NCBI RefSeq assembly: GCF_000156355.1
Contig: NZ_GG657906.1
Span: 148,248 to 212,247 of the forward strand
From: Methylophaga thiooxydans DMS010
GTDB lineage: Bacteria; Pseudomonadota; Gammaproteobacteria; Nitrosococcales; Methylophagaceae
Direction: 5' to 3'
DNA length: 64,000 bases
Shown here: positions 1 to 64,000 of the stretch, piece after piece
Layout: each line of letters starts with the position of its first letter
Position numbering within the stretch: position 1 is the stretch's first letter
The notes under the pieces: generated by a model
Database searches by the model: none
What the model was told of the DNA's origin: nothing
Seen by the model: only the letters and a program-made list of their open reading frames with translations
Program-made: the position numbers and the translations under genes

Positions 1-177
1 TTTATGTTTACGCCGTATCATGTCCACACGAAACTGTAGGCCATTAAGACGCCGCAAGTCGTCTTTGGTTTTCGCATGCCCTTTAATGTATTGCTGGAGT
101 GTTGCAACTCGCTTTTGTTCGAAAGCAATGCAATCTTGTTTGGCTAATGTGGCCCATTCATCAAAGTTAAATGCCAT
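1..177 (-). CDS. DUF3135-like small protein (3' end outside window)
   Basis: The first 59 codons run off the left edge of the window. The start ATG at 175-177 follows a purine-rich AGGGGGG ribosome-binding site. The protein begins MAFNFDEWATLAKQD and continues with a basic, helical stretch containing LRRLNGLQFRVD. The FDEWA...L pattern and the 'L.GLQ.R.D' segment resemble the short DUF3135 family of gammaproteobacterial proteins of unknown function. It is transcribed leftward, away from the terminator that closes the next operon. The family call is from recalled motif similarity only; no biochemical role is known. Confidence 0.6.
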   Translation of the reverse strand, partial: MAFNFDEWATLAKQDCIAFEQKRVATLQQYIKGHAKTKDDLRRLNGLQFRVDMIRRKHK

Positions 178-258
178 GGGGTACCCCCCTGAGCAATATG
201 CATCAGTGTTTAACTTTATGACAGTGTCGTGGGGAAACAGTTGCCTTGAGTCCAGGCA

Positions 259-292
259 TAAAAAAACCGGAGCCTGAAAAACAGACCCCGGT
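259..292 (-). terminator. Rho-independent terminator of the nemR-like operon
   Basis: Read on the minus strand, an ACCGG/CCGGT stem with an inner CTG/CAG helix is followed by a run of seven T. It lies just downstream of the stop codon of the double-propeller protein and ends the operon. Confidence 0.7.
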
Positions 293-314
293 AAGGGTAT
301 AACCAGAACGGTTA

Positions 315-2249
315 TTACGGTACAGGCAGGTAAATTAATTCGCCTGCTTTCATATCCGGCACCATGACAGATTGACCATCTACAGATAATGCAATATCGG
401 CAGCGGCTTTAAAATTATCGGCAATCAGTTGTGGTGTCGCTTCTGGCGTGCTTAGCTGCCACACCTTGCCATTTTTCCAGTCACTGACATAAAGAAAACC
501 ACGTGTATCTTTGACGAGCCCATCAGCGCCACCAAAACCTTGGTTAAGGTGCTGCGTTTTTCCTGATGAAAGATGCGTACGGTATAGATCACCAGTGCCG
601 AAATCAGCAACGAGTAGGGTGCCTACGCCATCCATCAATAAGCCGTTAGGACGTTTGATGCCTGAGTCGCTATTAATGACTTCGCTGACTTTGCCATCGG
701 TAGTGATTTTGTATACGCCACCATGAGTACCATCTTCTGTGCCGCTATCTGACACGTAAACAGTACCGTTACCATCAATCTCGACATCATTCAGAAATTC
801 GGCTTTACCCGGAAAGTCAGATTTATCGGCAACGATAGTCACATTGCCATCCATATCAATTTTGAAGACTTGATTGATATCAGCAACGTAGATTTCGTTA
901 TTCCACAAGTCGATGCCTTTCGGATCGTTCAAGCCAGCTGCCAAGGTTGTCTTCGTGCCATCGCTGTGGATGATGCTGACTTGACCATCGCCACCTTTAC
1001 CAAACTCACCGATTTCACTGATAAATGTGCGGCCATCGGTGTGACTCACCACAGATTCAGGCATGGCAAAGCCCGTCAGTTTATTGGTGTTGGTTTTGAC
1101 GGGTGTTGTGCTCGCTTGTTGCTGACCATGACTAACACGATAGATGACGCCATTGTAGTCGTCAGATACAAGTAATGAACCATCTGGCAGCTCTAAAACA
1201 TCTGTCGGACGGCCCCATGCTTCACCATCATTTAACCAGCCATCAATGAAAACTTCCTGGCCACTGACTTCGTGGTTATCATCAAAGGTCACACGCATCA
1301 GCTTATAGCCGACAGGTTCTGTACGGTTCCATGAACCATGCTGAGCAATAATGGCATCGCCTTGATAATCCGTTGGGAACATTTTGCCCGTGTAGAATTT
1401 AAAGCCAAGATTAGCGGTATGTGCCTGAAACTCAACTTCAGGGAAAGTCACATCTTGTGGTGGCTGTTTGTCTTTCCAGTCATCATGACGTGCTTTACCG
1501 CTGGCGTAGAATGGGAAACCAAAGTGCATACCGGCTTTTGGTGCCGCATTGAGCTCACCCGGTGGGTTATCATCGCCCATCATGTCGACATTATTGTCGG
1601 TAAAGAACAGGGTGCCGGTTTCAGGTTGGAAATCCAGACCGACGGAGTTACGCACACCGTGGGCATAGATTTCAGCATCAGTACCATCCGGGTTCATCCG
1701 CATGATAGTGGCTTCATTACCACTGACATCACAAATGTTGCATGGTGCACCCACTGTGACATAGAGCTTATTATCGGGCCCGAAGCCAATATAACGCCAG
1801 CCATGGTGCGCTTTATCAGGCAAGTCTTCAAAGACGACTTCACGCATTTGGGCAAACGGTAACGTCAGATCAAAGCCTGGCGCCGCATAACGTGCAATGC
1901 GGTTTTGCTCTGCGACGTACAAGTTGCCTTGATACATTGCAACACCATTACCGATTTTAAGATCATCGAGAATAGTGACTACATCATCAGCTTTACGGTC
2001 TTTATTCTTATCAACCACCGCGTAAACGATTTTGCCACGGGTACCGACGAATACGGTGCCTGTTGATTGGCCAATTGTCATTTGGCGGGCATTAGGTACT
2101 TCTGCATAAACTTCAATATTGAAGCCATCCGGCAGATTGAGCTTATGCAAGTTAGCTTCAGCATCAGCACGATCAGCGATGGCGGGTAAAGCCATCATGC
2201 CTAGTGATGTTGCTGCGAGCGTTGCGAGAGAAAGTTGTTTCAATTTCAT
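315..2249 (-). CDS. Secreted double beta-propeller dehydrogenase (sorbosone dehydrogenase-like plus SMP-30/NHL-like)
   Basis: 644 residues with a clear signal peptide (Lys-rich start, hydrophobic core, ALPAIA cleavage region), so periplasmic. Residues about 30-375 match the PQQ-dependent sugar/L-sorbosone dehydrogenase propeller: HHGWRYIGFGPDNKLYVTVG, then a Cys pair in APCNICD, GVRNSVGLDFQPETGTL and HGSWNR. Residues about 390-640 form a second propeller with SMP-30/NHL-type repeats (FLNDVEIDGNGTVYVSDSG, RPNGLLMDGVGTLLVADFG). A secreted quinoprotein oxidising sugars or aldehydes is likely, but substrate and cofactor are not proven. It is the last gene of the electrophile-response operon, 30 nt behind the Old Yellow Enzyme, which suggests a role in periplasmic carbonyl oxidation. 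The two-propeller arrangement is longer than the usual single-domain dehydrogenase. Confidence 0.75.
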   Translation of the reverse strand: MKLKQLSLATLAATSLGMMALPAIADRADAEANLHKLNLPDGFNIEVYAEVPNARQMTIGQSTGTVFVGTRGKIVYAVVDKNKDRKADDVVTILDDLKIGNGVAMYQGNLYVAEQNRIARYAAPGFDLTLPFAQMREVVFEDLPDKAHHGWRYIGFGPDNKLYVTVGAPCNICDVSGNEATIMRMNPDGTDAEIYAHGVRNSVGLDFQPETGTLFFTDNNVDMMGDDNPPGELNAAPKAGMHFGFPFYASGKARHDDWKDKQPPQDVTFPEVEFQAHTANLGFKFYTGKMFPTDYQGDAIIAQHGSWNRTEPVGYKLMRVTFDDNHEVSGQEVFIDGWLNDGEAWGRPTDVLELPDGSLLVSDDYNGVIYRVSHGQQQASTTPVKTNTNKLTGFAMPESVVSHTDGRTFISEIGEFGKGGDGQVSIIHSDGTKTTLAAGLNDPKGIDLWNNEIYVADINQVFKIDMDGNVTIVADKSDFPGKAEFLNDVEIDGNGTVYVSDSGTEDGTHGGVYKITTDGKVSEVINSDSGIKRPNGLLMDGVGTLLVADFGTGDLYRTHLSSGKTQHLNQGFGGADGLVKDTRGFLYVSDWKNGKVWQLSTPEATPQLIADNFKAAADIALSVDGQSVMVPDMKAGELIYLPVP

Positions 2250-2279
2250 GATTCCTCCATTAACAAAAATTGTCCAGCC

Positions 2280-3380
2280 TCAGGCTTCGAGGAAGGGATA
2301 ATCGATATAGCCGCGTTCATCGCCGCCATAAAAAGTGCTTGGGTCTGGTTCGTTCAGTGGTGCTTGCTTGATATAACGAACCGGTAAGTCAGGGTTAGCA
2401 ATAAACAGTTTGCCGAATGAAATGGCATCAACATCACCGTTTTGAATCGCATCGTTGGCTTTTTCAAGGGTGTAGTCGAAATTGCTCATATAAACGCCAT
2501 TCCAGAGTTTGCGAAGTGTTGAAATATCAAACTCAGGGCCTGCAGCTCCTGGCGCATCTGTCCCCATTTCAGTGATATGTAAATACGCTAAACCATACTG
2601 ATTTAATTTTTCGACGGCATAGCGGAAGGTTTGCTCAGGCTGGCTGTCTTTAATATCGTTAAAGGGTTGCAGCGGGGAAAGACGAACACCCACGCGATCG
2701 GGGCCCCAGATTTTGCATACTTCATCCATCACTTCAAATAACAGGCGGGCACGGTTTTCAAGGTTGCCGCCGTATTCATCTGTACGCTGATTGCTGCCAT
2801 CACGCAGGAACTGGTCGAGCAGATAACCGTTGGCACCGTGAACTTCAACACCATCAAAACCAGCAGATAGGGCGTTATAAGCGCCTTCTCTGAATTGCTC
2901 AATCACAGTGGCAATTTCATTGCTAGTCATTGCCTGAGGTGTTTCGTAAGGTTTCATGCCTTCATAGGTCATGACTTCACCGGCAGGTTTAATAGCAGAA
3001 GGCGCCATAGGCAGGCGACCACCCGGCATCATGGATGAATGACCCACGCGGCCACAATGCCAGATTTGCATAAAGATTTTACCGCCGGCTTGATGCACGG
3101 CATCGGTTACTTCCTTCCAAGCCTTGACCTGATCCTGGCTATAAATTCCCGGAATGTTGGGGTAACCGATGCCGTCTTCGGTGACCAAGGTCGCTTCGGT
3201 AATAATCAAGCCTGCTGAAGCACGCTGACGATAATATTCAACCATCATTTCAGTGGGGACTAAGCCTTCGCCAGCACGGTTACGCGTCAGTGGCGCCATG
3301 ATAAATCTATTTTTTAAGGTTAATGCACCCATTTGCAGTGGTGATAGCAAATCAAGTGCTGGTTTTACACTGTCATTCAT
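2280..3380 (-). CDS. nemA: Old Yellow Enzyme family NADH:flavin oxidoreductase (NemA-like)
   Basis: 366 residues forming a single FMN-binding TIM barrel. Visible OYE landmarks are the N-terminal NRFIMAPLTRNRAGEG, EYYRQRASAGLIITEAT, the substrate loop QIWHCGRVGHSSMMPGG, GFDGVEVHGANGYLLDQFL, RTDEYGGNLENRARLL, and the C-terminal FYGGDERGYIDYPFL. These match E. coli NemA closely. The family reduces activated C=C bonds of electrophiles (N-ethylmaleimide, enones, nitro compounds) using NAD(P)H. It lies inside an operon led by a NemR-like regulator and YqhD, which supports a detoxification role. The gap to the upstream reductase is 24 nt. The exact substrate is unknown; the symbol is given by similarity. 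Confidence 0.85.
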   Translation of the reverse strand: MNDSVKPALDLLSPLQMGALTLKNRFIMAPLTRNRAGEGLVPTEMMVEYYRQRASAGLIITEATLVTEDGIGYPNIPGIYSQDQVKAWKEVTDAVHQAGGKIFMQIWHCGRVGHSSMMPGGRLPMAPSAIKPAGEVMTYEGMKPYETPQAMTSNEIATVIEQFREGAYNALSAGFDGVEVHGANGYLLDQFLRDGSNQRTDEYGGNLENRARLLFEVMDEVCKIWGPDRVGVRLSPLQPFNDIKDSQPEQTFRYAVEKLNQYGLAYLHITEMGTDAPGAAGPEFDISTLRKLWNGVYMSNFDYTLEKANDAIQNGDVDAISFGKLFIANPDLPVRYIKQAPLNEPDPSTFYGGDERGYIDYPFLEA

Positions 3381-3404
3381 GTGTTGTTCCTTGTTGATTA
3401 AGCG

Positions 3405-4394
3405 TTATACGGTGACGACGATTTTACCCAGTTGGCTGTTTGATTCCATAAACTGGTGAGCTTTGACGATGTCATCTAACGGAAAGGTTTTCGCGACAAC
3501 GGGTTTGAGCTGAGCGCTTTCTAGCCAACCGTATATTTCATCGCGTGCCGAGGCTAACGCCTGAGGGTTACTCGTGAATTCGAATAAGGTGTAGCCACGA
3601 AGGGTGATTCCTTTAGCCAGTACGGTGAATAATGGGAAAGGCGTAGCCTCACTACTCAGCGCACCATATTGGAAAATAATGCCTTGTTGTGCGGTGACCG
3701 CAGCAAGGGTTTCGAGCATCGGCCCTGCCACCGGATCAAATACAACGCGCACGCCCTGGTTATGCGTAATTTTGTTAACTGACTCAATCACATCAGCCTC
3801 ATCACTGACGACAACATGCTTTGCGCCGTGATCTAACAAGGTTTGTTTTTTATCACTGCTACGTGTCATCGCGATGGGCACAGCGCCAACAAGGTTGCAA
3901 AGTTGGATAGCAGCCAAACCGACACTGCTTGATGCCGCTGGAATCAGTACATAATCATCCGGTTGGATTTTGGCAATATCGATCAGGGCACCATAAGCAG
4001 TGAGATATTGCATCCAGATACTGGTTGCTTCTTCAAAGCTTAAATTAGCAGGGTAGTGGGTGACAGCTGATGCCGGGACATTGGTTAGCTCTGCATACAC
4101 GCCATATTGATTCATTGAAAAGTTAGGGATGGTGCTGACCGCATCGCCGACATTAAAGCCTTCAACACCGTCACCTAGTGCGGTAATGGTGCCGCTTGCC
4201 TCGTAACCTATTTTCGCGGGTAATTCAGGGGCTTCCAGGTATTGACCACGACGGAACATCGCTTCAGCACGATTCAGACCGATGGCAGCAACCTTAATTT
4301 GTATTTCACCTTTTGCTGGTGCGGCGACATCTTCCTCAATGAGTTGTAAAACATCCGGCTCACCAGTTTGCTCAAATTTAATGACTTTAGACAT
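3405..4394 (-). CDS. Zinc-free medium-chain dehydrogenase/reductase (quinone oxidoreductase-like)
   Basis: 329 residues of the MDR superfamily. The N-terminal GroES-like part holds GLNRAEAMFRRGQY and KIGYEASGTITALG. The Rossmann part has YVLIPAASSSVGLAAIQLC, a variant of the usual GxGxxG-type nucleotide loop, then AVTAQQGIIFQYGALS. The Cys ligands of the catalytic and structural zinc sites of alcohol dehydrogenases are absent, placing it with quinone oxidoreductases and enoyl/alkenal reductases. NADPH-dependent reduction of quinones or alpha,beta-unsaturated carbonyls is expected. It is 15 nt behind yqhD and shares the nemR-like operator upstream of that gene. Confidence 0.8.
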   Translation of the reverse strand: MSKVIKFEQTGEPDVLQLIEEDVAAPAKGEIQIKVAAIGLNRAEAMFRRGQYLEAPELPAKIGYEASGTITALGDGVEGFNVGDAVSTIPNFSMNQYGVYAELTNVPASAVTHYPANLSFEEATSIWMQYLTAYGALIDIAKIQPDDYVLIPAASSSVGLAAIQLCNLVGAVPIAMTRSSDKKQTLLDHGAKHVVVSDEADVIESVNKITHNQGVRVVFDPVAGPMLETLAAVTAQQGIIFQYGALSSEATPFPLFTVLAKGITLRGYTLFEFTSNPQALASARDEIYGWLESAQLKPVVAKTFPLDDIVKAHQFMESNSQLGKIVVTV

Positions 4395-4409
4395 AGTTAG
4401 ATCCTTAAT

Positions 4410-5570
4410 TTACAGGCTGGCTTCGAGCACTTTACGACTTTTATCTAAATCGACATCTCCGTGTTCACCGAGCTGGTTCAGGCCATGTTCACCAAGTTGC
4501 TTGATCATGGTGGGAATCGCATCAGCAGGAATTTGATAATCGCTTAATCGCGTTTTCACGCCCATTTGTTCAAAGAAATCACGTGTTTTGGTAATGGCCA
4601 TGTCGATACGGCTGTCATCATCACCATCAGTAATGTTCCAGACACGTTCTGCGTATTGCAGTAATTTGTCGTGTTTGTGTTCACGCTGTTCTTGCATGAT
4701 GCTGGGCAGGATAATCGCTAATGTTTGAGCATGGTCTAAACCATGTAATGCAGTTAGTTCATGACCAATCATATGCGTCGCCCAGTCCTGTGGTACGCCT
4801 GCACCGATTAAACCATTAAGGGCTAATGTCGCTGTCCACATAAAGTTTGATTGCAAGGTGTAATCAGTAGGCTTTTCCAATAATTCGGGACCCGTCTCGA
4901 TAAGCGTTAATAGCAAGCCTTCGGCAAAGCGGTCTTGTACTTTGGCATCGACGGGATAGGTCAGATACTGCTCCATGATGTGGGTATAGGCATCAACAAT
5001 ACCGTTGGCTAACTGTCTTGGCGGTAAGGTGTAGGCTTTTGTTGGATCCAAAATTGAAAACTCGGGATAAACCAATGGACTCTTAAACGCCAGTTTTTCT
5101 TTCGTTTGATAACGGGTGACGACTGAGTTGGCATTCATTTCTGAGCCGGTTGCTGGCAGGGTTAACACTGAACCAAACGGTAGTGCTGTGTGTATGTCTT
5201 TAGCACTATTTACCAGAATTTCCTGCCATGGGTCGCCTTCACAATTCACGGCAGCCGCAATGAACTTGGTGCCATCAATGACAGAACCACCACCCACAGC
5301 CAGTAAATAATCCAGCTTATTGTCTTTAATCTGTGCAACTGCACGCATTAATGTGGTGTAACTCGGGTTCGCTTCAATGCCACCAAATTCTTCGGAATAG
5401 CGTGAGTTCAAAGCAGCAGTGACCTCATCAACAGTGCCATGTTTTTTCGCGCTTTGCCCCCCGAAGAGAATTAAAACGCGGGCGTCTTTAGGAACCAATT
5501 GGTCGATTTCTTTGATTTGTCCTTCGCCGAAAACAATACGGGTAGGATTAAAAAAGTTGAAATTATTCAC
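4410..5570 (-). CDS. yqhD: Iron-type NADPH-dependent aldehyde reductase (YqhD family)
   Basis: 386 residues of the iron-containing (type III) alcohol dehydrogenase fold, beginning NNFNFFNPTRIVFGEGQI as YqhD proteins do. The dinucleotide-binding GGGSVIDGTKFIAAA and LPATGSEMN loops are present. Metal ligands are visible in NGIVDAYTHIMEQ (Asp, His) and WATHMIGHELTALHGLDHAQ (His, His). E. coli YqhD reduces short aldehydes such as methylglyoxal, malondialdehyde and acrolein with NADPH. It is the first gene after the 77-nt gap holding the upstream operator, so the four structural genes probably share a promoter here. Aldehyde detoxification in the cytoplasm is the best-supported role. Confidence 0.87.
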   Translation of the reverse strand: MNNFNFFNPTRIVFGEGQIKEIDQLVPKDARVLILFGGQSAKKHGTVDEVTAALNSRYSEEFGGIEANPSYTTLMRAVAQIKDNKLDYLLAVGGGSVIDGTKFIAAAVNCEGDPWQEILVNSAKDIHTALPFGSVLTLPATGSEMNANSVVTRYQTKEKLAFKSPLVYPEFSILDPTKAYTLPPRQLANGIVDAYTHIMEQYLTYPVDAKVQDRFAEGLLLTLIETGPELLEKPTDYTLQSNFMWTATLALNGLIGAGVPQDWATHMIGHELTALHGLDHAQTLAIILPSIMQEQREHKHDKLLQYAERVWNITDGDDDSRIDMAITKTRDFFEQMGVKTRLSDYQIPADAIPTMIKQLGEHGLNQLGEHGDVDLDKSRKVLEASL

Positions 5571-5595
5571 GGGTAATCCTTAATTAGTAATTTAA

Positions 5596-5610
5596 TAGAC
5601 CAGTCGTCTA
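5596..5610. promoter_or_regulatory. NemR-like operator upstream of yqhD
   Basis: Perfect inverted repeat TAGAC-CAGTC-GTCTA between the regulator gene and yqhD. The same 15 bases, plus flanks giving 19 identical bases, recur at 6272-6286 in front of the regulator itself. From memory, the E. coli NemR box has similar TAGACC/GGTCTA arms. Confidence 0.8.
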
Positions 5611-5647
5611 GTTTTTAGGCAAATAAAAAGCCTCGTGGACGTTGAGA

Positions 5648-6259
5648 CTAAGGCAAATTGAGTCGAGCGTGTAGCGCGTTCATTGCTACCTCTAGGGCAC
5701 TATGATCACGATTGACCTTAGTCAGAAGTGTCGCGCCAATCCAGAGATAATAAATTTCTTCTGTGACAGTTTGTGCATCACCGTCGATTTCTATTTCTTT
5801 GTTATCGATCGCTTCCTGAACACAGTCAGCCAAGCGATTGATAATGCGGTTCGTGCCTTGCTTTAAGGCAAGCCGCATGGTTTCAGACAGATCAGTGACT
5901 TCACCACTAATCTTTACAACCAGGCATTTGTCGGTTGTGGTGTCGTTGCATTGGCTATTTTTCCAGTTGCCAAAGAAGCGGAGAATTCGCTCTACAGCTG
6001 ATGCGCCGTCATTACGCAACTTTTCATCCAGAAGCAGCATGTACTGATCAAAGTAATTTTCCAGCAGCGCGCTACCGAAATGCTCTTTAGAGTCGAAGTA
6101 ATGATAGAAGGAGCCTTTCGGTACTCCAGCGGTTTTGAGAATTTCATTCAAGCCGACCGCAGCAAAGCCTTTACCCAAAATAATGGTTTGGGCAGTGCTT
6201 AAAATATGTTGTCTTGTGTCGCTAGAGCGAGAACGAGCTGCTTGATTCATGGTGTGCAT
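5648..6259 (-). CDS. nemR: TetR-family electrophile-sensing repressor (NemR-like)
   Basis: 203 residues. The N-terminal helix-turn-helix contains GLNEILKTAGVPKGSFYHYFDSKEHFG, almost the NemR signature. The ligand domain has KCLVVKISGEVTDLSETMR, equivalent to the E. coli NemR segment that carries the redox-active Cys106; here it is Cys112, with a second Cys at 104 matching NemR Cys98. NemR is a repressor released by electrophiles, hypochlorous acid and methylglyoxal through these cysteines. One copy of its palindrome lies 13 bp before its start codon (autoregulation) and one before yqhD. Met4 is an alternative start; neither start has a strong ribosome-binding site. Confidence 0.85.
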   Translation of the reverse strand: MHTMNQAARSRSSDTRQHILSTAQTIILGKGFAAVGLNEILKTAGVPKGSFYHYFDSKEHFGSALLENYFDQYMLLLDEKLRNDGASAVERILRFFGNWKNSQCNDTTTDKCLVVKISGEVTDLSETMRLALKQGTNRIINRLADCVQEAIDNKEIEIDGDAQTVTEEIYYLWIGATLLTKVNRDHSALEVAMNALHARLNLP

Positions 6260-6271
6260 TGTTTCACAGAA

Positions 6272-6286
6272 TAGACCAGTCGTCTA
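6272..6286. promoter_or_regulatory. NemR-like operator upstream of the regulator gene
   Basis: Second exact copy of TAGAC-CAGTC-GTCTA, ending 13 bp upstream of the regulator's start codon, so bound repressor would block its own transcription. It lies about 190 bp from the divergent doe operon start. Confidence 0.8.
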
Positions 6287-6476
6287 GTGATAATTTATTC
6301 ATGACCTCAGCATGATAAATATTTAGATCACAAAATATTGGAACAAGCCTTGCTTGGTGTTAGTCTGAGGGTGAAAGCGGCCTTATCTAGGCATAAATAA
6401 ACCGATTCGGGTGCCATGGCGCTTTTCCAAGTTCACTATATGCACTAATTAGGTGCATGTAACGCAAGGGGGCAAG

Positions 6477-7637
6477 ATGGGCGACATCTGGCAACAGGCG
6501 ATTGAAAACGCGCAGCAACTGCGACGTAATTTACATCAGCATCCGGAGCTAGGCTGGAATGAAGTTCGTACGGCTGAGCTGATTAGAAATGAACTAACGC
6601 AACTGGGTATTATCTGGGAAGCCTGTGCCGAGCTTGGTACCTTAGCCAGACTTAATCCTAATGGTGTAGGACAACATATTGCTTTAAGAGCGGATATGGA
6701 TGCCTTGCCAATTATCGAGCAAACCCATCATCAATGGCGCTCGTCACACGAGGGCTGTATGCACGCCTGTGGTCACGATGGCCATACCGCAACCCTACTT
6801 GCTTCAGCGCGTTGGCTGAAATCTGTTGAAACCCAATTACCCGGTCCGGTGACATTATTATTCCAACCCGCAGAAGAAGGCGGCCATGGTGCACTCAAAA
6901 TGATTGAGGATGGCGCTTTGGAGGGTATCGATTTTATTTATGGTTGGCATAACTGGCCGGCAATTCCCTTTGGAAAGATAGTTTGTCCTGATGACATCGT
7001 CATGTGTGGCAATGGCACTTTTACCATTACATTAGTAGGAGAGGGGGGGCATGCCAGTCAGCCTGAGTTGTGCCGTGATCCTGTTCTTGCAGCCAGTGCG
7101 GTCACCCTCGCTTTACAACAAATTGTAAGTCGCCATATTGCACCTCAACAGCCAGCGGTAGTAAGCGTCACATCTATTGAAGCACCGAGTGGGCCGACAG
7201 TTATTCCAGCAAAAGCGGTGTTGGCTGGCAGTATCCGTGTGCCAGACAAAACAACACGTGAACAAATCAATCAGCTGATTACGACGATTAGTCGCCAAAC
7301 TGCCGCGGCTTATGGCGTGGAATGCGAGGTTGAGATTTTCCCTCGTTACGAAGCCACCATTAATCATGCCGAGCACGCCGCCATTGTCAGACAGCAATGG
7401 CAGCGTGATAACGGCGCTGACAGCTTGGATAATCAGATCCGTGTACCCGTGATGGCATCAGAAGATTTCAGTTACTACTTACAACACATACCGGGTGCCT
7501 TTGCCCTGATTGGTGCAAATGATGGGCCTGACCATCAAGCGGTCTGCCACAGCCCGTTTTATGATTTTAATGATCGACTAATACCTGTTGTTACCCGTTT
7601 GTATGCGCGCTTGGTCGGTGCGCCTATAGCAGAATAA
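6477..7637 (+). CDS. doeB: M20-family amidohydrolase, likely N-acetyl-diaminobutyrate deacetylase of ectoine catabolism
   Basis: 386 residues from the ATG at 6477, chosen because AAGGGGG lies four bases before it; an in-frame ATG eight codons upstream lacks such a site. M20 amidohydrolase motifs: LHQHPELGWNE, ADMDALP, MHACGHDGHTA (metal Cys and His), PAEEGGHG (catalytic Glu), YGWHNWP and ASEDFSYYL. Family members remove acyl groups from amino acids. It is the first gene of a four-gene operon with ectoine hydrolase, diaminobutyrate transaminase and a semialdehyde dehydrogenase, which supplies the predicted substrate. Classical DoeB of Halomonas is an AstE-type enzyme of a different fold, so the doeB role is inferred from context. 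Confidence 0.7.
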   Translation: MGDIWQQAIENAQQLRRNLHQHPELGWNEVRTAELIRNELTQLGIIWEACAELGTLARLNPNGVGQHIALRADMDALPIIEQTHHQWRSSHEGCMHACGHDGHTATLLASARWLKSVETQLPGPVTLLFQPAEEGGHGALKMIEDGALEGIDFIYGWHNWPAIPFGKIVCPDDIVMCGNGTFTITLVGEGGHASQPELCRDPVLAASAVTLALQQIVSRHIAPQQPAVVSVTSIEAPSGPTVIPAKAVLAGSIRVPDKTTREQINQLITTISRQTAAAYGVECEVEIFPRYEATINHAEHAAIVRQQWQRDNGADSLDNQIRVPVMASEDFSYYLQHIPGAFALIGANDGPDHQAVCHSPFYDFNDRLIPVVTRLYARLVGAPIAE

Positions 7638-7694
7638 CCGACTGCAATGTGCCGTTGCTAACACAACGGTTTGATCCAATTTTGGAGGTGTTAA

Positions 7695-8969
7695 ATGAGT
7701 GTATTTGATCAGCGTGAGTCCAATATCCGTGCCTATTGCCGTGTTTACCCTGTTGTATTTGACAAGGCTAACAATGCAAGACAAACGGATGAGGACGGCA
7801 AGGAATATATTGATTTCTTTGCTGGGGCCGGTGTGTTGAATTTTGGACACAATAACGAGCGCATGACCAATGCAGTGATTGAATACCTTCAATCAGGTGG
7901 CGTGATCCACGCGCTCGACATGAAAACGACGGCCAAACGTAAGTTTATGGAGCGGTTTGAGAAGATCGTACTTAAGCCTCGCAATATGTCGCATAAGATG
8001 CAATTTGTTGGGCCAACGGGCACGAATGCGGTTGAAGCCGCGATGAAGTTGGCTCGACGTGTGACAGCCAGACAAGACATCGTCGCCTTCACTCGTGGTT
8101 TTCATGGCATGACGCTGGGTTCGTTAGCCGCCACTGCCAACCGATATTTTCGCGGTGCGGCGGGTGTGCCTTTGAATCATGTGTCTCACCAACCATTCGG
8201 TTGTGAAAAGCCCTGCCTGGGCTGCGAGGCTGGTTGCGGTGTCGAGAGCCTTGAGAGATTACGCGGTTTGTACCGTGATACATCAAGTGGTGTGACTCCG
8301 CCAGCAGCTTTTCTATTAGAAACAGTGCAAGCCGAAGGTGGGGTGAACGTAGCTTCTAAAGAATGGTTACAAGCAGTGGCAACGTTGGCAAAAGAAGTGG
8401 GCGCCTTATTGATTGTGGACGATATTCAGGTTGGCATGGGGCGTACCGGTTCATTCTTTAGTTTTGATGATATGGATATCGATCCTGACATTATTTGCCT
8501 GGCTAAAGGTTTAGGTGGTCTGGGTACGCCGATGGCGATGAATCTGATTAAACCCGAAGTCGATGAGTATTGGTCTCCTGGTGAACACACGGGTACGTTC
8601 CGTGGGCAAAGCATTTCATTTGTTGCCGGTAACGAGGCATTGAGCTATTTCGAAGACGATGATTTGATGGACGAAGTCAAAAGCAAGGCAGCCATCATGA
8701 ATCAAGCATTACAGCCTTTAGATGAACAATTCACCATGATTCAGGTGCGGGGCAAAGGCATGATTATTGGCTTGGATGTCTCGACTGGTGAACGCGCCAA
8801 GGCGATTGTTGAAGAGTGCTTTAAAGCCGGACTGCTTATTGCGAGTTGCGGCACAGGCGGCAGGGTTGTGAAGTTGATACCGCCGTTAACGATTCCTGAT
8901 GAAGACCTTGAGAAAGGCTTAAAAATTCTGGTCGATACCACGCTGAAAGTCATGGAGGAAACAGCATGA
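7695..8969 (+). CDS. doeD: Diaminobutyrate aminotransferase of ectoine degradation
   Basis: 424 residues, class III PLP-dependent aminotransferase of the EctB/DoeD branch. Visible motifs: FFAGAGVLNFGHNN, GPTGTNAVEAAMKLARR, FTRGFHGMTLGSLAATAN, the PLP Asp in LIVDDIQVGMGRTG, the Schiff-base Lys271 in CLAKGLGG, and GTFRGQSISF. EctB makes diaminobutyrate from aspartate semialdehyde; beside ectoine hydrolase the reverse, catabolic direction (DoeD) is more likely. GGAGG precedes the ATG. The stop overlaps the next gene's start by four bases, so translation is probably coupled. No ectA or ectC lies nearby, which argues against a biosynthetic role. Confidence 0.82.
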   Translation: MSVFDQRESNIRAYCRVYPVVFDKANNARQTDEDGKEYIDFFAGAGVLNFGHNNERMTNAVIEYLQSGGVIHALDMKTTAKRKFMERFEKIVLKPRNMSHKMQFVGPTGTNAVEAAMKLARRVTARQDIVAFTRGFHGMTLGSLAATANRYFRGAAGVPLNHVSHQPFGCEKPCLGCEAGCGVESLERLRGLYRDTSSGVTPPAAFLLETVQAEGGVNVASKEWLQAVATLAKEVGALLIVDDIQVGMGRTGSFFSFDDMDIDPDIICLAKGLGGLGTPMAMNLIKPEVDEYWSPGEHTGTFRGQSISFVAGNEALSYFEDDDLMDEVKSKAAIMNQALQPLDEQFTMIQVRGKGMIIGLDVSTGERAKAIVEECFKAGLLIASCGTGGRVVKLIPPLTIPDEDLEKGLKILVDTTLKVMEETA

Positions 8970-10237
8970 GACAACGTGATGATATGACATTCCCTTTTGA
9001 GGAATACGAACGCCGATTGAGTGAGTTACGGGTACGCATTGCCGAGCGTCATTTAGATGCTGTGGTAATCACTGACCCTGAAAATATTATGTACATGACC
9101 GATTATCAGACAACCGGTTATTCATTCTTTCAAGCGCTGGTGGTGCCATTAGAGCAAGAGCCTTTTATGATTACGCGGGCAATGGAAGAGTCGAATATTA
9201 TCGCGCGTACATGGGTAGAGAGAACGCGACCTTACCCAGATACCGGTGATGCGATTCAAATGTTGGTTGATGCTTTGCGTGAGTTTGGTCTATCTAATAA
9301 GCGTATTGGCTATGAACGTAATAGTTATTTCTTTCCTGCCTATCAGCAAGATTTTGTCCATACCACGTTAACCGATGGCAAATTACTGGACTGTTTCGGC
9401 ATTGTGGAAGAAGGGCGCGTGTGTAAGTCAGCGGTAGAAATCGAGTTGATGCACAAAGCGGCGGCTGCTACAGAAGCGGGTATGAAGGCAGGGCTTGAAG
9501 CCTCGGCTGCTGGCGTCACAGAAAATGACATTGGCGCAGCGATCAGTGCCGCGATGTTTCGTGCCGGTGGCGAGCCACCTGCCGTTATGCCCTATGTAAC
9601 ATCAGGGCCTCGTACGATGATTGGTCATGCGACATGGGAAGGCCGGACGGTTCAGCCGGGCGAGCATGTTTTTCTTGAAGTCGGTGGCTGCTATCGTCGT
9701 TACCATACGGCGATGATGCGCACGGTGGTGCTGGGTGAGTTATCCGACTCGATGTACAAAGCACAAGAACGCATGAAGTTAGCGTTGGACTCCCTGCATG
9801 ATTATGTGCAGCCGGGCATGACGGTATCTGATGTTGATAACCTGATAAGAAATATCATCTCCAATAACGATATCGGTGCCAGACTGGTAACACGTTCAGG
9901 GTATTCAATCGGTATCGCTTTCCCACCAAGTTGGGATGAAGGCTATATCTGTAGTTTGAAACAAGGTGAGTCTGCGGTGCTTAAGGAAGGCATGACCTTC
10001 CATGTTATTCCTTGGATGTGGGGTGTGGATGGTAATAAGACCTGCGGTATTTCTGACACGATTTATATTACGTCGGATGGGTGTAAGTCGTTTTTCAATA
10101 TGGATAGGGACTTCACGGTGAAACCAGACCAAGCTGACAAAAAGCTGATTGATCTTGGTCAGGCGCGAGCCAACGAACAATCAAAAGACGACCAGAAAGA
10201 CCCAAAAACAGGCAAAACGGCCAAACAATCCAAATGA
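8966..10237 (+). CDS. doeA: Ectoine hydrolase (M24 creatinase/prolidase-like family)
   Basis: 423 residues. The N-terminal creatinase-like domain (DAVVITDPENIMYMTDYQTTGYSFFQ) is followed by the pita-bread M24 domain (EIELMHKAAAATEAGM, TSGPRTMIGHATWEGRTVQPGEHVFLEVGG). This is the DoeA/EutD pattern; these enzymes open the ectoine ring to N-acetyl-diaminobutyrate. It starts at the ATGA overlap with doeD and is preceded by GGAGG. The C terminus carries an extra, very hydrophilic Lys/Asp/Gln-rich tail of about 30 residues after the catalytic fold, which I do not associate with the family. Cytoplasmic. Confidence 0.82.
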   Translation: MRQRDDMTFPFEEYERRLSELRVRIAERHLDAVVITDPENIMYMTDYQTTGYSFFQALVVPLEQEPFMITRAMEESNIIARTWVERTRPYPDTGDAIQMLVDALREFGLSNKRIGYERNSYFFPAYQQDFVHTTLTDGKLLDCFGIVEEGRVCKSAVEIELMHKAAAATEAGMKAGLEASAAGVTENDIGAAISAAMFRAGGEPPAVMPYVTSGPRTMIGHATWEGRTVQPGEHVFLEVGGCYRRYHTAMMRTVVLGELSDSMYKAQERMKLALDSLHDYVQPGMTVSDVDNLIRNIISNNDIGARLVTRSGYSIGIAFPPSWDEGYICSLKQGESAVLKEGMTFHVIPWMWGVDGNKTCGISDTIYITSDGCKSFFNMDRDFTVKPDQADKKLIDLGQARANEQSKDDQKDPKTGKTAKQSK

Positions 10238-10244
10238 GGTGATG

Positions 10245-11606
10245 ATGTTAACTGCAACCAATCCCTACACTGGGCAAACTATTAAAAATTATGATGCGTT
10301 GGATGAAGCCGGAATCAAACAACGCATTTCAGCAGCCAACATTGCGTTTGAACACTGGCGCTTGCAATCGCTGGAACAGAGAAAAACCGTATTGAAAGCG
10401 GTTGCTGCCAGTTTGCGAGAAAATAAAGTGTTGTTAGCCAAGCTGATGGCAGAAGAAATGGGCAAGCCTATTAAGGAAGGCGGTCCTGAAGTAGAAAAAG
10501 CCGCGTGGTGTGCTGAGCATTATGCAGATCATGCTGAACAATATTTAGCTGATGAGGAGTTAGCTTCTGATGCTTCCAGCAGCTTTGTCTGCTATCAGCC
10601 GTTAGGTACATTACTAGGCGTTTTGCCATGGAATGCACCGCTGTGGTTAGCTTTTCGTTACCTCGCACCAGCGTTGATGGCGGGTAATACCTGTGTGATG
10701 AAGCATGATCCGAACGTACCGGGCTGTGCAGAAGCCATTGAAAAGGTGTTTAAAGAAGCCGGGGCACCAGACAATATTATGGTGAATTTGCCGGTTGAAA
10801 CACCGTTGGTAGAAAAAGCCATTCGTGACCCACATATAGAGGCAGTATCATTCACAGGATCAGCGGGTGCTGGGGCAAAAGTGGCCTCAATGGCAGCATC
10901 AGAAATTAAACACGCTGTATTGGAGTTAGGTGGTTCCGATCCCCTTATCGTATTGGCAGATGCTGATCTCGAAGCGGCAGCCGATGTCGCCTGCCTGTCT
11001 CGTATTATTAATGCCGGACAGTCTTGTATTGCGGCTAAGCGCATTATTGTCGAAACGTCAGTTTATGATGACTTTGTTGGCCGTTTATATAAGCGTTTAG
11101 AAAAGCTCAAACTCGGCGATCCACTGGATGAAGGCACCGATGTGGGCCCGATTGCCCGGTTTGATTTACGTGAAAACTTGCACAGGCAGGTAACCGAAAC
11201 GATTGATGATGGGGCTAAGTGTCTATTGGGTGGGAAAATGCCTGAAGGCAATGGCTTTAGTTATCCGGTGACGATGTTAATTGATGTCACAGCTGAGATG
11301 TGTGCATTTCGCGAAGAAACCTTTGGTCCGATTATGTGCGTAACGAAAGCTGATTCTGCTGAACACGCCTTGAGTTTGGCTAACGATACCGAGTTTGGCT
11401 TAGGTGCAGCGGTGTGGACGCGTAATGCCGCATTGGCTAAAGACATGGCGATGAAACTCGATGCCGGGCAGGTCGCTATCAATGGTATTGTGAAAACCGA
11501 TCCGCGTTTACCAAGTGGTGGTATTAAACGTTCAGGTTATGGACGTGAGCTTGGTCCACATGGCATCAAGGAGTTTGTTAACGCGAAGCAGATCTGGATT
11601 AAGTAA
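10245..11606 (+). CDS. doeC: NAD(P)-dependent semialdehyde dehydrogenase, likely aspartate-semialdehyde dehydrogenase of ectoine catabolism
   Basis: 453 residues of the aldehyde dehydrogenase superfamily. Visible: LPWNAPLWLAFRYLAPALMAGN, SFTGSAGAG, catalytic Glu in VLELGGSDP, nucleophile Cys261 in NAGQSCIAAKR, and EETFGPIMCV. Sequence length and motifs resemble succinate-semialdehyde dehydrogenases; the context suggests the DoeC step, aspartate semialdehyde to aspartate. The start at 10245 was chosen because GAGG at 10236-10239 is well spaced for it; ATG 10242 is too close, and a longer in-frame extension overlaps doeA and is Lys-rich tail sequence in the wrong frame. Its 3' end overlaps the convergent PepSY gene by 8 nt. 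Confidence 0.8.
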   Translation: MLTATNPYTGQTIKNYDALDEAGIKQRISAANIAFEHWRLQSLEQRKTVLKAVAASLRENKVLLAKLMAEEMGKPIKEGGPEVEKAAWCAEHYADHAEQYLADEELASDASSSFVCYQPLGTLLGVLPWNAPLWLAFRYLAPALMAGNTCVMKHDPNVPGCAEAIEKVFKEAGAPDNIMVNLPVETPLVEKAIRDPHIEAVSFTGSAGAGAKVASMAASEIKHAVLELGGSDPLIVLADADLEAAADVACLSRIINAGQSCIAAKRIIVETSVYDDFVGRLYKRLEKLKLGDPLDEGTDVGPIARFDLRENLHRQVTETIDDGAKCLLGGKMPEGNGFSYPVTMLIDVTAEMCAFREETFGPIMCVTKADSAEHALSLANDTEFGLGAAVWTRNAALAKDMAMKLDAGQVAINGIVKTDPRLPSGGIKRSGYGRELGPHGIKEFVNAKQIWIK

Positions 11607-12711
11607 GCCGGCGTTTAGGACGAAATTTACGTTTATACCAAAGCCAGCCGCCTGCAATGGTTAGTATTGTGGTTAATAAACCGCAGATAAAGACCAGCAG
11701 GCGGCCCGGCATGTGAAGGGCCTCACCACTATGCAATGGAAATAACCAGAATGCGGTTTTTTGTCTGACGCTTAGCTTGTCATAGTTTTGTTCGGCCAAC
11801 ACCTGGTTGGTTTGTGGGTGTAGCCATAACATCGAGCTCCCGCCTGTTTTACGTGGATCATTGGCTTTTCTTATTGTTATGGTTGCGGCGGGTGATGCAG
11901 TCGTCGGCTGACCAATACGCATCCATTCTGCATCAGGCCAGTGCGTTTTTACTGACGGCAGCCAGCTATCAATAGCGATGGATTGTGCAGGATCGTTATC
12001 GACTACCAATTTAGGTGGTTGTGGCCGATCAAAAATCGCCTCAGTTTGATCATGAAAAATCATGCTGATACCCGTCAAGATAAGTATTACAAACACGGGT
12101 AGAGAAATTAGTCCCGTTAAAATATGCCAGCGTCTGAGTTTGCCAATCAGGGGTGTTTTTCGGTGTTTTCTTGCCAGTAGCCAATCCCATGCCGCTTTAC
12201 TTTTGGGCCAGCCCAAATAAACGCCGATGATGACATTAAGCAGTATCAATATGGCGAGAAACCCTAGAAATAAGGCGCCATATTCATCCAGTAACAAGGT
12301 GAAGTGAAGCAGATAGATAAAGGAGGTGAAGTAGTGCCCCCATTCTCTAACAGCCGTCACCTCTGCCGTATACGGATTAATCAGCACTTCCATGCGTTTG
12401 CCGTAATAGGGGGACTGTTTCTGCATTTCGACATAAGCCATAAAAACAGTATTTTCATGACGAGGTTTACGCAGTGAGCTTACATAAGACGTGTCAGGCA
12501 ATGCGGTTTTGGCTGCTGACATCACCTCACTGATAGGGGCTGGCGAAGACCCAGCCACCACGTTTGTCAGTAGAATATCCGAGTTAAGCCATTCATCAAT
12601 GGCATGATCAAACACGATAATCGACCCGCTGATGCTTTGCAGCAACAGCGGGATCAATATAATCAGACCACTTATCTTATGGAATTCAATCCAGAATTTA
12701 CGCATTCGCAC
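11599..12711 (-). CDS. PepSY-associated TM protein (iron-regulated inner-membrane protein)
   Basis: 370 residues. Transmembrane segments are evident near 10-35 (ISGLIILIPLLLQSISGSII), 130-165, 190-215 (LISLPVFVILILTGISMIF) and 335-360. Large periplasmic loops carry PepSY-like stretches (LINPYTAEVTAVREWG). The WRILTGL-like 'RWHILTGLISLP' and 'KISGLI' segments are typical of the PepSY_TM family, which commonly accompanies TonB receptors and is thought to act in ferric-siderophore reduction at the inner membrane. It lies 17 nt behind the receptor gene and so shares its Fur-boxed promoter. The C terminus is strongly basic (YKRKFRPKRR). Confidence 0.82.
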   Translation of the reverse strand: MRMRKFWIEFHKISGLIILIPLLLQSISGSIIVFDHAIDEWLNSDILLTNVVAGSSPAPISEVMSAAKTALPDTSYVSSLRKPRHENTVFMAYVEMQKQSPYYGKRMEVLINPYTAEVTAVREWGHYFTSFIYLLHFTLLLDEYGALFLGFLAILILLNVIIGVYLGWPKSKAAWDWLLARKHRKTPLIGKLRRWHILTGLISLPVFVILILTGISMIFHDQTEAIFDRPQPPKLVVDNDPAQSIAIDSWLPSVKTHWPDAEWMRIGQPTTASPAATITIRKANDPRKTGGSSMLWLHPQTNQVLAEQNYDKLSVRQKTAFWLFPLHSGEALHMPGRLLVFICGLLTTILTIAGGWLWYKRKFRPKRRLT

Positions 12712-12728
12712 AGACTATCGACTTCTTC

Positions 12729-14861
12729 TTAAAAGTCCAGAGAGTAGCCAAGTGTCACCGTACGGCCACGACCTTTGAAGTATCTTTCATCAAGCGTGTT
12801 TGCCGTTTGTGAGTAATAGTCAAAGTAGTCTTCATTGAGTAGGTTTGCAAAAGCAAGGTTTACGCGACCTTTAGGAAGTTGGTAGGCCAATGACGCATCG
12901 ACTAATGTGTATCCATCAAATTTGATTTCATCATCGCCAGGTTCTTCATCAAAGTTGCGATCAAAGTTATGGCTGATCTGGATGAAGGAGGAGAGTTTAG
13001 GCGTCCAGCTGGCATTCCAGTTTGTAATTAAACGGTTCGGTGGGATGTTGTTACCATCAAGATCTGAATCAATCGTGCCATTGTCATCCGAGTCATAGCG
13101 TCCACGGATATAGGAATAACTAAGTTCAATGCGATGATCGTCATTTGCTTGAATACCGAGTGTGGTTTCAACGCCATTGATTTCTGTTTTTTCACGGCGA
13201 ACAAAATAGGTGCCGCCGACATTTTCAAGGCGTGAACCTAAGTCAGAGTCGGACTCATAATAGCTCACCTCAAAATCGATGGGCTGCCAGTTAATTCGAA
13301 AGCCGATTTCACGATTATCGGTTAAAACTGGCTGTAAGTTGAGGAAGTCATTTACATTTTGATTTTCTGTGCCAATACCACGCAATACTCGTCCCACATC
13401 AGGCATACCAAAGCCTTCTGAATAGTTAGCAAAAACGCTCAACCATGATAGTGGTGAAACGACAATGCCAGCGTTATACAGTGTTTCGCTAAAGTCAGGA
13501 TCACCCCCTTCAACATCAACACCGCCGGCACCATTAGTAGAGTGAATGGTATGGAAGTCATCGACATCCAGTTTCGCCTTTTCATGACGAATACCCGCAT
13601 TTAAGACCAGGCTATCAACAGGTTTTAATTGTGCTTGCAGGAAAGGTGCATAATTTTTGAATGTGGTCTCGGGAACCCAACTACGGTTTGTGGCGGCAAG
13701 TTCTTGTTCAGTGGTGTCATGCAGGATATCCATACCACCTGTTAATGACAGTTTGTTATTCAACAAATCATCTTTTGTTAAAGAGAACTTCGCGCCTTTT
13801 TTGATCGAACTGGTTTGAGATTGATCATAGAGTGTACCGTCAGGTGCAATAGACGGATCCTGAAATGAACCGAATATGCCTGCACCAAATAACGCTTCAA
13901 ATTCTTGGCGATAGGCTTGAGCTTTGAAGTGCATGCCAGCTAAATCGTAGTTGTCATACTTAATAGCGGTGGTTGTGACTTCATTGTGTGGGGCCTGGCC
14001 GGGCGGTGTTTGTTTGATTGATGTTGCCGGTGTTTTGGTATCACGATCGCCCGCGACAGAGAGGTAGTCGTTATCACCATCTAATTCATAACGGTTGAAC
14101 TGAAATTCAACATTTTGGTTATCAGTCAGCCAGTAACCCAGTTTGGCAAATACATCATAACTGCGCGATGCCATGATATCGCCCTGCGTGTTGTCGACAC
14201 CAATAGCATCATCATCCGCATCCAGAAATAGACCTTGTTTTTCATAACTTAGCCCAAGCGCATATTCCCAGTCATTTTGGCTACCTTGTAAGCCATAACT
14301 GGTTCGATAACCCAATGTATCGTTGTCTGCTTCACTGGTTGGCATCGTGACCTGAACATTCATGTTTTGATCCAATGTGTTCGCTGTAGGTCGACGGGTA
14401 ATAAAATTGATAATACCGCCCGTTGCACCCAAACCATGAATCGCGCTCGCACCATGAATCACTTCAATCCTCTCTACCATAGATAAATCAATAGTATGGC
14501 CATCACGCTGGGCATCACGAAGAGGGTTAGATTGTGGAATACCATCAATCAGAAACAAAGGCGCTCTTCCACGGAACGTTTCTCCCGCACTAGACAATTT
14601 TTGTCTCGCCGGTGTGAACGAGGGCAGTAAACTGCTGAGGACTTGCGACGCATCTGGAGAGATTTTGAGTTGCTGCTCGATTTGTTCACGGTTGATAACG
14701 GTTACAACCTGCGGTGAATCTTTCAGTTTTGTTTCCGATCGCGTTGAGGTGATGGTCATTTCATCCAACTCGATAGCCTGCTCGGCAAATGCCATCGATG
14801 AAAAATAAAGCGAGGGAATGATAAAGAGGGTGTGCTGTGCAATGGGTTTTAATTTCACCAT
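12729..14861 (-). CDS. TonB-dependent siderophore receptor
   Basis: 710 residues with a signal peptide ending near AFA. A TonB-box-like segment (DEMTITSTRS) is followed by a plug domain (SPQVVTVINREQIEQQL, RGRAPLFLIDGIPQSNPLRD, VERIEVIHGASAIHGLGATGGIINFITRRP) and a beta-barrel ending in Phe (LGYSLDF). The barrel contains GRxNLAFANLLNEDYFDYYSQ, a conserved late-barrel motif. It imports an iron-siderophore or related chelate across the outer membrane with TonB energy. A strong Fur box lies 44 bp upstream of the start codon. The ligand cannot be told from sequence. Upstream gene of a two-gene operon with the PepSY protein. Confidence 0.88.
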   Translation of the reverse strand: MVKLKPIAQHTLFIIPSLYFSSMAFAEQAIELDEMTITSTRSETKLKDSPQVVTVINREQIEQQLKISPDASQVLSSLLPSFTPARQKLSSAGETFRGRAPLFLIDGIPQSNPLRDAQRDGHTIDLSMVERIEVIHGASAIHGLGATGGIINFITRRPTANTLDQNMNVQVTMPTSEADNDTLGYRTSYGLQGSQNDWEYALGLSYEKQGLFLDADDDAIGVDNTQGDIMASRSYDVFAKLGYWLTDNQNVEFQFNRYELDGDNDYLSVAGDRDTKTPATSIKQTPPGQAPHNEVTTTAIKYDNYDLAGMHFKAQAYRQEFEALFGAGIFGSFQDPSIAPDGTLYDQSQTSSIKKGAKFSLTKDDLLNNKLSLTGGMDILHDTTEQELAATNRSWVPETTFKNYAPFLQAQLKPVDSLVLNAGIRHEKAKLDVDDFHTIHSTNGAGGVDVEGGDPDFSETLYNAGIVVSPLSWLSVFANYSEGFGMPDVGRVLRGIGTENQNVNDFLNLQPVLTDNREIGFRINWQPIDFEVSYYESDSDLGSRLENVGGTYFVRREKTEINGVETTLGIQANDDHRIELSYSYIRGRYDSDDNGTIDSDLDGNNIPPNRLITNWNASWTPKLSSFIQISHNFDRNFDEEPGDDEIKFDGYTLVDASLAYQLPKGRVNLAFANLLNEDYFDYYSQTANTLDERYFKGRGRTVTLGYSLDF

Positions 14862-14904
14862 TTTCTCCTGCTGTGCTGAAAATGGTAGATAATCTTAAGC
14901 TAAA

Positions 14905-14919
14905 CGATAACGATTATCA
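14905..14919. promoter_or_regulatory. Fur box of the TonB receptor operon
   Basis: Minus-strand TGATAAT-C-GTTATCG matches the 7-1-7 Fur consensus TGATAAT-N-ATTATCA at 12 of 14 arm positions. It lies 44 bp before the receptor start codon, in the promoter region. Confidence 0.8.
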
Positions 14920-15138
14920 ATAGCGATAAAGGTGGGTGTAATTAAAATTAAGAAAGTATTTAATCCGAAACCGGGAAATCTGGCCTGATATGTAGATAAG
15001 ACAGATCCGCGTAATCGTTAAAAACGCCTGTGATTTTTCAGCGCTAACAATGCCTCAGCGATCGGAATAGATTTAAATGAATCTAAGCGTATATCTTGTT
15101 GAACTGTTTAGAGTCAATAATCATGATACCTAGTGGTT

Positions 15139-15333
15139 TTATTCATTTTCTGAATTTACGCTTAATTGATAGTTGTTGTTATCTGTAATTCGAAGATGGA
15201 ATTCAATCGGCCTACAACAGACTTCACAGTCCTCAATATAGTCCTGATCAGCATGTGAGCAATCAATAATGACAGTGAAAGATTCCCCACAATAGGGACA
15301 CATGATGGTGCTTTCTTCAAGCGGGTGGAGCAT
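15139..15333 (-). CDS. CPXCG-motif cysteine-rich small protein
   Basis: 64 residues. The ATG at 15333 was chosen because GAGGAG ends about 7 nt before it; an upstream TTG would overlap that ribosome-binding site. The protein has an N-terminal MCPYCGESF knuckle and a second pair in DCEVCCRPI, giving a probable zinc ribbon of the CPXCG family (PF14255 type). Function unknown; such proteins are small and cytoplasmic in gammaproteobacteria. Single-gene unit on the minus strand, with no clear partner. Confidence 0.8.
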   Translation of the reverse strand: MLHPLEESTIMCPYCGESFTVIIDCSHADQDYIEDCEVCCRPIEFHLRITDNNNYQLSVNSENE

Positions 15334-15413
15334 GACAATTCTCCTCAATTACGGCGATGAGGATCAAGCAATAGCTTGTCTGAATTCATTGTGACATAGA
15401 TAGGATGCAAACA

Positions 15414-15902
15414 TTACTGCGGGTATGAAAATAGATGTCTTTTATCACCCAAACCGATACCAGAGGCAATGATCTCAAAGCCTAAATCCCGATAAAACTG
15501 TAATAAAGCCGGGTAGTGATCAACCGCATCGAGTTGAATGCGGGCATTACCGACATGGTCGAGACAATACTGCATTAATGTTTTGCCGTAACCTTGTCCT
15601 TGTGAAGAAGGAGAGACCGCAAGTTGCGTGATGTAATAATCCGCTGGCGGTGCATCTGGCCAGCAATCTTGGTAGTAGGGCGCAGCGTCGGTGCCCAACG
15701 CGATACAGCCGACGATGACAGCGTTGACTTCGAGTACATAGACTTGTTTGTCTTCAAGGTTTTGAGCAACGGCCTGTTCATCATATACCCCAAGCCAGTG
15801 CTGCATGCCTTGCTGGTTCATGGCTTGAGCACAATCAATCAATAGCTCAGTGATAGCGGTAATATCTTGTTGTGTGGCTGGTCTAATCTGTTGAGGGTTC
15901 AT
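15414..15902 (-). CDS. GNAT-family N-acetyltransferase
   Basis: 162 residues from the ATG at 15902, which overlaps the chromate-transporter stop as ATGA, so translation is likely coupled. GNAT landmarks: IRPATQQDITAITELL at the N terminus, ITQLAVSPSSQGQGYGKTLMQYCLD (motif A, acetyl-CoA pyrophosphate loop Q-x-x-G-x-G/A), and LLQFYRDLGFEIIASG near the C terminus. Substrate unknown. A longer reading frame upstream lies inside the transporter gene and is not needed for the fold. Confidence 0.8.
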   Translation of the reverse strand: MNPQQIRPATQQDITAITELLIDCAQAMNQQGMQHWLGVYDEQAVAQNLEDKQVYVLEVNAVIVGCIALGTDAAPYYQDCWPDAPPADYYITQLAVSPSSQGQGYGKTLMQYCLDHVGNARIQLDAVDHYPALLQFYRDLGFEIIASGIGLGDKRHLFSYPQ

Positions 15903-17083
15903 AGTAATGTGAGGCCAATATTTGCAAATACACACCATAGGACTATCAGTAATGCTGACCATTTGAATGTGTGCAGCAAGACAAAGCCTATCAATGCAAT
16001 GATGATGTCAGAAGCGCCATTAACAACGCTTACCCATATCGGGTCATAGAGTGCGGCGGCAAGTAAGCCAACTACCGCGGCGTTGATGCCAGCGACAGCA
16101 TTTGCTGCAGCAGGGTAGTTGGCCAGTTTTTTCCACAAGGGAAGTATCGCACCGATTAATAGAAAACCAGGTAAAAAGATCGCTGTCAGGGCAACAATGG
16201 CACCGGTAAGGCCACCGTTATCACCTGGCAACATAGCACCTAAGTATGCCGCGACGGAAAATACAGGCCCTGGTACTGCTTGAGCGGCGCCATAGCCTGC
16301 TAGATAATCATCCGCTGCGATCCAGCCAGGCTCCACCACGGTGGTCTCAAGCAGTGGTAACACGACATGACCGCCACCAAAGACAAGTGCACCAGCACGA
16401 TAAAAAGCGTCAATCACAGCAAGCAAACTGTTGTGACTCGAAAAAAGCGGTAATAAAAATAATAAAACAAAGAAAACAATTAACAAGCACCAAGCGGTGC
16501 GATCGCTGTGGCTAACATGTAGTTGGTCAGATAATAGGTGATTTTGACCACGACAAAGAATGAGGCCACTAACGGCACCCGCAACAACAACGATCATCTG
16601 CATCGCTATCTGGTTGAATACCAGCAGCAGCAAGAGGGAGGCGACAGCGATAAACCGTCTACGCCAGTCAGGACAGAGTTGCTTAGACATGAGCCAGACA
16701 GCTTGTGCGACGACAACAAGCGCGACTAATTTCAGGCCGTGAATAGCAGCGTCACTCACTGAGTCAGATAAATACGGTAACCACTGTGCAAAACCAAACA
16801 GTAAAACAGCAGAGGGCAATGTGAAAGCAGTGAAGGCAGCGATACCACCCAACCAACCCGCTCGGAGCAAACCGAGACTAAACCCCATTTGGCTACTGGC
16901 TGGTCCGGGTAAAAACTGACACAAAGCCAGAAGTTGAGCAAATTGTGCTTCCGTGACCCATTGGCGTTGCTCAATGAATGTATGACGGTAATAGGCAATG
17001 TGTGCAATCGGCCCACCAAAAGAGGTTAGCCCAAGCTTTAAAAAAGCAAGGAAGACTTCTTTCACAGAGCCGTTATCTCTCAT
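15899..17083 (-). CDS. chrA: Chromate transporter (CHR family, two-domain)
   Basis: 394 residues, a hydrophobic membrane protein with two homologous halves. The first half has the CHR signature LGLTSFGGPIAHIAYYRHTF, QLLALCQFLPGPASSQMGFSLG. The second repeats it as YRAGALVFGGGHVVLPLLE, GYGAAQAVPGPVFSVAAYLG. ChrA exports chromate across the inner membrane using the proton-motive force; some CHR proteins move other oxyanions. Heads a two-gene unit with the GNAT enzyme. No chrB regulator is visible nearby. Confidence 0.88.
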   Translation of the reverse strand: MRDNGSVKEVFLAFLKLGLTSFGGPIAHIAYYRHTFIEQRQWVTEAQFAQLLALCQFLPGPASSQMGFSLGLLRAGWLGGIAAFTAFTLPSAVLLFGFAQWLPYLSDSVSDAAIHGLKLVALVVVAQAVWLMSKQLCPDWRRRFIAVASLLLLLVFNQIAMQMIVVVAGAVSGLILCRGQNHLLSDQLHVSHSDRTAWCLLIVFFVLLFLLPLFSSHNSLLAVIDAFYRAGALVFGGGHVVLPLLETTVVEPGWIAADDYLAGYGAAQAVPGPVFSVAAYLGAMLPGDNGGLTGAIVALTAIFLPGFLLIGAILPLWKKLANYPAAANAVAGINAAVVGLLAAALYDPIWVSVVNGASDIIIALIGFVLLHTFKWSALLIVLWCVFANIGLTLL

Positions 17084-17153
17084 CTAACTCATACCTGTTT
17101 TAGTAAAGATGCATCCTGCATTATCCCTATCATGGTCAGTAATACAACTTGTT

Positions 17154-17354
17154 TTATACTGATGCTGAATAGTGCATATTGGGTTCAGCATGAGTGCGTG
17201 CCCAGACTTTTTCATGAATGTAGAACGCGACCGTATTAATCGCAGGTTCTACTAATGCCATTGCACCACCTACTAACAGACTACCTGTCATTACATAGCC
17301 AACAGTGAAAGCGACACAAAAGTGGACGACGGCAAAGCTGATTGTTTTTGTCAT
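17154..17354 (-). CDS. DUF2061 small membrane protein
   Basis: 66 residues. An N-terminal hydrophobic helix (ISFAVVHFCVAFTVGYVMTG) and a second helix (LLVGGAMALVEPAINTVAFYIHEKVW) end in the HEKVW motif typical of DUF2061. Role unknown; an inner-membrane protein. GAGGAAAT precedes the start. A near-perfect Fur box lies 25 bp upstream of the ATG, so iron-repressed expression is expected. Divergent from dps. Confidence 0.82.
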   Translation of the reverse strand: MTKTISFAVVHFCVAFTVGYVMTGSLLVGGAMALVEPAINTVAFYIHEKVWARTHAEPNMHYSASV

Positions 17355-17378
17355 GATTATTTCCTCATAAATCTTAAC

Positions 17379-17393
17379 TGAGAATGATTATCA
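17379..17393. promoter_or_regulatory. Fur box between DUF2061 gene and dps
   Basis: TGAGAAT-G-ATTATCA matches the Fur 7-1-7 consensus at 13 of 14 arm positions. It is 25 bp from the DUF2061 start codon and about 225 bp from the dps start, so the DUF2061 gene is the more likely target. Confidence 0.8.
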
Positions 17394-17616
17394 TTTATAC
17401 TTAGGTGAGAAGCAAATAAGAAAAATCGCTGACTGTGATTGAAAAATCCATTTAATGAAACGTGATTGTAAATCGATAAAAGCGATTGACGCTATTTAAA
17501 TAATCTGTTTTACATATGACCAAATATCATTAGACTTGTTATTGTTTTAGAGCTTAGCGAACACCTTAAGCAAACTGTTGGTTAAGCAGATTATTACTAA
17601 ACAAGGAGGCAACTAC

Positions 17617-18084
17617 ATGAGTACCATTGATATTGGTATCAACAAGCAGGATAGAGAAGATATTGCAGAAGGTCTGAAGCGCCTGCTGGCCGATTCTTAC
17701 ACTTTGTATTTACAAACACATAACTTCCACTGGAATGTGACCGGCCCTCAGTTTCGTGAATTGCACCTGATGTTTGAAGAGCACTACACAGAGCTCGCCA
17801 TCGCAGTAGATGATATTGCTGAACGTATTCGTACTCTCGGCGTTGCGGCACCAGGAACCTACAAAGGCTTTGCCGCATTAAGTAGCATCGAAGAGGTAGA
17901 AGGTGTACCTGCGGCGGCTGAAATGGTTGTGACATTGACCGAAGGTCATGAGCAAGTCGTCAAAACCTGCCGTGATGCTTTGAAAAAGGCTCAAGAAGCA
18001 GATGACGAATCAACGGCTGCATTAGTTGGTGACCGTATGCGAGTGCATGAGAAAACGGCCTGGATGCTCAGAGCAATGCAGTAA
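17617..18084 (+). CDS. dps: Dps family DNA-protecting ferritin-like protein
   Basis: 155 residues from the ATG at 17617, which follows ACAAGGAGG; a start 13 codons earlier has no such site. Dps signature [23 protein letters not shown] with ferroxidase residues His38, His50, Asp65 and Glu69 (HxFHW and [11 protein letters not shown]). Dps assembles as a dodecamer that oxidises Fe(II) with hydrogen peroxide, stores the iron and shields DNA. The terminator just downstream is shared with the convergent channel gene. The long upstream region (over 250 nt to the divergent gene) could carry stress regulation. Confidence 0.9.
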
Positions 18085-18105
18085 TAGCCGTGACAACACA
18101 GTTAC

Positions 18106-18135
18106 AAAAAAAAGGAGCTTCGGCTCCTTTTTTTA
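18106..18135. terminator. Bidirectional terminator between dps and the channel gene
   Basis: AAAGGAGC-TTCG-GCTCCTTT stem with a UUCG tetraloop, flanked by A and T runs on both sides, between convergent genes. Confidence 0.9.
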
Positions 18136-18142
18136 TTTCAAC

Positions 18143-18961
18143 TCACGAGTGACGTTTTTCTATTAATTGCTTTAGTTCTTCCACCTGTCGCGATAAATCG
18201 ATCAGCGTCGGTTCGCCAGCATGATCGATTTGCCATTGTTCCGCATTTTCTTGTTCCATCGTGTTCACAACGATACCAATTAACATATTCAAAAAGGCGA
18301 AGGCGTTAAGAAAAATAAAGGTAATGTAAAACACCCAGCTTATGGGATAAACCGCCATGGTTTCATACATCACATCGGTCCAGTCTTCAAAAGTCATTAC
18401 GCGAAATAAAGTCAGCATGGACACTGTGATATCACCCCATAATGTAGCGTTAATATGAGCGAAAAACGTGGTGCCGACCGCCGCGTAGATATAGACAATA
18501 ATAAACATTAACAGGGCGACATAACCTAGCTGCGGAAGGGCTTTAAGCAGTGAATTCAATAAGGTGCGAAGTTCAGGAATGACCGACACCATCCTGAGTA
18601 CGCGAAAGATTCGAATTAGGCGACCCACTAACGCTAATTCACTGTCTTCGATAGGAATCATGCTGACGATAACGATCAGTGTGTCAAAAATGTTCCAGGC
18701 GCTTTTGAAAAAATTCCGCTTCTTTTCTTCAGCAAAAAAACGAATGGAAATTTCAAGCAAGAAAAATAGCGTAATGCTGTAGTCTAACCACTCAATAATT
18801 GTCAGAAATTGCGGTGAAATATCATACGTTTTGGCACCCGTTAATAAGGCAGAAAACAAAATAACGGTCACTACAACCATTTCGAATAGTTTGTTGCTGC
18901 GAATGGTATTAAATAGACTGGCAATACCAAAAGGGCTGTTGGGTTGAACGCTTTCCATCAT
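18143..18961 (-). CDS. Voltage-gated cation channel of the NaChBac type with acidic TFEDWTD filter
   Basis: 272 residues, the same length class as NaChBac (274). S1-S4 occupy about 25-145. S4 carries Arg114, 117, 120 and 123 at three-residue spacing (VGRLIRIFRVLRMV), the voltage-sensor pattern. S5 is about 146-168, the pore helix and filter TFEDWTD are 190-196, and S6 about 210-236 (FIFLNAFAFLNMLIGIVVNTM). The C terminus (RQVEELKQLIEKR) is a coiled coil that would hold the tetramer. Sodium-selective relatives have LESW filters; here Asp193 and Asp196 replace the Ser and the later small residue, which predicts calcium permeation. Inner membrane. Confidence 0.85.
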   Translation of the reverse strand: MMESVQPNSPFGIASLFNTIRSNKLFEMVVVTVILFSALLTGAKTYDISPQFLTIIEWLDYSITLFFLLEISIRFFAEEKKRNFFKSAWNIFDTLIVIVSMIPIEDSELALVGRLIRIFRVLRMVSVIPELRTLLNSLLKALPQLGYVALLMFIIVYIYAAVGTTFFAHINATLWGDITVSMLTLFRVMTFEDWTDVMYETMAVYPISWVFYITFIFLNAFAFLNMLIGIVVNTMEQENAEQWQIDHAGEPTLIDLSRQVEELKQLIEKRHS

Positions 18962-19087
18962 CTCTCCGAAAATCTATGATTGCTGGCGAATAATAAGCTT
19001 TACCAAGATTTATGCAAGTCAGCATGTCACATCGACAAGACAGTATTTGTGTTATGTTCAACCAACCATTGATGAGAGGCATTACTT

Positions 19088-19681
19088 ATGACAACGACAT
19101 TGAGAGATATTGTAGGTCTTGGGCATGAAGCGACAGGCTTGAGCGAGTCAGCACTGATTATGATTGATTGTCAAAACACCTACCGGGAAGGTGTGATGCA
19201 ACTCGACGGGGTAGAGGAGGCACTGTTACATGCCAGAACGCTGTTGAATTTGGCACGTGATAAAGGCGTCCCTATTTTTCATATTAAACATGATGGTGGC
19301 GAAGGCTCACCGTATGATTTGAATACAGCGCTGGGGGATATTGCTGAAGAGGTGGCGCCTGAAGATGGCGAGCATGTCATTGTGAAAAACTTTCCTAATG
19401 CCTTTATTCAAACGCCCCTGGATGAGGCGTTACGTAGCCGAGGTATTGAAAATATCATTTTAGCCGGGTTTATGACGCATATGTGCGTCAACTCAACAGC
19501 GCATGGTGGTTTTAACTTGGGTTATAAGCCAAGCGTCGTTGCCAGTACGACAGCAACACGAGCCTTGCAGGCCCCAGATGGTTCAATAATTTCAGCGAAA
19601 CAAGTTCATGAAGCCGCCTTAGCTTCAACACGTGATTTGTATGCCGCAGTTGTTAATGAGGTGTCAGACTTACCTGACTAA
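19088..19681 (+). CDS. Isochorismatase-family cysteine hydrolase
   Basis: 197 residues with an isochorismatase-like alpha/beta fold. The catalytic triad is visible: Asp27 in LIMIDCQNTY, Lys in HVIVKNFPNAF, and Cys in GFMTHMCVNSTA, the last preceded by the typical cis-peptide region. Such enzymes hydrolyse nicotinamide-like amides or other N-C bonds; the substrate here is open. GAGAGG precedes the ATG. The 3' end overlaps the convergent BLUF gene by 4 nt. Confidence 0.83.
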   Translation: MTTTLRDIVGLGHEATGLSESALIMIDCQNTYREGVMQLDGVEEALLHARTLLNLARDKGVPIFHIKHDGGEGSPYDLNTALGDIAEEVAPEDGEHVIVKNFPNAFIQTPLDEALRSRGIENIILAGFMTHMCVNSTAHGGFNLGYKPSVVASTTATRALQAPDGSIISAKQVHEAALASTRDLYAAVVNEVSDLPD

Positions 19682-20088
19682 ACATGAGAGGCTAGCTCCC
19701 TGCATAAGCTCAAAGCAGATGCGCCACGCAGACGGAATGGATCGAATGCTGTGTTGTCAGGTTGACGCAAAGTTGTGTCGTCCTCTACGCTAGAAACAGG
19801 GATGTACAACATATTCCATTCAGTGAAAGAGCGCTCTGAAATTTCTTTGTAATCAAGTAACATCACGTGGTCGTGCCGCTTGTCATTTTGAATTTTACGA
19901 TAGAGTGCATTGATTACAGAACGAGACCCTTCAAGACATTGTAGGAAAGTTTCACCGTTAAAGCAGAGTACGCCAGTGACATCAGACTGGCTGTTGTAAG
20001 CCTCAGCGTGAGTTAAAATTTCATTAATATCGTCGTCGCACCAATCAGGTGACTTGATGCTGGCATAGACAAGGCTCACAAGATACAT
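19678..20088 (-). CDS. Single-domain BLUF blue-light photoreceptor
   Basis: 136 residues, almost entirely one BLUF domain. Photocycle residues are at canonical positions: Tyr8 (SLVYAS), Asn32 (AYNSQSDVTGVL), Gln50 (FLQCLEG), Trp91 and Met93 (TEWNM). FAD is bound non-covalently and the Tyr-Gln hydrogen-bond switch senses blue light. There is no output domain, so the C-terminal tail (about 100-136) must act through a partner, as in PixD-type proteins. The gene is 12 nt behind a lipocalin gene and probably in one transcript with it and the HPP membrane protein. Confidence 0.88.
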   Translation of the reverse strand: MYLVSLVYASIKSPDWCDDDINEILTHAEAYNSQSDVTGVLCFNGETFLQCLEGSRSVINALYRKIQNDKRHDHVMLLDYKEISERSFTEWNMLYIPVSSVEDDTTLRQPDNTAFDPFRLRGASALSLCRELASHV

Positions 20089-20100
20089 ATCGGACTCCGG

Positions 20101-20637
20101 CTATTTGGGCCACTGCTGTGGAACACGCTTTATTTTGCTGACGTCGTAGCCCATGGCTTCGATAAGAGTCACCATGTAGGCGTAATCGGTATCGCTTATC
20201 TGCGGTTGTCTCGCCATCATCCAGACGTAATCACGTTTGTTTCTGGCAATGATGACTTGGCTGTAATCGTCGGTCAGGTAAACGATGCGATAATCTGCTC
20301 TGATCGGCCACACAAACTGCATACCCCACAACGCATTACTTGGGTGGTCTTTGACAAAGCCTTTTGGGTGATAGGTTTTAAGCTCGCCATCAAAACTGCC
20401 ATCGCGAAAAGTAAATGTGGTGGCAATGCTGCCATCCTCATTGAGCTGATAGGACTCGACTGCATTGTGCGCCCCCTTTTCGATATAGGAGGGGATATTG
20501 GCGATCACATACCAGTCACCCATAAACCGATCAATATCGACGTAATCGACCGGTGCAATCGGTGGGTGTGAGACACTCTGACAACCGAGCATCAGAATGG
20601 ATAAGATTGATATCAGTCCCGAGCGAATTTTGTTCAT
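20101..20637 (-). CDS. blc: Lipocalin-family outer-membrane lipoprotein (Blc-like)
   Basis: 178 residues. A signal peptide ends in the lipobox LMLGC (Cys19), so it is lipid-anchored; Gln at +2 favours the outer membrane. Lipocalin landmarks: DIDRFMGDWYVIANIPSYIEKG (the G-x-W motif), AVESYQLNEDGSI, and a late strand DYRIVYLTDDYSQVIIARNKRDYVWMMARQP. Bacterial lipocalins bind lipids or lysophospholipids in membrane stress. Pairing with a BLUF sensor gene 12 nt downstream suggests light- or photooxidative-stress-linked use. The gene lies 59 nt behind the HPP gene. Confidence 0.85.
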   Translation of the reverse strand: MNKIRSGLISILSILMLGCQSVSHPPIAPVDYVDIDRFMGDWYVIANIPSYIEKGAHNAVESYQLNEDGSIATTFTFRDGSFDGELKTYHPKGFVKDHPSNALWGMQFVWPIRADYRIVYLTDDYSQVIIARNKRDYVWMMARQPQISDTDYAYMVTLIEAMGYDVSKIKRVPQQWPK

Positions 20638-20696
20638 AACACTAGCTCCTTTTGAGGCAGTGTTTCGCTTGAGCTGTGAATTTGTCGTGAAGCGCT

Positions 20697-21413
20697 TTAA
20701 TGGCGCGAGTTGCCCTTTTTTTGTGCATGTTCCACTGCAAATTCATACAAATCGACCAAATCTTCTTCTGTCACATCAATATAGGTTTCCATCTGACTCA
20801 ACGCCCAGCGGAAATCATCTTCGTATAATGGTCTGAGATTATCTTTACTGTGTTTGAAGGCGTTGTGATGCGGGTGGTGTTGGTGGTTCAGTGGGTAACG
20901 ACGGCCAGGTATCAGGTTGTTAAGAATCAAGGTCAGCACGAGTAAAATAAACACATTAGCAGCGATAGTGATGTAGGCAAAAGCCCAGCCCTGCGCGACA
21001 ATCTGCTCCCCACCTATAATCGCAATCATCGCTGTGGCAGCGGCAGGAGGATGCATGCAATTTAACAGATACATGACAAAAACAGAGAGCGATACTGACA
21101 CAGCAAGGGCATAACTTAAGTCTGGAATAAGTTTACAACAGCCAACGCCAATAAAGGCAGCACATAGATGCCCGGCTAAAAGCTGCCAAGGTTGGGCTAA
21201 CGGACTGTGTGGAACGGCAAATAATAAAAATGTAGAGGCGCCCATCGATGCAAGTACAACAGGGTTGAACATGAGATAGGGCGACAGCGCATTGATAAAA
21301 TAGCTGAGAAAAAAGATTGCTATACAAGCACCTAGTGATGAAAACAGCCGCTCTTGCCAGGCAATCTCAGTTGTGGAGCACTGTCGGTAAATTTGTTTCA
21401 GCGTCGCTATCAT
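20697..21413 (-). CDS. HPP-family integral membrane protein
   Basis: 238 residues from the ATG at 21413, favoured because GGGA lies about 7 nt before it; an ATG four codons earlier is possible. Four or five membrane helices occupy residues about 20-170. The family signature is CMHPPAAATAMIAIIGG, with SMGASTFLLFAVPHSPLAQPWQLLAGHL before it. HPP proteins are poorly characterised; some are linked to nitrite transport. The hydrophilic C terminus is His-rich (HHNAFKHSKDN region). A structured leader with a terminator-like hairpin precedes the gene. Probably first of an HPP-lipocalin-BLUF operon. Confidence 0.8.
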   Translation of the reverse strand: MIATLKQIYRQCSTTEIAWQERLFSSLGACIAIFFLSYFINALSPYLMFNPVVLASMGASTFLLFAVPHSPLAQPWQLLAGHLCAAFIGVGCCKLIPDLSYALAVSVSLSVFVMYLLNCMHPPAAATAMIAIIGGEQIVAQGWAFAYITIAANVFILLVLTLILNNLIPGRRYPLNHQHHPHHNAFKHSKDNLRPLYEDDFRWALSQMETYIDVTEEDLVDLYEFAVEHAQKKGNSRH

Positions 21414-21451
21414 GCATGTTCCCATTCTAAAAATACGGGAACTAAACGGTG

Positions 21452-21479
21452 AAAAAAAGAGCCTACATCCCGCAGGCTC
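21452..21479 (-). terminator. Intrinsic terminator-like hairpin upstream of the HPP start codon
   Basis: GAGCCT-GCGGGATGT-AGGCTC followed by seven T on the minus strand, about 40 nt before the HPP start codon. No gene ends immediately upstream on this strand, so it looks like an attenuator rather than a gene-end terminator. Confidence 0.65.
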
Positions 21480-21580
21480 AAAACAAACCGAAGAAGAGGA
21501 GTAACTCTTCGGTTATAACCGTGACTATTACAAGATCGAGGTTCTCTGATTCTCTTCTCAGGCGCACTAACCGAGCTGGC
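21452..21580 (-). promoter_or_regulatory. Structured 5' leader RNA of the HPP operon (candidate riboswitch or attenuator)
   Basis: Read on the minus strand: CTCGGTTA (21575-21568) can pair with TAACCGA (21515-21509), closing a domain of about 50 nt. The same 3' strand can instead form a nine-pair hairpin, AACCGAAGA (21514-21506) with TCTTCGGTT (21494-21486). Next comes the GAGCCT/AGGCTC stem with seven T. Two mutually exclusive pairings ahead of an intrinsic terminator, all before a start codon, is the layout of a regulatory leader. I do not recognise the class. Confidence 0.5.
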
Positions 21581-21709
21581 CGGATAATTGCTTGATGTGA
21601 ACAGATATTGTGACGGAGTCACGCCAATCTTGATAAAAATAAAATGGTATATTGCATACCTATTTGATATCAGCATAGTATTAATAGTATTCAAAGGAGT
21701 CAAGTTTTT

Positions 21710-22141
21710 ATGCAGCTCACAACGCACTCGGATTATGCGCTCAGGTTGCTGATCTATCTCGCTATCCACCCTGGGGATAAACCAGCAACAGTGAAAGATG
21801 CCGCCGAGCGTTATGGTGTGTCTACAAATCATTTGGCTAAAGTTGCGCAACGTCTCGTTCAGGAAAAGCTTGTTATCAGTCAGCGAGGCAGAGGCGGTGG
21901 TCTCAAACTGGCGACAACACCAGAGTCAATCAATATCGGTCAGTTAATTAGAAAAACTGAAAATCTTGAACTGCTTGAATGCTTTGGTGATGACTGTGCC
22001 TGCCCCATTGAGTCAGTCTGTATTCTGTTCAGTGCTTTGCGTAAAGCCCAGAAAGCTTTTTTTGATGTACTCGATGGTTACACCTTGGCTGATGTTGTTA
22101 AAAATAAACACCGACTGATGCAAAGCCTCAATGTTGCCTGA
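21710..22141 (+). CDS. nsrR: Rrf2-family nitric-oxide-sensing repressor NsrR
   Basis: 143 residues. The N-terminal winged helix (MQLTTHSDYALRLLIYLAIHP, GVSTNHLAKVAQRLV, GRGGGLKLA) is typical of Rrf2. The cluster loop LLECFGDDCACPIESVC has Cys91, Cys96 and Cys104 plus an extra Cys98, and Asp8 is in the position of the fourth [4Fe-4S] ligand in NsrR. The C-terminal FFDVLDGYTLADVV matches NsrR. It represses NO-detoxification genes until NO damages the cluster. AAAGGAG precedes the start. It is convergent with hmp, which carries an NsrR-like operator. Confidence 0.88.
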   Translation: MQLTTHSDYALRLLIYLAIHPGDKPATVKDAAERYGVSTNHLAKVAQRLVQEKLVISQRGRGGGLKLATTPESINIGQLIRKTENLELLECFGDDCACPIESVCILFSALRKAQKAFFDVLDGYTLADVVKNKHRLMQSLNVA

Positions 22142-22152
22142 ATGCTTTTCCC

Positions 22153-23391
22153 TTATTGAGGTGTTTCGTGTTCCAAACTTCCGGCAGGTCCAAAAAACTC
22201 ATAATGAATCTGTGAGCTTGCGACGTTGTTATGGCGTAAAAGCTGATAACACTGTTGCAACATAGGTTCTGGCCCACACAAGTAAAACTGTGTATGGGCT
22301 GTTGAGGTAACTAAGTCTTGTAACAAGGCGTCATCAATAAAGCCTTCACTGTCAAAACGCTGATTGTTGCGATCGTTTCCATTAGGGTCGCTATAGCGGC
22401 TATGCCATGTGAAGTTATAGTGTTCATTAGCCAGTGAGCGTATTTCTTCTTCAAAAGCATGTGAATCACCATTGACTACGGCTTGGATCAGCGTGACATC
22501 AACGGCATTTTTGTTATCCAGCACGGTATGTAGCATGGATAACAACGGCGTGATGCCGACGCCACCAGCAATAAACACAATATGATTCGTACTCGTTTTG
22601 TCGAACGCTTGTAATGTGAACTCACCGCAGGGTGGGCTTATAGCAATAATATCGCCTTCTTCAATAGTATCGTGTATCGCGTTTGATACCACGCCACTGG
22701 GTGTTGATATTGATGCGAGTTCGCGTTTTACACTTATTCGGTAATGCTCGGAGCCCGGTCGGTTCGATAAGCTGTAATTACGTAACGTCGATACCCCGTC
22801 AGCCGTTGGCCACTTAACAGTAATGTATTGTCCCGATGTATGTGGCGTTAGCGGCATGTCATCAGCAGCTTGTAAGTACAATGAGCTAATCGTATTGCTG
22901 CTATTTTCACGCTTTACCACTTTGAAGTCTTTGAACCCTTGCCAGCCAAATGACTTTTGGTGATGATCATAAATTGCTTGCTCACGGTTGATAAAAATTT
23001 CCATCAGGTTTGAATATGCTTCTGCCCATGCATTGATTATTTCATCTGTTGCTGCATCCCCTAACAGCGTTTTTATTGCAGCCAACAAGTTTTCACCAAC
23101 AATTGGGTAATGTTCTTTTTTAATCCCCAAAGAAGCATGCTTTTGTGCAATTAACTCGACGGCATCCGCTAACTTCTCGGGTTCATCAATATGTTCGGCG
23201 TAAGCACAGATTGCACCTGCGAGGGCACGTTGTTGTCCACCCGAATGCTGATGGGCCTGATTAAAAAATGGTTTTACTTCTGGGTTATTTTTAAACATGC
23301 GTTCGTAGAATAAGGTGGTCAAGGCTTCACCATGTTGCTGCAAAACCGGTACGGTAGCTTTAATGACATTGATTGTATTAGGCTTTATCAT
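22153..23391 (-). CDS. hmp: Flavohaemoprotein (nitric oxide dioxygenase)
   Basis: 412 residues. A globin domain fills 1-140: FYERMFKNNPEVKPFFNQ carries the B/CD region, with proximal-His region AQKHASLGIKKEHYPIVGENLL. An FAD domain follows, about 150-265 (RNYSLSNRPGSEHYRISVKRE), then an NAD domain to the end (IVFIAGGVGITPLLSML, FYLCGPEPMLQQC, YEFFGP). It oxidises NO to nitrate using O2 and NADH. The NsrR-type palindrome 38 bp upstream and nsrR itself just downstream make NO-induced derepression the expected control. Cytoplasmic. Confidence 0.92.
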   Translation of the reverse strand: MIKPNTINVIKATVPVLQQHGEALTTLFYERMFKNNPEVKPFFNQAHQHSGGQQRALAGAICAYAEHIDEPEKLADAVELIAQKHASLGIKKEHYPIVGENLLAAIKTLLGDAATDEIINAWAEAYSNLMEIFINREQAIYDHHQKSFGWQGFKDFKVVKRENSSNTISSLYLQAADDMPLTPHTSGQYITVKWPTADGVSTLRNYSLSNRPGSEHYRISVKRELASISTPSGVVSNAIHDTIEEGDIIAISPPCGEFTLQAFDKTSTNHIVFIAGGVGITPLLSMLHTVLDNKNAVDVTLIQAVVNGDSHAFEEEIRSLANEHYNFTWHSRYSDPNGNDRNNQRFDSEGFIDDALLQDLVTSTAHTQFYLCGPEPMLQQCYQLLRHNNVASSQIHYEFFGPAGSLEHETPQ

Positions 23392-23428
23392 GACCTTCCT
23401 TAAAGTGGTAAATAAAATACATATTTAA

Positions 23429-23451
23429 AGGATGCATGGTATTTGTATCTT
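23429..23451. promoter_or_regulatory. NsrR-like operator upstream of hmp
   Basis: An 11-1-11 element with arms AGGATGCATGG and ATTTGTATCTT around a central T. It matches the NsrR consensus (AAGATGYATTT-N-AAATRCATCTT) at 16 of 22 positions by my count. It ends 38 bp from the hmp start codon, and the NsrR gene is adjacent. Confidence 0.65.
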
Positions 23452-23516
23452 AAATAAGCGTCAAGTGATGATTTGAATGTAACGGGTGCTTGGCATAAAA
23501 GAGGTGAGAATCACGA

Positions 23517-24086
23517 ATGCAGCAATGGAAAAAAAAACAGCGTGCCTTACTACTAGAACAAAGGACGTGTTTGTCTACAGCAGAACGAAATGATAAACAG
23601 GTCGCTGTCATGCAGACAATTAAAAAGTATTTAACCAAGCAAGCTGCATCCATAATTGGGATCTATTGGCCAATAAAAGGAGAGTTGGATTGTCGAGATC
23701 TGGCGGCAGCGTTGATTGATGATGGCTGGCAAGTGGCCGTTCCTGTCATCAATAAAGAAACAAAAACACTCGATTTTGCGTTATGGGCACCAGATACCGA
23801 GATGACAATGGGAGTATGGAATATACCGATTCCTGTACAGCCAACATGGGTAAATCCGTCGTATTTTTTGGTACCGTTGGTGGGATTTGATGAAAAACAT
23901 TACCGACTTGGCTATGGTGCCGGTTATTACGACAGGACATTTGCCGCTATTAATAAACCCGTTAAAACAATCGGAATCGGCTTTGAGTCAGCTCGTTTAG
24001 AAACGATCTTTCCACATCAGTTTGATATTGCAATGGATATCATCGTCACTGAAGACGGTCTACATGTTAGAAATTACGGTTTGTGA
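23517..24086 (+). CDS. ygfA: 5-formyltetrahydrofolate cyclo-ligase
   Basis: 189 residues. The N terminus is KKKQRALLLEQR, as in the MTHFS family. A central IGIYWPIKGELDCRDL contains the conserved P-x-x-x-E substrate motif. The signature LVPLVGFDEKHYRLGYGAGYYDRTFA contains the nucleotide-binding GYGxGYYDR. The enzyme uses ATP to convert 5-formyl-THF to 5,10-methenyl-THF, keeping the one-carbon folate pool active. The start is at the first ATG; ribosome-binding sequence is weak (GAGAATC). Followed 9 nt later by a small membrane protein gene, probably co-transcribed. Confidence 0.9.
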   Translation: MQQWKKKQRALLLEQRTCLSTAERNDKQVAVMQTIKKYLTKQAASIIGIYWPIKGELDCRDLAAALIDDGWQVAVPVINKETKTLDFALWAPDTEMTMGVWNIPIPVQPTWVNPSYFLVPLVGFDEKHYRLGYGAGYYDRTFAAINKPVKTIGIGFESARLETIFPHQFDIAMDIIVTEDGLHVRNYGL

Positions 24087-24095
24087 GGATATGCT

Positions 24096-24404
24096 ATGTC
24101 ACAGGTGAATACCATCGGAATGATTCTGTATTTATTACTCGCTATTTTTGGTGGGTTTTTGACGGGCTTATTTAGCCGCTATGCCTATCAAGCAGCCTTC
24201 AATGACTTTGGTAAAGCGATAGCGGTTGTGTGCAGTATCGTGTTCTACGTGGCACCGGTTTGGGCGTTATTCAGCCTGTTCAAGAGTGATGATCTGGATG
24301 TGTTTTATCTATTACTGATGGCGAGCTTTGCAGCTGGTGTGCTGGTATTTAATAAGATTGGCGGTGAGCAATCTGATGACAGCCACTATTCACCACCCGA
24401 TTAG
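24096..24404 (+). CDS. Small three-helix membrane protein of unknown function
   Basis: 102 residues. Hydrophobic segments at about 7-27 (MILYLLLAIFGGFLTGLFSR), 40-62 (AVVCSIVFYVAPVWALFSLF) and 70-88 (FYLLLMASFAAGVLVF) suggest three inner-membrane helices; the C terminus is acidic and soluble. I do not recognise a family. GAGGA precedes the ATG. It follows the folate cyclo-ligase by 9 nt and ends at a strong terminator, so the two form a transcript. Confidence 0.7.
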   Translation: MSQVNTIGMILYLLLAIFGGFLTGLFSRYAYQAAFNDFGKAIAVVCSIVFYVAPVWALFSLFKSDDLDVFYLLLMASFAAGVLVFNKIGGEQSDDSHYSPPD

Positions 24405-24430
24405 CTCATGAACAAAAACTATCAGACACA

Positions 24431-24456
24431 AAAAAGCCCCTTGCGGGGCTTTTTTT
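24431..24456. terminator. Bidirectional terminator between the membrane protein gene and pqqA
   Basis: AAAAAGCCCC-TTGC-GGGGCTTTTTT with A and T runs on both sides, placed between convergent genes. It ends the pqqA transcript 18 nt after its stop. Confidence 0.92.
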
Positions 24457-24474
24457 AGGCGATTAATCCGAAGA

Positions 24475-24546
24475 TTAACGGTTACAAATGTACATTGTTA
24501 CTTCGAAACCGAAACGCATGTCTGAATATTCTGGTTTAGTCCACAT
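24475..24546 (-). CDS. pqqA: PQQ precursor peptide PqqA (stand-alone gene)
   Basis: A 23-residue peptide, [20 protein letters not shown] followed by CNR. It matches the PqqA pattern (MW.KP...D.R.GFEVT.Y..NR). Glu15 and Tyr19 (E-V-T-M-Y) are the two residues that PqqE cross-links and that become the PQQ skeleton. GGAG lies 8 nt before the ATG. No pqqB, C, D or E is adjacent: a strong terminator follows 18 nt after the stop, and the next minus-strand gene is over 1 kb upstream. So it is transcribed alone, giving a high peptide-to-enzyme ratio. PQQ is the cofactor of methanol and sugar dehydrogenases. Confidence 0.95.
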
Positions 24547-24719
24547 AATTAATTCTCCAAAAATGAAAGTGCTTGCATTTCCTCAAGCGTTGGAAAAAAT
24601 TATATCGATATCTGACAAATAAAAATATCAGCAGTTAGCGCTTTAATGCTCAGGATTATCCTTAGCTTTCCAGAACGTTAACAAGACAATCCCTGCTTTA
24701 AAAAGGTAAAGTCTGACTC

Positions 24720-25502
24720 ATGACAACAAAACTAAAACTTTACTTGGCGCTGTTAGCAGGCTGTTTGTTGATAGCGCTTATCCCTATGCAGGCGAACGTG
24801 GGTGATCAACTCACAAGTATGTTGAAATTAACACTGACTGTTTACGCCTTGGCGAGAGGCTTGAACGCGGTGATTTCTGTTGCTCAGGGAACAGAAATGT
24901 CTATTGAACCAATGGGGGTAGGGGTCACATTAACGCCTGGGGAGATCTTAGATCCACTCAATGATTTGATTGAGCAGGTATCAACAGTGTTATTGCTAGC
25001 TTCAGCTTCGCTGGGTGTACAAAATATTTTATTAAGTTTAGGCGACCACGTTGCTATTCGTATTGGCTTGGCATTGTTGATCGTGATCACCATTATTATT
25101 TGCGTGTTGCGAGGCATTACTGCGACGACCAAACACACCTTGATCAAGACAGTAGTTATATTAACTTTGCTTAGATTAGTTGTGCCTGTCGTTGCTGTGG
25201 TTTCACACCAAATGCAAGATTGGCTGACGGTAGAAAGACAACAAGCACTTCATACATTGCAGTCGACACGCGATGATGTGGATACGCTCAATGCACGTAG
25301 TACTGAGCCAGATCGCTCATGGTTCGATGGGTTTAAAAACCGTTTGGATATTCAGGCGAAACTCAATGATGTTAAACAGCAAGCTGAGCAGGGCGTTGAG
25401 GCGGCGATTTATTTGTTAGCAGAATTTGTGTTGATTATGGTGCTAGTGCCATTGCTGTTTATTTATCTGATGTTGAAATTACCCGCGCGAATTCGATTGT
25501 AA
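24720..25502 (+). CDS. Uncharacterised multi-pass membrane protein
   Basis: 260 residues, unrecognised. Hydrophobic stretches lie at about 8-24, 30-48, 90-108, 115-132 (IGLALLIVITIIICVLRG), 140-162 and 232-254 (LLAEFVLIMVLVPLLFIYLML). A polar, helical segment at about 168-228 (VERQQALHTLQSTRDDVDTL...LNDVKQQAEQG) looks like a periplasmic or cytoplasmic coiled helix. Single gene with its own upstream region; convergent with the OhrR-type regulator gene 32 nt downstream. Confidence 0.65.
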   Translation: MTTKLKLYLALLAGCLLIALIPMQANVGDQLTSMLKLTLTVYALARGLNAVISVAQGTEMSIEPMGVGVTLTPGEILDPLNDLIEQVSTVLLLASASLGVQNILLSLGDHVAIRIGLALLIVITIIICVLRGITATTKHTLIKTVVILTLLRLVVPVVAVVSHQMQDWLTVERQQALHTLQSTRDDVDTLNARSTEPDRSWFDGFKNRLDIQAKLNDVKQQAEQGVEAAIYLLAEFVLIMVLVPLLFIYLMLKLPARIRL

Positions 25503-25534
25503 GAAAAGTGGCACGGGCTCTTGCTAATACCACG

Positions 25535-25996
25535 CTACGATGCGGCAGATTGCTTGTCGTTTTTTTGGTTAAGGCTTGTGGCAACCTTATTTAATCTATC
25601 GAGAAGTTCAAAAAATTCTTCTGATGACAGTTCGGTATGGCATGCCACTTTGTTTTGTACTTCGGCGATAAAGGGTTCTAGGTTTTTTGACTTCTCTGTC
25701 AGATAGAGTCGAACGATACGCTCATCTTGATCCGTGCGTTCTTTATGAACCAGACCGGCGCTTTGTAAGCGTTTGATGATGGGTGACAGCGTGCCAGAGT
25801 CAAGTTTGAGGCGTTTCATGACATCTTTGATGGCAATGCCGTCCTTTTCCCAGAGCACAAGAAGCACTAAATACTGAGGATAGGTCAGTTCGTATTCGTC
25901 CAAGAGACTTCGATACAGGCGGGTGATGCTGTTTGTTGCTGTATATAGAGCAAAGCACAGTTGGCTGTCGAGTTTCAGATTCTCAAATTGGCTCAT
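25535..25996 (-). CDS. ohrR: MarR-family regulator, OhrR type (organic-peroxide sensing)
   Basis: 153 residues. LDSQLCFALYTATNSITRLYRSLLDEYELTYPQYLVLLVLWE is the OhrR N-terminal block, with the reactive Cys at 14 in the SQLCFALY context. The winged helix follows: LKLDSGTLSPIIKRLQSAGLVHKERTDQDERIVRLYLT. OhrR represses the organic-hydroperoxide reductase gene ohr until the Cys is oxidised. No ohr gene is in this window, so the target is elsewhere or the protein is a related MarR sensor. A perfect palindrome 32 bp upstream supports autoregulation. Confidence 0.8.
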   Translation of the reverse strand: MSQFENLKLDSQLCFALYTATNSITRLYRSLLDEYELTYPQYLVLLVLWEKDGIAIKDVMKRLKLDSGTLSPIIKRLQSAGLVHKERTDQDERIVRLYLTEKSKNLEPFIAEVQNKVACHTELSSEEFFELLDRLNKVATSLNQKNDKQSAAS

Positions 25997-26027
25997 AACG
26001 TTAGTTTCCTTTCACAGTACTGATGCG

Positions 26028-26044
26028 ACACAATCATATTGTGT
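26028..26044. promoter_or_regulatory. Palindromic operator of the OhrR-type regulator
   Basis: ACACAAT-CAT-ATTGTGT, a perfect 7-bp inverted repeat 32 bp upstream of the regulator start codon. A second palindrome, AGCCTA-CTAAA-TAGGCT, lies at 26047-26063. Known OhrR boxes have similar ACAATT/AATTGT arms. Confidence 0.65.
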
Positions 26045-26188
26045 ACAGCCTACTAAATAGGCTTATCAGATGTATATTAACGTGAGAGTGAGAAAAGTTG
26101 TGGCAAAGTTTTTTTGTTTTTTGAATATTGCGTGCAAACAGGCTAGCAATAGCCCCACAAAGTAACTTAGATAAGGTAAAAAAACAGC

Positions 26189-26593
26189 TTAGATAAGACG
26201 CAGTTTAGGCAGGTGAAGACGGATTTGTGATTTGATTTCTTCAACGCTGTAGCGAAATACGATAGGGAAGACCTCGCTTTGACTGTCTGGTTCGATAAAG
26301 GGCGTTAATTCGTAGCCTTCAAAAAATAACTCTGCACGGGCGCGGCAGATATTCATGACGCCACCACTAAACGCTGGATTGTCTTTAGCCAATATGTTTT
26401 GTTGCCCCATAACCCAGTTCAGGCTTTGCCATTTTTGATGACATGTTTCAGATAATTGTGCGATTTTGTCTTCAGCAATGCTTGCGTCATTCTCGATAGT
26501 CGCCAACGTATCACGGGCAGATTCAGCAAAGCTTTGATTGAAAATGATAAAGAACATCACAGCCAGTGGTGCAATAAATGGCGAAAATTTCAT
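26189..26593 (-). CDS. Exported protein of unknown function
   Basis: 134 residues with an N-terminal signal peptide (PFIAPLAVMFFIIFNQSFA, cut before ES). The mature part is soluble, with two Cys (TCHQKW and NICRAR) that could form a disulfide, and a LFFEGYELTPFIEPD stretch. I recognise no domain. Single gene, placed between mscS and the OhrR-type regulator gene, both on the same strand; the mscS terminator lies upstream of its start. Confidence 0.65.
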   Translation of the reverse strand: MKFSPFIAPLAVMFFIIFNQSFAESARDTLATIENDASIAEDKIAQLSETCHQKWQSLNWVMGQQNILAKDNPAFSGGVMNICRARAELFFEGYELTPFIEPDSQSEVFPIVFRYSVEEIKSQIRLHLPKLRLI

Positions 26594-26700
26594 AGTGACC
26601 TCACTGTAACGCTATCAATAATATTCACTTATTTGATAGTTGATGGCGTGAATATGAAGTGAAAACGATGATTTTAATAGTAGCATTTTAATTGCACGCA

Positions 26701-26726
26701 ATAAAAAAGCCCCGAGAGGGGCTTTC
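26701..26726 (-). terminator. Terminator of the mscS-like gene
   Basis: AAAGCCCC-TCTC-GGGGCTTT followed by T run on the minus strand, about 20 nt after the channel gene's stop. Confidence 0.88.
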
Positions 26727-26747
26727 TATAAATAAGTGCGAGTGTGC

Positions 26748-28046
26748 TTACTTGTCGAGAATTTTGACTTCGCGTTGGGGGAAGGGGATTTCGATGCCGT
26801 GCTGCTTTAAGACATCCCAGATCATTAATAATAAATCTGCACCAACACGGTTTGGGCCATCGTCCACACCATCCATCCAGAACTCAACCAGGATATCGAC
26901 GCCGGAGTCGGCAAAGCCTTTGATTTCCGCGTCAGGACGTTCTTCAATCGGAATATCATCGCCACTGATTACCTGTGGGTGACTGTTTGCGACCTCTCTA
27001 ATAAGTTCAAAAAGCTGATGAAGATCGGTTTTGTATGCGACCTGAAACTCAAGGGCATAACGTTGTTTGGTATTTTTATGAGTCCAGTTGGTAAAGCTGG
27101 TTGTAATGAACTGTTCATTTGGCACCATAATATCTTTACCATCGAAGGTTTCTAGGGTTGTGGAACGCATGTTTAGCTGGCGAATCGTACCGCAACGACC
27201 GTCTTCCATTTCTACATAGTCACCGACGCTAAGTGAACGATCCAGTAACAAAATAATGCCTGAAATGAAATTAGAGGCTATGGCTTGTAAACCAAAACCA
27301 AGCCCTACACCGAGCGCACCACCAAACACCGCTAGTGCGGTCAGGTTGATCCCCATTATTTGTAGCAATAACAGAAATACGATGAAAAAGAGGGTGACTT
27401 GAAATAACTTGGCGAATACTTCACGGGTGCCAATATCCAAGTCATGCTGATTACGGATAATCTGTTGACCGGCACTGTTTGATAGACGGCCTAACCAGAA
27501 CAAAACCGTACCGAAAATAACGACGCGAGCAACGCCATAGGCAGAAATCTTGAAGTTCCCAATCTGTAATGAGATGGTTTCCAGATAGGCGACGACCTCA
27601 TCAAGCCAGCCAAACACATGTAACACAGCGATCGGCAAGATAAACCAGATTGCCAGTTTTCGAAATAATTGTTTTTCTACAAAGCGGTTAATGATCGAGT
27701 ATAGCATAAAGATAACGGCAAAACTCAGTCCAACACGAAGTAGCCAGCTTTGGTGTATTAATTCCTGTCCAATATCAACGGCAATAGACAGTGCCAACAC
27801 CATCATCAATGGCAATATCAATTCCCGTAAACGATAGATCCCTTGTCGTAAGTTCAACACAGGGCCTTCACTTGGCTGCTGTTTTAACAGCGGTGAGCAT
27901 GTCTTAAGAAACTTAGTGACAGCAAACGCGAGTAACACCGCCAACAAAATTAGCCCCAATTGTGAATAAAACTTAGGGCTACTGAGCCAGTGCATGGTGT
28001 TACTGAGAAGCTGCTCTAAGGTCGATTGATAATCTTTTAAGTCCAT
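26748..28046 (-). CDS. MscS-family mechanosensitive channel
   Basis: 432 residues. Several N-terminal membrane helices (about 28-45, 80-100, 108-128, 140-160, 170-190) precede the MscS core. The pore helix ALAVFGGALGVGLGFGLQAIASNFISGIILLLDRS (about 238-272) shows the Ala/Gly-rich TM3 packing pattern. The beta domain follows with SVGDYVEMEDGRCGTIRQLNMRSTTLETFDGKDIMVPNEQFI. The C-terminal alpha/beta part ends in FPQREVKIL. It opens under membrane tension to release solutes on osmotic downshock, fitting with ectoine turnover in a halotolerant cell. Larger than E. coli MscS (286), with extra N-terminal helices. Confidence 0.88.
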   Translation of the reverse strand: MDLKDYQSTLEQLLSNTMHWLSSPKFYSQLGLILLAVLLAFAVTKFLKTCSPLLKQQPSEGPVLNLRQGIYRLRELILPLMMVLALSIAVDIGQELIHQSWLLRVGLSFAVIFMLYSIINRFVEKQLFRKLAIWFILPIAVLHVFGWLDEVVAYLETISLQIGNFKISAYGVARVVIFGTVLFWLGRLSNSAGQQIIRNQHDLDIGTREVFAKLFQVTLFFIVFLLLLQIMGINLTALAVFGGALGVGLGFGLQAIASNFISGIILLLDRSLSVGDYVEMEDGRCGTIRQLNMRSTTLETFDGKDIMVPNEQFITTSFTNWTHKNTKQRYALEFQVAYKTDLHQLFELIREVANSHPQVISGDDIPIEERPDAEIKGFADSGVDILVEFWMDGVDDGPNRVGADLLLMIWDVLKQHGIEIPFPQREVKILDK

Positions 28047-28209
28047 GTGGATGCTTTCTTATTTTATGTTTTGTGTGTTTGCCAATGTAGGTGTTTGGGC
28101 CATTAATCGCAACAATTGATGTTTTAACTGAACTATAACACCGTGTGGCAGGTCAGCATTCTGTTGATTTCAATTGTGACCCTCGTATTTATCTATGTAA
28201 GGAGCAGTA

Positions 28210-28959
28210 ATGACTATTCCATTTGATATTAAAAATAAAGTGGCGCTGGTGACAGGAGCAAACCGTGGAATTGGAAAATCTATTGTTGAAACCTTTCTTG
28301 CTCATGGCGCTCGCAAGGTTTATCTGGCTGTTCGCGATCTTACAACGGTAACCGAACTTGTAAACAGGTATGCCGACAGGGTCACACCTATTCACCTTGA
28401 TCTGACACGGCCTGAAACCATCATTGGTGCGGCAGCCAATGCCCAGGATGTCAACGTTGTGGTTAATAATGCCGGCGTGCTAAAAAATGCAAGTCCACTC
28501 GAACCGGCATCCATTCCAGCTTTGGATCTGCAGATTGAAGTTAATGTAAATGGTTTGTTGCGTATGGCACAGTCGTTTGCGCCAGTGTTGAAAGCCAATG
28601 GTGGTGGTGCGTTTGTCCAATTAAATTCGGTGGCGTCCTTACGCTCATTTCCTGCTTTTGCTACTTATGCCGCATCTAAAGCAGCCGCTTATTCCATTAC
28701 GCAAGCATTGCGTCAGCAACTGGCGGAGCAAAACACCGCTGTTTTGAGTGTTCACCCGGGCCCAATTGCTACCGATATGGCAAATGAAGCTGGCCTTTCT
28801 GAGGTCGCCGAGCCTGTGAGTCTGGTTGCTGAAGGAATTATTGAGGCATTAAATAAAGGAGAATTTCATCTGTTTCCTGACTCCATGGCGAAAGAGCTTG
28901 GACTCGCCTATAAGTCATTTGCTGAAAAGGTTATAGAAGCACCAGTAGATACAGAATAA
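28210..28959 (+). CDS. SDR-family NAD(P)-dependent oxidoreductase
   Basis: 249 residues, classical short-chain dehydrogenase. [20 protein letters not shown] is the cofactor loop, NNAGVL the structural motif, and Ser (QLNSVAS) with YAASK form the catalytic Ser-Tyr-Lys set. [14 protein letters not shown] near the C terminus is typical. Arg after the glycine loop region (LAVRD) suggests NADP preference. Substrate unknown. AAGGAG precedes the ATG. Single-gene unit ended by a strong terminator shared with the cold-shock gene. Confidence 0.85.
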
Positions 28960-28969
28960 AAATAATGCA

Positions 28970-29002
28970 TAAAAAAAGCCCCGCAGAAGCGGGGCTTTTT
29001 TA
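28970..29002. terminator. Bidirectional terminator between SDR and cold-shock genes
   Basis: AAAAAAGCCCCGC-AGAA-GCGGGGCTTTTTT, a 13-pair stem with flanking A and T runs. A second hairpin (AGACTCG/CGAGTCT) at 29008-29027 lies between it and the cold-shock stop. Confidence 0.93.
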
Positions 29003-29042
29003 TTGGTCAGACTCGCCTTAACGAGTCTAAGCTGAAACTGGC

Positions 29043-29249
29043 TTACAGCGCAGTAATGTTTTCAGCTTGTGGACCTTTAGCGCCTTGAGTTACAGTGAAC
29101 TCAACACGTTGGCCTTCGTTCAGCGTTCTGAAACCGTCGCCTTTGATTTGGCTAAAGTGTGCGAAAACGTCTGGGCCAGATTCTTGCTCGATGAAACCGA
29201 AACCTTTAGCTTCGTTAAACCATTTCACAGTACCAGTAGTTGTAGACAT
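29043..29249 (-). CDS. Cold-shock protein (CspA family)
   Basis: 68 residues, the normal size. RNP1 (KGFGFIEQ) and RNP2 (VFAHFSQI) are intact, with the start [16 protein letters not shown] and the end [11 protein letters not shown]. An OB-fold single-strand nucleic-acid chaperone that melts RNA structure; CspA, CspC and CspE cannot be separated by sequence alone here. The long AT-rich region upstream of its start could hold the extended leader common in cold-inducible csp genes. Confidence 0.92.
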
Positions 29250-29962
29250 AAAAAAATCCTAAATTTATCAATAAATAATATGCCTCATAACGAGGCGGGT
29301 ATAGCTGGAAGGTATGCAGAGTACTTATTAACAAACAGGACGAGCTACTGATTTGGTAATGCATCGAAATGAAAAATAAATATTCAGATCAACTTTCAAG
29401 CTAAGGTCAATGTATAGGGAATTACGGTAGCTGTCAAAATTATTTTTAAACTGAAGTAAAAGCCAGACATGGCGGGCTTTTCGATAATCAGACTCATAGA
29501 CTAAGTTGGCGCTATCAAATAATAATGCACGGCAAATCTTCTTTTACAACGCCAGATCATAAAAAAATCGGCACTAAAACACCTCAAGCACTGCCAAGCT
29601 TATGCTGACCTCACTGAATATAGCCTTTGGAATAGTTCTACCCCGTGAGTTAGAACGATACAGCGCTTCGCCTTACTTTTAACAGCTTACTTATACTCCC
29701 ACTCAGACTATTACGATGACGCGTAAAATTCCATCGTTAGTCAGTTTGTTGATCTGCTATCAAAGTTGTCTATTGATTCCACCCATGACGCCGCTTAAAG
29801 AAAGCAATGTTTATCGTTCTTATAGAGCTAAGCTGTTTAGGTTTGTAAGATGTTTTAAGTGCTAGCAGAATAACGTTCACGACTGCGCAATACAATTTGT
29901 GCAAAAGTTAAGCTATTATCGGTCGTAAACATTAATTCTAAACAAAGTTTCAAGGTGGGGTA
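29250..29962. other. 713-nt intergenic region without a gene I can support
   Basis: Between the cold-shock gene (minus) and the ETR1-like kinase gene (plus). It contains the csp leader region, a bidirectional terminator-like hairpin at 29458-29481 (AAAAGCC...GGCTTTT), and a palindrome TTGAT-CTGCT-ATCAA at 29749-29763. The longest plausible frame (29716, 49 codons) has no ribosome-binding site. A small RNA ending at the 29458-29481 hairpin is possible but unproven. Confidence 0.5.
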
Positions 29963-32752
29963 ATGAGCATGGAGCATACGCAGGATTTTATGCCGCATGG
30001 ATATTGTATTTCTTGGGATGTGCCGCTACTCACATTGCATGTTTTGTCAGACTTTTTCATCGCCTTAGCGTATTTTTCAATTCCGGTTGGCATTATTTAT
30101 TTCGTCAGTAAAAAAGACGATGTCACCTTTAAACCTGTTTACTACCTTTTTGCAGCTTTTATCTTAGCCTGCGGCATTACCCACCTCATGGGCATCATCA
30201 CTCTATGGTTGCCTGTGTATTATTTGGCAGGCGTTTTTAAATTATTGACTGCAATTGTTTCGGTCGCGACGGCGATTTATCTCATCCCTAAACTCTCAGA
30301 TATGGTGGCTTTACCGGAGCTCAATGAGCTCCTGTTACTGAATAAGAAATTGACCGATGAAAACCAGTCCAGAAAAAAAGCTGAAATGGCGCTGGAGCAA
30401 AGCAGGACGAAACTGGCTGAGACCAATAAAATGCTATCAACCGTTTTGGATGCTATTCCGGTACGTGTTTTTTGGAAAAATCATGATCTGGAGTTTCAGG
30501 GCGTAAATCGCGTATTACTTGAAGACGCGGGTATGAACGATGTTTCAGAGATCATCGGTAAAACAGACTACCAGCTGCCATGGGCGGATTTCGCAGATAA
30601 ATATAAAAAGGATGATAAAGCCGTACTAGATAGCGGTAGATCGATGCTGCAAATCGAAGAAGAGTTAGTGGATAGAAACGGAAACCGCTTGTGGGCTAAA
30701 ACAAACAAAGTGCCTTTACTTAATGATAAGAATGAAGTCATTGGTGTGCTCGGTACATTTGAAGACATAACGCAGGCCAAAATAGCTGAGCAGGAACTCA
30801 TTGTTGCTAAAGAGCAGGCTGAACAAGCGAATATTGCCAAGAGCCAATTTTTGGCGAACATGAGCCATGAGTTACGAACCCCACTTAATGGCGTGATAGG
30901 TACACTCAATTTGTTAGCTGCAACATCGCTAAACGCTCGCCAAAGTAATCTGGTAAATATAAGCAAGCACAGCGCCGAATCCTTATTTGGCTTGTTAAAC
31001 GATGTGTTGGATTTGTCCAAAATCGAATCAGGCAAGTTAGAGTTGGAATATCACAACGAAGATCTTGATGAATTACTGGCAGAAGTAGCCAGAGGCATGG
31101 CAGGGCGTGCTGAGGAGAAGGGTCTGGAATTACTTTGTCCCGCTCACTTTATGTCCTCCTGTGTGGCCAAAGTCGATCGTTTACGTCTGCGTCAGATCCT
31201 GAATAATCTGATAGGTAATGCGCTTAAATTTACAGAAAAAGGCTCGATTACTGTCGATATGACGGTGATCAAAAAAACGATGCCTGAGGCGACATTACGC
31301 TTTAGTATTTCAGACACTGGCGTAGGAATTAGTGAGCACGATCAAGCCTTATTATTTGAACGGTTCAAACAATTGGACGGCAGCTCGACTCGGCCACAAG
31401 CAGGTAGCGGACTCGGACTCGCGATCTGCAGACAATTGGTTGAGCTTATGGGTGGGCGAATTGGTGTAAGCAGCACACTGGGTCAAGGCTCGACATTCTG
31501 GTTCGAAATAACGACTGAACTGGTCAACCGCAAAGGTCAACCACACCAAGATTCGTCACTTGCTGGTATGAGTGTGATTGTTTTAGCCGAAAACCCCACC
31601 TACAAACGTTACTTTGCAGATCTTCTTGCTAACTGGAGCGTACAACACGAAATCGCCGATTCAATCGATCTATTTAAAGAAATCTTATTTGAACACCATC
31701 ATGATCAGACTTGTGTTTTGATTATGGAAACAGATTATTTCTTAAACCTTGATATCACCGCGCTTTTGTCTCAACTCACGTTTGATGTGCGATTTCTATT
31801 GATGACATCGCAAAGTCAATTAACACAAGTGCCTGAAAAAACACAGCAACACGATTGTATTTTATTGGCTAAACCGCTTATGCAATCTGAAGTATTCAAT
31901 GCGTTGGTGGGATTACGTAATGATATGCCAACGAAACAGTTACAGCAGCCAATCAAACCAGTTGAAAATGCTCAATTCAAAGATAGAAAAATTTTATTAG
32001 TTGAAGATAACAGTACCAACATCATTGTGGCGAAAGGGCTAATTCAAATGTATGGACCAACGGTTGAGGTCGCCGAAAATGGGGAACTCGCGCTAAACAT
32101 CCTGAGCAAACAGCGCTTTGATCTGATCTTTATGGATTGTCAAATGCCGGTTATGGATGGCTATGAGTGTACCCGTCTGATCCGCTCAGAAGAAGCATCT
32201 GTAATCAATCACCGTATTCCTATCATTGCTTTAACTGCGAATGCGATGCGTGGTGATAGAGAGGCCTGCCTTGCCGCCGGGATGGATGATTATATTTCCA
32301 AACCGGTTGATGCGGATACGATTCATCAAATGTTGAAAAAATGGTTAGCTCAGGAAGATATCACTCAAGGAGAACTACCGATAATGGATGAATCATTAGA
32401 AAGTACAACGCCCGTATTTGACAAAGCAAACTATAGCAGTCGACTGATGGATGATGATAATTTGATGAAGCAAGTTGCGCTTAACTTTGTGGCAGATATG
32501 CCGCAACAGCTGGAAAAACTCAATGAAATGATTGCGTCAGAAGATTATGAGCAACTGGCAGCACAGGCACATAAGCTTAAAGGTGCCGCATCAAATATGG
32601 CTGCAGAACAGATGCACGATCTGGCTGTTGAATTTGAACTGGCTACCAAAGAGCACGTAATGGAGAGGGTAGCGGCCCTTTATCCGATGCTAATGCAGGC
32701 ATTTGACCAACTGCGAGATGAGTTGGATAAAGAATTGGGGCTAGACACCTAA
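29963..32752 (+). CDS. Hybrid histidine kinase with ethylene-receptor-like (ETR1-type) sensor and HPt domain
   Basis: 929 residues. The N terminus (about 20-110) has three membrane helices closely resembling the plant/cyanobacterial ethylene-binding domain: [14 protein letters not shown], then CGITHLMG. Asp30, Tyr37, Ile67, Cys70 and His74 match ETR1 Asp25, Tyr32, Ile62, Cys65 and His69; the Cys/His pair binds the copper that holds ethylene. A PAS domain (about 150-270), HisKA (His302 in [11 protein letters not shown]) and HATPase domain (about 350-520) follow. Then come a pseudo-receiver lacking the acidic pocket (about 530-650), a true receiver (Asp725 in [11 protein letters not shown]), and HPt (His870 in [11 protein letters not shown]). 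A multistep phosphorelay. It precedes the CHASE kinase gene by 42 nt. Confidence 0.88.
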
Positions 32753-32794
32753 ATAAAATACACGTGTGTCTTCAACGTTGACAGGGAACATAAG

Positions 32795-35700
32795 TTGAAA
32801 CAATTAATTGGTAATTATTCAAAGCATCCGCCCGCGGCGTGGTTAGTGCTATTGCTTTCGTTAATGGTTACCGGTTGGGCGTGGTTTGTCGCCTCTGAGG
32901 CGGTACAGCAACGTGCCAGTGAACGTTTTGAGTTTACGGCTAGTGATATCTCTACTGCGATTAGCAAACGCATGAATGAATATGAACTGGCACTACGAAG
33001 CGGACTCGCGGTGTTTCATGCAAGCGATTCGGTTACTCGAAAAGATTGGGAATATTTTGCTGATACGATCTATCTCAACAAATTTTTCCCCGGTATTCAG
33101 GGGCTTGGCTATAGTGTCATGCTCGCCCCTGAAGAAGTCGCAGCACATGAGTCGGCAATCCGGCAACAAGGTTTCGACAATTACCAGATAAGGCCCGAAG
33201 GTATTCGTGAGCAATACAGCGCGATTATATTTTTGGAGCCTTTTGATTGGCGTAACCAACGTGCGTTTGGCTATGACATGTTTTCTGAACCGACCCGTCG
33301 TGAAGCAATGGAGCGAGCTCGTGATACGACTGACTTTGCTGCATCAGGGCGAGTGACTTTAGTTCAAGAAACAGAGCAAGACGTCCAGTTTGGTTTTCTC
33401 ATGTATCTACCGTTATATAAGAAAGGTAGCCCGCTCACCTATGTTGAAGAGCGCCGTGAGGCATTACAAGGCTTTGTTTACGCCGCATTTCGGATAGGCG
33501 ATTTGATGGCTGGTTTATTGGGTAGTGCTCAGCAAAACGTTAACTTTGAATTATATGAAGGGAACCCAGAAAAGGGTGTAATGTTGCACAACAACGCGCC
33601 GAATAATGTTGTTCACTATAACTCACCAGATAGCGAAGACAGTTTTAAAGCAACCCATAAGATTGATGTCGGTGGTCAGACATGGTCATTGTATGTCTAT
33701 TCTGATACAGGGTTTATTTCACAGAGTGAGTTGAATCAGCCAACATTTATCGTTGTGACGGGCATTTTGCTTGATATCTTTCTCTTTTTTCTGATTTCTT
33801 ATTTAGCTAAAGGGCGAAATCAAGCACGGGTATCAGAACAACGCGCTATCGTTGATTTTCAGAATTCACAACAGCGACTTCAGCTTGCAGCTGATGCCGG
33901 TAATATGGGACTGGCAGAATGGAACCTCGAAGAGGGTAAGCTCTATTGGGACGATCGCATGTTGGCGCTTTATGGTTATACCCAGGGTACGTTTGATGAT
34001 GGTATGGCTGCTTGGCAGCAGCGCGTTCATCCTGAGGATCAGGCCGAGGTCATCAAGCAAGTTGAAACGGCGCGTCAGTTCAAACAGCATTTTGATTTGC
34101 AATTTCGCATCGTCTTACCGAGTAAGGAGATTCGACACATTGCAGCGAGTATTGTCGTAGAGCGCAATAGGACTGGTCAGGCTGTTCGCATGGTTGGCTT
34201 TCATTACGATATTTCAGAGCACAAACAAGTCGAAGCCATTCTCAAAACAGAGCGCGATGATGCTGAGTCTGCAAATCGCTCACGAGGCGAGTTTTTAGCC
34301 AATATGAGCCATGAAATTCGCACGCCGATAAATGGTGTTATGGGCGCGATGAATTTATTAGCTGATACGCCGTTAAGTGCATCTCAGCACAATCTATTAA
34401 ATATTTCTAAACGTAGTGCAGAGTCACTGCTCGGCATAATAAATGACATTCTTGATTTATCGAAAATTGAGTCTGGTAAGTTAGAAATAATTGAAGAAGA
34501 AGTCGCTTTAGTTAACACCCTTTGCGATGTGGCGCGTTTACTTTCTGCCAAAGCAGAATCAAAGCATATCGAATTACTGTGTCCTGCCCACTACCTTGAT
34601 GAGGTTAGCGTTAAGGTTGATGGTTTGCGTCTGCGTCAGGTTCTGACCAATCTGTTGAACAATGCGATTAAGTTTACTGAGCAAGGTAGTGTCAAATTGA
34701 GTGTTGACGTGTTGAGCCAGACATCAGACAAACTAAAACTTCGCTTCAATGTGGTTGATACAGGACAAGGTATAGCTGCCGATCAACAAGCCTTATTATT
34801 TCAACGCTTCCAGCAAGTTGACAGCTCCTTAACACGACGTGAAGGAGGGTCGGGCTTAGGGTTATCGATCAGCAAACAATTAGTCGAACTGATGGGTGGC
34901 ACCATTGGCGTAGAAAGTGAACTCGGCATAGGGTCAAGGTTTTGGTTTGAGTTAGACCTTATGAAAGCAACGCAAAATCAACCGATTAAGCGACGTCTAT
35001 TTGATGATATGCAGGTTTGCGTTCTGAAGCCAGAGGAAATCTACCAACATTTTTATACATCCGTATTTTCTGCTTGGGATATTGCTCATACACAGACCGA
35101 TGACTATAGTCAGGCATTAGAGACGTTGAGCTCATCGGCATGCCCCAACAAAGTCTTGATCGTTGATGCGACTTATTTAAATGACAAGGCATTAATTGCT
35201 AATCTGGCGGCAACCACGGATAAAATGCACAACATTTATTTATTCGTCGTTTGTCCACAATCGATGCTAGCAATGATTCCACAGGTGGTGACTGATCAGG
35301 CAGATCAGATTATCAGCAAACCGCTCATACAATCTGAACTCTATAACGCATTCTTATCCGTAGTGGCTGAAAATGTAGAAGAAAATATCATGGAGCAAGC
35401 GCCTGTAGCGGAGTCATACAAACAGTTTAATGCCAATGTTCTGGTGGTTGAGGATAACACGACTAATATTGTCATCATTCAAGGCCTGCTGAAGAAATTT
35501 AATGTCACCACGGATGTTGCCGAAGATGGCGAGCAAGCACTGAATTTATTGGCAAAAAATAATTACGATTTAGTCTTGATGGACTGTCAAATGCCAGTGA
35601 TGGACGGCTTTGAAACGACGCGAACAATTCGCAAAGCGGATAGCGATATTCTGAATAGAGAAATACCGATCATTGCGCTCACTGCACAGGCAATGCGCGG

Positions 35701-35830
35701 TGATGAAGCCGCTTGTCGCGAAGCAGGCATGGATGATTATTTGAGTAAGCCGATTGAACCGCGATTGTTGTACGACAAGTTAAGCAAATGGCTGCCCGAA
35801 GCAGGTAAAGATCAATTAGCATCGTTATAG
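32795..35830 (+). CDS. CHASE-domain hybrid histidine kinase
   Basis: 1011 residues. The start is TTG at 32795, preceded by AGGGA; no ATG fits before the first membrane helix (about 12-32). A periplasmic CHASE domain (about 75-260: [18 protein letters not shown]...[11 protein letters not shown]) is closed by a helix at about 308-335. A PAS_3-like domain (about 355-475), HisKA (His506 in [11 protein letters not shown]) and HATPase domain follow. Then come a degenerate receiver and an intact receiver (Asp930 in [11 protein letters not shown]). There is no HPt here; that of the neighbouring kinase may serve. CHASE domains sense small extracellular ligands. Probably co-transcribed with the ETR1-like kinase gene. 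Confidence 0.87.
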
Positions 35831-35897
35831 CGGAACTCCACGTCCGGTTGGTGTTCTCAACCACATGAGCCTGTTGGCTGATGTTAAGGAAAAGCAG

Positions 35898-36602
35898 ATG
35901 TTACGTGCGTTGGTTTTATTCCTGTTGGTTTTTCATCCCACCGTATGGGCCGTCGACTTTTCCAGTCAGTCTCAGGCTACAACAGTTGTCGACTTGTACA
36001 CATCAGAAAGGTGTAGCAGTTGCCCGCCGGCAGAACGTTGGTTATCAACACTGCAACATGATGATGCGCTTTTCGACTCTTTATTACCGATGGCATTTCA
36101 TGTTGATTATTGGGATCAGCTCGGTTGGCCGGATCGCTTTGCCACAGTGGAAAACTCAAATCGCCAGCGAAACTTAGTGCGAGAAGGGCTTATCTCACAG
36201 GTTTACACCCCCGGCATTGTCATTAATAGCGAAGAATGGCGTGGTTGGTTTCAAGGTCTGCGCCAACCACCGACTCACACCGAACAACGGGGAGCATTAC
36301 AGGCCAGCCTGAAAGGGAAACAGTTAGTTGTCCAATTTGAGCAACCCGATAATTTGGTACTTAATATGGCGTGGCTTGGTAATGGTTTAGAAACTACCGT
36401 TAAGGCCGGTGAAAACAAAGGTAAAACACTTCAACATGACTTTGTTGTATTACAGCATTGGCAACAAACAGGTAAGAAAAACTGGCAAGTCACAGTGCCA
36501 CCCGCACCAGACAGAGGCCAACAACAGACCGCGCTTGCCATCTGGTTAACCAAACCCGGCTCTTTAGAGATTATTCAGGCAACCGCGACGTATATAGATT
36601 GA
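35898..36602 (+). CDS. DUF1223 secreted thioredoxin-like protein
   Basis: 234 residues from the ATG at 35898, with AAGGAAAAG before it and a signal peptide (ALVLFLLVFHPTVWA) right after; an earlier ATG only adds a charged leader. The DUF1223 signature is DLYTSERCSSCPPAERWLSTL, with a CSSC pair in a thioredoxin-like position, then FHVDYWDQLGWPDRFA and YTPGIVINSEEWRGW. Function unknown; probably periplasmic and redox-related. First of a tight DUF1223-cupin-DUF3080 operon, 67 nt after the CHASE kinase. Confidence 0.85.
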   Translation: MLRALVLFLLVFHPTVWAVDFSSQSQATTVVDLYTSERCSSCPPAERWLSTLQHDDALFDSLLPMAFHVDYWDQLGWPDRFATVENSNRQRNLVREGLISQVYTPGIVINSEEWRGWFQGLRQPPTHTEQRGALQASLKGKQLVVQFEQPDNLVLNMAWLGNGLETTVKAGENKGKTLQHDFVVLQHWQQTGKKNWQVTVPPAPDRGQQQTALAIWLTKPGSLEIIQATATYID

Positions 36603-36624
36603 TAGAAAGGTATCACACGTAAAC

Positions 36625-36948
36625 ATGGACATTTTAGTAAACAGAGAAGTGGATCGAGATTGGGCTATGTCTGATTCTACAGGCATAGAACGGAGTGTCT
36701 TGAGACGTAATGATCAAGGTGGCAGGACATTTATTATCCGAATGAAAAAAGGCGCACATTACCCACAGCACAAGTATCAAGGCCATGCTGAAATCATGAT
36801 ACTAAATGGTCAAGTGCTGATAAGTGGTGTGGAACTTAGCAAAGGCGACTACTTACATACTCGCCGTGGTGAGGCCCATGATATTGTAGCTTTGACCGAT
36901 GCGGAACTGTTTATTTCTACTGAACAGGCGATGACGCTAATCACTTAA
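36625..36948 (+). CDS. Cupin-domain protein (ChrR-like)
   Basis: 107 residues, a single small beta-barrel cupin. The first motif is GAHYPQHKYQGHAEIMILNGQVLISG, with His ligands and the Glu; the second is GDYLHTRRGEAHDIVAL. This resembles the anti-sigma-factor ChrR cupin half and other metal-binding cupins. A metal-dependent sensor or small-molecule-binding role is possible. It lies 22 nt behind the DUF1223 gene and one base before the DUF3080 gene. Confidence 0.78.
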   Translation: MDILVNREVDRDWAMSDSTGIERSVLRRNDQGGRTFIIRMKKGAHYPQHKYQGHAEIMILNGQVLISGVELSKGDYLHTRRGEAHDIVALTDAELFISTEQAMTLIT

Positions 36949-36949
36949 G

Positions 36950-38020
36950 ATGTGGCGTTTAATTCATTACTGTTTGCTGCTAATGTTGGCTGTTAGCGTG
37001 ACCGGTTGTGATCCATTTGCATCGCCAGACTCAATGATGGATGAGTATTTGAGCCGACTAGCTCGGGTATTGAATGTTGAGAAACAACAAACGGCACTTG
37101 AACCGATTCGATTGATTCCAAGCGTGCGTGATCGCCGTGCTGAAATACCCAAGATTGATATTAGTGTGCTTGAGTTTTTGTCATTGTATGGCTGTGAGTT
37201 ACAGGTTGTGGTGGCAGAGCGTAATTCGATTTTGGGGCGTGTGATGTCCCCGTTAAACCGTTTGCGTTATAACTTACGTTTTATCGCAACGGCCCAAGAA
37301 TGTTTAGCTAATACTGATAAGCCAGCGCTAAAGCACAGTCTGCAGCAAGCCATTGAGCAAAAACAACAACTACTCTCCTCAGTTGCCTGGAATGCAGTAT
37401 GGGCTGGTGAGCCGATGGCTGCATTATTGAGCGTTTCTAAAGGTTATTACCTTGCTGATACCCATCATGTGACAACGTTAGGTCGCTTAGTTGCAGGGCT
37501 TGAGAAAACACGGGCTATCCTCACACAACTGCAAAGCGAAGCGATTGATGCCGACTTGACCGAGATGGGCGACATTCAGCAGCAATGGACATTTGGCCAT
37601 CATGCAGGCCAGTTATTGAATAGCGTGACCATGCTGACAACGCGGTTGGAAGATGCGACTGCCTTAATAGAGCAACGATTGCATGTAAAACCATTGTGTT
37701 ATAAGTCGAAGTCAAACCCACACGCTGAGCGAGTAAAAGGCGTGTTTTTCAATGTTTATATAGGTCGAATACAACCGTATCTTTCTGAGGTCAGTCGTGC
37801 AGGAAAACTGGTGTTCGGTGAGTTGGATAAGATAGCGTTAGCACAAGCTTCCATAATGCCTGCAGGTTTCAAATCGTATCATTTAGATGTCATTAGCATG
37901 ACAAATAAAAACGGTGTTTGGCAGCAGTTTGATAAGGCGATGACTAGTCATACAAAAAGTTGGCAGGCATTATTGGAACAATGTGGTATGCAGCCACGTG
38001 CCAGTCAGTCGCTTAGTTGA
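36950..38020 (+). CDS. DUF3080 lipoprotein
   Basis: 356 residues. The signal peptide ends in the lipobox VTGC (about Cys20), with Asp at +2, which usually retains a lipoprotein at the inner membrane. The mature part is all-helical and contains PRDRRAEIPKIDISVLEFLSLYGCELQ-like sequence and RNSILGRVMSPLNRLRYNLRFI, typical of DUF3080, a gammaproteobacterial family of unknown function. The ATG begins one base after the cupin stop. The 3' end overlaps the convergent diguanylate cyclase gene by 16 nt. Confidence 0.8.
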   Translation: MWRLIHYCLLLMLAVSVTGCDPFASPDSMMDEYLSRLARVLNVEKQQTALEPIRLIPSVRDRRAEIPKIDISVLEFLSLYGCELQVVVAERNSILGRVMSPLNRLRYNLRFIATAQECLANTDKPALKHSLQQAIEQKQQLLSSVAWNAVWAGEPMAALLSVSKGYYLADTHHVTTLGRLVAGLEKTRAILTQLQSEAIDADLTEMGDIQQQWTFGHHAGQLLNSVTMLTTRLEDATALIEQRLHVKPLCYKSKSNPHAERVKGVFFNVYIGRIQPYLSEVSRAGKLVFGELDKIALAQASIMPAGFKSYHLDVISMTNKNGVWQQFDKAMTSHTKSWQALLEQCGMQPRASQSLS

Positions 38021-39015
38021 TTTTGAACCTGGTTTTTACCTGCGCGTTTGGCAGTATAGAGAATTTTATCTGCTTTGTTTAAGCCAGATAAAACAGTGTC
38101 TAGCGGGGTTAGTTGGCAGACGCCGATGCTAACGGTTATGCCGACCTTTTGCTGCTGGGTATGAAAGAAAATATTGGCGACTTTTTCTCGAATTCGCTCA
38201 GCCAGTTCAACGGCTTCAGTTTGTTTGGTTTCTGGTAGCAAAATTGCAAACTCTTCACCGCCAATCCGACCGAAAATATCATAGCTGCGTTTTATTGCCA
38301 TAATACCGTGACAAAACAGCTTGAGTACTTCATCACCGACTTCGTGGCCAAACTGATCATTGATCTGTTTGAAATCATCAATATCAAGCATCAATAAACA
38401 CACTGGATGTTCATTACGAACGGCGCGTTGTAATTCTTTTTCACTTTCAGCAATAAATGCGCGACGGTTCCAGATATCAGTCAGTTCATCAGTATTGGCA
38501 AGGTATTCGAGGTTTTTAGACAGATTTTCAAGCTTGAGGTTTTTTTCAAGCAGTTCGAGATTGACTTCAATCATATTACGAAACTGAACCATTAAGCGTT
38601 CTTGCTTATCGGTATATTGGTGCGCTTTTGTGTCCAGTACGCACAGGGTGCCGAAGATATCACCATTGGGCCAGTGGAGTGGGAAACCGAGGTAGTTCAC
38701 TAAATTGAATTCAATATCAGGGTTATTGCACCACTCATCACTTTCAAGTGCATTGTTGACGAAAAGACGTTGATTCGTGTTGATGACGCGCTCGCAATAA
38801 AGGCCAGAATTATGGCATCTGTCTGTATCGCCGACATTGAATGGGTTTAAGCTGGATTCGTTTTTAGCAAAGACGGTGAACTCGTCTTTTGTCAGGCTCA
38901 TTATCAGGGCAACAGGCACTTCCATAAACTCGGCAAGTATCTCAAGGATACTTTGCCACTCGACGAGCAATGTCTCTCGGACCTGTGGATGCGGTGCGAT
39001 TGTTTTATTTGTCAC
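38005..39015 (-). CDS. GAF-GGDEF diguanylate cyclase
   Basis: 336 residues, soluble. A GAF domain (about 20-160: WQSILEILAEFMEVPVALIMSL...FGTLCVLDTKAHQYTDKQ) is linked by a helix to a GGDEF domain (about 180-335). The active site is GRIGGEEFAILLP, an accepted GGEEF form. RSYD five residues before it is an intact inhibitory I-site, so product feedback is expected. The enzyme makes c-di-GMP from two GTP. A perfect FNR box lies about 84 bp upstream of the start, pointing to oxygen-responsive expression. Confidence 0.9.
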   Translation of the reverse strand: MTNKTIAPHPQVRETLLVEWQSILEILAEFMEVPVALIMSLTKDEFTVFAKNESSLNPFNVGDTDRCHNSGLYCERVINTNQRLFVNNALESDEWCNNPDIEFNLVNYLGFPLHWPNGDIFGTLCVLDTKAHQYTDKQERLMVQFRNMIEVNLELLEKNLKLENLSKNLEYLANTDELTDIWNRRAFIAESEKELQRAVRNEHPVCLLMLDIDDFKQINDQFGHEVGDEVLKLFCHGIMAIKRSYDIFGRIGGEEFAILLPETKQTEAVELAERIREKVANIFFHTQQQKVGITVSIGVCQLTPLDTVLSGLNKADKILYTAKRAGKNQVQNQLSD

Positions 39016-39098
39016 GTCCCGACCTCTTGATTAGCTTTTCAAAGCTTACAGTAAGCATACCACCAAAACTACGGAACACCCGCAAATGAGGGGGTAGT

Positions 39099-39112
39099 TT
39101 GATCTGGATCAA
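39099..39112. promoter_or_regulatory. Perfect FNR/Anr box
   Basis: TTGAT-CTGG-ATCAA, an exact consensus FNR-type site. Its nearest downstream gene is the diguanylate cyclase on the minus strand (84 bp). On the plus strand only a short unit ending at the 39184-39210 terminator could be driven. Confidence 0.8.
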
Positions 39113-39183
39113 GTTATAACAGCGCGTTTAGGATAAAAGTCGGGTAAGCATAAAAACTGGCTAAGTCAGCGCTACTCTGAATA

Positions 39184-39210
39184 AAAAAAGGCGCCTTGAG
39201 GCGCCTTTTT
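39184..39210. terminator. Terminator downstream of the small cupin gene
   Basis: AAAGGCGCC-TTGA-GGCGCCTTT with A and T runs on both sides. On the minus strand it directly follows the cupin stop; on the plus strand it would end any transcript from the FNR-box region. Confidence 0.9.
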
Positions 39211-39212
39211 AT

Positions 39213-39488
39213 CTAGTCGTAGCTATAATGCTTTCGCAGAGGTTTGACCACTTGCCAAAAGCTATTTAGGCCTTCTGGAAACTCAACATAGTCACCGGCA
39301 ACAACACGCACGGGTTCTTCACCGTCTGGGGTCACAATGATTTCGCCTTCCAGTACGTAGGCTTTTTCGGTTTCATCAAAATCGAGTCTAAACTCTGAAA
39401 CGGGGCAATCCCAAATTTCCCAGCTCTCTACGCCCATTTCTTGTAAGCGTGATTGGCTAGGATTTTTTTCTATTTTAATTTGAGGCAT
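39213..39488 (-). CDS. Small cupin protein (cupin_3 / ureidoglycine aminohydrolase-like)
   Basis: 91 residues forming one cupin barrel: VESWEIWDCPVSEFRLDFDETEKAYVLEGEIIVTPDG and VVAGDYVEFPEGLNSFWQV. This pattern (SWEIW, E-x-x-Y-x-L-E-G, F-P-x-G) is the DUF861-type cupin. Members are common but largely uncharacterised; the binding pocket has the Glu but few His ligands, so metal binding is uncertain. Single-gene unit with a strong terminator. Confidence 0.8.
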   Translation of the reverse strand: MPQIKIEKNPSQSRLQEMGVESWEIWDCPVSEFRLDFDETEKAYVLEGEIIVTPDGEEPVRVVAGDYVEFPEGLNSFWQVVKPLRKHYSYD

Positions 39489-39664
39489 AAAAATCCTGAT
39501 TTGATAATAAGTTATGGTTTTGGCTTTGAAGCCAACTCTCGTTGGGAGCTGCCACTAATGGCTGGCGAATAATAGCAGAATCATTAAGCTTAGATGACAC
39601 AAATTTAGTTAGTTTATGTAGCTACAGCAAGCGATTCTGTGGGCAACGTGAGTGGCTAAGCAGC

Positions 39665-39988
39665 TTAGAATGTAAGCGTTGCTGCCATTTCACCATTGAG
39701 TTTAACCAGGCATTCCAGTGTGGTTTTTGACTTCCAATGGCAATCAGACACAACTGTCGATTGCTCATAATTGCCCGAAAAACTGGCATCAGTGTAGTCA
39801 TACGGTAAGCTACCTGTAATGACGTTATCACCATTGATGATAACTTGATGTTCAAAGCTCAATTGATTGAAACGACCAAAGATTTCCATTTGTGCTGTTT
39901 CACCCGCCGGGCGATAAAATTGTTTGGGTGAGGCGGTTGTGCAACCGATGAGAGAAACTAAAAGGCTTAGCAAAAATACTTTTTTCAT
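39665..39988 (-). CDS. Small lipoprotein of unknown function
   Basis: 107 residues. The signal peptide and lipobox SLIGC (Cys16) predict lipid anchoring; Thr at +2 suggests the outer membrane. The mature part is beta-rich (QLSFEHQVIINGDNVITGSLPYDYTDASFSG) with two Cys (DCHWKSK and ECLVK) that may form a disulfide. I recognise no family. Isolated gene on the minus strand. Confidence 0.68.
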   Translation of the reverse strand: MKKVFLLSLLVSLIGCTTASPKQFYRPAGETAQMEIFGRFNQLSFEHQVIINGDNVITGSLPYDYTDASFSGNYEQSTVVSDCHWKSKTTLECLVKLNGEMAATLTF

Positions 39989-40122
39989 AGCGTGTCCGTA
40001 TTAAAAATCAGAATGTGTTCACAAACTCATCCAATAGTACAAAATGATGTTGCAAAGTCACAAGCTATATCGAACTGATCGCTATTTGAATAAGACTGTG
40101 TCGCATCTGGTAGGATCTGCCT

Positions 40123-40821
40123 GTGAAAAAATACAAACGCCTGTTACTTCGTTACCTGCTGCTAGTGTCGCTCGCCTGTGTCGTGCTGAGCTTGCTCGTT
40201 GTTGTGCCTTTTCGTTGGGTCAATCCGCCGCTGACGATGGTCATGGCCGACCGGTGGATTGCTGAAGAAGACGAGTTTTACCTTCACCACGATTGGCTGG
40301 ACTGGCACCTCATGCCCAAACAAGCAGCTTTAGCCGTAGTGACCTCAGAAGATCAACGCTTTCCACTGCACCAGGGGTTTGATGTCGATGCCATTGTAAA
40401 AGCCGTTAAACAGGCGAATAAAAGTGGACAACTACGTGGGGCAAGTACGATTAGCCAACAAGTGGCTAAGAATATGTATTTATGGACCGGACGCAGCTGG
40501 CTTAGGAAAGGCCTGGAAGTCTGGTTTACCCTACTTATTGAGTTGACCTGGAGTAAACAGCGAATTTTAGAAGTGTATATGAACATTGCAGAGTGGGGAG
40601 ATGGTGTCTTTGGTATCGAAGCGGCCAGTCGTTATCACTTTGGAATAGCGGCAGGGCAGCTCAATCCCATGCAGACGGCTTTATTAGCATCTACGTTGCC
40701 AAGTCCTCTGAAATATGACCCCGCACGACCAGCAAATCATTTGATCGAGCGAGCACGCTGGAATCTTGAGCAACAGCGTAAACTCGGCGGTGTTCAATGG
40801 CTAAAGCCACTCGAAAACTAA
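40123..40821 (+). CDS. mtgA: Monofunctional biosynthetic peptidoglycan transglycosylase
   Basis: 232 residues, GTG start at 40123 with AGGA about 8 nt upstream. One N-terminal membrane anchor (about 8-30) is followed by a GT51 glycosyltransferase domain: AVVTSEDQRFPLHQGFD (catalytic Glu), GASTISQQVAKNMYLW, EVYMNIAEWGDGVFGIEAASRYHFG. It polymerises lipid II into glycan strands on the periplasmic side of the inner membrane; no transpeptidase domain is present. Monocistronic as far as I can see. Confidence 0.93.
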   Translation: MKKYKRLLLRYLLLVSLACVVLSLLVVVPFRWVNPPLTMVMADRWIAEEDEFYLHHDWLDWHLMPKQAALAVVTSEDQRFPLHQGFDVDAIVKAVKQANKSGQLRGASTISQQVAKNMYLWTGRSWLRKGLEVWFTLLIELTWSKQRILEVYMNIAEWGDGVFGIEAASRYHFGIAAGQLNPMQTALLASTLPSPLKYDPARPANHLIERARWNLEQQRKLGGVQWLKPLEN

Positions 40822-40997
40822 AGCTGGCAACAGCGTCTTACTGATCAACGTAAAACGTGGAGAACTTGCCGCAAGATAAGTGGTGAGTATGGAAAACCTG
40901 ATAAGTTGAGTTTTTTATTGAAAGGCCGGTAAACGCTTGCGTTTGCATTTCTATCTGGGCTTTCTACCAAAAAAAGAAAGTGATTTGAATCTTATTT

Positions 40998-41013
40998 TGT
41001 GATAAAGATCACA
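40998..41013. promoter_or_regulatory. Consensus CRP-type site
   Basis: TGTGA-TAAAGA-TCACA, a perfect CRP palindrome 40 bp before the start of the small membrane protein gene. The inner GAT...ATC also resembles Crp/Fnr half-sites. Confidence 0.7.
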
Positions 41014-41053
41014 TTATTTTTGTCAAGGAAGACACAAAACAAAAGGAGTTGAT

Positions 41054-41248
41054 ATGAACATCGCCGACATGTTGAGAACCTCGGGTCGCGTTTGGGGTTT
41101 TACGCTTATTGGTATCGCCATTGCAGTATATGTCTGGTTTTTTCTGCCTGAGTCGGAAGATCGCCTAATGATCAGTGGCTGGGCGGTAACTGTAGGGTAT
41201 CTCACTGGCTGGTTGCTGTCTTTGCTACCCAGCAAAAAGGCGGAATAA
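41054..41248 (+). CDS. Two-helix small membrane protein
   Basis: 64 residues; AAAAGGAG precedes the ATG. Two hydrophobic helices at about 15-33 (WGFTLIGIAIAVYVWFFLP) and 41-58 (ISGWAVTVGYLTGWLLSLL) are joined by a short acidic turn (ESEDR). No family recognised. A consensus CRP-type site sits 40 bp upstream, so expression is probably controlled by a Crp/Fnr-family activator. Confidence 0.7.
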   Translation: MNIADMLRTSGRVWGFTLIGIAIAVYVWFFLPESEDRLMISGWAVTVGYLTGWLLSLLPSKKAE

Positions 41249-41412
41249 CAGCATCACTTCAGTTAATCGCAAGTGCTAAAGAGTACTCATATTTATCAAT
41301 CGTATTTTTATCGATAATGGCGCTTTTCAGCTATAACACCCTAGAATGCATCTCAGTGGCTTTTTTGGCTTATCAGATCTATAGTGAAGCTAAGCCAAAT
41401 AGTTGATTTAAT

Positions 41413-42396
41413 ATGAAAGTTTTAATTGTTGATGATGCTGAAATTGATACATTATTGTGTCAAAAAATTGTTGAAAGTCTCGGCTATACTCCTATTACCG
41501 TGTCTTCTGCAGTAGAAGCGCGCGAGCTACTTAATCAGGATGGAGCACCTGATATTATTATTCTTGACTGGATGATGCCGGAAATGGATGGCATAGATTT
41601 ATGCAAAATCATCCGCCGCTCACGACTCATTATCGAGCCATTTGTATTAATAATGACGGCCAACTCAGATCGTCATGCAGAAGCAGAAGCACTGAATGCC
41701 GGTGCTGATGATTTTATCTCAAAACCGGTTAATCGAATCGATTTAGAGGCAAAATTAAAGCTAGGTCGACGACTGATAAAAACCCAATTAGAGCTTTTAG
41801 TAGCCAATCAGCGCCTGAAGGAAAAGCTTGAGTTTGATTCTGTGACGGGACTGATGAGTCGACAAGCCGGATTGCATGCAATTGTGGCTGCCTTATCGCG
41901 GTTATCACGACAGCAGCATCAAGAAGGGCTTTTTATTCACTGCCTCATTCGCTTTAGCAGTAAGCAGCAACATCATTTGAAACATGATTTGTTGGATAAA
42001 ATATATTTTGAACTCGCCAGTAATCTGACCGAGGCGCTGAGACAAAGTGATGTGATGGTGCGCTTTAAAGACGATGAATTTTTATTTTTTGCCGAAAGTG
42101 ATTCAGATAGCCATCAAATTGTCTTATCACGCGTTGAAAAGGCGATTCAGAAAAATAATATCAACAGCTATGACACAGCACTTGAGGTTGCCACCTTGGT
42201 GGCGGGGTTAGTTGTCACTTCAGAGCAGGCATTGACATCCGTTCCGGTGTTATTACAAAACACAGAAGAACTTTTGTCACAGCTAACCGCGACACACAAA
42301 ACTATTGGTCTGAGTTACCTGGGTTCCAATAAAAACCCAGCAAAAATACTGGATTTTACGCGATTCAGAAAAACAAATTTCCCTCATAAATCTTGA
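41413..42396 (+). CDS. Response regulator with degenerate GGDEF domain
   Basis: 327 residues. The receiver domain (1-120) is complete: acidic pair DD7-8, phospho-Asp52 in IIILDWMMPEMDG, Thr in LIMTAN, Lys in FISKPVN. The C-terminal half has a GGDEF-like fold, but the signature is VRFKDDEFLFFAES, KDDEF instead of GGDEF, so cyclase activity is not expected; it may bind GTP or a partner. It lies 200 nt upstream of a GAF hybrid kinase on the same strand, a possible cognate. Confidence 0.82.
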   Translation: MKVLIVDDAEIDTLLCQKIVESLGYTPITVSSAVEARELLNQDGAPDIIILDWMMPEMDGIDLCKIIRRSRLIIEPFVLIMTANSDRHAEAEALNAGADDFISKPVNRIDLEAKLKLGRRLIKTQLELLVANQRLKEKLEFDSVTGLMSRQAGLHAIVAALSRLSRQQHQEGLFIHCLIRFSSKQQHHLKHDLLDKIYFELASNLTEALRQSDVMVRFKDDEFLFFAESDSDSHQIVLSRVEKAIQKNNINSYDTALEVATLVAGLVVTSEQALTSVPVLLQNTEELLSQLTATHKTIGLSYLGSNKNPAKILDFTRFRKTNFPHKS

Positions 42397-42596
42397 TCAT
42401 CTAGTTGTCCAGCAAAAATGTCGGCTAACATGATCTTCCTGCATGACAGAAACGCATTACTCCACATATAATAATGATTAATACTATTAACTATACGCAG
42501 TAAGTTATTAATTGTATTGGACAAATAAAACAATTTATCGCGTATGGTGGTTATCGAGTATGATAAAAACACTGGGTTATTAAATAGGGAAAGGCC

Positions 42597-44270
42597 ATGG
42601 ATGCACCTAAGATACCTACTGATGAAGCTGAGCGGATAAAAGCCCTTCTCAGTGCCGATATCCTAGACACGCAAAATGAACCTATGTTCGACAACCTCAC
42701 AACGTTGGTTGCGGATGTCTTTGATGTTCCGATAGTCGCGATTTCTCTTGTCGACGAAACTCGTCAGTGGTTTAAATCTATTCATGGTCTAGATGTGTGT
42801 GAAACATCCCGAGAAGTTTCTTTTTGTGGTCATGTTGTGCATCAGAAGGTGCCCATGGTGGTCGAAGATGCCCGCCAAGATACGCGTTTTTTTGATAATC
42901 CTTTAGTACAAGATGGTCCAGAAATTGTTTTTTATGCTGGCGTGCCCGTTTTTTATAAACATCGTGGCGAAAAGTATCCGATAGGTACCTTGTGCCTGAT
43001 TGATTACAACCCCAGAGACTTTGATCAAACAGCATTAAGGAGGTTGAAAGCTTTTGCTCATGAGATTGAGCTTATTCTGGACATGCGAAGAACGACAGAA
43101 AAAGCTGAAGCCGCAAATGACGCAAAGACGACTTTCTTGGCTAATATGACGCATGAGTTGCGGACACCTATGTCTGGCATCATCGGCATACTTGATATAT
43201 TGGGGCAGAGTACATTAGACAAAGCGCAGTTAAACCAGGTCAGTTTAGCGAGTAAAAGCGCTAACCAAATGCTGTCTGTTATCAATGATATTCTCGATTT
43301 TTCTAAAATAGATGCTGACAAAGTTACCGTTAACCACGAAGCATTCAATCTGTATGAGGTGTTTAGTAGTGTTATTGAAACATTTGCTTTACACCAACAG
43401 AGTCAGAAGAAAAAATTTATTCTTAATTGTCAGTGGGATAAAACGCTAAACGTGAATGGCGATCCAATGCGTTTAAGGCAAGTATTATTTAATCTGCTGA
43501 GTAACGCCGATAAATTCACGACGAATGGCGAGGTTGCCGTCACAGCAAAAGTGTTTGATATTGATGCTGAAAATATTCGAATCAACTGTGACGTAAGCGA
43601 CACGGGTATCGGGATAGAGCAAGATCAGTTAGAAAGACTATTCATACCGTTTGAACAACTCGATAATGCGTCATCACGAAAGTATGGCGGTACAGGACTG
43701 GGTCTGGTGATATCACAACGTTTGTGTGAATTGATGGGCGGGTCTATTAGCGTTGAGAGTAAACTTGGCCATGGCTCAACGTTTAGATTTTTCATAACCT
43801 TGCAAAAGACTAGCGTGGTTTCCGATGAAGAGTGTGACGAAGTTACCTCTATCGAGAATAAAAAAAGTACCCTATCACAGCTTTCAGTATTGCTTGCTGA
43901 AGATGATTTAACAAATCGTTTTACACTTGAATATTTCTTAACGCACCTCGATATAAGCTTTGATTCAGCACTTAATGGACGTGAAGCTCTTGAAAAGTTG
44001 AGTCACAACCAGAATGACAAACGTTACGATGTCATATTGATGGATTGCCAAATGCCAGAAAAGGATGGTTTTGAGACCTCAAGGCAGATAAGAACAGAAC
44101 ACCATTTAAGCCCTTACAAGCAGGTGCCTATCATTGCTCTAACCGCGAATGCATTAGAGGGGGATAGAGAAAAGTGCCTACAGGCCGGAATGACTGACTA
44201 TATGACGAAGCCGGTTGATATCAATACCTTGATAGATAAACTGTATAAATGGGGTGTTAGTAATATTTGA
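42597..44270 (+). CDS. GAF-domain hybrid histidine kinase
   Basis: 557 residues, with no membrane helix, so cytoplasmic. A GAF domain (about 25-165: VFDVPIVAISLVDETRQWFKS...GTLCLIDYNPRDF), HisKA (His186 in NMTHELRTPMSG) and HATPase (about 235-410: SDTGIGIEQDQLERLF, GGTGLGLVISQRLCELMGG) are followed by one receiver (about 430-550, phospho-Asp in LMDCQMPEKDG). The GAF part keeps the FCGHVV segment common in this sensor family. No HPt is attached. The AAAGG ribosome-binding site is close to the ATG. Confidence 0.87.
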   Translation: MDAPKIPTDEAERIKALLSADILDTQNEPMFDNLTTLVADVFDVPIVAISLVDETRQWFKSIHGLDVCETSREVSFCGHVVHQKVPMVVEDARQDTRFFDNPLVQDGPEIVFYAGVPVFYKHRGEKYPIGTLCLIDYNPRDFDQTALRRLKAFAHEIELILDMRRTTEKAEAANDAKTTFLANMTHELRTPMSGIIGILDILGQSTLDKAQLNQVSLASKSANQMLSVINDILDFSKIDADKVTVNHEAFNLYEVFSSVIETFALHQQSQKKKFILNCQWDKTLNVNGDPMRLRQVLFNLLSNADKFTTNGEVAVTAKVFDIDAENIRINCDVSDTGIGIEQDQLERLFIPFEQLDNASSRKYGGTGLGLVISQRLCELMGGSISVESKLGHGSTFRFFITLQKTSVVSDEECDEVTSIENKKSTLSQLSVLLAEDDLTNRFTLEYFLTHLDISFDSALNGREALEKLSHNQNDKRYDVILMDCQMPEKDGFETSRQIRTEHHLSPYKQVPIIALTANALEGDREKCLQAGMTDYMTKPVDINTLIDKLYKWGVSNI

Positions 44271-44310
44271 GGTGGCAATGTGGCGTCTCGCTATGACCAA
44301 AAATCTAACC

Positions 44311-44637
44311 TTACGTTATCGGCTCAGTACCTTGTTGGCGTTGCACACAGGCATTAAAAATTTGCTCATGAATGTCATCGGCCGTCTTTTCTGCTGGCTC
44401 CACAAAAACGCGTTCTGCAATAATCAATAAGTCAGTGCGGCCTTGTGACTCTTCGTAAATCTGTTTGATTTTGGCTTCAAAGCTATCCCAGTTATCACCT
44501 TCAGATTGTCGGATTTTTTGGATTTCAAGCGCGGTTCCCGCCTGATACGCACAACTGGTTATTGTGCCGCGTTGTATCTCTTGTGCAGATAAATTCACAG
44601 ACAATAAAAAGCCAATAAGCCATAAGCATCGTTGCAT
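44311..44637 (-). CDS. Small exported protein of unknown function
   Basis: 108 residues. A signal peptide (CLWLIGFLLSVNLSAQ) is followed by a soluble, helical, acidic mature protein with two Cys (SCAYQAG and NACVQRQ) placed to form a disulfide across the chain. No recognised domain. Convergent with the GAF hybrid kinase gene, 40 nt away. Confidence 0.65.
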   Translation of the reverse strand: MQRCLWLIGFLLSVNLSAQEIQRGTITSCAYQAGTALEIQKIRQSEGDNWDSFEAKIKQIYEESQGRTDLLIIAERVFVEPAEKTADDIHEQIFNACVQRQQGTEPIT

Positions 44638-44782
44638 TGAAAGCCCCTAATAACAGCAGAGTTATGATTACTGTAACCCCCCAAACTGATACAGACAACT
44701 ATCACAGCTGAGACTTTGATTTAGCTGCTCAGTTGATATGCGGGAATTGGAAATTGAAGGCAATACATGGCATGTTAGAGAC

Positions 44783-46147
44783 ATGTCATATTGTAAAGCG
44801 GTTTTATTGATAACGATGGCAGCATTACTTGTTGCCTGCAGTAAAGAGTCCGATACAACAGGACCAGCCAGAACCTATCAGGAGATTATCGATTCTGGTG
44901 AATTGCTGATTGTTACCCGAAATGCCCCCTCAACTTGGTATATCGACGCCGACGGTGAACCAACGGGGTATGAGTATGATCTGGCAAAAGCGTATGTACA
45001 GCATCTCAACCTAACCCCACGGTTTATTATTAAAGACAGTATCAAAGCTGTGTTTGATACATTGCGCAGCGGTGATGCAGATGTGGCGGCAGCCGGTTTA
45101 ACCGTGTTGCCAACGAGACAAGCTGAGTTTTTAGTTGGGCCTGAATATAACCGCGTACATCAGGTGCTTGTTTGTCATCGCGATGGTTACAAACCCGAAG
45201 GCTATGATGAATTATCAGAGATTGACATCGTCGTCGCTGAGGGCAGTAGCTATGCAGAGCAATTAAATGAGATTAAGCAACAAAATAATCCAACACTGAC
45301 ATGGCAGGAAACAGATGACTATTCGACAGAAGAATTACTGGAAAAAGTGGCGGAAGAAAAGGTTGACTGCACCGTAGCTGATTCGACGATCGTCAAGATT
45401 AACCGTCGTTATTTCCCTGAGTTGATGGTCACTATGCAATTGACTGAGTCACAAGACATTGCTTTGTATCTTCCTCAGGGGCTTACACCATTGCAGAAAA
45501 AGCTTGAACAGTGGTTTAAGCGTTTCCAAACATCGTCACAAATGAAAAAGCTAACTGATCGATATTATGGTTATTTCAGAGAGTTTGATTATGTTGACGT
45601 AAGCGTTCTCAAACGTCGTATTGATAAACGACTGCCGCGATACAAAAGGCATTTTAAAGCAGCTGCCGATAAAAATGAATTGCCTTATTTAACTCTGTTA
45701 GCACAGAGTTATCAGGAGTCTCATTGGGATGAAAAAGCCATTTCACCGACCGGTGTCAAAGGCATCATGATGTTAACCCAAAATACAGCCAAGGCGATGG
45801 GCATTGACGATCGCACTGATGCTAAACAAAGCATTATGGGTGGCGCCAAATATTTGAGAAAAATGGTTGAGCGCTTCAACGATGACATAAAACCGGATGA
45901 TAAGCTCTATCTGGCACTGGCCGCATACAATGTTGGTCGCGCGCATATGCACGATGCGCAGAGTCTTGCCAGAGAGTTAGGCTTGAGTCCTTATGATTGG
46001 CATGACATGAAGCAAGTTCTACCACTGTTGTCACAGAAAAAATATTACAAAAAGCTTAAATATGGCTATGCAAGGGGGATAGAGCCCGTACGTTATGTGC
46101 AACGAATTCGCGAGTATCAGCATATCTTGGAAAACGAATTACAGTAA
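44783..46147 (+). CDS. mltF: Membrane-bound lytic murein transglycosylase F (MltF-type)
   Basis: 454 residues from the ATG at 44783, which opens a lipoprotein signal peptide with lipobox LVAC (Cys19); a start 15 codons earlier would spoil it. A periplasmic SBP_bac_3-like domain (about 35-265) is followed by an SLT catalytic domain (about 280-440: LLAQSYQESHWDEKAISPTGVKGIMML, with catalytic Glu in QES; ALAAYNVGRAHMHDAQ; YVQRIREYQHIL). It cleaves glycan with 1,6-anhydro product formation, anchored in the outer membrane. Ser at +2 fits outer-membrane sorting. Confidence 0.9.
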   Translation: MSYCKAVLLITMAALLVACSKESDTTGPARTYQEIIDSGELLIVTRNAPSTWYIDADGEPTGYEYDLAKAYVQHLNLTPRFIIKDSIKAVFDTLRSGDADVAAAGLTVLPTRQAEFLVGPEYNRVHQVLVCHRDGYKPEGYDELSEIDIVVAEGSSYAEQLNEIKQQNNPTLTWQETDDYSTEELLEKVAEEKVDCTVADSTIVKINRRYFPELMVTMQLTESQDIALYLPQGLTPLQKKLEQWFKRFQTSSQMKKLTDRYYGYFREFDYVDVSVLKRRIDKRLPRYKRHFKAAADKNELPYLTLLAQSYQESHWDEKAISPTGVKGIMMLTQNTAKAMGIDDRTDAKQSIMGGAKYLRKMVERFNDDIKPDDKLYLALAAYNVGRAHMHDAQSLARELGLSPYDWHDMKQVLPLLSQKKYYKKLKYGYARGIEPVRYVQRIREYQHILENELQ

Positions 46148-46173
46148 TCAAAATGCAATATCGCTGTCATTAC

Positions 46174-46509
46174 TCAGGCAGAAAATTCGTACTTCCAGCG
46201 TATAGCGTTCGGTGCCATCATATTTTCAACACTAAAACGAATCATGCCGGTGGGATCACTAGCCTTACCAATGACAACATAACGTCTGCCTGATTGGGTA
46301 AAACCAACGCCGCGATGTTCATCAAACTCTTTTATCGGGCTGCTATTTCGCAAGGTAAAAGGCAATAGCTCATCGCCATCTTCTAGTGGCTTGAATGGCG
46401 GCACAACCTCAGGACGCTGACGTAGTCCGACAAAAATTTCTTCGTCACTGGGAAGAATCAAGATATTCCAGTGATAAAGCGTCATCACAATATTGGCATT
46501 ATCATTCAT
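46174..46509 (-). CDS. Uncharacterised small cytoplasmic protein
   Basis: 111 residues without a signal peptide or membrane helix. It contains MTLYHWNILILPSDEEIFVGL at the start, SPIKEFDEHRGVGFTQSGRRYVVIGKASDPTG in the middle, and ends near IRWKYEFSA; mixed beta-rich character. I do not recognise a family. Convergent with mltF. Confidence 0.62.
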   Translation of the reverse strand: MNDNANIVMTLYHWNILILPSDEEIFVGLRQRPEVVPPFKPLEDGDELLPFTLRNSSPIKEFDEHRGVGFTQSGRRYVVIGKASDPTGMIRFSVENMMAPNAIRWKYEFSA

Positions 46510-46776
46510 GGGTGTTGTTAATGTTGGAAGGTATCACATTCGTCCATAGTGCCTGTTTTTAACCCTACTTTAAACCAGCTATACCGGCATGACGTCATAC
46601 TTTGATATGAGTCTCTTTTGTCTGCCACGCCACTTCATAGACATATCAGCGTTGATATTTCAGGAAATAATAGCAGAGGGAAGGGGGGCAGTTTGCTGTT
46701 GGGCGTTTGTCAGTGACAAAATTGATGGCGGTTTGCTGGGTTGTCGTTTTGCCGGAGAGTCGGCAGAAGAGTTTCT

Positions 46777-46852
46777 TGGTGGGTGCTGAGGGGTTCGAAC
46801 CCCCGACCCTCGCCTTGTAAGGGCGATGCTCTCCCAGCTGAGCTAAGCACCC
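46777..46852 (-). tRNA. tRNA-Val (anticodon UAC)
   Basis: 76 nt including an encoded CCA. Acceptor stem GGGTGCT/AGCACCC (7 pairs), D arm GCTC/GAGC, anticodon stem TCGCC/GGCGA with loop CTTACAA (anticodon TAC), variable loop GGGTC, T stem GGGGG/CCCTC with TTCGAAC loop, discriminator A. All helices pair, with a single G-T in the T stem. It decodes GUA/GUG/GUU valine codons. It stands alone; no second tRNA is adjacent. Confidence 0.97.
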
Positions 46853-46966
46853 CAAGAAAGCGAGGCATTCTACATACCTTTTACTAGTTTGCCCACCCTA
46901 ATTTCAGGTTTTTTTTATTTTCCTGATAATGACCGTATTTCTGTCGCTGGCAAGTAAAGCAAATGA

Positions 46967-47014
46967 CAAAAAAGGGGAATGCGTTGGCATTAAAAGTCGC
47001 CACGATTCCCCTTT
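46967..47014 (-). terminator. Terminator of the dienelactone hydrolase gene
   Basis: Ten-pair stem AAAGGGGAAT/ATTCCCCTTT with an inner GGCGAC/GTTGGC-like helix, followed by seven T on the minus strand, 70 nt after the hydrolase stop and before the tRNA promoter. Confidence 0.75.
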
Positions 47015-47083
47015 AAGTTTTAATGACTTATCGTTATTGATATCAAGCAGAAAGCATACAGGCTAGCTGCTGTAACAATGACT

Positions 47084-47827
47084 CTAGCGTAATGTTCTGC
47101 TAAATAAATTCAATGCTAATTGATAGCCAAGCATGGCTGTTTGCGCGTCGTAGCGACCGCCATCACCTTCATCACGCATAAAGGCATGTTCGGCATTAAA
47201 CTCATGCCAAGTGAATGTGATTTCAGTCTGGTTGAGGATATTATGGATTTTATCCAGACCTTCACGTGGTACATGGTTATCCTGTTTGCCCCAAATCATC
47301 AGCAATTCGCCGTTAATATCATCAAGGCGTTCCATGCTGTGTTGCCCTGGTTCGTTTGGAATCTTCTGAATATGTAGATCAGTCGCATAGAAGCAGGCGG
47401 TGCCTTTAACTTCTGGTTGTAAAGCAGCACGAAACGCCAAGTGACCACCGATACAGTAACCCATTGCGCCGATATGCCCATTGCTCCACGGTTGTTGTTT
47501 TACAAATGCGATCATGGCGGCATTATCAGAGTCATAGCCTTGAACATCTTTGGCTTCTTTGTCGGCGTTGCCTTTATCACGACCAGCATCGTCATAGCCT
47601 AGAACTGTCCCGATAGGATTGAGCTCATGGAATACTTCAGGAACCAACACGGCATAACCATGACTCGCCATCAGTCTGGCAGCGCGTTCAATAGGGCCGG
47701 TTTGTTGAAAGATTTCTGAGTAAAACAGAATGACAGGGTAGGCTCCGTCAGCAACAGGACGGTGAATATAGGTACGCATCACGCCGGTAGGGGTATCGAG
47801 ATCGACAAAGTGACTTTGAATTTTCAT
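47084..47827 (-). CDS. Dienelactone hydrolase family protein
   Basis: 247 residues, alpha/beta-hydrolase. The nucleophile is Cys in GAMGYCIGGHLAFR (G-x-C-x-G-G), the acid Asp in LLMIWGKQDNHVP, and His in FNAEHAFMRDEG. Cys-type family members hydrolyse dienelactone or similar lactones and esters; in non-aromatic degraders the substrate is usually unknown. No aromatic-degradation genes are nearby. Cytoplasmic; single gene ended by a large hairpin terminator. Confidence 0.85.
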   Translation of the reverse strand: MKIQSHFVDLDTPTGVMRTYIHRPVADGAYPVILFYSEIFQQTGPIERAARLMASHGYAVLVPEVFHELNPIGTVLGYDDAGRDKGNADKEAKDVQGYDSDNAAMIAFVKQQPWSNGHIGAMGYCIGGHLAFRAALQPEVKGTACFYATDLHIQKIPNEPGQHSMERLDDINGELLMIWGKQDNHVPREGLDKIHNILNQTEITFTWHEFNAEHAFMRDEGDGGRYDAQTAMLGYQLALNLFSRTLR

Positions 47828-50425
<2,598 letters not shown>

Positions 50426-50443
50426 TCGACACCATGCTGTACT

Positions 50444-50474
50444 AAAAAAGCCCTCTTCATGAGGGCTTTTTTTT
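50444..50474. terminator. Bidirectional terminator between icd and glutathione peroxidase genes
   Basis: AAAAAAGCCCTC-TTCAT-GAGGGCTTTTTT, twelve pairs with A and T runs on both sides, 20 nt after the icd stop. Confidence 0.93.
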
Positions 50475-50475
50475 G

Positions 50476-51018
50476 TCAAAGTACTGATTCAATCGCTTTG
50501 ATGAGTTTTTCAGAGTCAGGTTTGACTCGTGCTGAAAACTGGGCCAAAACTTTACCGTCACTATCGACAAGGTATTTATTAAAGTTCCAGCCTGGTTCCT
50601 GGGTGCGTTTATTGAGTTCACGGAAGATGGGATTAGCGAGCTGACCTTTAACATAACTGGGCGCGATCATCGTAAAAGTGACACCGAAGTTTTGACGACA
50701 CACCCGTTCAGCCTCTTCTTCACTTTTAGCTTCTTGATTGAAATCATTACTGGCAAAGCCCACTACAAACAAACCTTGATCTCGATACTGCTGATGCAAA
50801 GCCTCCAGTCCTTCAAACTGCTTGGTAAAACCACAATGACTGGCAGTATTAATGATTAGTAGTGGTTTCCCGGCCGCTGCTTTATATAAATTGATGGTGC
50901 CCGCTGAGTGAAGTAAGGGCAAATCATAATTTAGAAAATCAGTACTAACGACTTCATCAGCGCCATAGGTTCCGACAGTGGACGTCGCGAAGAATAATGC
51001 AACTAGCGTGTTAAACAT
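50476..51018 (-). CDS. Periplasmic glutathione-peroxidase-family protein (Cys type)
   Basis: 180 residues with a signal peptide (TLVALFFATSTVGTYGA), so exported. The GPx core has peroxidatic Cys62 in NTASHCGFTKQFEGLEAL, the Gln/Asn motif GFASNDFNQEAKSEEEAERVC, and WNFNKYLVDSDG with the conserved Trp. A cysteine replaces selenocysteine. Such enzymes reduce peroxides, usually with thioredoxin-like rather than glutathione donors. Export to the periplasm is less common for this family. Its terminator is shared with icd. Confidence 0.87.
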   Translation of the reverse strand: MFNTLVALFFATSTVGTYGADEVVSTDFLNYDLPLLHSAGTINLYKAAAGKPLLIINTASHCGFTKQFEGLEALHQQYRDQGLFVVGFASNDFNQEAKSEEEAERVCRQNFGVTFTMIAPSYVKGQLANPIFRELNKRTQEPGWNFNKYLVDSDGKVLAQFSARVKPDSEKLIKAIESVL

Positions 51019-51092
51019 GCTGTTTCCTATTTAGGTTCTAGGCATCTGACTGATTGCTAAAAGAGATAGTTCTCGGTGAAAGCCATACTCAC

Positions 51093-52499
51093 TCAAGCCG
51101 AGTAACCAAATAACTTCTGTGATTTGATCTTTTCTGAGACCACCTCAGGCACCAGTTCTTCCCATCCTTTAGTGTTGCTGGTAATCATTTTCAACACGTC
51201 TGGTGAAAAAATTTGCAGATAATCTTCATTGAATTCATTGATTTGCTCAATGTGATTACCTTGCTTTAAATACTCGTAAAGATAGGTTTGTTTGGCATCG
51301 ACTTTGAGATTATCCACTTTGAACAGTGTATCTGTTTGGGTATCTTTATAAGGGTAAATGTAGAGCTTAACGTTGTTTTTAAACAGCCGACCAAAGCCCT
51401 CTAGAATACCACCGTTCAATGAGGTGTAATATTCGTCATTGAACAATTCAACCAGACTATGAGCGCCCATGGTGAGACCAATCCGGCGGTTGGTGTAACG
51501 TGATAAGTAGGTCGCCAGTCGATAGTATTCCGGGTAATCAGAAATCATTACCGTGTGACCAGCGGCTTCTAACACATCAGCGCGGCTGATAAAGTCTTCG
51601 ATATCAACGCTATCATCATCACCTTTGCGTAAGTTATGCATGGTGATTTCCATAACAGAAAGTGTTTCTTCAGGAGCGGAATCATCTTCAGCTTCAAACT
51701 GCTTTCTGGCGGCATTGAGCATATCAATATTGACGTGGGTAACTGGACGGAAACGGCCGCGTTCTACCAACACATTTTTCTTTCGCAAATGCTCAGAAGG
51801 TTGTAGCACTTTGCCATCAGCTGAAAACATCGCTGCATCACTCAAGCCCAGTTGCACCAGCCGTAAACTAATAACACGGTTATCGACATGGATAAAGGCA
51901 TCACCATGTAAGTCCACCATATCGACTTCAATCCGATCCGTGGTCAGGTTATCCAGCAATGATTTCACCAGCAGATCGGGGTTATGGCTTAAATGGAAGG
52001 CGCCATAAATCAAGTTCACCCCGATAATGCCCAAGGCTTCTTGTTGCAAGGCATTTTCATTATCCAGCATGCGTACATGAATGATGATTTCGCTTGGTGC
52101 AGCATGAGGTTCCGTTTGAAAACGGATACCCAACCAACCATGACATTCGTTCGTGCCATGATAATTACGTGCAGAGACGGTATCAGCAAAGGCAAAAAAG
52201 GCCGTTTTATCACCGCGTTGCTCACTTAATCGCTCGATATTGAGGTCGTATTCGAGCTCCAACATGTCTTCCAGACGTTCACGACAGACATAACGCGATG
52301 CTTTGCCATAAATATCATCGCTGACCTTCATATCATATGCCGAGATACTTTTAGCAATCGTGCCGGCAGCACCGCCAACTCGGAAAAACCAGCGAACAAC
52401 TTCTTGCCCAGCGCCAATTTCGGCAAAAGAACCGTAACGCAAGGCATCAAGATTGACTTCAAGCGCTTTAGCACCTGCTGATAATGTTTTGTTTTCCAT
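51093..52499 (-). CDS. Conserved 468-residue protein of unknown function
   Basis: No signal peptide or membrane helix; cytoplasmic. Notable segments are LDALRYGSFAEIGAGQEVVRWFFRVGGAAGTIAKSISAYDM near the N terminus, YHGTNECHGWLGIRFQT, GALxLIYGAFHLSHNPDLL-like, RGRFRPVTHVNIDMLNAAR, and TNRRIGLTMGAHSLVELFNDEYY...GGILEGFGRLFKNNVKLYIYPY. It looks like a well-conserved enzyme but I cannot assign a family or reaction. Single-gene transcript, 74 nt from the peroxidase start. Confidence 0.75.
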   Translation of the reverse strand: MENKTLSAGAKALEVNLDALRYGSFAEIGAGQEVVRWFFRVGGAAGTIAKSISAYDMKVSDDIYGKASRYVCRERLEDMLELEYDLNIERLSEQRGDKTAFFAFADTVSARNYHGTNECHGWLGIRFQTEPHAAPSEIIIHVRMLDNENALQQEALGIIGVNLIYGAFHLSHNPDLLVKSLLDNLTTDRIEVDMVDLHGDAFIHVDNRVISLRLVQLGLSDAAMFSADGKVLQPSEHLRKKNVLVERGRFRPVTHVNIDMLNAARKQFEAEDDSAPEETLSVMEITMHNLRKGDDDSVDIEDFISRADVLEAAGHTVMISDYPEYYRLATYLSRYTNRRIGLTMGAHSLVELFNDEYYTSLNGGILEGFGRLFKNNVKLYIYPYKDTQTDTLFKVDNLKVDAKQTYLYEYLKQGNHIEQINEFNEDYLQIFSPDVLKMITSNTKGWEELVPEVVSEKIKSQKLFGYSA

Positions 52500-52664
52500 A
52501 ACGCCCTTATAAGATGAAATGTACAGCCGTCGATTGTAACGTCTTAGCGTGACAACTGTAATGCAGGATTAGTCAAACAGCAGTCATTAAGCGATTTAGA
52601 TTATTTGTAAATATGATGACATTGAGGAAATGCAGTGGTCAGGACTCAATCCCCGTCAAGTCAG

Positions 52665-53108
52665 TCAGACACATAAGCTATGTTTGATGTCTCTGCTGTA
52701 TTGCATAAGGTGATAGCTTTCAAGGCCACTGCCTTCAGATGAATGTATCACAAAGCCGCTGGATTTATAGAAACTGATGGCTTGTTGATTTTGAGCCAGA
52801 CATTTCAAGCTCAGTTCTGTGTGAGTTGATTTACACGCATCCAGTAGTTTTGTACCGATACCTGTTCTTAAAGAATCAGTACAAACGTAAAGATGATGAA
52901 TGAAATTTGCTGGTTCCCAAACAGAGAGAAACCCGACGACTCTCCCAGACTCCATAGCCACCCAGATTCGTTCGCCTTCTGTATCACGATCAAAATCAGT
53001 TAATGTAAAACCGCTGCAATCTAGCCATACAAAAGTCGCTAGTCTGGTTTCAAGGTATAGCTGACGTAAGGGGACTAACAAGTCCGAATCAAACGTTCTG
53101 ATTTCCAT
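52665..53108 (-). CDS. GNAT-family N-acetyltransferase
   Basis: 147 residues. The GNAT core is visible: IWVAMESGRVVGFLSVWEPANFIHHLYVCTDSLRTGIGTKLLDAC, with the acetyl-CoA loop R-T-G-I-G, then SLKCLAQNQQAISFYKSSGFVI. The HHLYV strand and NQQAISFYKSSGF match small bacterial acetyltransferases of unknown target. Its 5' flank holds an unusually stable hairpin at 53126-53168. Confidence 0.8.
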   Translation of the reverse strand: MEIRTFDSDLLVPLRQLYLETRLATFVWLDCSGFTLTDFDRDTEGERIWVAMESGRVVGFLSVWEPANFIHHLYVCTDSLRTGIGTKLLDACKSTHTELSLKCLAQNQQAISFYKSSGFVIHSSEGSGLESYHLMQYSRDIKHSLCV

Positions 53109-53125
53109 TAACTATCCTTATTAAG

Positions 53126-53168
53126 GGACTCGACTCGTCCAGGGCCATGCCGTGACGAGGGAGTCTCC
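53126..53168. other. Stable hairpin upstream of the GNAT gene
   Basis: Outer GACTC/GAGTC (5 pairs) and inner CTCGTC/GACGAG (6 pairs) stems enclose a 14-nt loop with a small GGC/GCC helix. It has no T run, so it is not an intrinsic terminator; it lies in the GNAT gene's 5' region. Confidence 0.45.
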
Positions 53169-53338
53169 TGAACGTTGTTACACGTTACTAGATGCATCAA
53201 TGACCAACTTTCGAACAAGGCTTTTGTCTCAAATAGTCTTTTTTTTGCACAACGTGCTCTGAGTATAAATGAAGGTAAAGTGATTCGATTCTATAGGCGT
53301 TAAGCAAAAACTGTCATCTTTGTGTGAGGATATTGGCC

Positions 53339-53839
53339 TTAATATAACTCGCCAAATATATCCAGATAGGTGAGGTAGAGCCGAACATCGAATTCTAATT
53401 GGTGATAGTTCGGTTCCATATGCGTGCAAAGCTTATAAAAAGCTTTGTTATGGTCTTTCTCTTTCAAGTGGGAAAGCTCATGTACCACGATCATATTCAG
53501 AAATTCTGGCGGCGCTGTTTTGAAGACTGACCCTATTCTCATTTCATTTTTGGCTTTGAGCTTATTGCCTTGAACACGCGATACGTAGGTATGTAACCCC
53601 AATGCCTGATGCAGTACATCGAGTTTGTCGTCATAAACCACCTTACTGAGGGTATTAGACTGGCGCAGGTATTGGCTCTTTAAGTCCATCACGTATGAAT
53701 ACAAGGCTTTGTTCGTTTTAATGTCGTGAGTATAGGGGTATTTTTTTTGCAGGAATTGCCCCAGTGTTTCTTGAGAAATGGCTGCTCTAATCTGATTGAG
53801 AACGGATTCTGGGTACCCAGTTAAGTATTTTAATTGCAT
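53339..53839 (-). CDS. YgjP-type zinc metallopeptidase-like protein
   Basis: 166 residues. The zinc motif HELSH (in IVVHELSHLKEKDHNKAFYKLC) with a downstream conserved His matches the YgjP/DUF45 gluzincin fold. KNEMRIGSVFKTAPPEFLNMIVV precedes it where longer relatives have the SC..G strand. The N terminus (LKYLTGYPESVLNQI) is the usual starting helix. Target unknown; cytoplasmic. Slightly shorter than typical 220-240-residue YgjP proteins. Confidence 0.78.
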   Translation of the reverse strand: MQLKYLTGYPESVLNQIRAAISQETLGQFLQKKYPYTHDIKTNKALYSYVMDLKSQYLRQSNTLSKVVYDDKLDVLHQALGLHTYVSRVQGNKLKAKNEMRIGSVFKTAPPEFLNMIVVHELSHLKEKDHNKAFYKLCTHMEPNYHQLEFDVRLYLTYLDIFGELY

Positions 53840-54088
53840 AAGAGAAGCTTTTTAACTGAAAATTTGATGGGGTCGACAAACTATACCGTAGCTGAGTGCT
53901 AGCCAAATACTATTTGAAGATAATGCGACTTATCTACCAAGAGTGAAACAACATTAGAAGTCATATCGTTTTCCATAACCTTATGGCATCATAGCCGTTC
54001 TAGCTCGCTTTTCGTGGGCACATTACCTACTATTTTTTTAGAGCCTGCCAATCAAGGGTATGTTCGAGTACGCGTTGGAGTCACGCAA

Positions 54089-54505
54089 ATGAATGCTTTA
54101 CAACCTGAAATCGTTATCTCAGATCTGGATCTTAAACGTATTGAACAGATCCTCACGACTTTGTCACACAGTGAACTTGAGAAAGTAGCAACACTGGAAG
54201 ATGAACTGGAAAGAGCCAACGTCGTCGAGCCTGTGGCTATTCCCGTAAATGTTGTCACGATGAATTCGACGGTTAAGTTCAGCGTGTCTTCGTCGCAGCA
54301 GACATTTTGCCTGACCTTGGTCTACCCGAAAGATATGACTAACGACGGAAAAACCATCTCGATTCTTGCTCCGGCAGGCAGTGCTATGCTGGGCTTGTTG
54401 GAAGGCGATGAGATAGAATGGCCCACCCCCGATGGCAAACCTATGAAAGTTAAAGTAGAAGAAATCCTCTATCAGCCTGAAAGAGTAGGGGAGTTTCACC
54501 GTTAG
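54089..54505 (+). CDS. rnk: Regulator of nucleoside diphosphate kinase (Rnk)
   Basis: 138 residues from the ATG at 54089, with GGAG 8 nt before it; upstream in-frame codons have no homology. Rnk layout: an N-terminal helical pair (IVISDLDLKRIEQIL...LEKVATLEDELERANVV) and a GreA-C-like FKBP fold (VTMNSTVKF, LVYPKDM, ISILAPAGSAMLGLLEGDEIEWPTPDGKPMKVKVEEILYQPERVG). It binds RNA polymerase near the secondary channel and affects nucleotide pools. Single gene with a strong terminator. Confidence 0.9.
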   Translation: MNALQPEIVISDLDLKRIEQILTTLSHSELEKVATLEDELERANVVEPVAIPVNVVTMNSTVKFSVSSSQQTFCLTLVYPKDMTNDGKTISILAPAGSAMLGLLEGDEIEWPTPDGKPMKVKVEEILYQPERVGEFHR

Positions 54506-54530
54506 GGTGAAAAGGTGTGAATCCTAAAAA

Positions 54531-54564
54531 TAAAAAGCCCCAACGAAAGTCGGGGCTTTTTTGA
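54531..54564. terminator. Bidirectional terminator between rnk and the holin-like gene
   Basis: AAAAAGCCCC...GGGGCTTTTT stem with loop AACGAAAGTC and flanking A/T runs; it ends both convergent transcripts. Confidence 0.92.
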
Positions 54565-54996
54565 TCAGTGTTGCTGGTCACCAAGAAGTTCTTGGCTGGC
54601 TGCTTTTAACAGCCGTCTGACTTTCGGGCTATAACCAACCAGCAAACCGGCACCTAGCGTGACGGCGGCCGATTTACCAGGATGCGTTTCAATTACATCC
54701 ATCAGGCCGGTTTCGGACAGTACATCAAGCAACTGCTGAAACTCCTGTTCTGGTTGCGTCGTCTGCTCGTTAGCTGAAATTTCAGGTTGCCGGGTCATGA
54801 ACTTGGCAACCAACATGACAATGATCGCAAGCGAGAGAAAAAGTAACGCTGTTAACATGGCAGCTATCTCCGAAGCCATCTCTTTACCCAGCCAAGTATA
54901 GACAGCCAGGCCAGCAAACCCGAGCGCAAACAAACCAAGCAGTATGGTGAGTATCGTCGCCAGAGTTGTGATCCGGAATTTAGCATGCCATTTCAT
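54565..54996 (-). CDS. Holin-X-like / DUF-type two-helix membrane protein
   Basis: 143 residues from the ATG at 54996, with AGGAG 8 nt before it; a TTG two codons upstream overlaps the spacer. Two adjacent hydrophobic helices (TLATILTILLGLFALGFAGLAVYTWL and EIAAMLTALLFLSLAIIVMLVAKF) are followed by a polar linker and a Gly-rich helix AAVTLGAGLLVGYSPKVRRLL. This resembles 'phage holin family' membrane proteins found beside DUF883/YqjD genes in proteobacteria; it is unlikely to be a lysis protein. Last of a lipoprotein-DUF883-membrane-protein operon. Confidence 0.7.
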   Translation of the reverse strand: MKWHAKFRITTLATILTILLGLFALGFAGLAVYTWLGKEMASEIAAMLTALLFLSLAIIVMLVAKFMTRQPEISANEQTTQPEQEFQQLLDVLSETGLMDVIETHPGKSAAVTLGAGLLVGYSPKVRRLLKAASQELLGDQQH

Positions 54997-55020
54997 TATC
55001 AACGCTCCTATTGAGTGAGA

Positions 55021-55290
55021 TTAGCGATCGAGTAATTTACCAATCACAACACCGACACCAAACGCGACTGCCATACTGGTGTAGGGACGAGCTTCAACTT
55101 CCTGTTGAGCATGAGTGATGGTTTGTTGAGCGTGCTTTTGTGCTTGTTCTGCACTTTGTTTGACTCTGGCCTGCCCTTGTTTAGCATAGTCAGATGTCAG
55201 AGTTTTCAGCGTTTCCGTAATGTCACCGAAGTCTTTACGCAGGGCTGATACCTGTTCCTGAAGTTCTTGGTTGTTAGCCTGTGTAGCCAT
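55021..55290 (-). CDS. DUF883 (ElaB/YqjD-type) ribosome-associated membrane protein
   Basis: 89 residues. A long amphipathic helix rich in Gln/Ala/Lys (EQVSALRKDFGDITETLKTLT...VKQSAEQAQKHAQQTI) is followed by the DUF883 tail RPYTSMAVAFGVGVVIGKLLDR, a single C-terminal membrane helix ending in basic residues. YqjD-type members bind ribosomes at the inner membrane in stationary phase. GGAGG precedes the ATG. Middle gene of the stress operon. Confidence 0.85.
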   Translation of the reverse strand: MATQANNQELQEQVSALRKDFGDITETLKTLTSDYAKQGQARVKQSAEQAQKHAQQTITHAQQEVEARPYTSMAVAFGVGVVIGKLLDR

Positions 55291-55346
55291 GGTTTACCTC
55301 CTATTGTGATTCGTCGCTATCTGTCTGATGAATACTGCGCTGTCGA

Positions 55347-55550
55347 TTAGTTATCCATGGCATCTTCAGCTTCGTCTGCTGCATCTTCGATAGCATCACC
55401 GGTTTCTTCAACACTCTCATCGATGTTTTCACCCATTTCTTCAGCCGGACCTTGTTGATCACAAGCGGACAACAGACCTGCACCTGATAAGGCAAACATC
55501 AGCATGAGAATGCGGACAAACCATGCAGTAGAACGTGTGTGTGTATTCAT
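55347..55550 (-). CDS. Acidic entericidin-like lipoprotein
   Basis: 67 residues. A long signal peptide ends in LLSAC (Cys30). The mature 37 residues are strongly acidic, with short helical repeats: ENIDESVEETGDAIEDAADEAEDAM. The GDAIED core recurs in the small entericidin-type lipoprotein at 56747. GGAGG precedes the ATG. Lipid-anchored, probably induced with the DUF883 and holin-like genes downstream. Exact function unknown. Confidence 0.78.
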   Translation of the reverse strand: MNTHTRSTAWFVRILMLMFALSGAGLLSACDQQGPAEEMGENIDESVEETGDAIEDAADEAEDAMDN

Positions 55551-55637
55551 AGAACCTCCTGTGTTAATAAAAATTCACGGCATTTACGTTCTGACGTGAA
55601 TGTGTGTCTACCATATCCAGATGATTTCACTCATGCC

Positions 55638-55651
55638 TTAACCTAGGTTAA
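55638..55651. promoter_or_regulatory. Perfect 14-bp palindrome between divergent stress genes
   Basis: TTAACCT-AGGTTAA, read also as TTAAC-N4-GTTAA, in the shared promoter region of the lipoprotein (minus) and DUF1328 (plus) genes. Spacing is that of a Crp/Fnr-family site, and such a regulator is encoded 320 bp downstream. Confidence 0.5.
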
Positions 55652-55716
55652 AGACAGCACGATAAAGATTTTTTATTCTAAAAATGAATTCAGTTCCCAT
55701 AAGAAGGAGGAAAGTT

Positions 55717-55884
55717 ATGTTAAGTTGGGCTTTAACATTTTTAATAATTGGTATTATTGCTGGCGCATTGGGTTTAAGTGGCGTGGCTGGAACAGCGACA
55801 AACATTGCTTGGATATTATTTGTGATTGGCTTGGTCCTCGCTGTGTTTTTCTTTATTACTGGTCGCAGACCACCGCTTGAATAG
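55717..55884 (+). CDS. DUF1328 small membrane protein (YtjA-like)
   Basis: 55 residues from the ATG at 55717, preceded by AAGGAGG; an upstream ATG adds only a basic leader overlapping that site. Two membrane helices ([22 protein letters not shown] and [23 protein letters not shown]) with the conserved [17 protein letters not shown] signature. Short stress-induced inner-membrane protein of unknown role. It lies in front of the Crp/Fnr regulator gene on the same strand. Confidence 0.87.
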
Positions 55885-55968
55885 ACCGGAGCTTGCCGCA
55901 AGGCTGGCAAAGAACCCAATGAAAATTCATTGGCTCACGTGGCCGCACACCGACAACAGTGAGCAAAT

Positions 55969-56709
55969 ATGGATACAAGGGTTCAGGAACCGGGCAACAA
56001 TAGCTACCTCATTCCTCAGTTTGAGAAAATGACTACGCTAAGTGAACAAGAGCAGTCCTTATTGGCTGCTCTGGAGCAGGATGTCAGACATTATCCTGCT
56101 GACACCACGCTCACCGCGGAGGGCGAATACAGCGAACGCTTGTTTATGCTGAAGTCCGGTTGGGCCTGCGCGACGCGCTTTTTAGTCGATGGACAACGAC
56201 AAGTGCTGGATATCTTTTTACCGGGGCAAATTCTTGGCTTGCGGGAAATGGGGCTTCGACACTCGCTCTCCGAGTTCTATGCCCTTACCGATGTGCAGGC
56301 TTGTCCGTTTCCAAAGCAACGCCTGACTGAGATTTTTGAACAAGCGCCACGCTTGACTGACTTGTTCTTTCTCGCCATGGCTCGCGAACAGTCTATTTTG
56401 ATTGAACGGGTCACCAATATTGGCCGACGCACGGCGACGGAACGCCTCGCACACTTTCTGGTCGAAATGAAAGTGAGGTTAAACCTGCGGGATATGGCCT
56501 TTCATTTGCCCATTAACCAAACCATGATTGGTGACACCTTAGGGCTGACCTCAGTACACATCAGCCGCACACTCAAGCAACTGTCGGATCAAGGGCTGAT
56601 TACGTATCAAAACGGTGATTTGAAGCTGCTTGACCTTGACGGCTTAATTGAATTGTCCGGCTTTGAGCGAGCTTACCTTGAGATCACCCCGGACTGGACG
56701 CGACTCTAA
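55969..56709 (+). CDS. Crp/Fnr-family transcriptional regulator without Fe-S cysteines
   Basis: 246 residues. A cyclic-nucleotide-like beta-barrel (about 40-125: TLTAEGEYSERLFMLKSGWACATRF, VDGQRQVLDIFLPGQILGL), dimer helix (TDLFFLAMAREQSILIERV) and winged helix (NQTMIGDTLGLTSVHISRTLKQLSDQGLI). The N-terminal Cys cluster of Fnr is absent. In the recognition helix (SVHISR) the Glu of Fnr is replaced by Val while Ser-Arg remains, so its site likely differs from TTGAT-N4-ATCAA. It probably controls the neighbouring stress genes. Confidence 0.85.
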   Translation: MDTRVQEPGNNSYLIPQFEKMTTLSEQEQSLLAALEQDVRHYPADTTLTAEGEYSERLFMLKSGWACATRFLVDGQRQVLDIFLPGQILGLREMGLRHSLSEFYALTDVQACPFPKQRLTEIFEQAPRLTDLFFLAMAREQSILIERVTNIGRRTATERLAHFLVEMKVRLNLRDMAFHLPINQTMIGDTLGLTSVHISRTLKQLSDQGLITYQNGDLKLLDLDGLIELSGFERAYLEITPDWTRL

Positions 56710-56746
56710 ATTCATCATTGAACACCTTTAAAACAAGGAGATAATA

Positions 56747-56887
56747 ATGAAAACCATTACTTTATTTTTGACCCTGGCATTCAGCCTGAGCTTAACTGCC
56801 TGCAACACAATGGAAGGTGTGGGTGAAGATGTGGAAGCCGCCGGTGATGCTATTGAAGATAGCGCTTCGGAAAACAAACAATACTAA
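56747..56887 (+). CDS. Entericidin A/B-family small lipoprotein
   Basis: 46 residues: signal peptide KTITLFLTLAFSLSLTAC (lipobox LTAC, Cys19), then NTMEGVGEDVEAAGDAIED and a short polar tail. The N-T-x-x-G-x-G-x-D motif after the lipid Cys is the entericidin signature. AAGGAG precedes the ATG. Entericidins are stationary-phase or stress-induced lipoproteins of uncertain toxicity. It sits 37 nt after the Crp/Fnr regulator stop and before a terminator, so may be co-transcribed or have its own promoter. Confidence 0.88.
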   Translation: MKTITLFLTLAFSLSLTACNTMEGVGEDVEAAGDAIEDSASENKQY

Positions 56888-56903
56888 GCGACTAAGCCTT
56901 AGC

Positions 56904-56932
56904 AAAAAGCCCCCGTTTTCGAGGGCTTTTTT
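56904..56932. terminator. Terminator between entericidin-like gene and the AAA ATPase gene
   Basis: AAAAAGCCC...GGGCTTTTT stem with a C-A mismatch and TTTT loop, flanked by A and T runs; ends four bases before the convergent ATPase stop. Confidence 0.88.
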
Positions 56933-56936
56933 ATTG

Positions 56937-58559
56937 TCATGACAATGGCAAGTCGGTGATTTTAATTGCTCTGAACATGGCGCATTGACGGAACACATCA
57001 ATATCTGGCTCAACACCCCGGTTTCTGGCTACGCGCAGCACCAGACGTAATAACATTTTCATATCGCGGGGGCTGATTTCCTGGAAGCTGGCCATCAGCT
57101 TCGCCAGCAGTTCGTCACTCAATTCAAATTCGTACTGCCGGGCAAACACTTGCCAGATTCTGGCGGCATTGTCGGCACTCGGTATGGTGTATTCAATGAT
57201 TGCAGCACAGCGTGAAATGATGGCTTCATCAATATCCGACGGACGATTGGTGGTCATAAACAATAAGCCACTGAAATACTCCATCGTGCGTAAAAATTCA
57301 GCCACGATGGCATTTTGTTCAATATTGTCACCGCGACTGACAATAAACACATCCGCCTCGTCCAGTAGCAGCACACAGTTCCAGCGTTCAGCACGTGAGA
57401 AAATGACGCGCAGGTTGGCCTCGATATCCTTGGCGCTGGTGCCGAGTGACCCTGAGTGAAGCAGGTATAGCGGCCGTTCAATCAATTCGGAATAAATTTC
57501 TGCTGTCAGAGTTTTGCCGACACCCGGCACGCCCTTACACAAAATGACGTTGCCTGCGGTTTTACCTTCAATAATATCGCCGCTGAAAACATCAACATTA
57601 GTGGTTAATACATCGAGCAAGTCATGGTGCGTCTGGGGCAGAATCAATTTGTCTTTCAACGCTTCATCATAGACATATCGGCTCAGGTAGTCGGCATGAA
57701 TCCAGACAAAGTTATGTGTCTGTAAATTAAAGACCCGCAGCAGCGGCCATTCGGGCAGGGCCAGAACATTGTCTTCACCTTCAAGCAGACAAGACTCGCG
57801 CAATTGTGAATGGGTTTTCACATCCCTGGCCGGCATATCATGGATGACTTTTGTATCGATGGCGGCACCATCTGAATTGACTTGTGTTTTATCGGTGTAA
57901 ATCAGCCCGCTAGCGATAAACTGCTCAGAAAACTGATCCCGCACTTCGCGACAATAACGTGCATAGCTGACTTCGTAATCGGCTTTTAAGGCGGGGGTTT
58001 CTTTAAAGACTTGCTTGAGTTCCAGCACTTCATTGATACGTTTCTTATTCACATCACCGGGGCTGAAGGATAGGTGGTCATGTTCAAAACCGAAGTAGCC
58101 TTTTTTCAGGTTTGGTGACAAATGGCAAACATGGACGAGAAGGGATTCTTCGGCGTGGGCAGTGGCCGGCTTATAACTGAAGTCTGTCACCAATGCCGGG
58201 TAAAATTTACCATCGGCTTTTTTGAAATAGACCCAGCCATCGATCAACTGGTGTTTGAGGAAGGCTTCCAGTGTCGAAGAAAAAGCATTGAAGTTGGGAA
58301 TAGGTGAATCAAATTCACCATCACGGGCCAGTAAGATGGCATCGATTGCCCGCCTGGACTTTATATCTTCCAGTAAGTCCGCGACCCGGGCCATATCCTG
58401 CAAGGCTGGCAAGGATAACTGCCGAGGCTCGATTTCCATATCAGTCGATTTTACATAGCCTTGACTGACCGCCTCTTCACGCGTCACCTTGTCACGGTAT
58501 GGCGTTAACTCGGCATGCTGTGTTGCTTTGATGAATTTGTGAGAAACAATAAATGACAC
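56937..58559 (-). CDS. AAA-family ATPase with uncharacterised N-terminal half
   Basis: 540 residues. The N-terminal 310 residues are soluble and unrecognised (with LLVHVCHLSPNLKKGYFGFEHDHL). The AAA module follows: Walker A GVPGVGKT at 343-350, Walker B LLLDEAD at 397-403, sensor-1 MTTNRPSDIDEAIISRCAA (the Asn and the Arg finger region), then a helical lid with PRDMKMLLRLVLRVARNRG. A remodelling ATPase, probably hexameric; the partner is unknown and no MoxR/VWA partner is adjacent. The start follows immediately on a plausible promoter region. Confidence 0.83.
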   Translation of the reverse strand: MSFIVSHKFIKATQHAELTPYRDKVTREEAVSQGYVKSTDMEIEPRQLSLPALQDMARVADLLEDIKSRRAIDAILLARDGEFDSPIPNFNAFSSTLEAFLKHQLIDGWVYFKKADGKFYPALVTDFSYKPATAHAEESLLVHVCHLSPNLKKGYFGFEHDHLSFSPGDVNKKRINEVLELKQVFKETPALKADYEVSYARYCREVRDQFSEQFIASGLIYTDKTQVNSDGAAIDTKVIHDMPARDVKTHSQLRESCLLEGEDNVLALPEWPLLRVFNLQTHNFVWIHADYLSRYVYDEALKDKLILPQTHHDLLDVLTTNVDVFSGDIIEGKTAGNVILCKGVPGVGKTLTAEIYSELIERPLYLLHSGSLGTSAKDIEANLRVIFSRAERWNCVLLLDEADVFIVSRGDNIEQNAIVAEFLRTMEYFSGLLFMTTNRPSDIDEAIISRCAAIIEYTIPSADNAARIWQVFARQYEFELSDELLAKLMASFQEISPRDMKMLLRLVLRVARNRGVEPDIDVFRQCAMFRAIKITDLPLS

Positions 58560-58775
58560 GTGACGGACCTATAATCAAAAATAAAAATGACTGTATGTGA
58601 AAGGAATAAGTTCAGCTTAGCGACTTGCCGCGTGAGAGTCACGTCGATTAATCAGCAACGATGAGTTAGTTGCTGGGGTAGGGCAGTCCATCACAAAAAC
58701 AGAGGGCCCTAAACCTTAACTCAGTTTTAACCTTATCTATGTTACATTGCGCGCCTTTCTATAAGACGCAGTCAT

Positions 58776-59960
58776 ATGTCCTCAAGTAACCTCTCAGCTT
58801 CCTCTTATTCTTTACCATGGGTGATCTTTGCTTTGGCCATCGGTGGTTTTTGTATTGGCACAACCGAGTATGTGGCGATGGGGTTAATTCAAGAAATCGC
58901 CACAGATTTAAGTGTGTCGATTCCCTCAGCTGGATATTTCATTACTACTTATGCTTTAGGGGTGACGGTTGGCGCGCCAGTATTAGCGATTTTAGGGGTG
59001 AAGTTACCGCGTAAGAGCTTATTACTAGGGTTGATGTTGTTTTACGGCGTGGCCAATGCAATTACGGCATTAGCCAATAGTCCTGAAACCATGTTACTCA
59101 GCCGTTTTATTGCCGGTTTGCCGCATGGGGCGTATTTCGGCTTTGCCTCATTGGTGGCGGCAGATCTGGCGGGGCAACACCGCCGCGCTTCCGCGATTGC
59201 ACAAGTGATGATGGGCTTAACGATTGCCAGTGTTATTGGTGTGCCATTCGCGACCTGGTTGGGACAGACCTATGGCTGGCGGGCTGGCTTTGAGTTTTCG
59301 GCAGTTACCGCACTTTTTACTATACTGGCGATCAGTTTTTTGGTTCCACGCATTAAGCCGTGCACCTCAGCGAGTATTCGTAAAGAAATTGCCGGTTTTA
59401 AAAACATCCATATGTGGTTAACGCTGGCAATTGGTGCGATTGGTTTTGGCGGCTTATTTTCTGTTTATAGCTATGCATCGCCAATCTTGACTGAATACAC
59501 TGGCGCCAACGTGAAAGTCGTGCCATTCGCTTTAGCTGTTTTCGGTGTTGGTATGGTGCTTGGTGGTCTGGTCGCAGGCTGGTTGGCCGATAAACACCTT
59601 AATAAAACCATCGTCGGCGTGTTAGTCAGTTCCGCAGTCGCCTTTATTATTGCCGCGTTGAGCATGACTGAAGTGTATAGCGCGATTGCAGCTCTGTTTT
59701 TAATCGGCTTTACCGTGACAGGTTTGGCCGGGGCATTGCAAATCCGCTTAATGGATGTCGCCGGTGAAGCGCAAGCCTTAGCGGCCTCACTCAATCACTC
59801 TGCGTTTAATGTCGCTAATGCTTTAGGCGCCTTTTTAGGTGGCTTTGTGATCAGTCATCAAATGGGCTGGATTGCACCTGTCTGGGTTGGCCTGGCTTTG
59901 AGCCTGTCGGGCTTGTTACTGTTTAAGCTGGCACTGAGTGTAGAAGCCCGTAGCGTTTAA
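58776..59960 (+). CDS. MFS efflux transporter (AraJ/YdhP-type, DHA1)
   Basis: 394 residues with twelve predicted membrane helices. N-terminal ALAIGGFCIGTTEYVAMGLIQEIATDLSV carries the DHA1 GTTE motif; ALGVTVGAPVLAILGVKLPRK fits loop 2-3 motif A; FGFASLVAADLAGQHRRASAIAQVMMGLTIASVIGVPFATWLG fits motif C region. AraJ-like exporters move sugars, drugs or osmolytes; substrate unknown. Single gene; divergent from the AAA ATPase. Confidence 0.87.
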   Translation: MSSSNLSASSYSLPWVIFALAIGGFCIGTTEYVAMGLIQEIATDLSVSIPSAGYFITTYALGVTVGAPVLAILGVKLPRKSLLLGLMLFYGVANAITALANSPETMLLSRFIAGLPHGAYFGFASLVAADLAGQHRRASAIAQVMMGLTIASVIGVPFATWLGQTYGWRAGFEFSAVTALFTILAISFLVPRIKPCTSASIRKEIAGFKNIHMWLTLAIGAIGFGGLFSVYSYASPILTEYTGANVKVVPFALAVFGVGMVLGGLVAGWLADKHLNKTIVGVLVSSAVAFIIAALSMTEVYSAIAALFLIGFTVTGLAGALQIRLMDVAGEAQALAASLNHSAFNVANALGAFLGGFVISHQMGWIAPVWVGLALSLSGLLLFKLALSVEARSV

Positions 59961-59983
59961 ACTACATTAGTAAAGGCTTCAGA

Positions 59984-60760
59984 TTATTCTGAGACCGCAA
60001 CAACGGCGCGGCATTTCGGGAAGGATGAACACCCCCAGAACGGCTTACCGGCATTGCCACCTTTTTTCGTCTCCCTCAACACCATGGTGCTACCGCACTT
60101 CGGGCAAAGGTTTTTAGCCGCTTTCTCAGCGACAATAGCCTGAACATGTCTTACATGCTCACGATGGTTTCTAAACGTTCTGGCTAAGCGGCCTTCTTCA
60201 ATTGCGTTTGTTATTTCCACAACTTGCTTGGGGGTGAGAACGGTTTCTGTTTTTGATTCAATGTAACGAATGTAGCCCATGCCAAAAGTGACGTTATCGG
60301 GCATTGAGGTTTTGAATTCACTGTCACCAATGAACACAATCACGGAATGCACCTGACTGTCCTCAAGGTTGAGTAAAGATTGCAGGCTTTTCGTGTGCTT
60401 GTAATTTTGGTGAAGGGGATTTTGAAATTTATTAGTGTGCTTATAGATTTTCTGTGTCCACATTTTCTGGTTAGGACTACCGAAAATCCAACCTTTGAGA
60501 TTCTTGGTTTCGACGACAAAGACACCATAAACAGACACGATAATATGATCAATTTGTGTAGTGCCATCATCCGTGGGCAGAGTTACGTTTTTGATTAGGT
60601 GATAAACATCGTTATCTAACTTCCATGCAGCAAAGAGGTTGATGATGAACTCGCCGACAATGCCTTTAAACCAAGGCGTTTTGATGAGAGAAATAATGAA
60701 AAGAATCGGTATCAAATACCAGAAAGAGAGTAATACTTGAATGAGCGGCGAAAAGTCCAT
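59984..60760 (-). CDS. NERD-domain protein with topoisomerase-type zinc ribbon
   Basis: 258 residues. An N-terminal membrane segment (LLSFWYLIPILFIISLI) is followed by a NERD nuclease-like domain (about 45-165: TQIDHIIVSVYGVFVVETKNLKGWIFG, with the Asp and Glu...Lys of a PD-(D/E)xK-like core). A C4 zinc finger of the topoisomerase I type closes the protein: CPKCGSTMVLRETKKGGNAGKPFWGCSSFPKC. This combination is common in proteobacteria and of uncertain role in DNA processing. Confidence 0.88.
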   Translation of the reverse strand: MDFSPLIQVLLSFWYLIPILFIISLIKTPWFKGIVGEFIINLFAAWKLDNDVYHLIKNVTLPTDDGTTQIDHIIVSVYGVFVVETKNLKGWIFGSPNQKMWTQKIYKHTNKFQNPLHQNYKHTKSLQSLLNLEDSQVHSVIVFIGDSEFKTSMPDNVTFGMGYIRYIESKTETVLTPKQVVEITNAIEEGRLARTFRNHREHVRHVQAIVAEKAAKNLCPKCGSTMVLRETKKGGNAGKPFWGCSSFPKCRAVVAVSE

Positions 60761-60945
60761 TTACCAAATTCCTTTTGGTGAGGGAGAGGGTAATAAGAAT
60801 AAACCGACTCGCAGTTTTAATCAGCTAATAATTTTAACGCTGCTGCCTCTTGACTGTTCAATCATGAAAAGCCATAAATGCAGATAGGATCTCTACTTGT
60901 CAGTTGAATTCATTTGGATTTTATTTCGATGGAAAAGGAAGCAAA

Positions 60946-61140
60946 ATGCAGAAGGTGTTAGCGAAAGAGTCAATTAAGCTTCTTAAGTTCGGTATTGTTG
61001 GATTGCTACTTGTCATTGTGCTTGTGCTCGCAGGTGAAGAGCTTAGTGGAATAGAAGCACTGATACTGGGCATCACCCCCTATGTTCTTTACCAGATTTA
61101 CTGTGGCAGCCAGTGGGCAACAAAACGTAAGAAGAAATAA
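60946..61140 (+). CDS. Small membrane protein upstream of the P-type ATPase
   Basis: 64 residues from the ATG at 60946, preceded by AAGGAAG; an earlier ATG lacks such a site. Two hydrophobic stretches (FGIVGLLLVIVLVLAGEEL and GIEALILGITPYVLYQIYC) are joined by a short acidic turn and followed by a basic tail (KRKKK). No family recognised. It lies 75 nt before the ATPase gene and could be co-transcribed. Confidence 0.65.
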   Translation: MQKVLAKESIKLLKFGIVGLLLVIVLVLAGEELSGIEALILGITPYVLYQIYCGSQWATKRKKK

Positions 61141-61215
61141 CCCATCTGAATAACGTTTCTGTTTCAGTTACATCGCACTGATTGCCTTATTGAGTGGCTG
61201 AAAGCTGCCTAGTCA

Positions 61216-63942
61216 ATGAGTGATGATAGGGTGGATAATCAGTATATGGGCACAAAATCAAAATGGCATAGTCACTCTTTTGATGTCGCACTTGAGGATC
61301 TACAAACTTCTACTGCAGGTTTGACTCAGGCTGAGGCCGAAACACGACTGTCAAATTATGGCCCAAATTGTTTACCACATGCCACCCGTCGTTCTCCCTT
61401 TGTGCGTTTTGTGTTGCACTTCCATAATATTCTCATTTATGTCCTTCTCGGGGCCGCTGCGATTACAGCACTTCTTGAGCATTGGATTGATACCGGCGTT
61501 ATTCTCGCAGTGGTCGTTGCAAATGCAGTTATCGGTTTTATCCAAGAGGGCAAGGCGGAAGACGCCATCGATGCCATCCGTCATATGCTGGCGCCTCGCG
61601 CCAACGTTATTCGCAATGGCGAACGCACCACTATCAATGGCGAGCAACTGGTGCCGGGCGATATCGTTTTACTGGAGGCTGGTGGAAAAGTACCTGCAGA
61701 TCTCAGATTGTTTTCCACACATGGTTTATCTATACAGGAAGCGATTTTAACCGGGGAATCATTGCCGGTTGAAAAGCATACTCATTCTGTTGATGACAAT
61801 GCTTTCTTAGGAGACCGCAGCTGCATGGCCTACTCGGGCACACTCATCACAAGTGGTCAGGGTAAAGGGGTGGTGGTGGCCACGGCTTCAGGTACGGAGA
61901 TCGGTCGTATCAGTGGACTTTTATCGCAAGTAGAAGCGTTAACAACCCCACTGGTGACACAGATGGATGTGTTTGCCAAATGGTTAACGGTCTTTATTTT
62001 TGTCATCGCCGTGGTCTTACTCGCGTTCGGATATTTTGTTGCACATTATGATTTCACTGAGATGTTTATGGCAGTGGTGGGCTTATCTGTCGCAGCCATT
62101 CCTGAGGGACTTCCAGCCGTGCTCACCATTACCTTGGCGATTGGTGTCCAGGCAATGGCTGGGCGTAACACCATCGTGCGACGCTTGCCAGCCATTGAGA
62201 CCTTAGGCGCGGTATCGGTTATATGCACGGATAAAACCGGAACGCTTACTCGTAACGAAATGATGGTTGCCTCGGTGCTGACTCATCGCCACCTTTTCAC
62301 GTTGGAAGGGAGTGGCTATGAACCCACAGGAGCGCTGAAGCTTGAAGACGCACATGTGTCTCCAAAGGAACACGCTGTTCTGGCTGAATTGGCCCGCACT
62401 GCAACACTCTGCAATGATGCCGTGCTACGAGAGCATAACAGTGTGTGGCTGGTGGAAGGCGACCCGATGGAAGGAGCGCTGTTGAGTTTTGCAGGTAAAG
62501 TCGATGTGAAAACCCGTGAGGAGCAGGCTACCTGGACGCGAACGGATACCATTCCGTTTGATGCCAAACATCGCTTTATGGCAACGCTCAATCATGATCA
62601 CGAGCAACACGCCTGTATTTATATCAAGGGTGCGCCAGAGAGTGTGTTGGCAATGTGTGCCAATCAGCTCAGCGCCGATGGTAGTGCTGAAGCTTTGGAT
62701 ACGGCTTACTGGAACGAACGGGCAGATGCCATTGCCGCACGCGGACAGCGGGTATTAGCTTTTGCCTCAAAAGCCATGACACCTACTCATACTGTGTTGG
62801 AACGTGGGGAGTTATCAGGCTCTCTAACCCTGAACGGTATGGTGGGAATGATTGACCCACCTCGCACAGAAGCTATTAGTGCAGTGGCTGAGTGTCATGC
62901 TGCTGGCATTCAGGTGAAAATGATCACCGGTGACCACATTAAAACGGCTGCCGCCATAGCTAAGCAAATTGGTCTGAGAAGTACCGACAACGTCCTCACC
63001 GGAAGTGACCTGGATAAACTTGATGACACCGCACTTCGTCAGGTCGTCATGGGGTGTGATGTATTTGCCCGTACCAGTCCAGAACACAAACTACGGTTGG
63101 TCATGGCCTTGCAATCTCATGATATGACTGTCGCTATGACAGGTGACGGCGTTAACGATGCACCTGCGTTAAAACGAGCAGATGTCGGCATTGCCATGGG
63201 ACAAAAAGGCAGTGAGGCGGCAAAAGAAGCTGCAGAACTGGTGTTGATCGATGATAACTTTGCCTCCATCGTGGCAGCTGTGTGCGAAGGCCGGACAGTC
63301 TATGACAACTTAAAAAAAGTCATTAGCTGGACATTACCGACCAATGCCGGCGAAGCGATGACAATAGTGTTAGCTTTGCTGTTAGGGATGACATTGCCTA
63401 TTACACCGATTCAAATTCTGTGGGTTAATCTCATCACAGCCGTCACACTCGGCATTGCACTGGCGTTTGAACCCACTGAAAAAAACACAATGCGCCGACC
63501 GCCACGCGAACGCCATGAATCGTTAATAAACGGCGGACTGGTTTGGCATATCGTGTTGGTATCACTACTGTTTCTGTGTGGTGTATTTGGTACGTATCAC
63601 TACGCCATAGATAAAGGTTACTCACTAGAATTGGCACGCACCATTGCATTGAATTCATTGGTGGTGATGGAAATTTTCCATCTGTTTTTTATTCGAAATA
63701 TCTACAGTACGTCGCTCACCTGGCAAGGCGTGCGCGGGACCAAAGTTGTGTGGACTGTAGTGATTGCCATAACAGCAGCACAATTCGCGATTACCTATCT
63801 GCCATTATTGCAATCCATTTTTGCTACTGAATCGATTCCAGTACTCGATGGTCTACTGATCATCGGAGTAGGTATTACCTTATTTATTATCATTGAGTGT
63901 GAAAAGCAGATGAGACTGGCACTCCAGAAAATAAAGCGTTAA
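61216..63942 (+). CDS. P-type cation-transporting ATPase (type II, PMA/MgtA-like group)
   Basis: 908 residues. Complete P-type layout: N-terminal cation-ATPase domain (1-75), M1-M2, actuator with TGESLPV, M4 with PEGLP at about 296-300, phosphorylation Asp339 in CTDKTGTLTRN, nucleotide domain (KGAPESVLAMC), hinge TGDGVNDAPALKRADVGIAMG, and six C-terminal helices. M5 keeps N..GE; M6 reads NLITAVTLG, with Ala where SERCA has the ion-binding Asp of site I/II. So the ion (Ca2+, Na+, H+ or another) is uncertain. Inner membrane. Met11 is an alternative start; neither start has a strong ribosome-binding site. Confidence 0.88.
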   Translation: MSDDRVDNQYMGTKSKWHSHSFDVALEDLQTSTAGLTQAEAETRLSNYGPNCLPHATRRSPFVRFVLHFHNILIYVLLGAAAITALLEHWIDTGVILAVVVANAVIGFIQEGKAEDAIDAIRHMLAPRANVIRNGERTTINGEQLVPGDIVLLEAGGKVPADLRLFSTHGLSIQEAILTGESLPVEKHTHSVDDNAFLGDRSCMAYSGTLITSGQGKGVVVATASGTEIGRISGLLSQVEALTTPLVTQMDVFAKWLTVFIFVIAVVLLAFGYFVAHYDFTEMFMAVVGLSVAAIPEGLPAVLTITLAIGVQAMAGRNTIVRRLPAIETLGAVSVICTDKTGTLTRNEMMVASVLTHRHLFTLEGSGYEPTGALKLEDAHVSPKEHAVLAELARTATLCNDAVLREHNSVWLVEGDPMEGALLSFAGKVDVKTREEQATWTRTDTIPFDAKHRFMATLNHDHEQHACIYIKGAPESVLAMCANQLSADGSAEALDTAYWNERADAIAARGQRVLAFASKAMTPTHTVLERGELSGSLTLNGMVGMIDPPRTEAISAVAECHAAGIQVKMITGDHIKTAAAIAKQIGLRSTDNVLTGSDLDKLDDTALRQVVMGCDVFARTSPEHKLRLVMALQSHDMTVAMTGDGVNDAPALKRADVGIAMGQKGSEAAKEAAELVLIDDNFASIVAAVCEGRTVYDNLKKVISWTLPTNAGEAMTIVLALLLGMTLPITPIQILWVNLITAVTLGIALAFEPTEKNTMRRPPRERHESLINGGLVWHIVLVSLLFLCGVFGTYHYAIDKGYSLELARTIALNSLVVMEIFHLFFIRNIYSTSLTWQGVRGTKVVWTVVIAITAAQFAITYLPLLQSIFATESIPVLDGLLIIGVGITLFIIIECEKQMRLALQKIKR

Positions 63943-64000
63943 TGATAAAAGCATTAAGCGATATGAGTTATCGCGAGCTATAAACGCACCGCGTCGCGTC

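Follow-up and report, generated by a model that had tools for sequence, protein, structure and literature searches.

Whether a marine bacterium that feeds on C1 compounds carries a receptor for ethylene is the question raised by this locus. In the window, by which we mean the whole stretch of DNA analysed (64,000 nucleotides), an open reading frame beginning with an ATG at position 29963 encodes a hybrid histidine kinase with an N-terminal ethylene-binding-type domain (EBD), hereafter the EBD kinase (Table 1). The domain scores 119 bits against the ETR1_N profile (PF25487; cut-off 27 bits, E 1.1e-34) and is the only match in its own genome (3,047,652 bases, 94.7% complete), and the profile gave zero matches in 14 control genomes. 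A sequence-only reading had listed PAS, HisKA, HATPase, a degenerate receiver, an intact receiver and HPt after the sensor, an order with which Pfam and alignment agree. The receiver-like stretch aligns with the intact receiver, keeping KP and reading AEN instead of EDN, and its phospho-acceptor site, read by eye, has MET instead of MDC and so contains no aspartate. HisKA, HATPase, receiver and HPt, the set used in a multistep phosphorelay, are present within one chain. The same reading had spoken of a methylotroph, a description that fits the nearest relatives, members of the marine genus Methylophaga, and also the genome, in which four PQQ alcohol dehydrogenases score above the NCBIfam cut-off. 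From the sequence evidence set out below, the EBD kinase is probably a bacterial receptor of the ETR1_N type that responds to ethylene (olefin).

Table 1. Features of the EBD kinase gene and its downstream neighbour (positions in the window; aa, residue numbers in the EBD kinase)
Feature	Position	Strand	Basis and remarks
EBD-PAS-HisKA-HATPase-receiver-like-REC-HPt hybrid kinase, 929 aa	29963..32752	+	ORF list, Pfam
PHGYCISW (PHGxCxxW motif), aa 11-18	29993..30016	+	predicted periplasmic, directly before TM1, outside the Pfam model
ETR1_N ethylene-binding-type domain, three TM helices, aa 22-116	30026..30310	+	D30 Y37 I40 P41 I67 C70 H74, K93
PAS_4 domain, aa 162-273	30446..30781	+	Pfam, over cut-off
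HisKA, aa 292-357	30836..31033	+	Pfam, over cut-off
HATPase_c, aa 405-517	31175..31513	+	Pfam, over cut-off
Receiver-like stretch without phospho-acceptor Asp, aa ~529-660	31547..31942	+	alignment; no Pfam match
Intact receiver (Response_reg), aa 677-791	31991..32335	+	Pfam, over cut-off
HPt domain (Hpt), aa 841-920	32483..32722	+	Pfam, over cut-off
CHASE-PAS-HisKA-HATPase-(receiver-like)-REC hybrid kinase, no HPt	32795..35830	+	Pfam, alignment; nearest paralogue of the EBD kinase core

The seven ethylene-binding residues of ETR1, a set whose membership and numbering reportedly go back to Wang et al. 2006, are all present in the EBD kinase as Asp30, Tyr37, Ile40, Pro41, Ile67, Cys70 and His74, which we take to be the ETR1 positions shifted by +5. 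Asp30, Tyr37, Ile67, Cys70 and His74 were found exactly where the earlier reading had placed them; the constant offset of +5 that it gave holds for the seven pocket residues but not in helix 3, where Lys93 presumably corresponds to ETR1 Lys91 at an offset of +2. Among 58 aligned strong members (the 12 of 70 rows scoring under 108 were left out, the profile was seeded on sequences already carrying the PHGxC motif, and near-copies are included), the complete set of seven is kept in 44, with Tyr37, Cys70 and His74 in every row, Ile67 in 57 and Asp30 in 54. Over the same 58 rows, the conserved positions cluster on one face of each transmembrane helix (permutation p = 0.0008, 0.0022 and 0.0006), and the pocket residues fall at most 61 degrees from that face. 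Such invariance of the Cys/His pair would also suit a sensor of Cu(I) availability, in which the kinase follows the copper loading of Cys70 and His74 and ethylene is incidental. Against this very unlikely reading, the pocket residues that are not copper ligands (Tyr37, Ile67 and Asp30) are kept as well, and the femtomolar affinity of ETR1 for Cu(I), given in the available text of PMC6586836, is probably too tight for graded sensing.

Asp30 is paired with Lys93 in 54 of the 58 rows, the remainder reading Asn–Asp (two rows), Glu–Lys (one) and Glu–Leu (one). In both Asn–Asp rows (L029 and L115, whose kinship is not settled by the EBD tree) the change of Asp30 to Asn comes together with that of Lys93 to Asp, a charge swap between helices 1 and 3. 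For plant receptors, a salt bridge between this Asp and a conserved Lys has been proposed from an AlphaFold model, and substitution of the Asp by Asn cuts the affinity approximately 100-fold, according to the accessible part of PMC13012798. The Asp–Lys pair survives in four of five rows in which the pocket has decayed, so that its role may lie in the fold and not in ligand binding, and our confidence in an ethylene receptor is slightly reduced for this reason.

Homology to a proven binder was found in a plasmid search, which located the EBD in 18 records, seven of them from Azospirillum. A replicon of A. brasilense Sp7 (L126) encodes at 4971-6545 a protein of 525 residues, the end of whose gene is overlapped by a response regulator ORF, and we identify this protein as AzoEtr1 because both properties match the description in PMC11819568. 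In the available text of that paper, the first 130 residues of AzoEtr1 bind 14C-ethylene saturably, and little or no binding is reported in disrupted strains. The EBD of the Methylophaga kinase is identical to that of AzoEtr1 at 56 of 115 aligned positions, which, together with the profile match and the seven residues, upholds the core of the sequence-only reading, an ethylene-receptor-like sensor on a phosphorelay kinase. Like AzoEtr1, the EBD kinase has the seven residues, the PHGxC motif, and an EBD followed by PAS and histidine kinase; unlike AzoEtr1, which is accompanied by a separate response regulator gene, it carries the receiver-like stretch, the receiver and HPt in the same chain. 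Ethylene binding by AzoEtr1, which shares the seven residues (PMC11819568), argues further against copper as the signal.

SynEtr1 (slr1212) of Synechocystis is likewise a bacterial ethylene receptor kinase using a phosphorelay (PMC11819568, PMC7700396), but has an extra GAF photosensor and signals to slr1213, differences that we take from its description alone in the accessible part of PMC7700396. Plant ETR1 shares the offset pocket residues, the three transmembrane helices and the hybrid kinase layout with the EBD kinase, and differs in having a GAF domain and receiver (PMC6586836). Ethylene perception outside plants and cyanobacteria had been called little studied at the outset; it is indeed little tested, yet the phrase is an overstatement, since the proteobacterial forms have been reviewed, with EBD proteins in many proteobacteria and cyanobacteria and wide-ranging outputs (PMC7700396, as far as available), and the one from Azospirillum is proven. 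The EBD kinase is a convincing further member of this already described bacterial family. A literature search on Methylophaga and an ethylene receptor returned one review, which deals with a different topic, and we know of no ethylene-binding or copper measurement for any Methylophaga protein.

Cu(I) binds pi-acceptors generally, and the copper site could serve another pi-ligand, such as CO, acetylene, or a small alkene (propene, for example), coming from sunlit seawater or from C1 metabolism. Photochemistry of dissolved organics yields hydrocarbons and CO in seawater, according to works cited in PMC6682694. However, the EBD kinase has the full set of seven residues on which ethylene binding depends (PMC11819568; PMC6682694, both in their available parts), just as the proven binder AzoEtr1 does, and the scanned genomic context holds no pointer to CO or alkene metabolism, which makes a different ligand unlikely. 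An ethylene receptor would place the sensing of this gas in a C1-feeding genus, and its source could, at a guess, be algae, other organisms, or sunlight acting on dissolved organics; a role in reporting copper status would be a guess of the same kind.

In the AlphaFold model, which is of modest quality (pLDDT 77.9, pTM 0.52, residues 1-14 below 50), three transmembrane helices (residues 20-50, 57-82 and 86-115) are followed by a coiled coil, and the lysines of the TM1–TM2 loop suggest that the N-terminus lies outside. A PDB sequence search with the first 130 residues returned no match up to E 1, and the best Foldseek match of the model, an F-BAR domain, was discounted as not significant (E 0.63). 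We propose that a membrane homodimer would hold Cu(I) on Cys70 and His74 inside the bundle of helices 1-3, where ethylene would diffuse in and bind the copper. The ensuing change would travel via the helix-3 coiled coil and PAS to the kinase and alter its autophosphorylation, in one direction or the other, and phosphate would then pass from the HisKA histidine to the receiver aspartate, to the HPt histidine, and finally to a separate response regulator. Five relatives with a decayed pocket (L053, L054, L081, L082 and L083) would be in keeping with a three-helix domain that is now a mere membrane anchor and dimeriser, leaving PAS and the phosphorelay to carry the signal. Pocket and motif are nevertheless intact both in the EBD kinase and in the three other genomes that encode its counterparts, and we consider an anchor-only role scarcely credible here.

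The motif, PHGYCISW in the EBD kinase, directly precedes TM1, and the Pfam profile begins after it; in bacteria, PHGxCxxW presumably stands in place of the ETR1 N-terminus. Among loci scoring at least 97 bits, found by the Pfam profile alone and not representing independent lineages, PHGxC is present in 46 of 46 and the complete PHGxCxxW in 45, the exception being a locus in G012 where an in-frame stop takes the place of the Trp codon. That locus, an EBD-GGDEF gene (L042 / L015), is either a pseudogene or a sequencing error. The motif counts cover 59 of 64 distinct Pfam-found places from the genus, class and phylum searches; the other five are L102, a strong match that carries the motif, and four weak ones under 36 bits. 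Both pocket and motif are altered in the five matches of 78-92 bits, which are the pocket-decayed members named above, and the complete motif is absent from all eight matches under 50 bits. Three cyanobacterial members (L022, L127 and L129) have PHGxCxxW, and among strong members, proteobacterial ones and these three, PHGxC varies no more than the copper ligands do. Four of the five pocket-decayed members are without the motif Cys, and three of these four are also without the His. The motif of L082 (= L107) is changed in Pro only (AHGxCxxW), with His and Cys retained. L081 (row L106), with pocket changes of Tyr to Phe and Pro to Ala, still has Cys and His (CGFNH), although the pattern C..[TSA]H counts it as lost.

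The conservative reading of PHGxCxxW is a disulfide or structural cap. Plant receptors have two N-terminal cysteines and cyanobacterial receptors one, which may do the work of the plants' two disulfide cysteines (PMC6682694, in its available text). A more specific, rather doubtful reading is that the motif forms a His/Cys cap in the periplasm, where it would pick up Cu(I) and pass it on to Cys70 and His74, and is not only a dimer disulfide; such a copper-loading cap might conceivably replace, in bacteria, the dedicated copper delivery of ETR1. This reading is slightly weakened by the pocket-decayed member that keeps the motif His and Cys. An invariant periplasmic PHGxC could also scavenge copper for a Cu(I) sensor. 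We found no paper on an N-terminal motif written as PHGHC. The motif is a simple target for mutagenesis, which could reveal how bacterial receptors obtain their copper.

Of 24 Methylophaga genomes, 14 have an ETR1_N match over the cut-off, as do 12 of 369 genomes in a class sample and 31 of 397 in a phylum sample that overlaps the former. Ten genus genomes are without a match (four of them 55-83% complete and one 85%), which indicates that the EBD is not general to the lifestyle. Each of the 14 EBD-positive Methylophaga genomes has one match, belonging to the kinase form in four (G000, G002, G004 and G005) and in the remaining ten to a form with a GGDEF output (L033-L042; two of ten assigned by Pfam, all ten by phmmer). 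No genome has both, a pattern that is not significant alone (chance 0.094, for 4 and 10 of 24 with kinship ignored), and some of the assemblies are incomplete (G002 85%, G005 89%). Like the EBD kinase, the EBD-GGDEF proteins have the seven residues (10/10) and the motif (9/10, the tenth cut by the stop), and GGEEF with an upstream RxxD is found in nine of ten (the tenth is L036). They differ from it in their diguanylate cyclase output, their genomic positions and their separate EBD lineage.

In a tree of 62 EBD rows (score at least 85, identical ones removed; 110 columns), the nine distinct GGDEF rows group together (100/99), with a kinase EBD from another family as their sister (99/98), and the four Methylophaga kinase rows form a separate clade (98/93) with L103 as the nearest row (81/76). 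A constraint joining all 13 Methylophaga rows in one clade was rejected (p-AU 0.023). This is moderate evidence, limited by the few columns and the unsettled bootstrap, that Methylophaga acquired EBD receptors twice, separately. That one genus apparently acquired two receptors separately, each with its own output, suggests that sensing ethylene has been under selection, and the pair offers a natural comparison of a phosphorelay with direct c-di-GMP output. The phage records gave no EBD match; an IMG/VR contig (L130, 65 kb) encodes an EBD relative of 39% identity at 6001-6309. The Blastomonas plasmid pBSY18_2 (L128), mobilizable and from an algal phycosphere isolate, carries an EBD kinase beside an integrase and is a possible route of transfer.

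The kinase gene occupies the same genomic place in all four genomes, with an MscS-type channel and an SDR gene upstream, and is followed by DUF1223, cupin and DUF3080 in three, the contig of the fourth ending there; the GGDEF genes are located elsewhere. Around three GGDEF forms (L035, L037 and L040), the 19 distinct neighbouring proteins scanned have housekeeping or unrelated functions, apart from a TonB-dependent receptor. The latter adjoins the EBD-GGDEF gene in three of the ten genomes (L040-L042). A TonB-dependent receptor in this place might fit a copper sensor, but the neighbours that were scanned, around the EBD kinase as around the GGDEF forms, include no recognisable gene for copper or ethylene.

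As for the EBD kinase itself, its kinase core appears to have a local origin. Within its own genome, the core (residues 255-660, including the receiver-like stretch) is nearest to the adjacent CHASE kinase (45% identity, 335 bits; next paralogue 194 bits), and it is closer to this neighbour than to the L103 kinase (321 versus 231 bits). The two genes therefore seem to be tandem duplicates with different sensors, the EBD having been added to one of them or exchanged for its earlier sensor. The same tandem is present in G005; in G004 (L020), neither a neighbouring CHASE kinase nor an HPt was found. The CHASE neighbour has no Pfam HPt match and, speculatively, might use the HPt of the EBD kinase. 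Its CHASE domain (219.6 bits) matches 6k62 and the cytokinin receptor AHK4 (3t4j). We take the cytokinin-ligand residue of AHK4 to be Asp262, including its place in the 3t4j chain; in the alignment to 3t4j that position reads Arg in the neighbour, as it does in 6k62. We do not claim paired ethylene and cytokinin receptors, as the AHK4 Asp seems to be Arg here and CHASE ligands vary.

The genes immediately adjoining the EBD kinase gene include no separate response regulator, and the genome holds seven HPt stretches. A diguanylate cyclase (GAF-GGDEF, intact GGEEF) is encoded at 38005-39015 on the minus strand. A counterpart occupies the corresponding position in G004 and, judged by eye from the first residues, in G005; the contig of G002 stops short of this point. 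Since this cyclase is kept in place and the relatives use GGDEF directly, it is a reasonable guess that the EBD kinase controls surface or motile life via c-di-GMP. A REC-GGDEF-like regulator, with a receiver and a degenerate GGDEF (FKDDEF), is encoded at 41413..42396 on the plus strand, and its close orthologues (E under 1e-100; 23 of 24 genus genomes searched) are confined to G013 and the four genomes that encode the EBD kinase. We did not adopt it as the target, because G013 has the orthologue though no EBD match, the gene lies beside another hybrid kinase, and its motif is degenerate. A small cold-shock-like ORF, read by eye, lies at approximately 29043-29249 on the minus strand, between the SDR gene and the EBD kinase gene.
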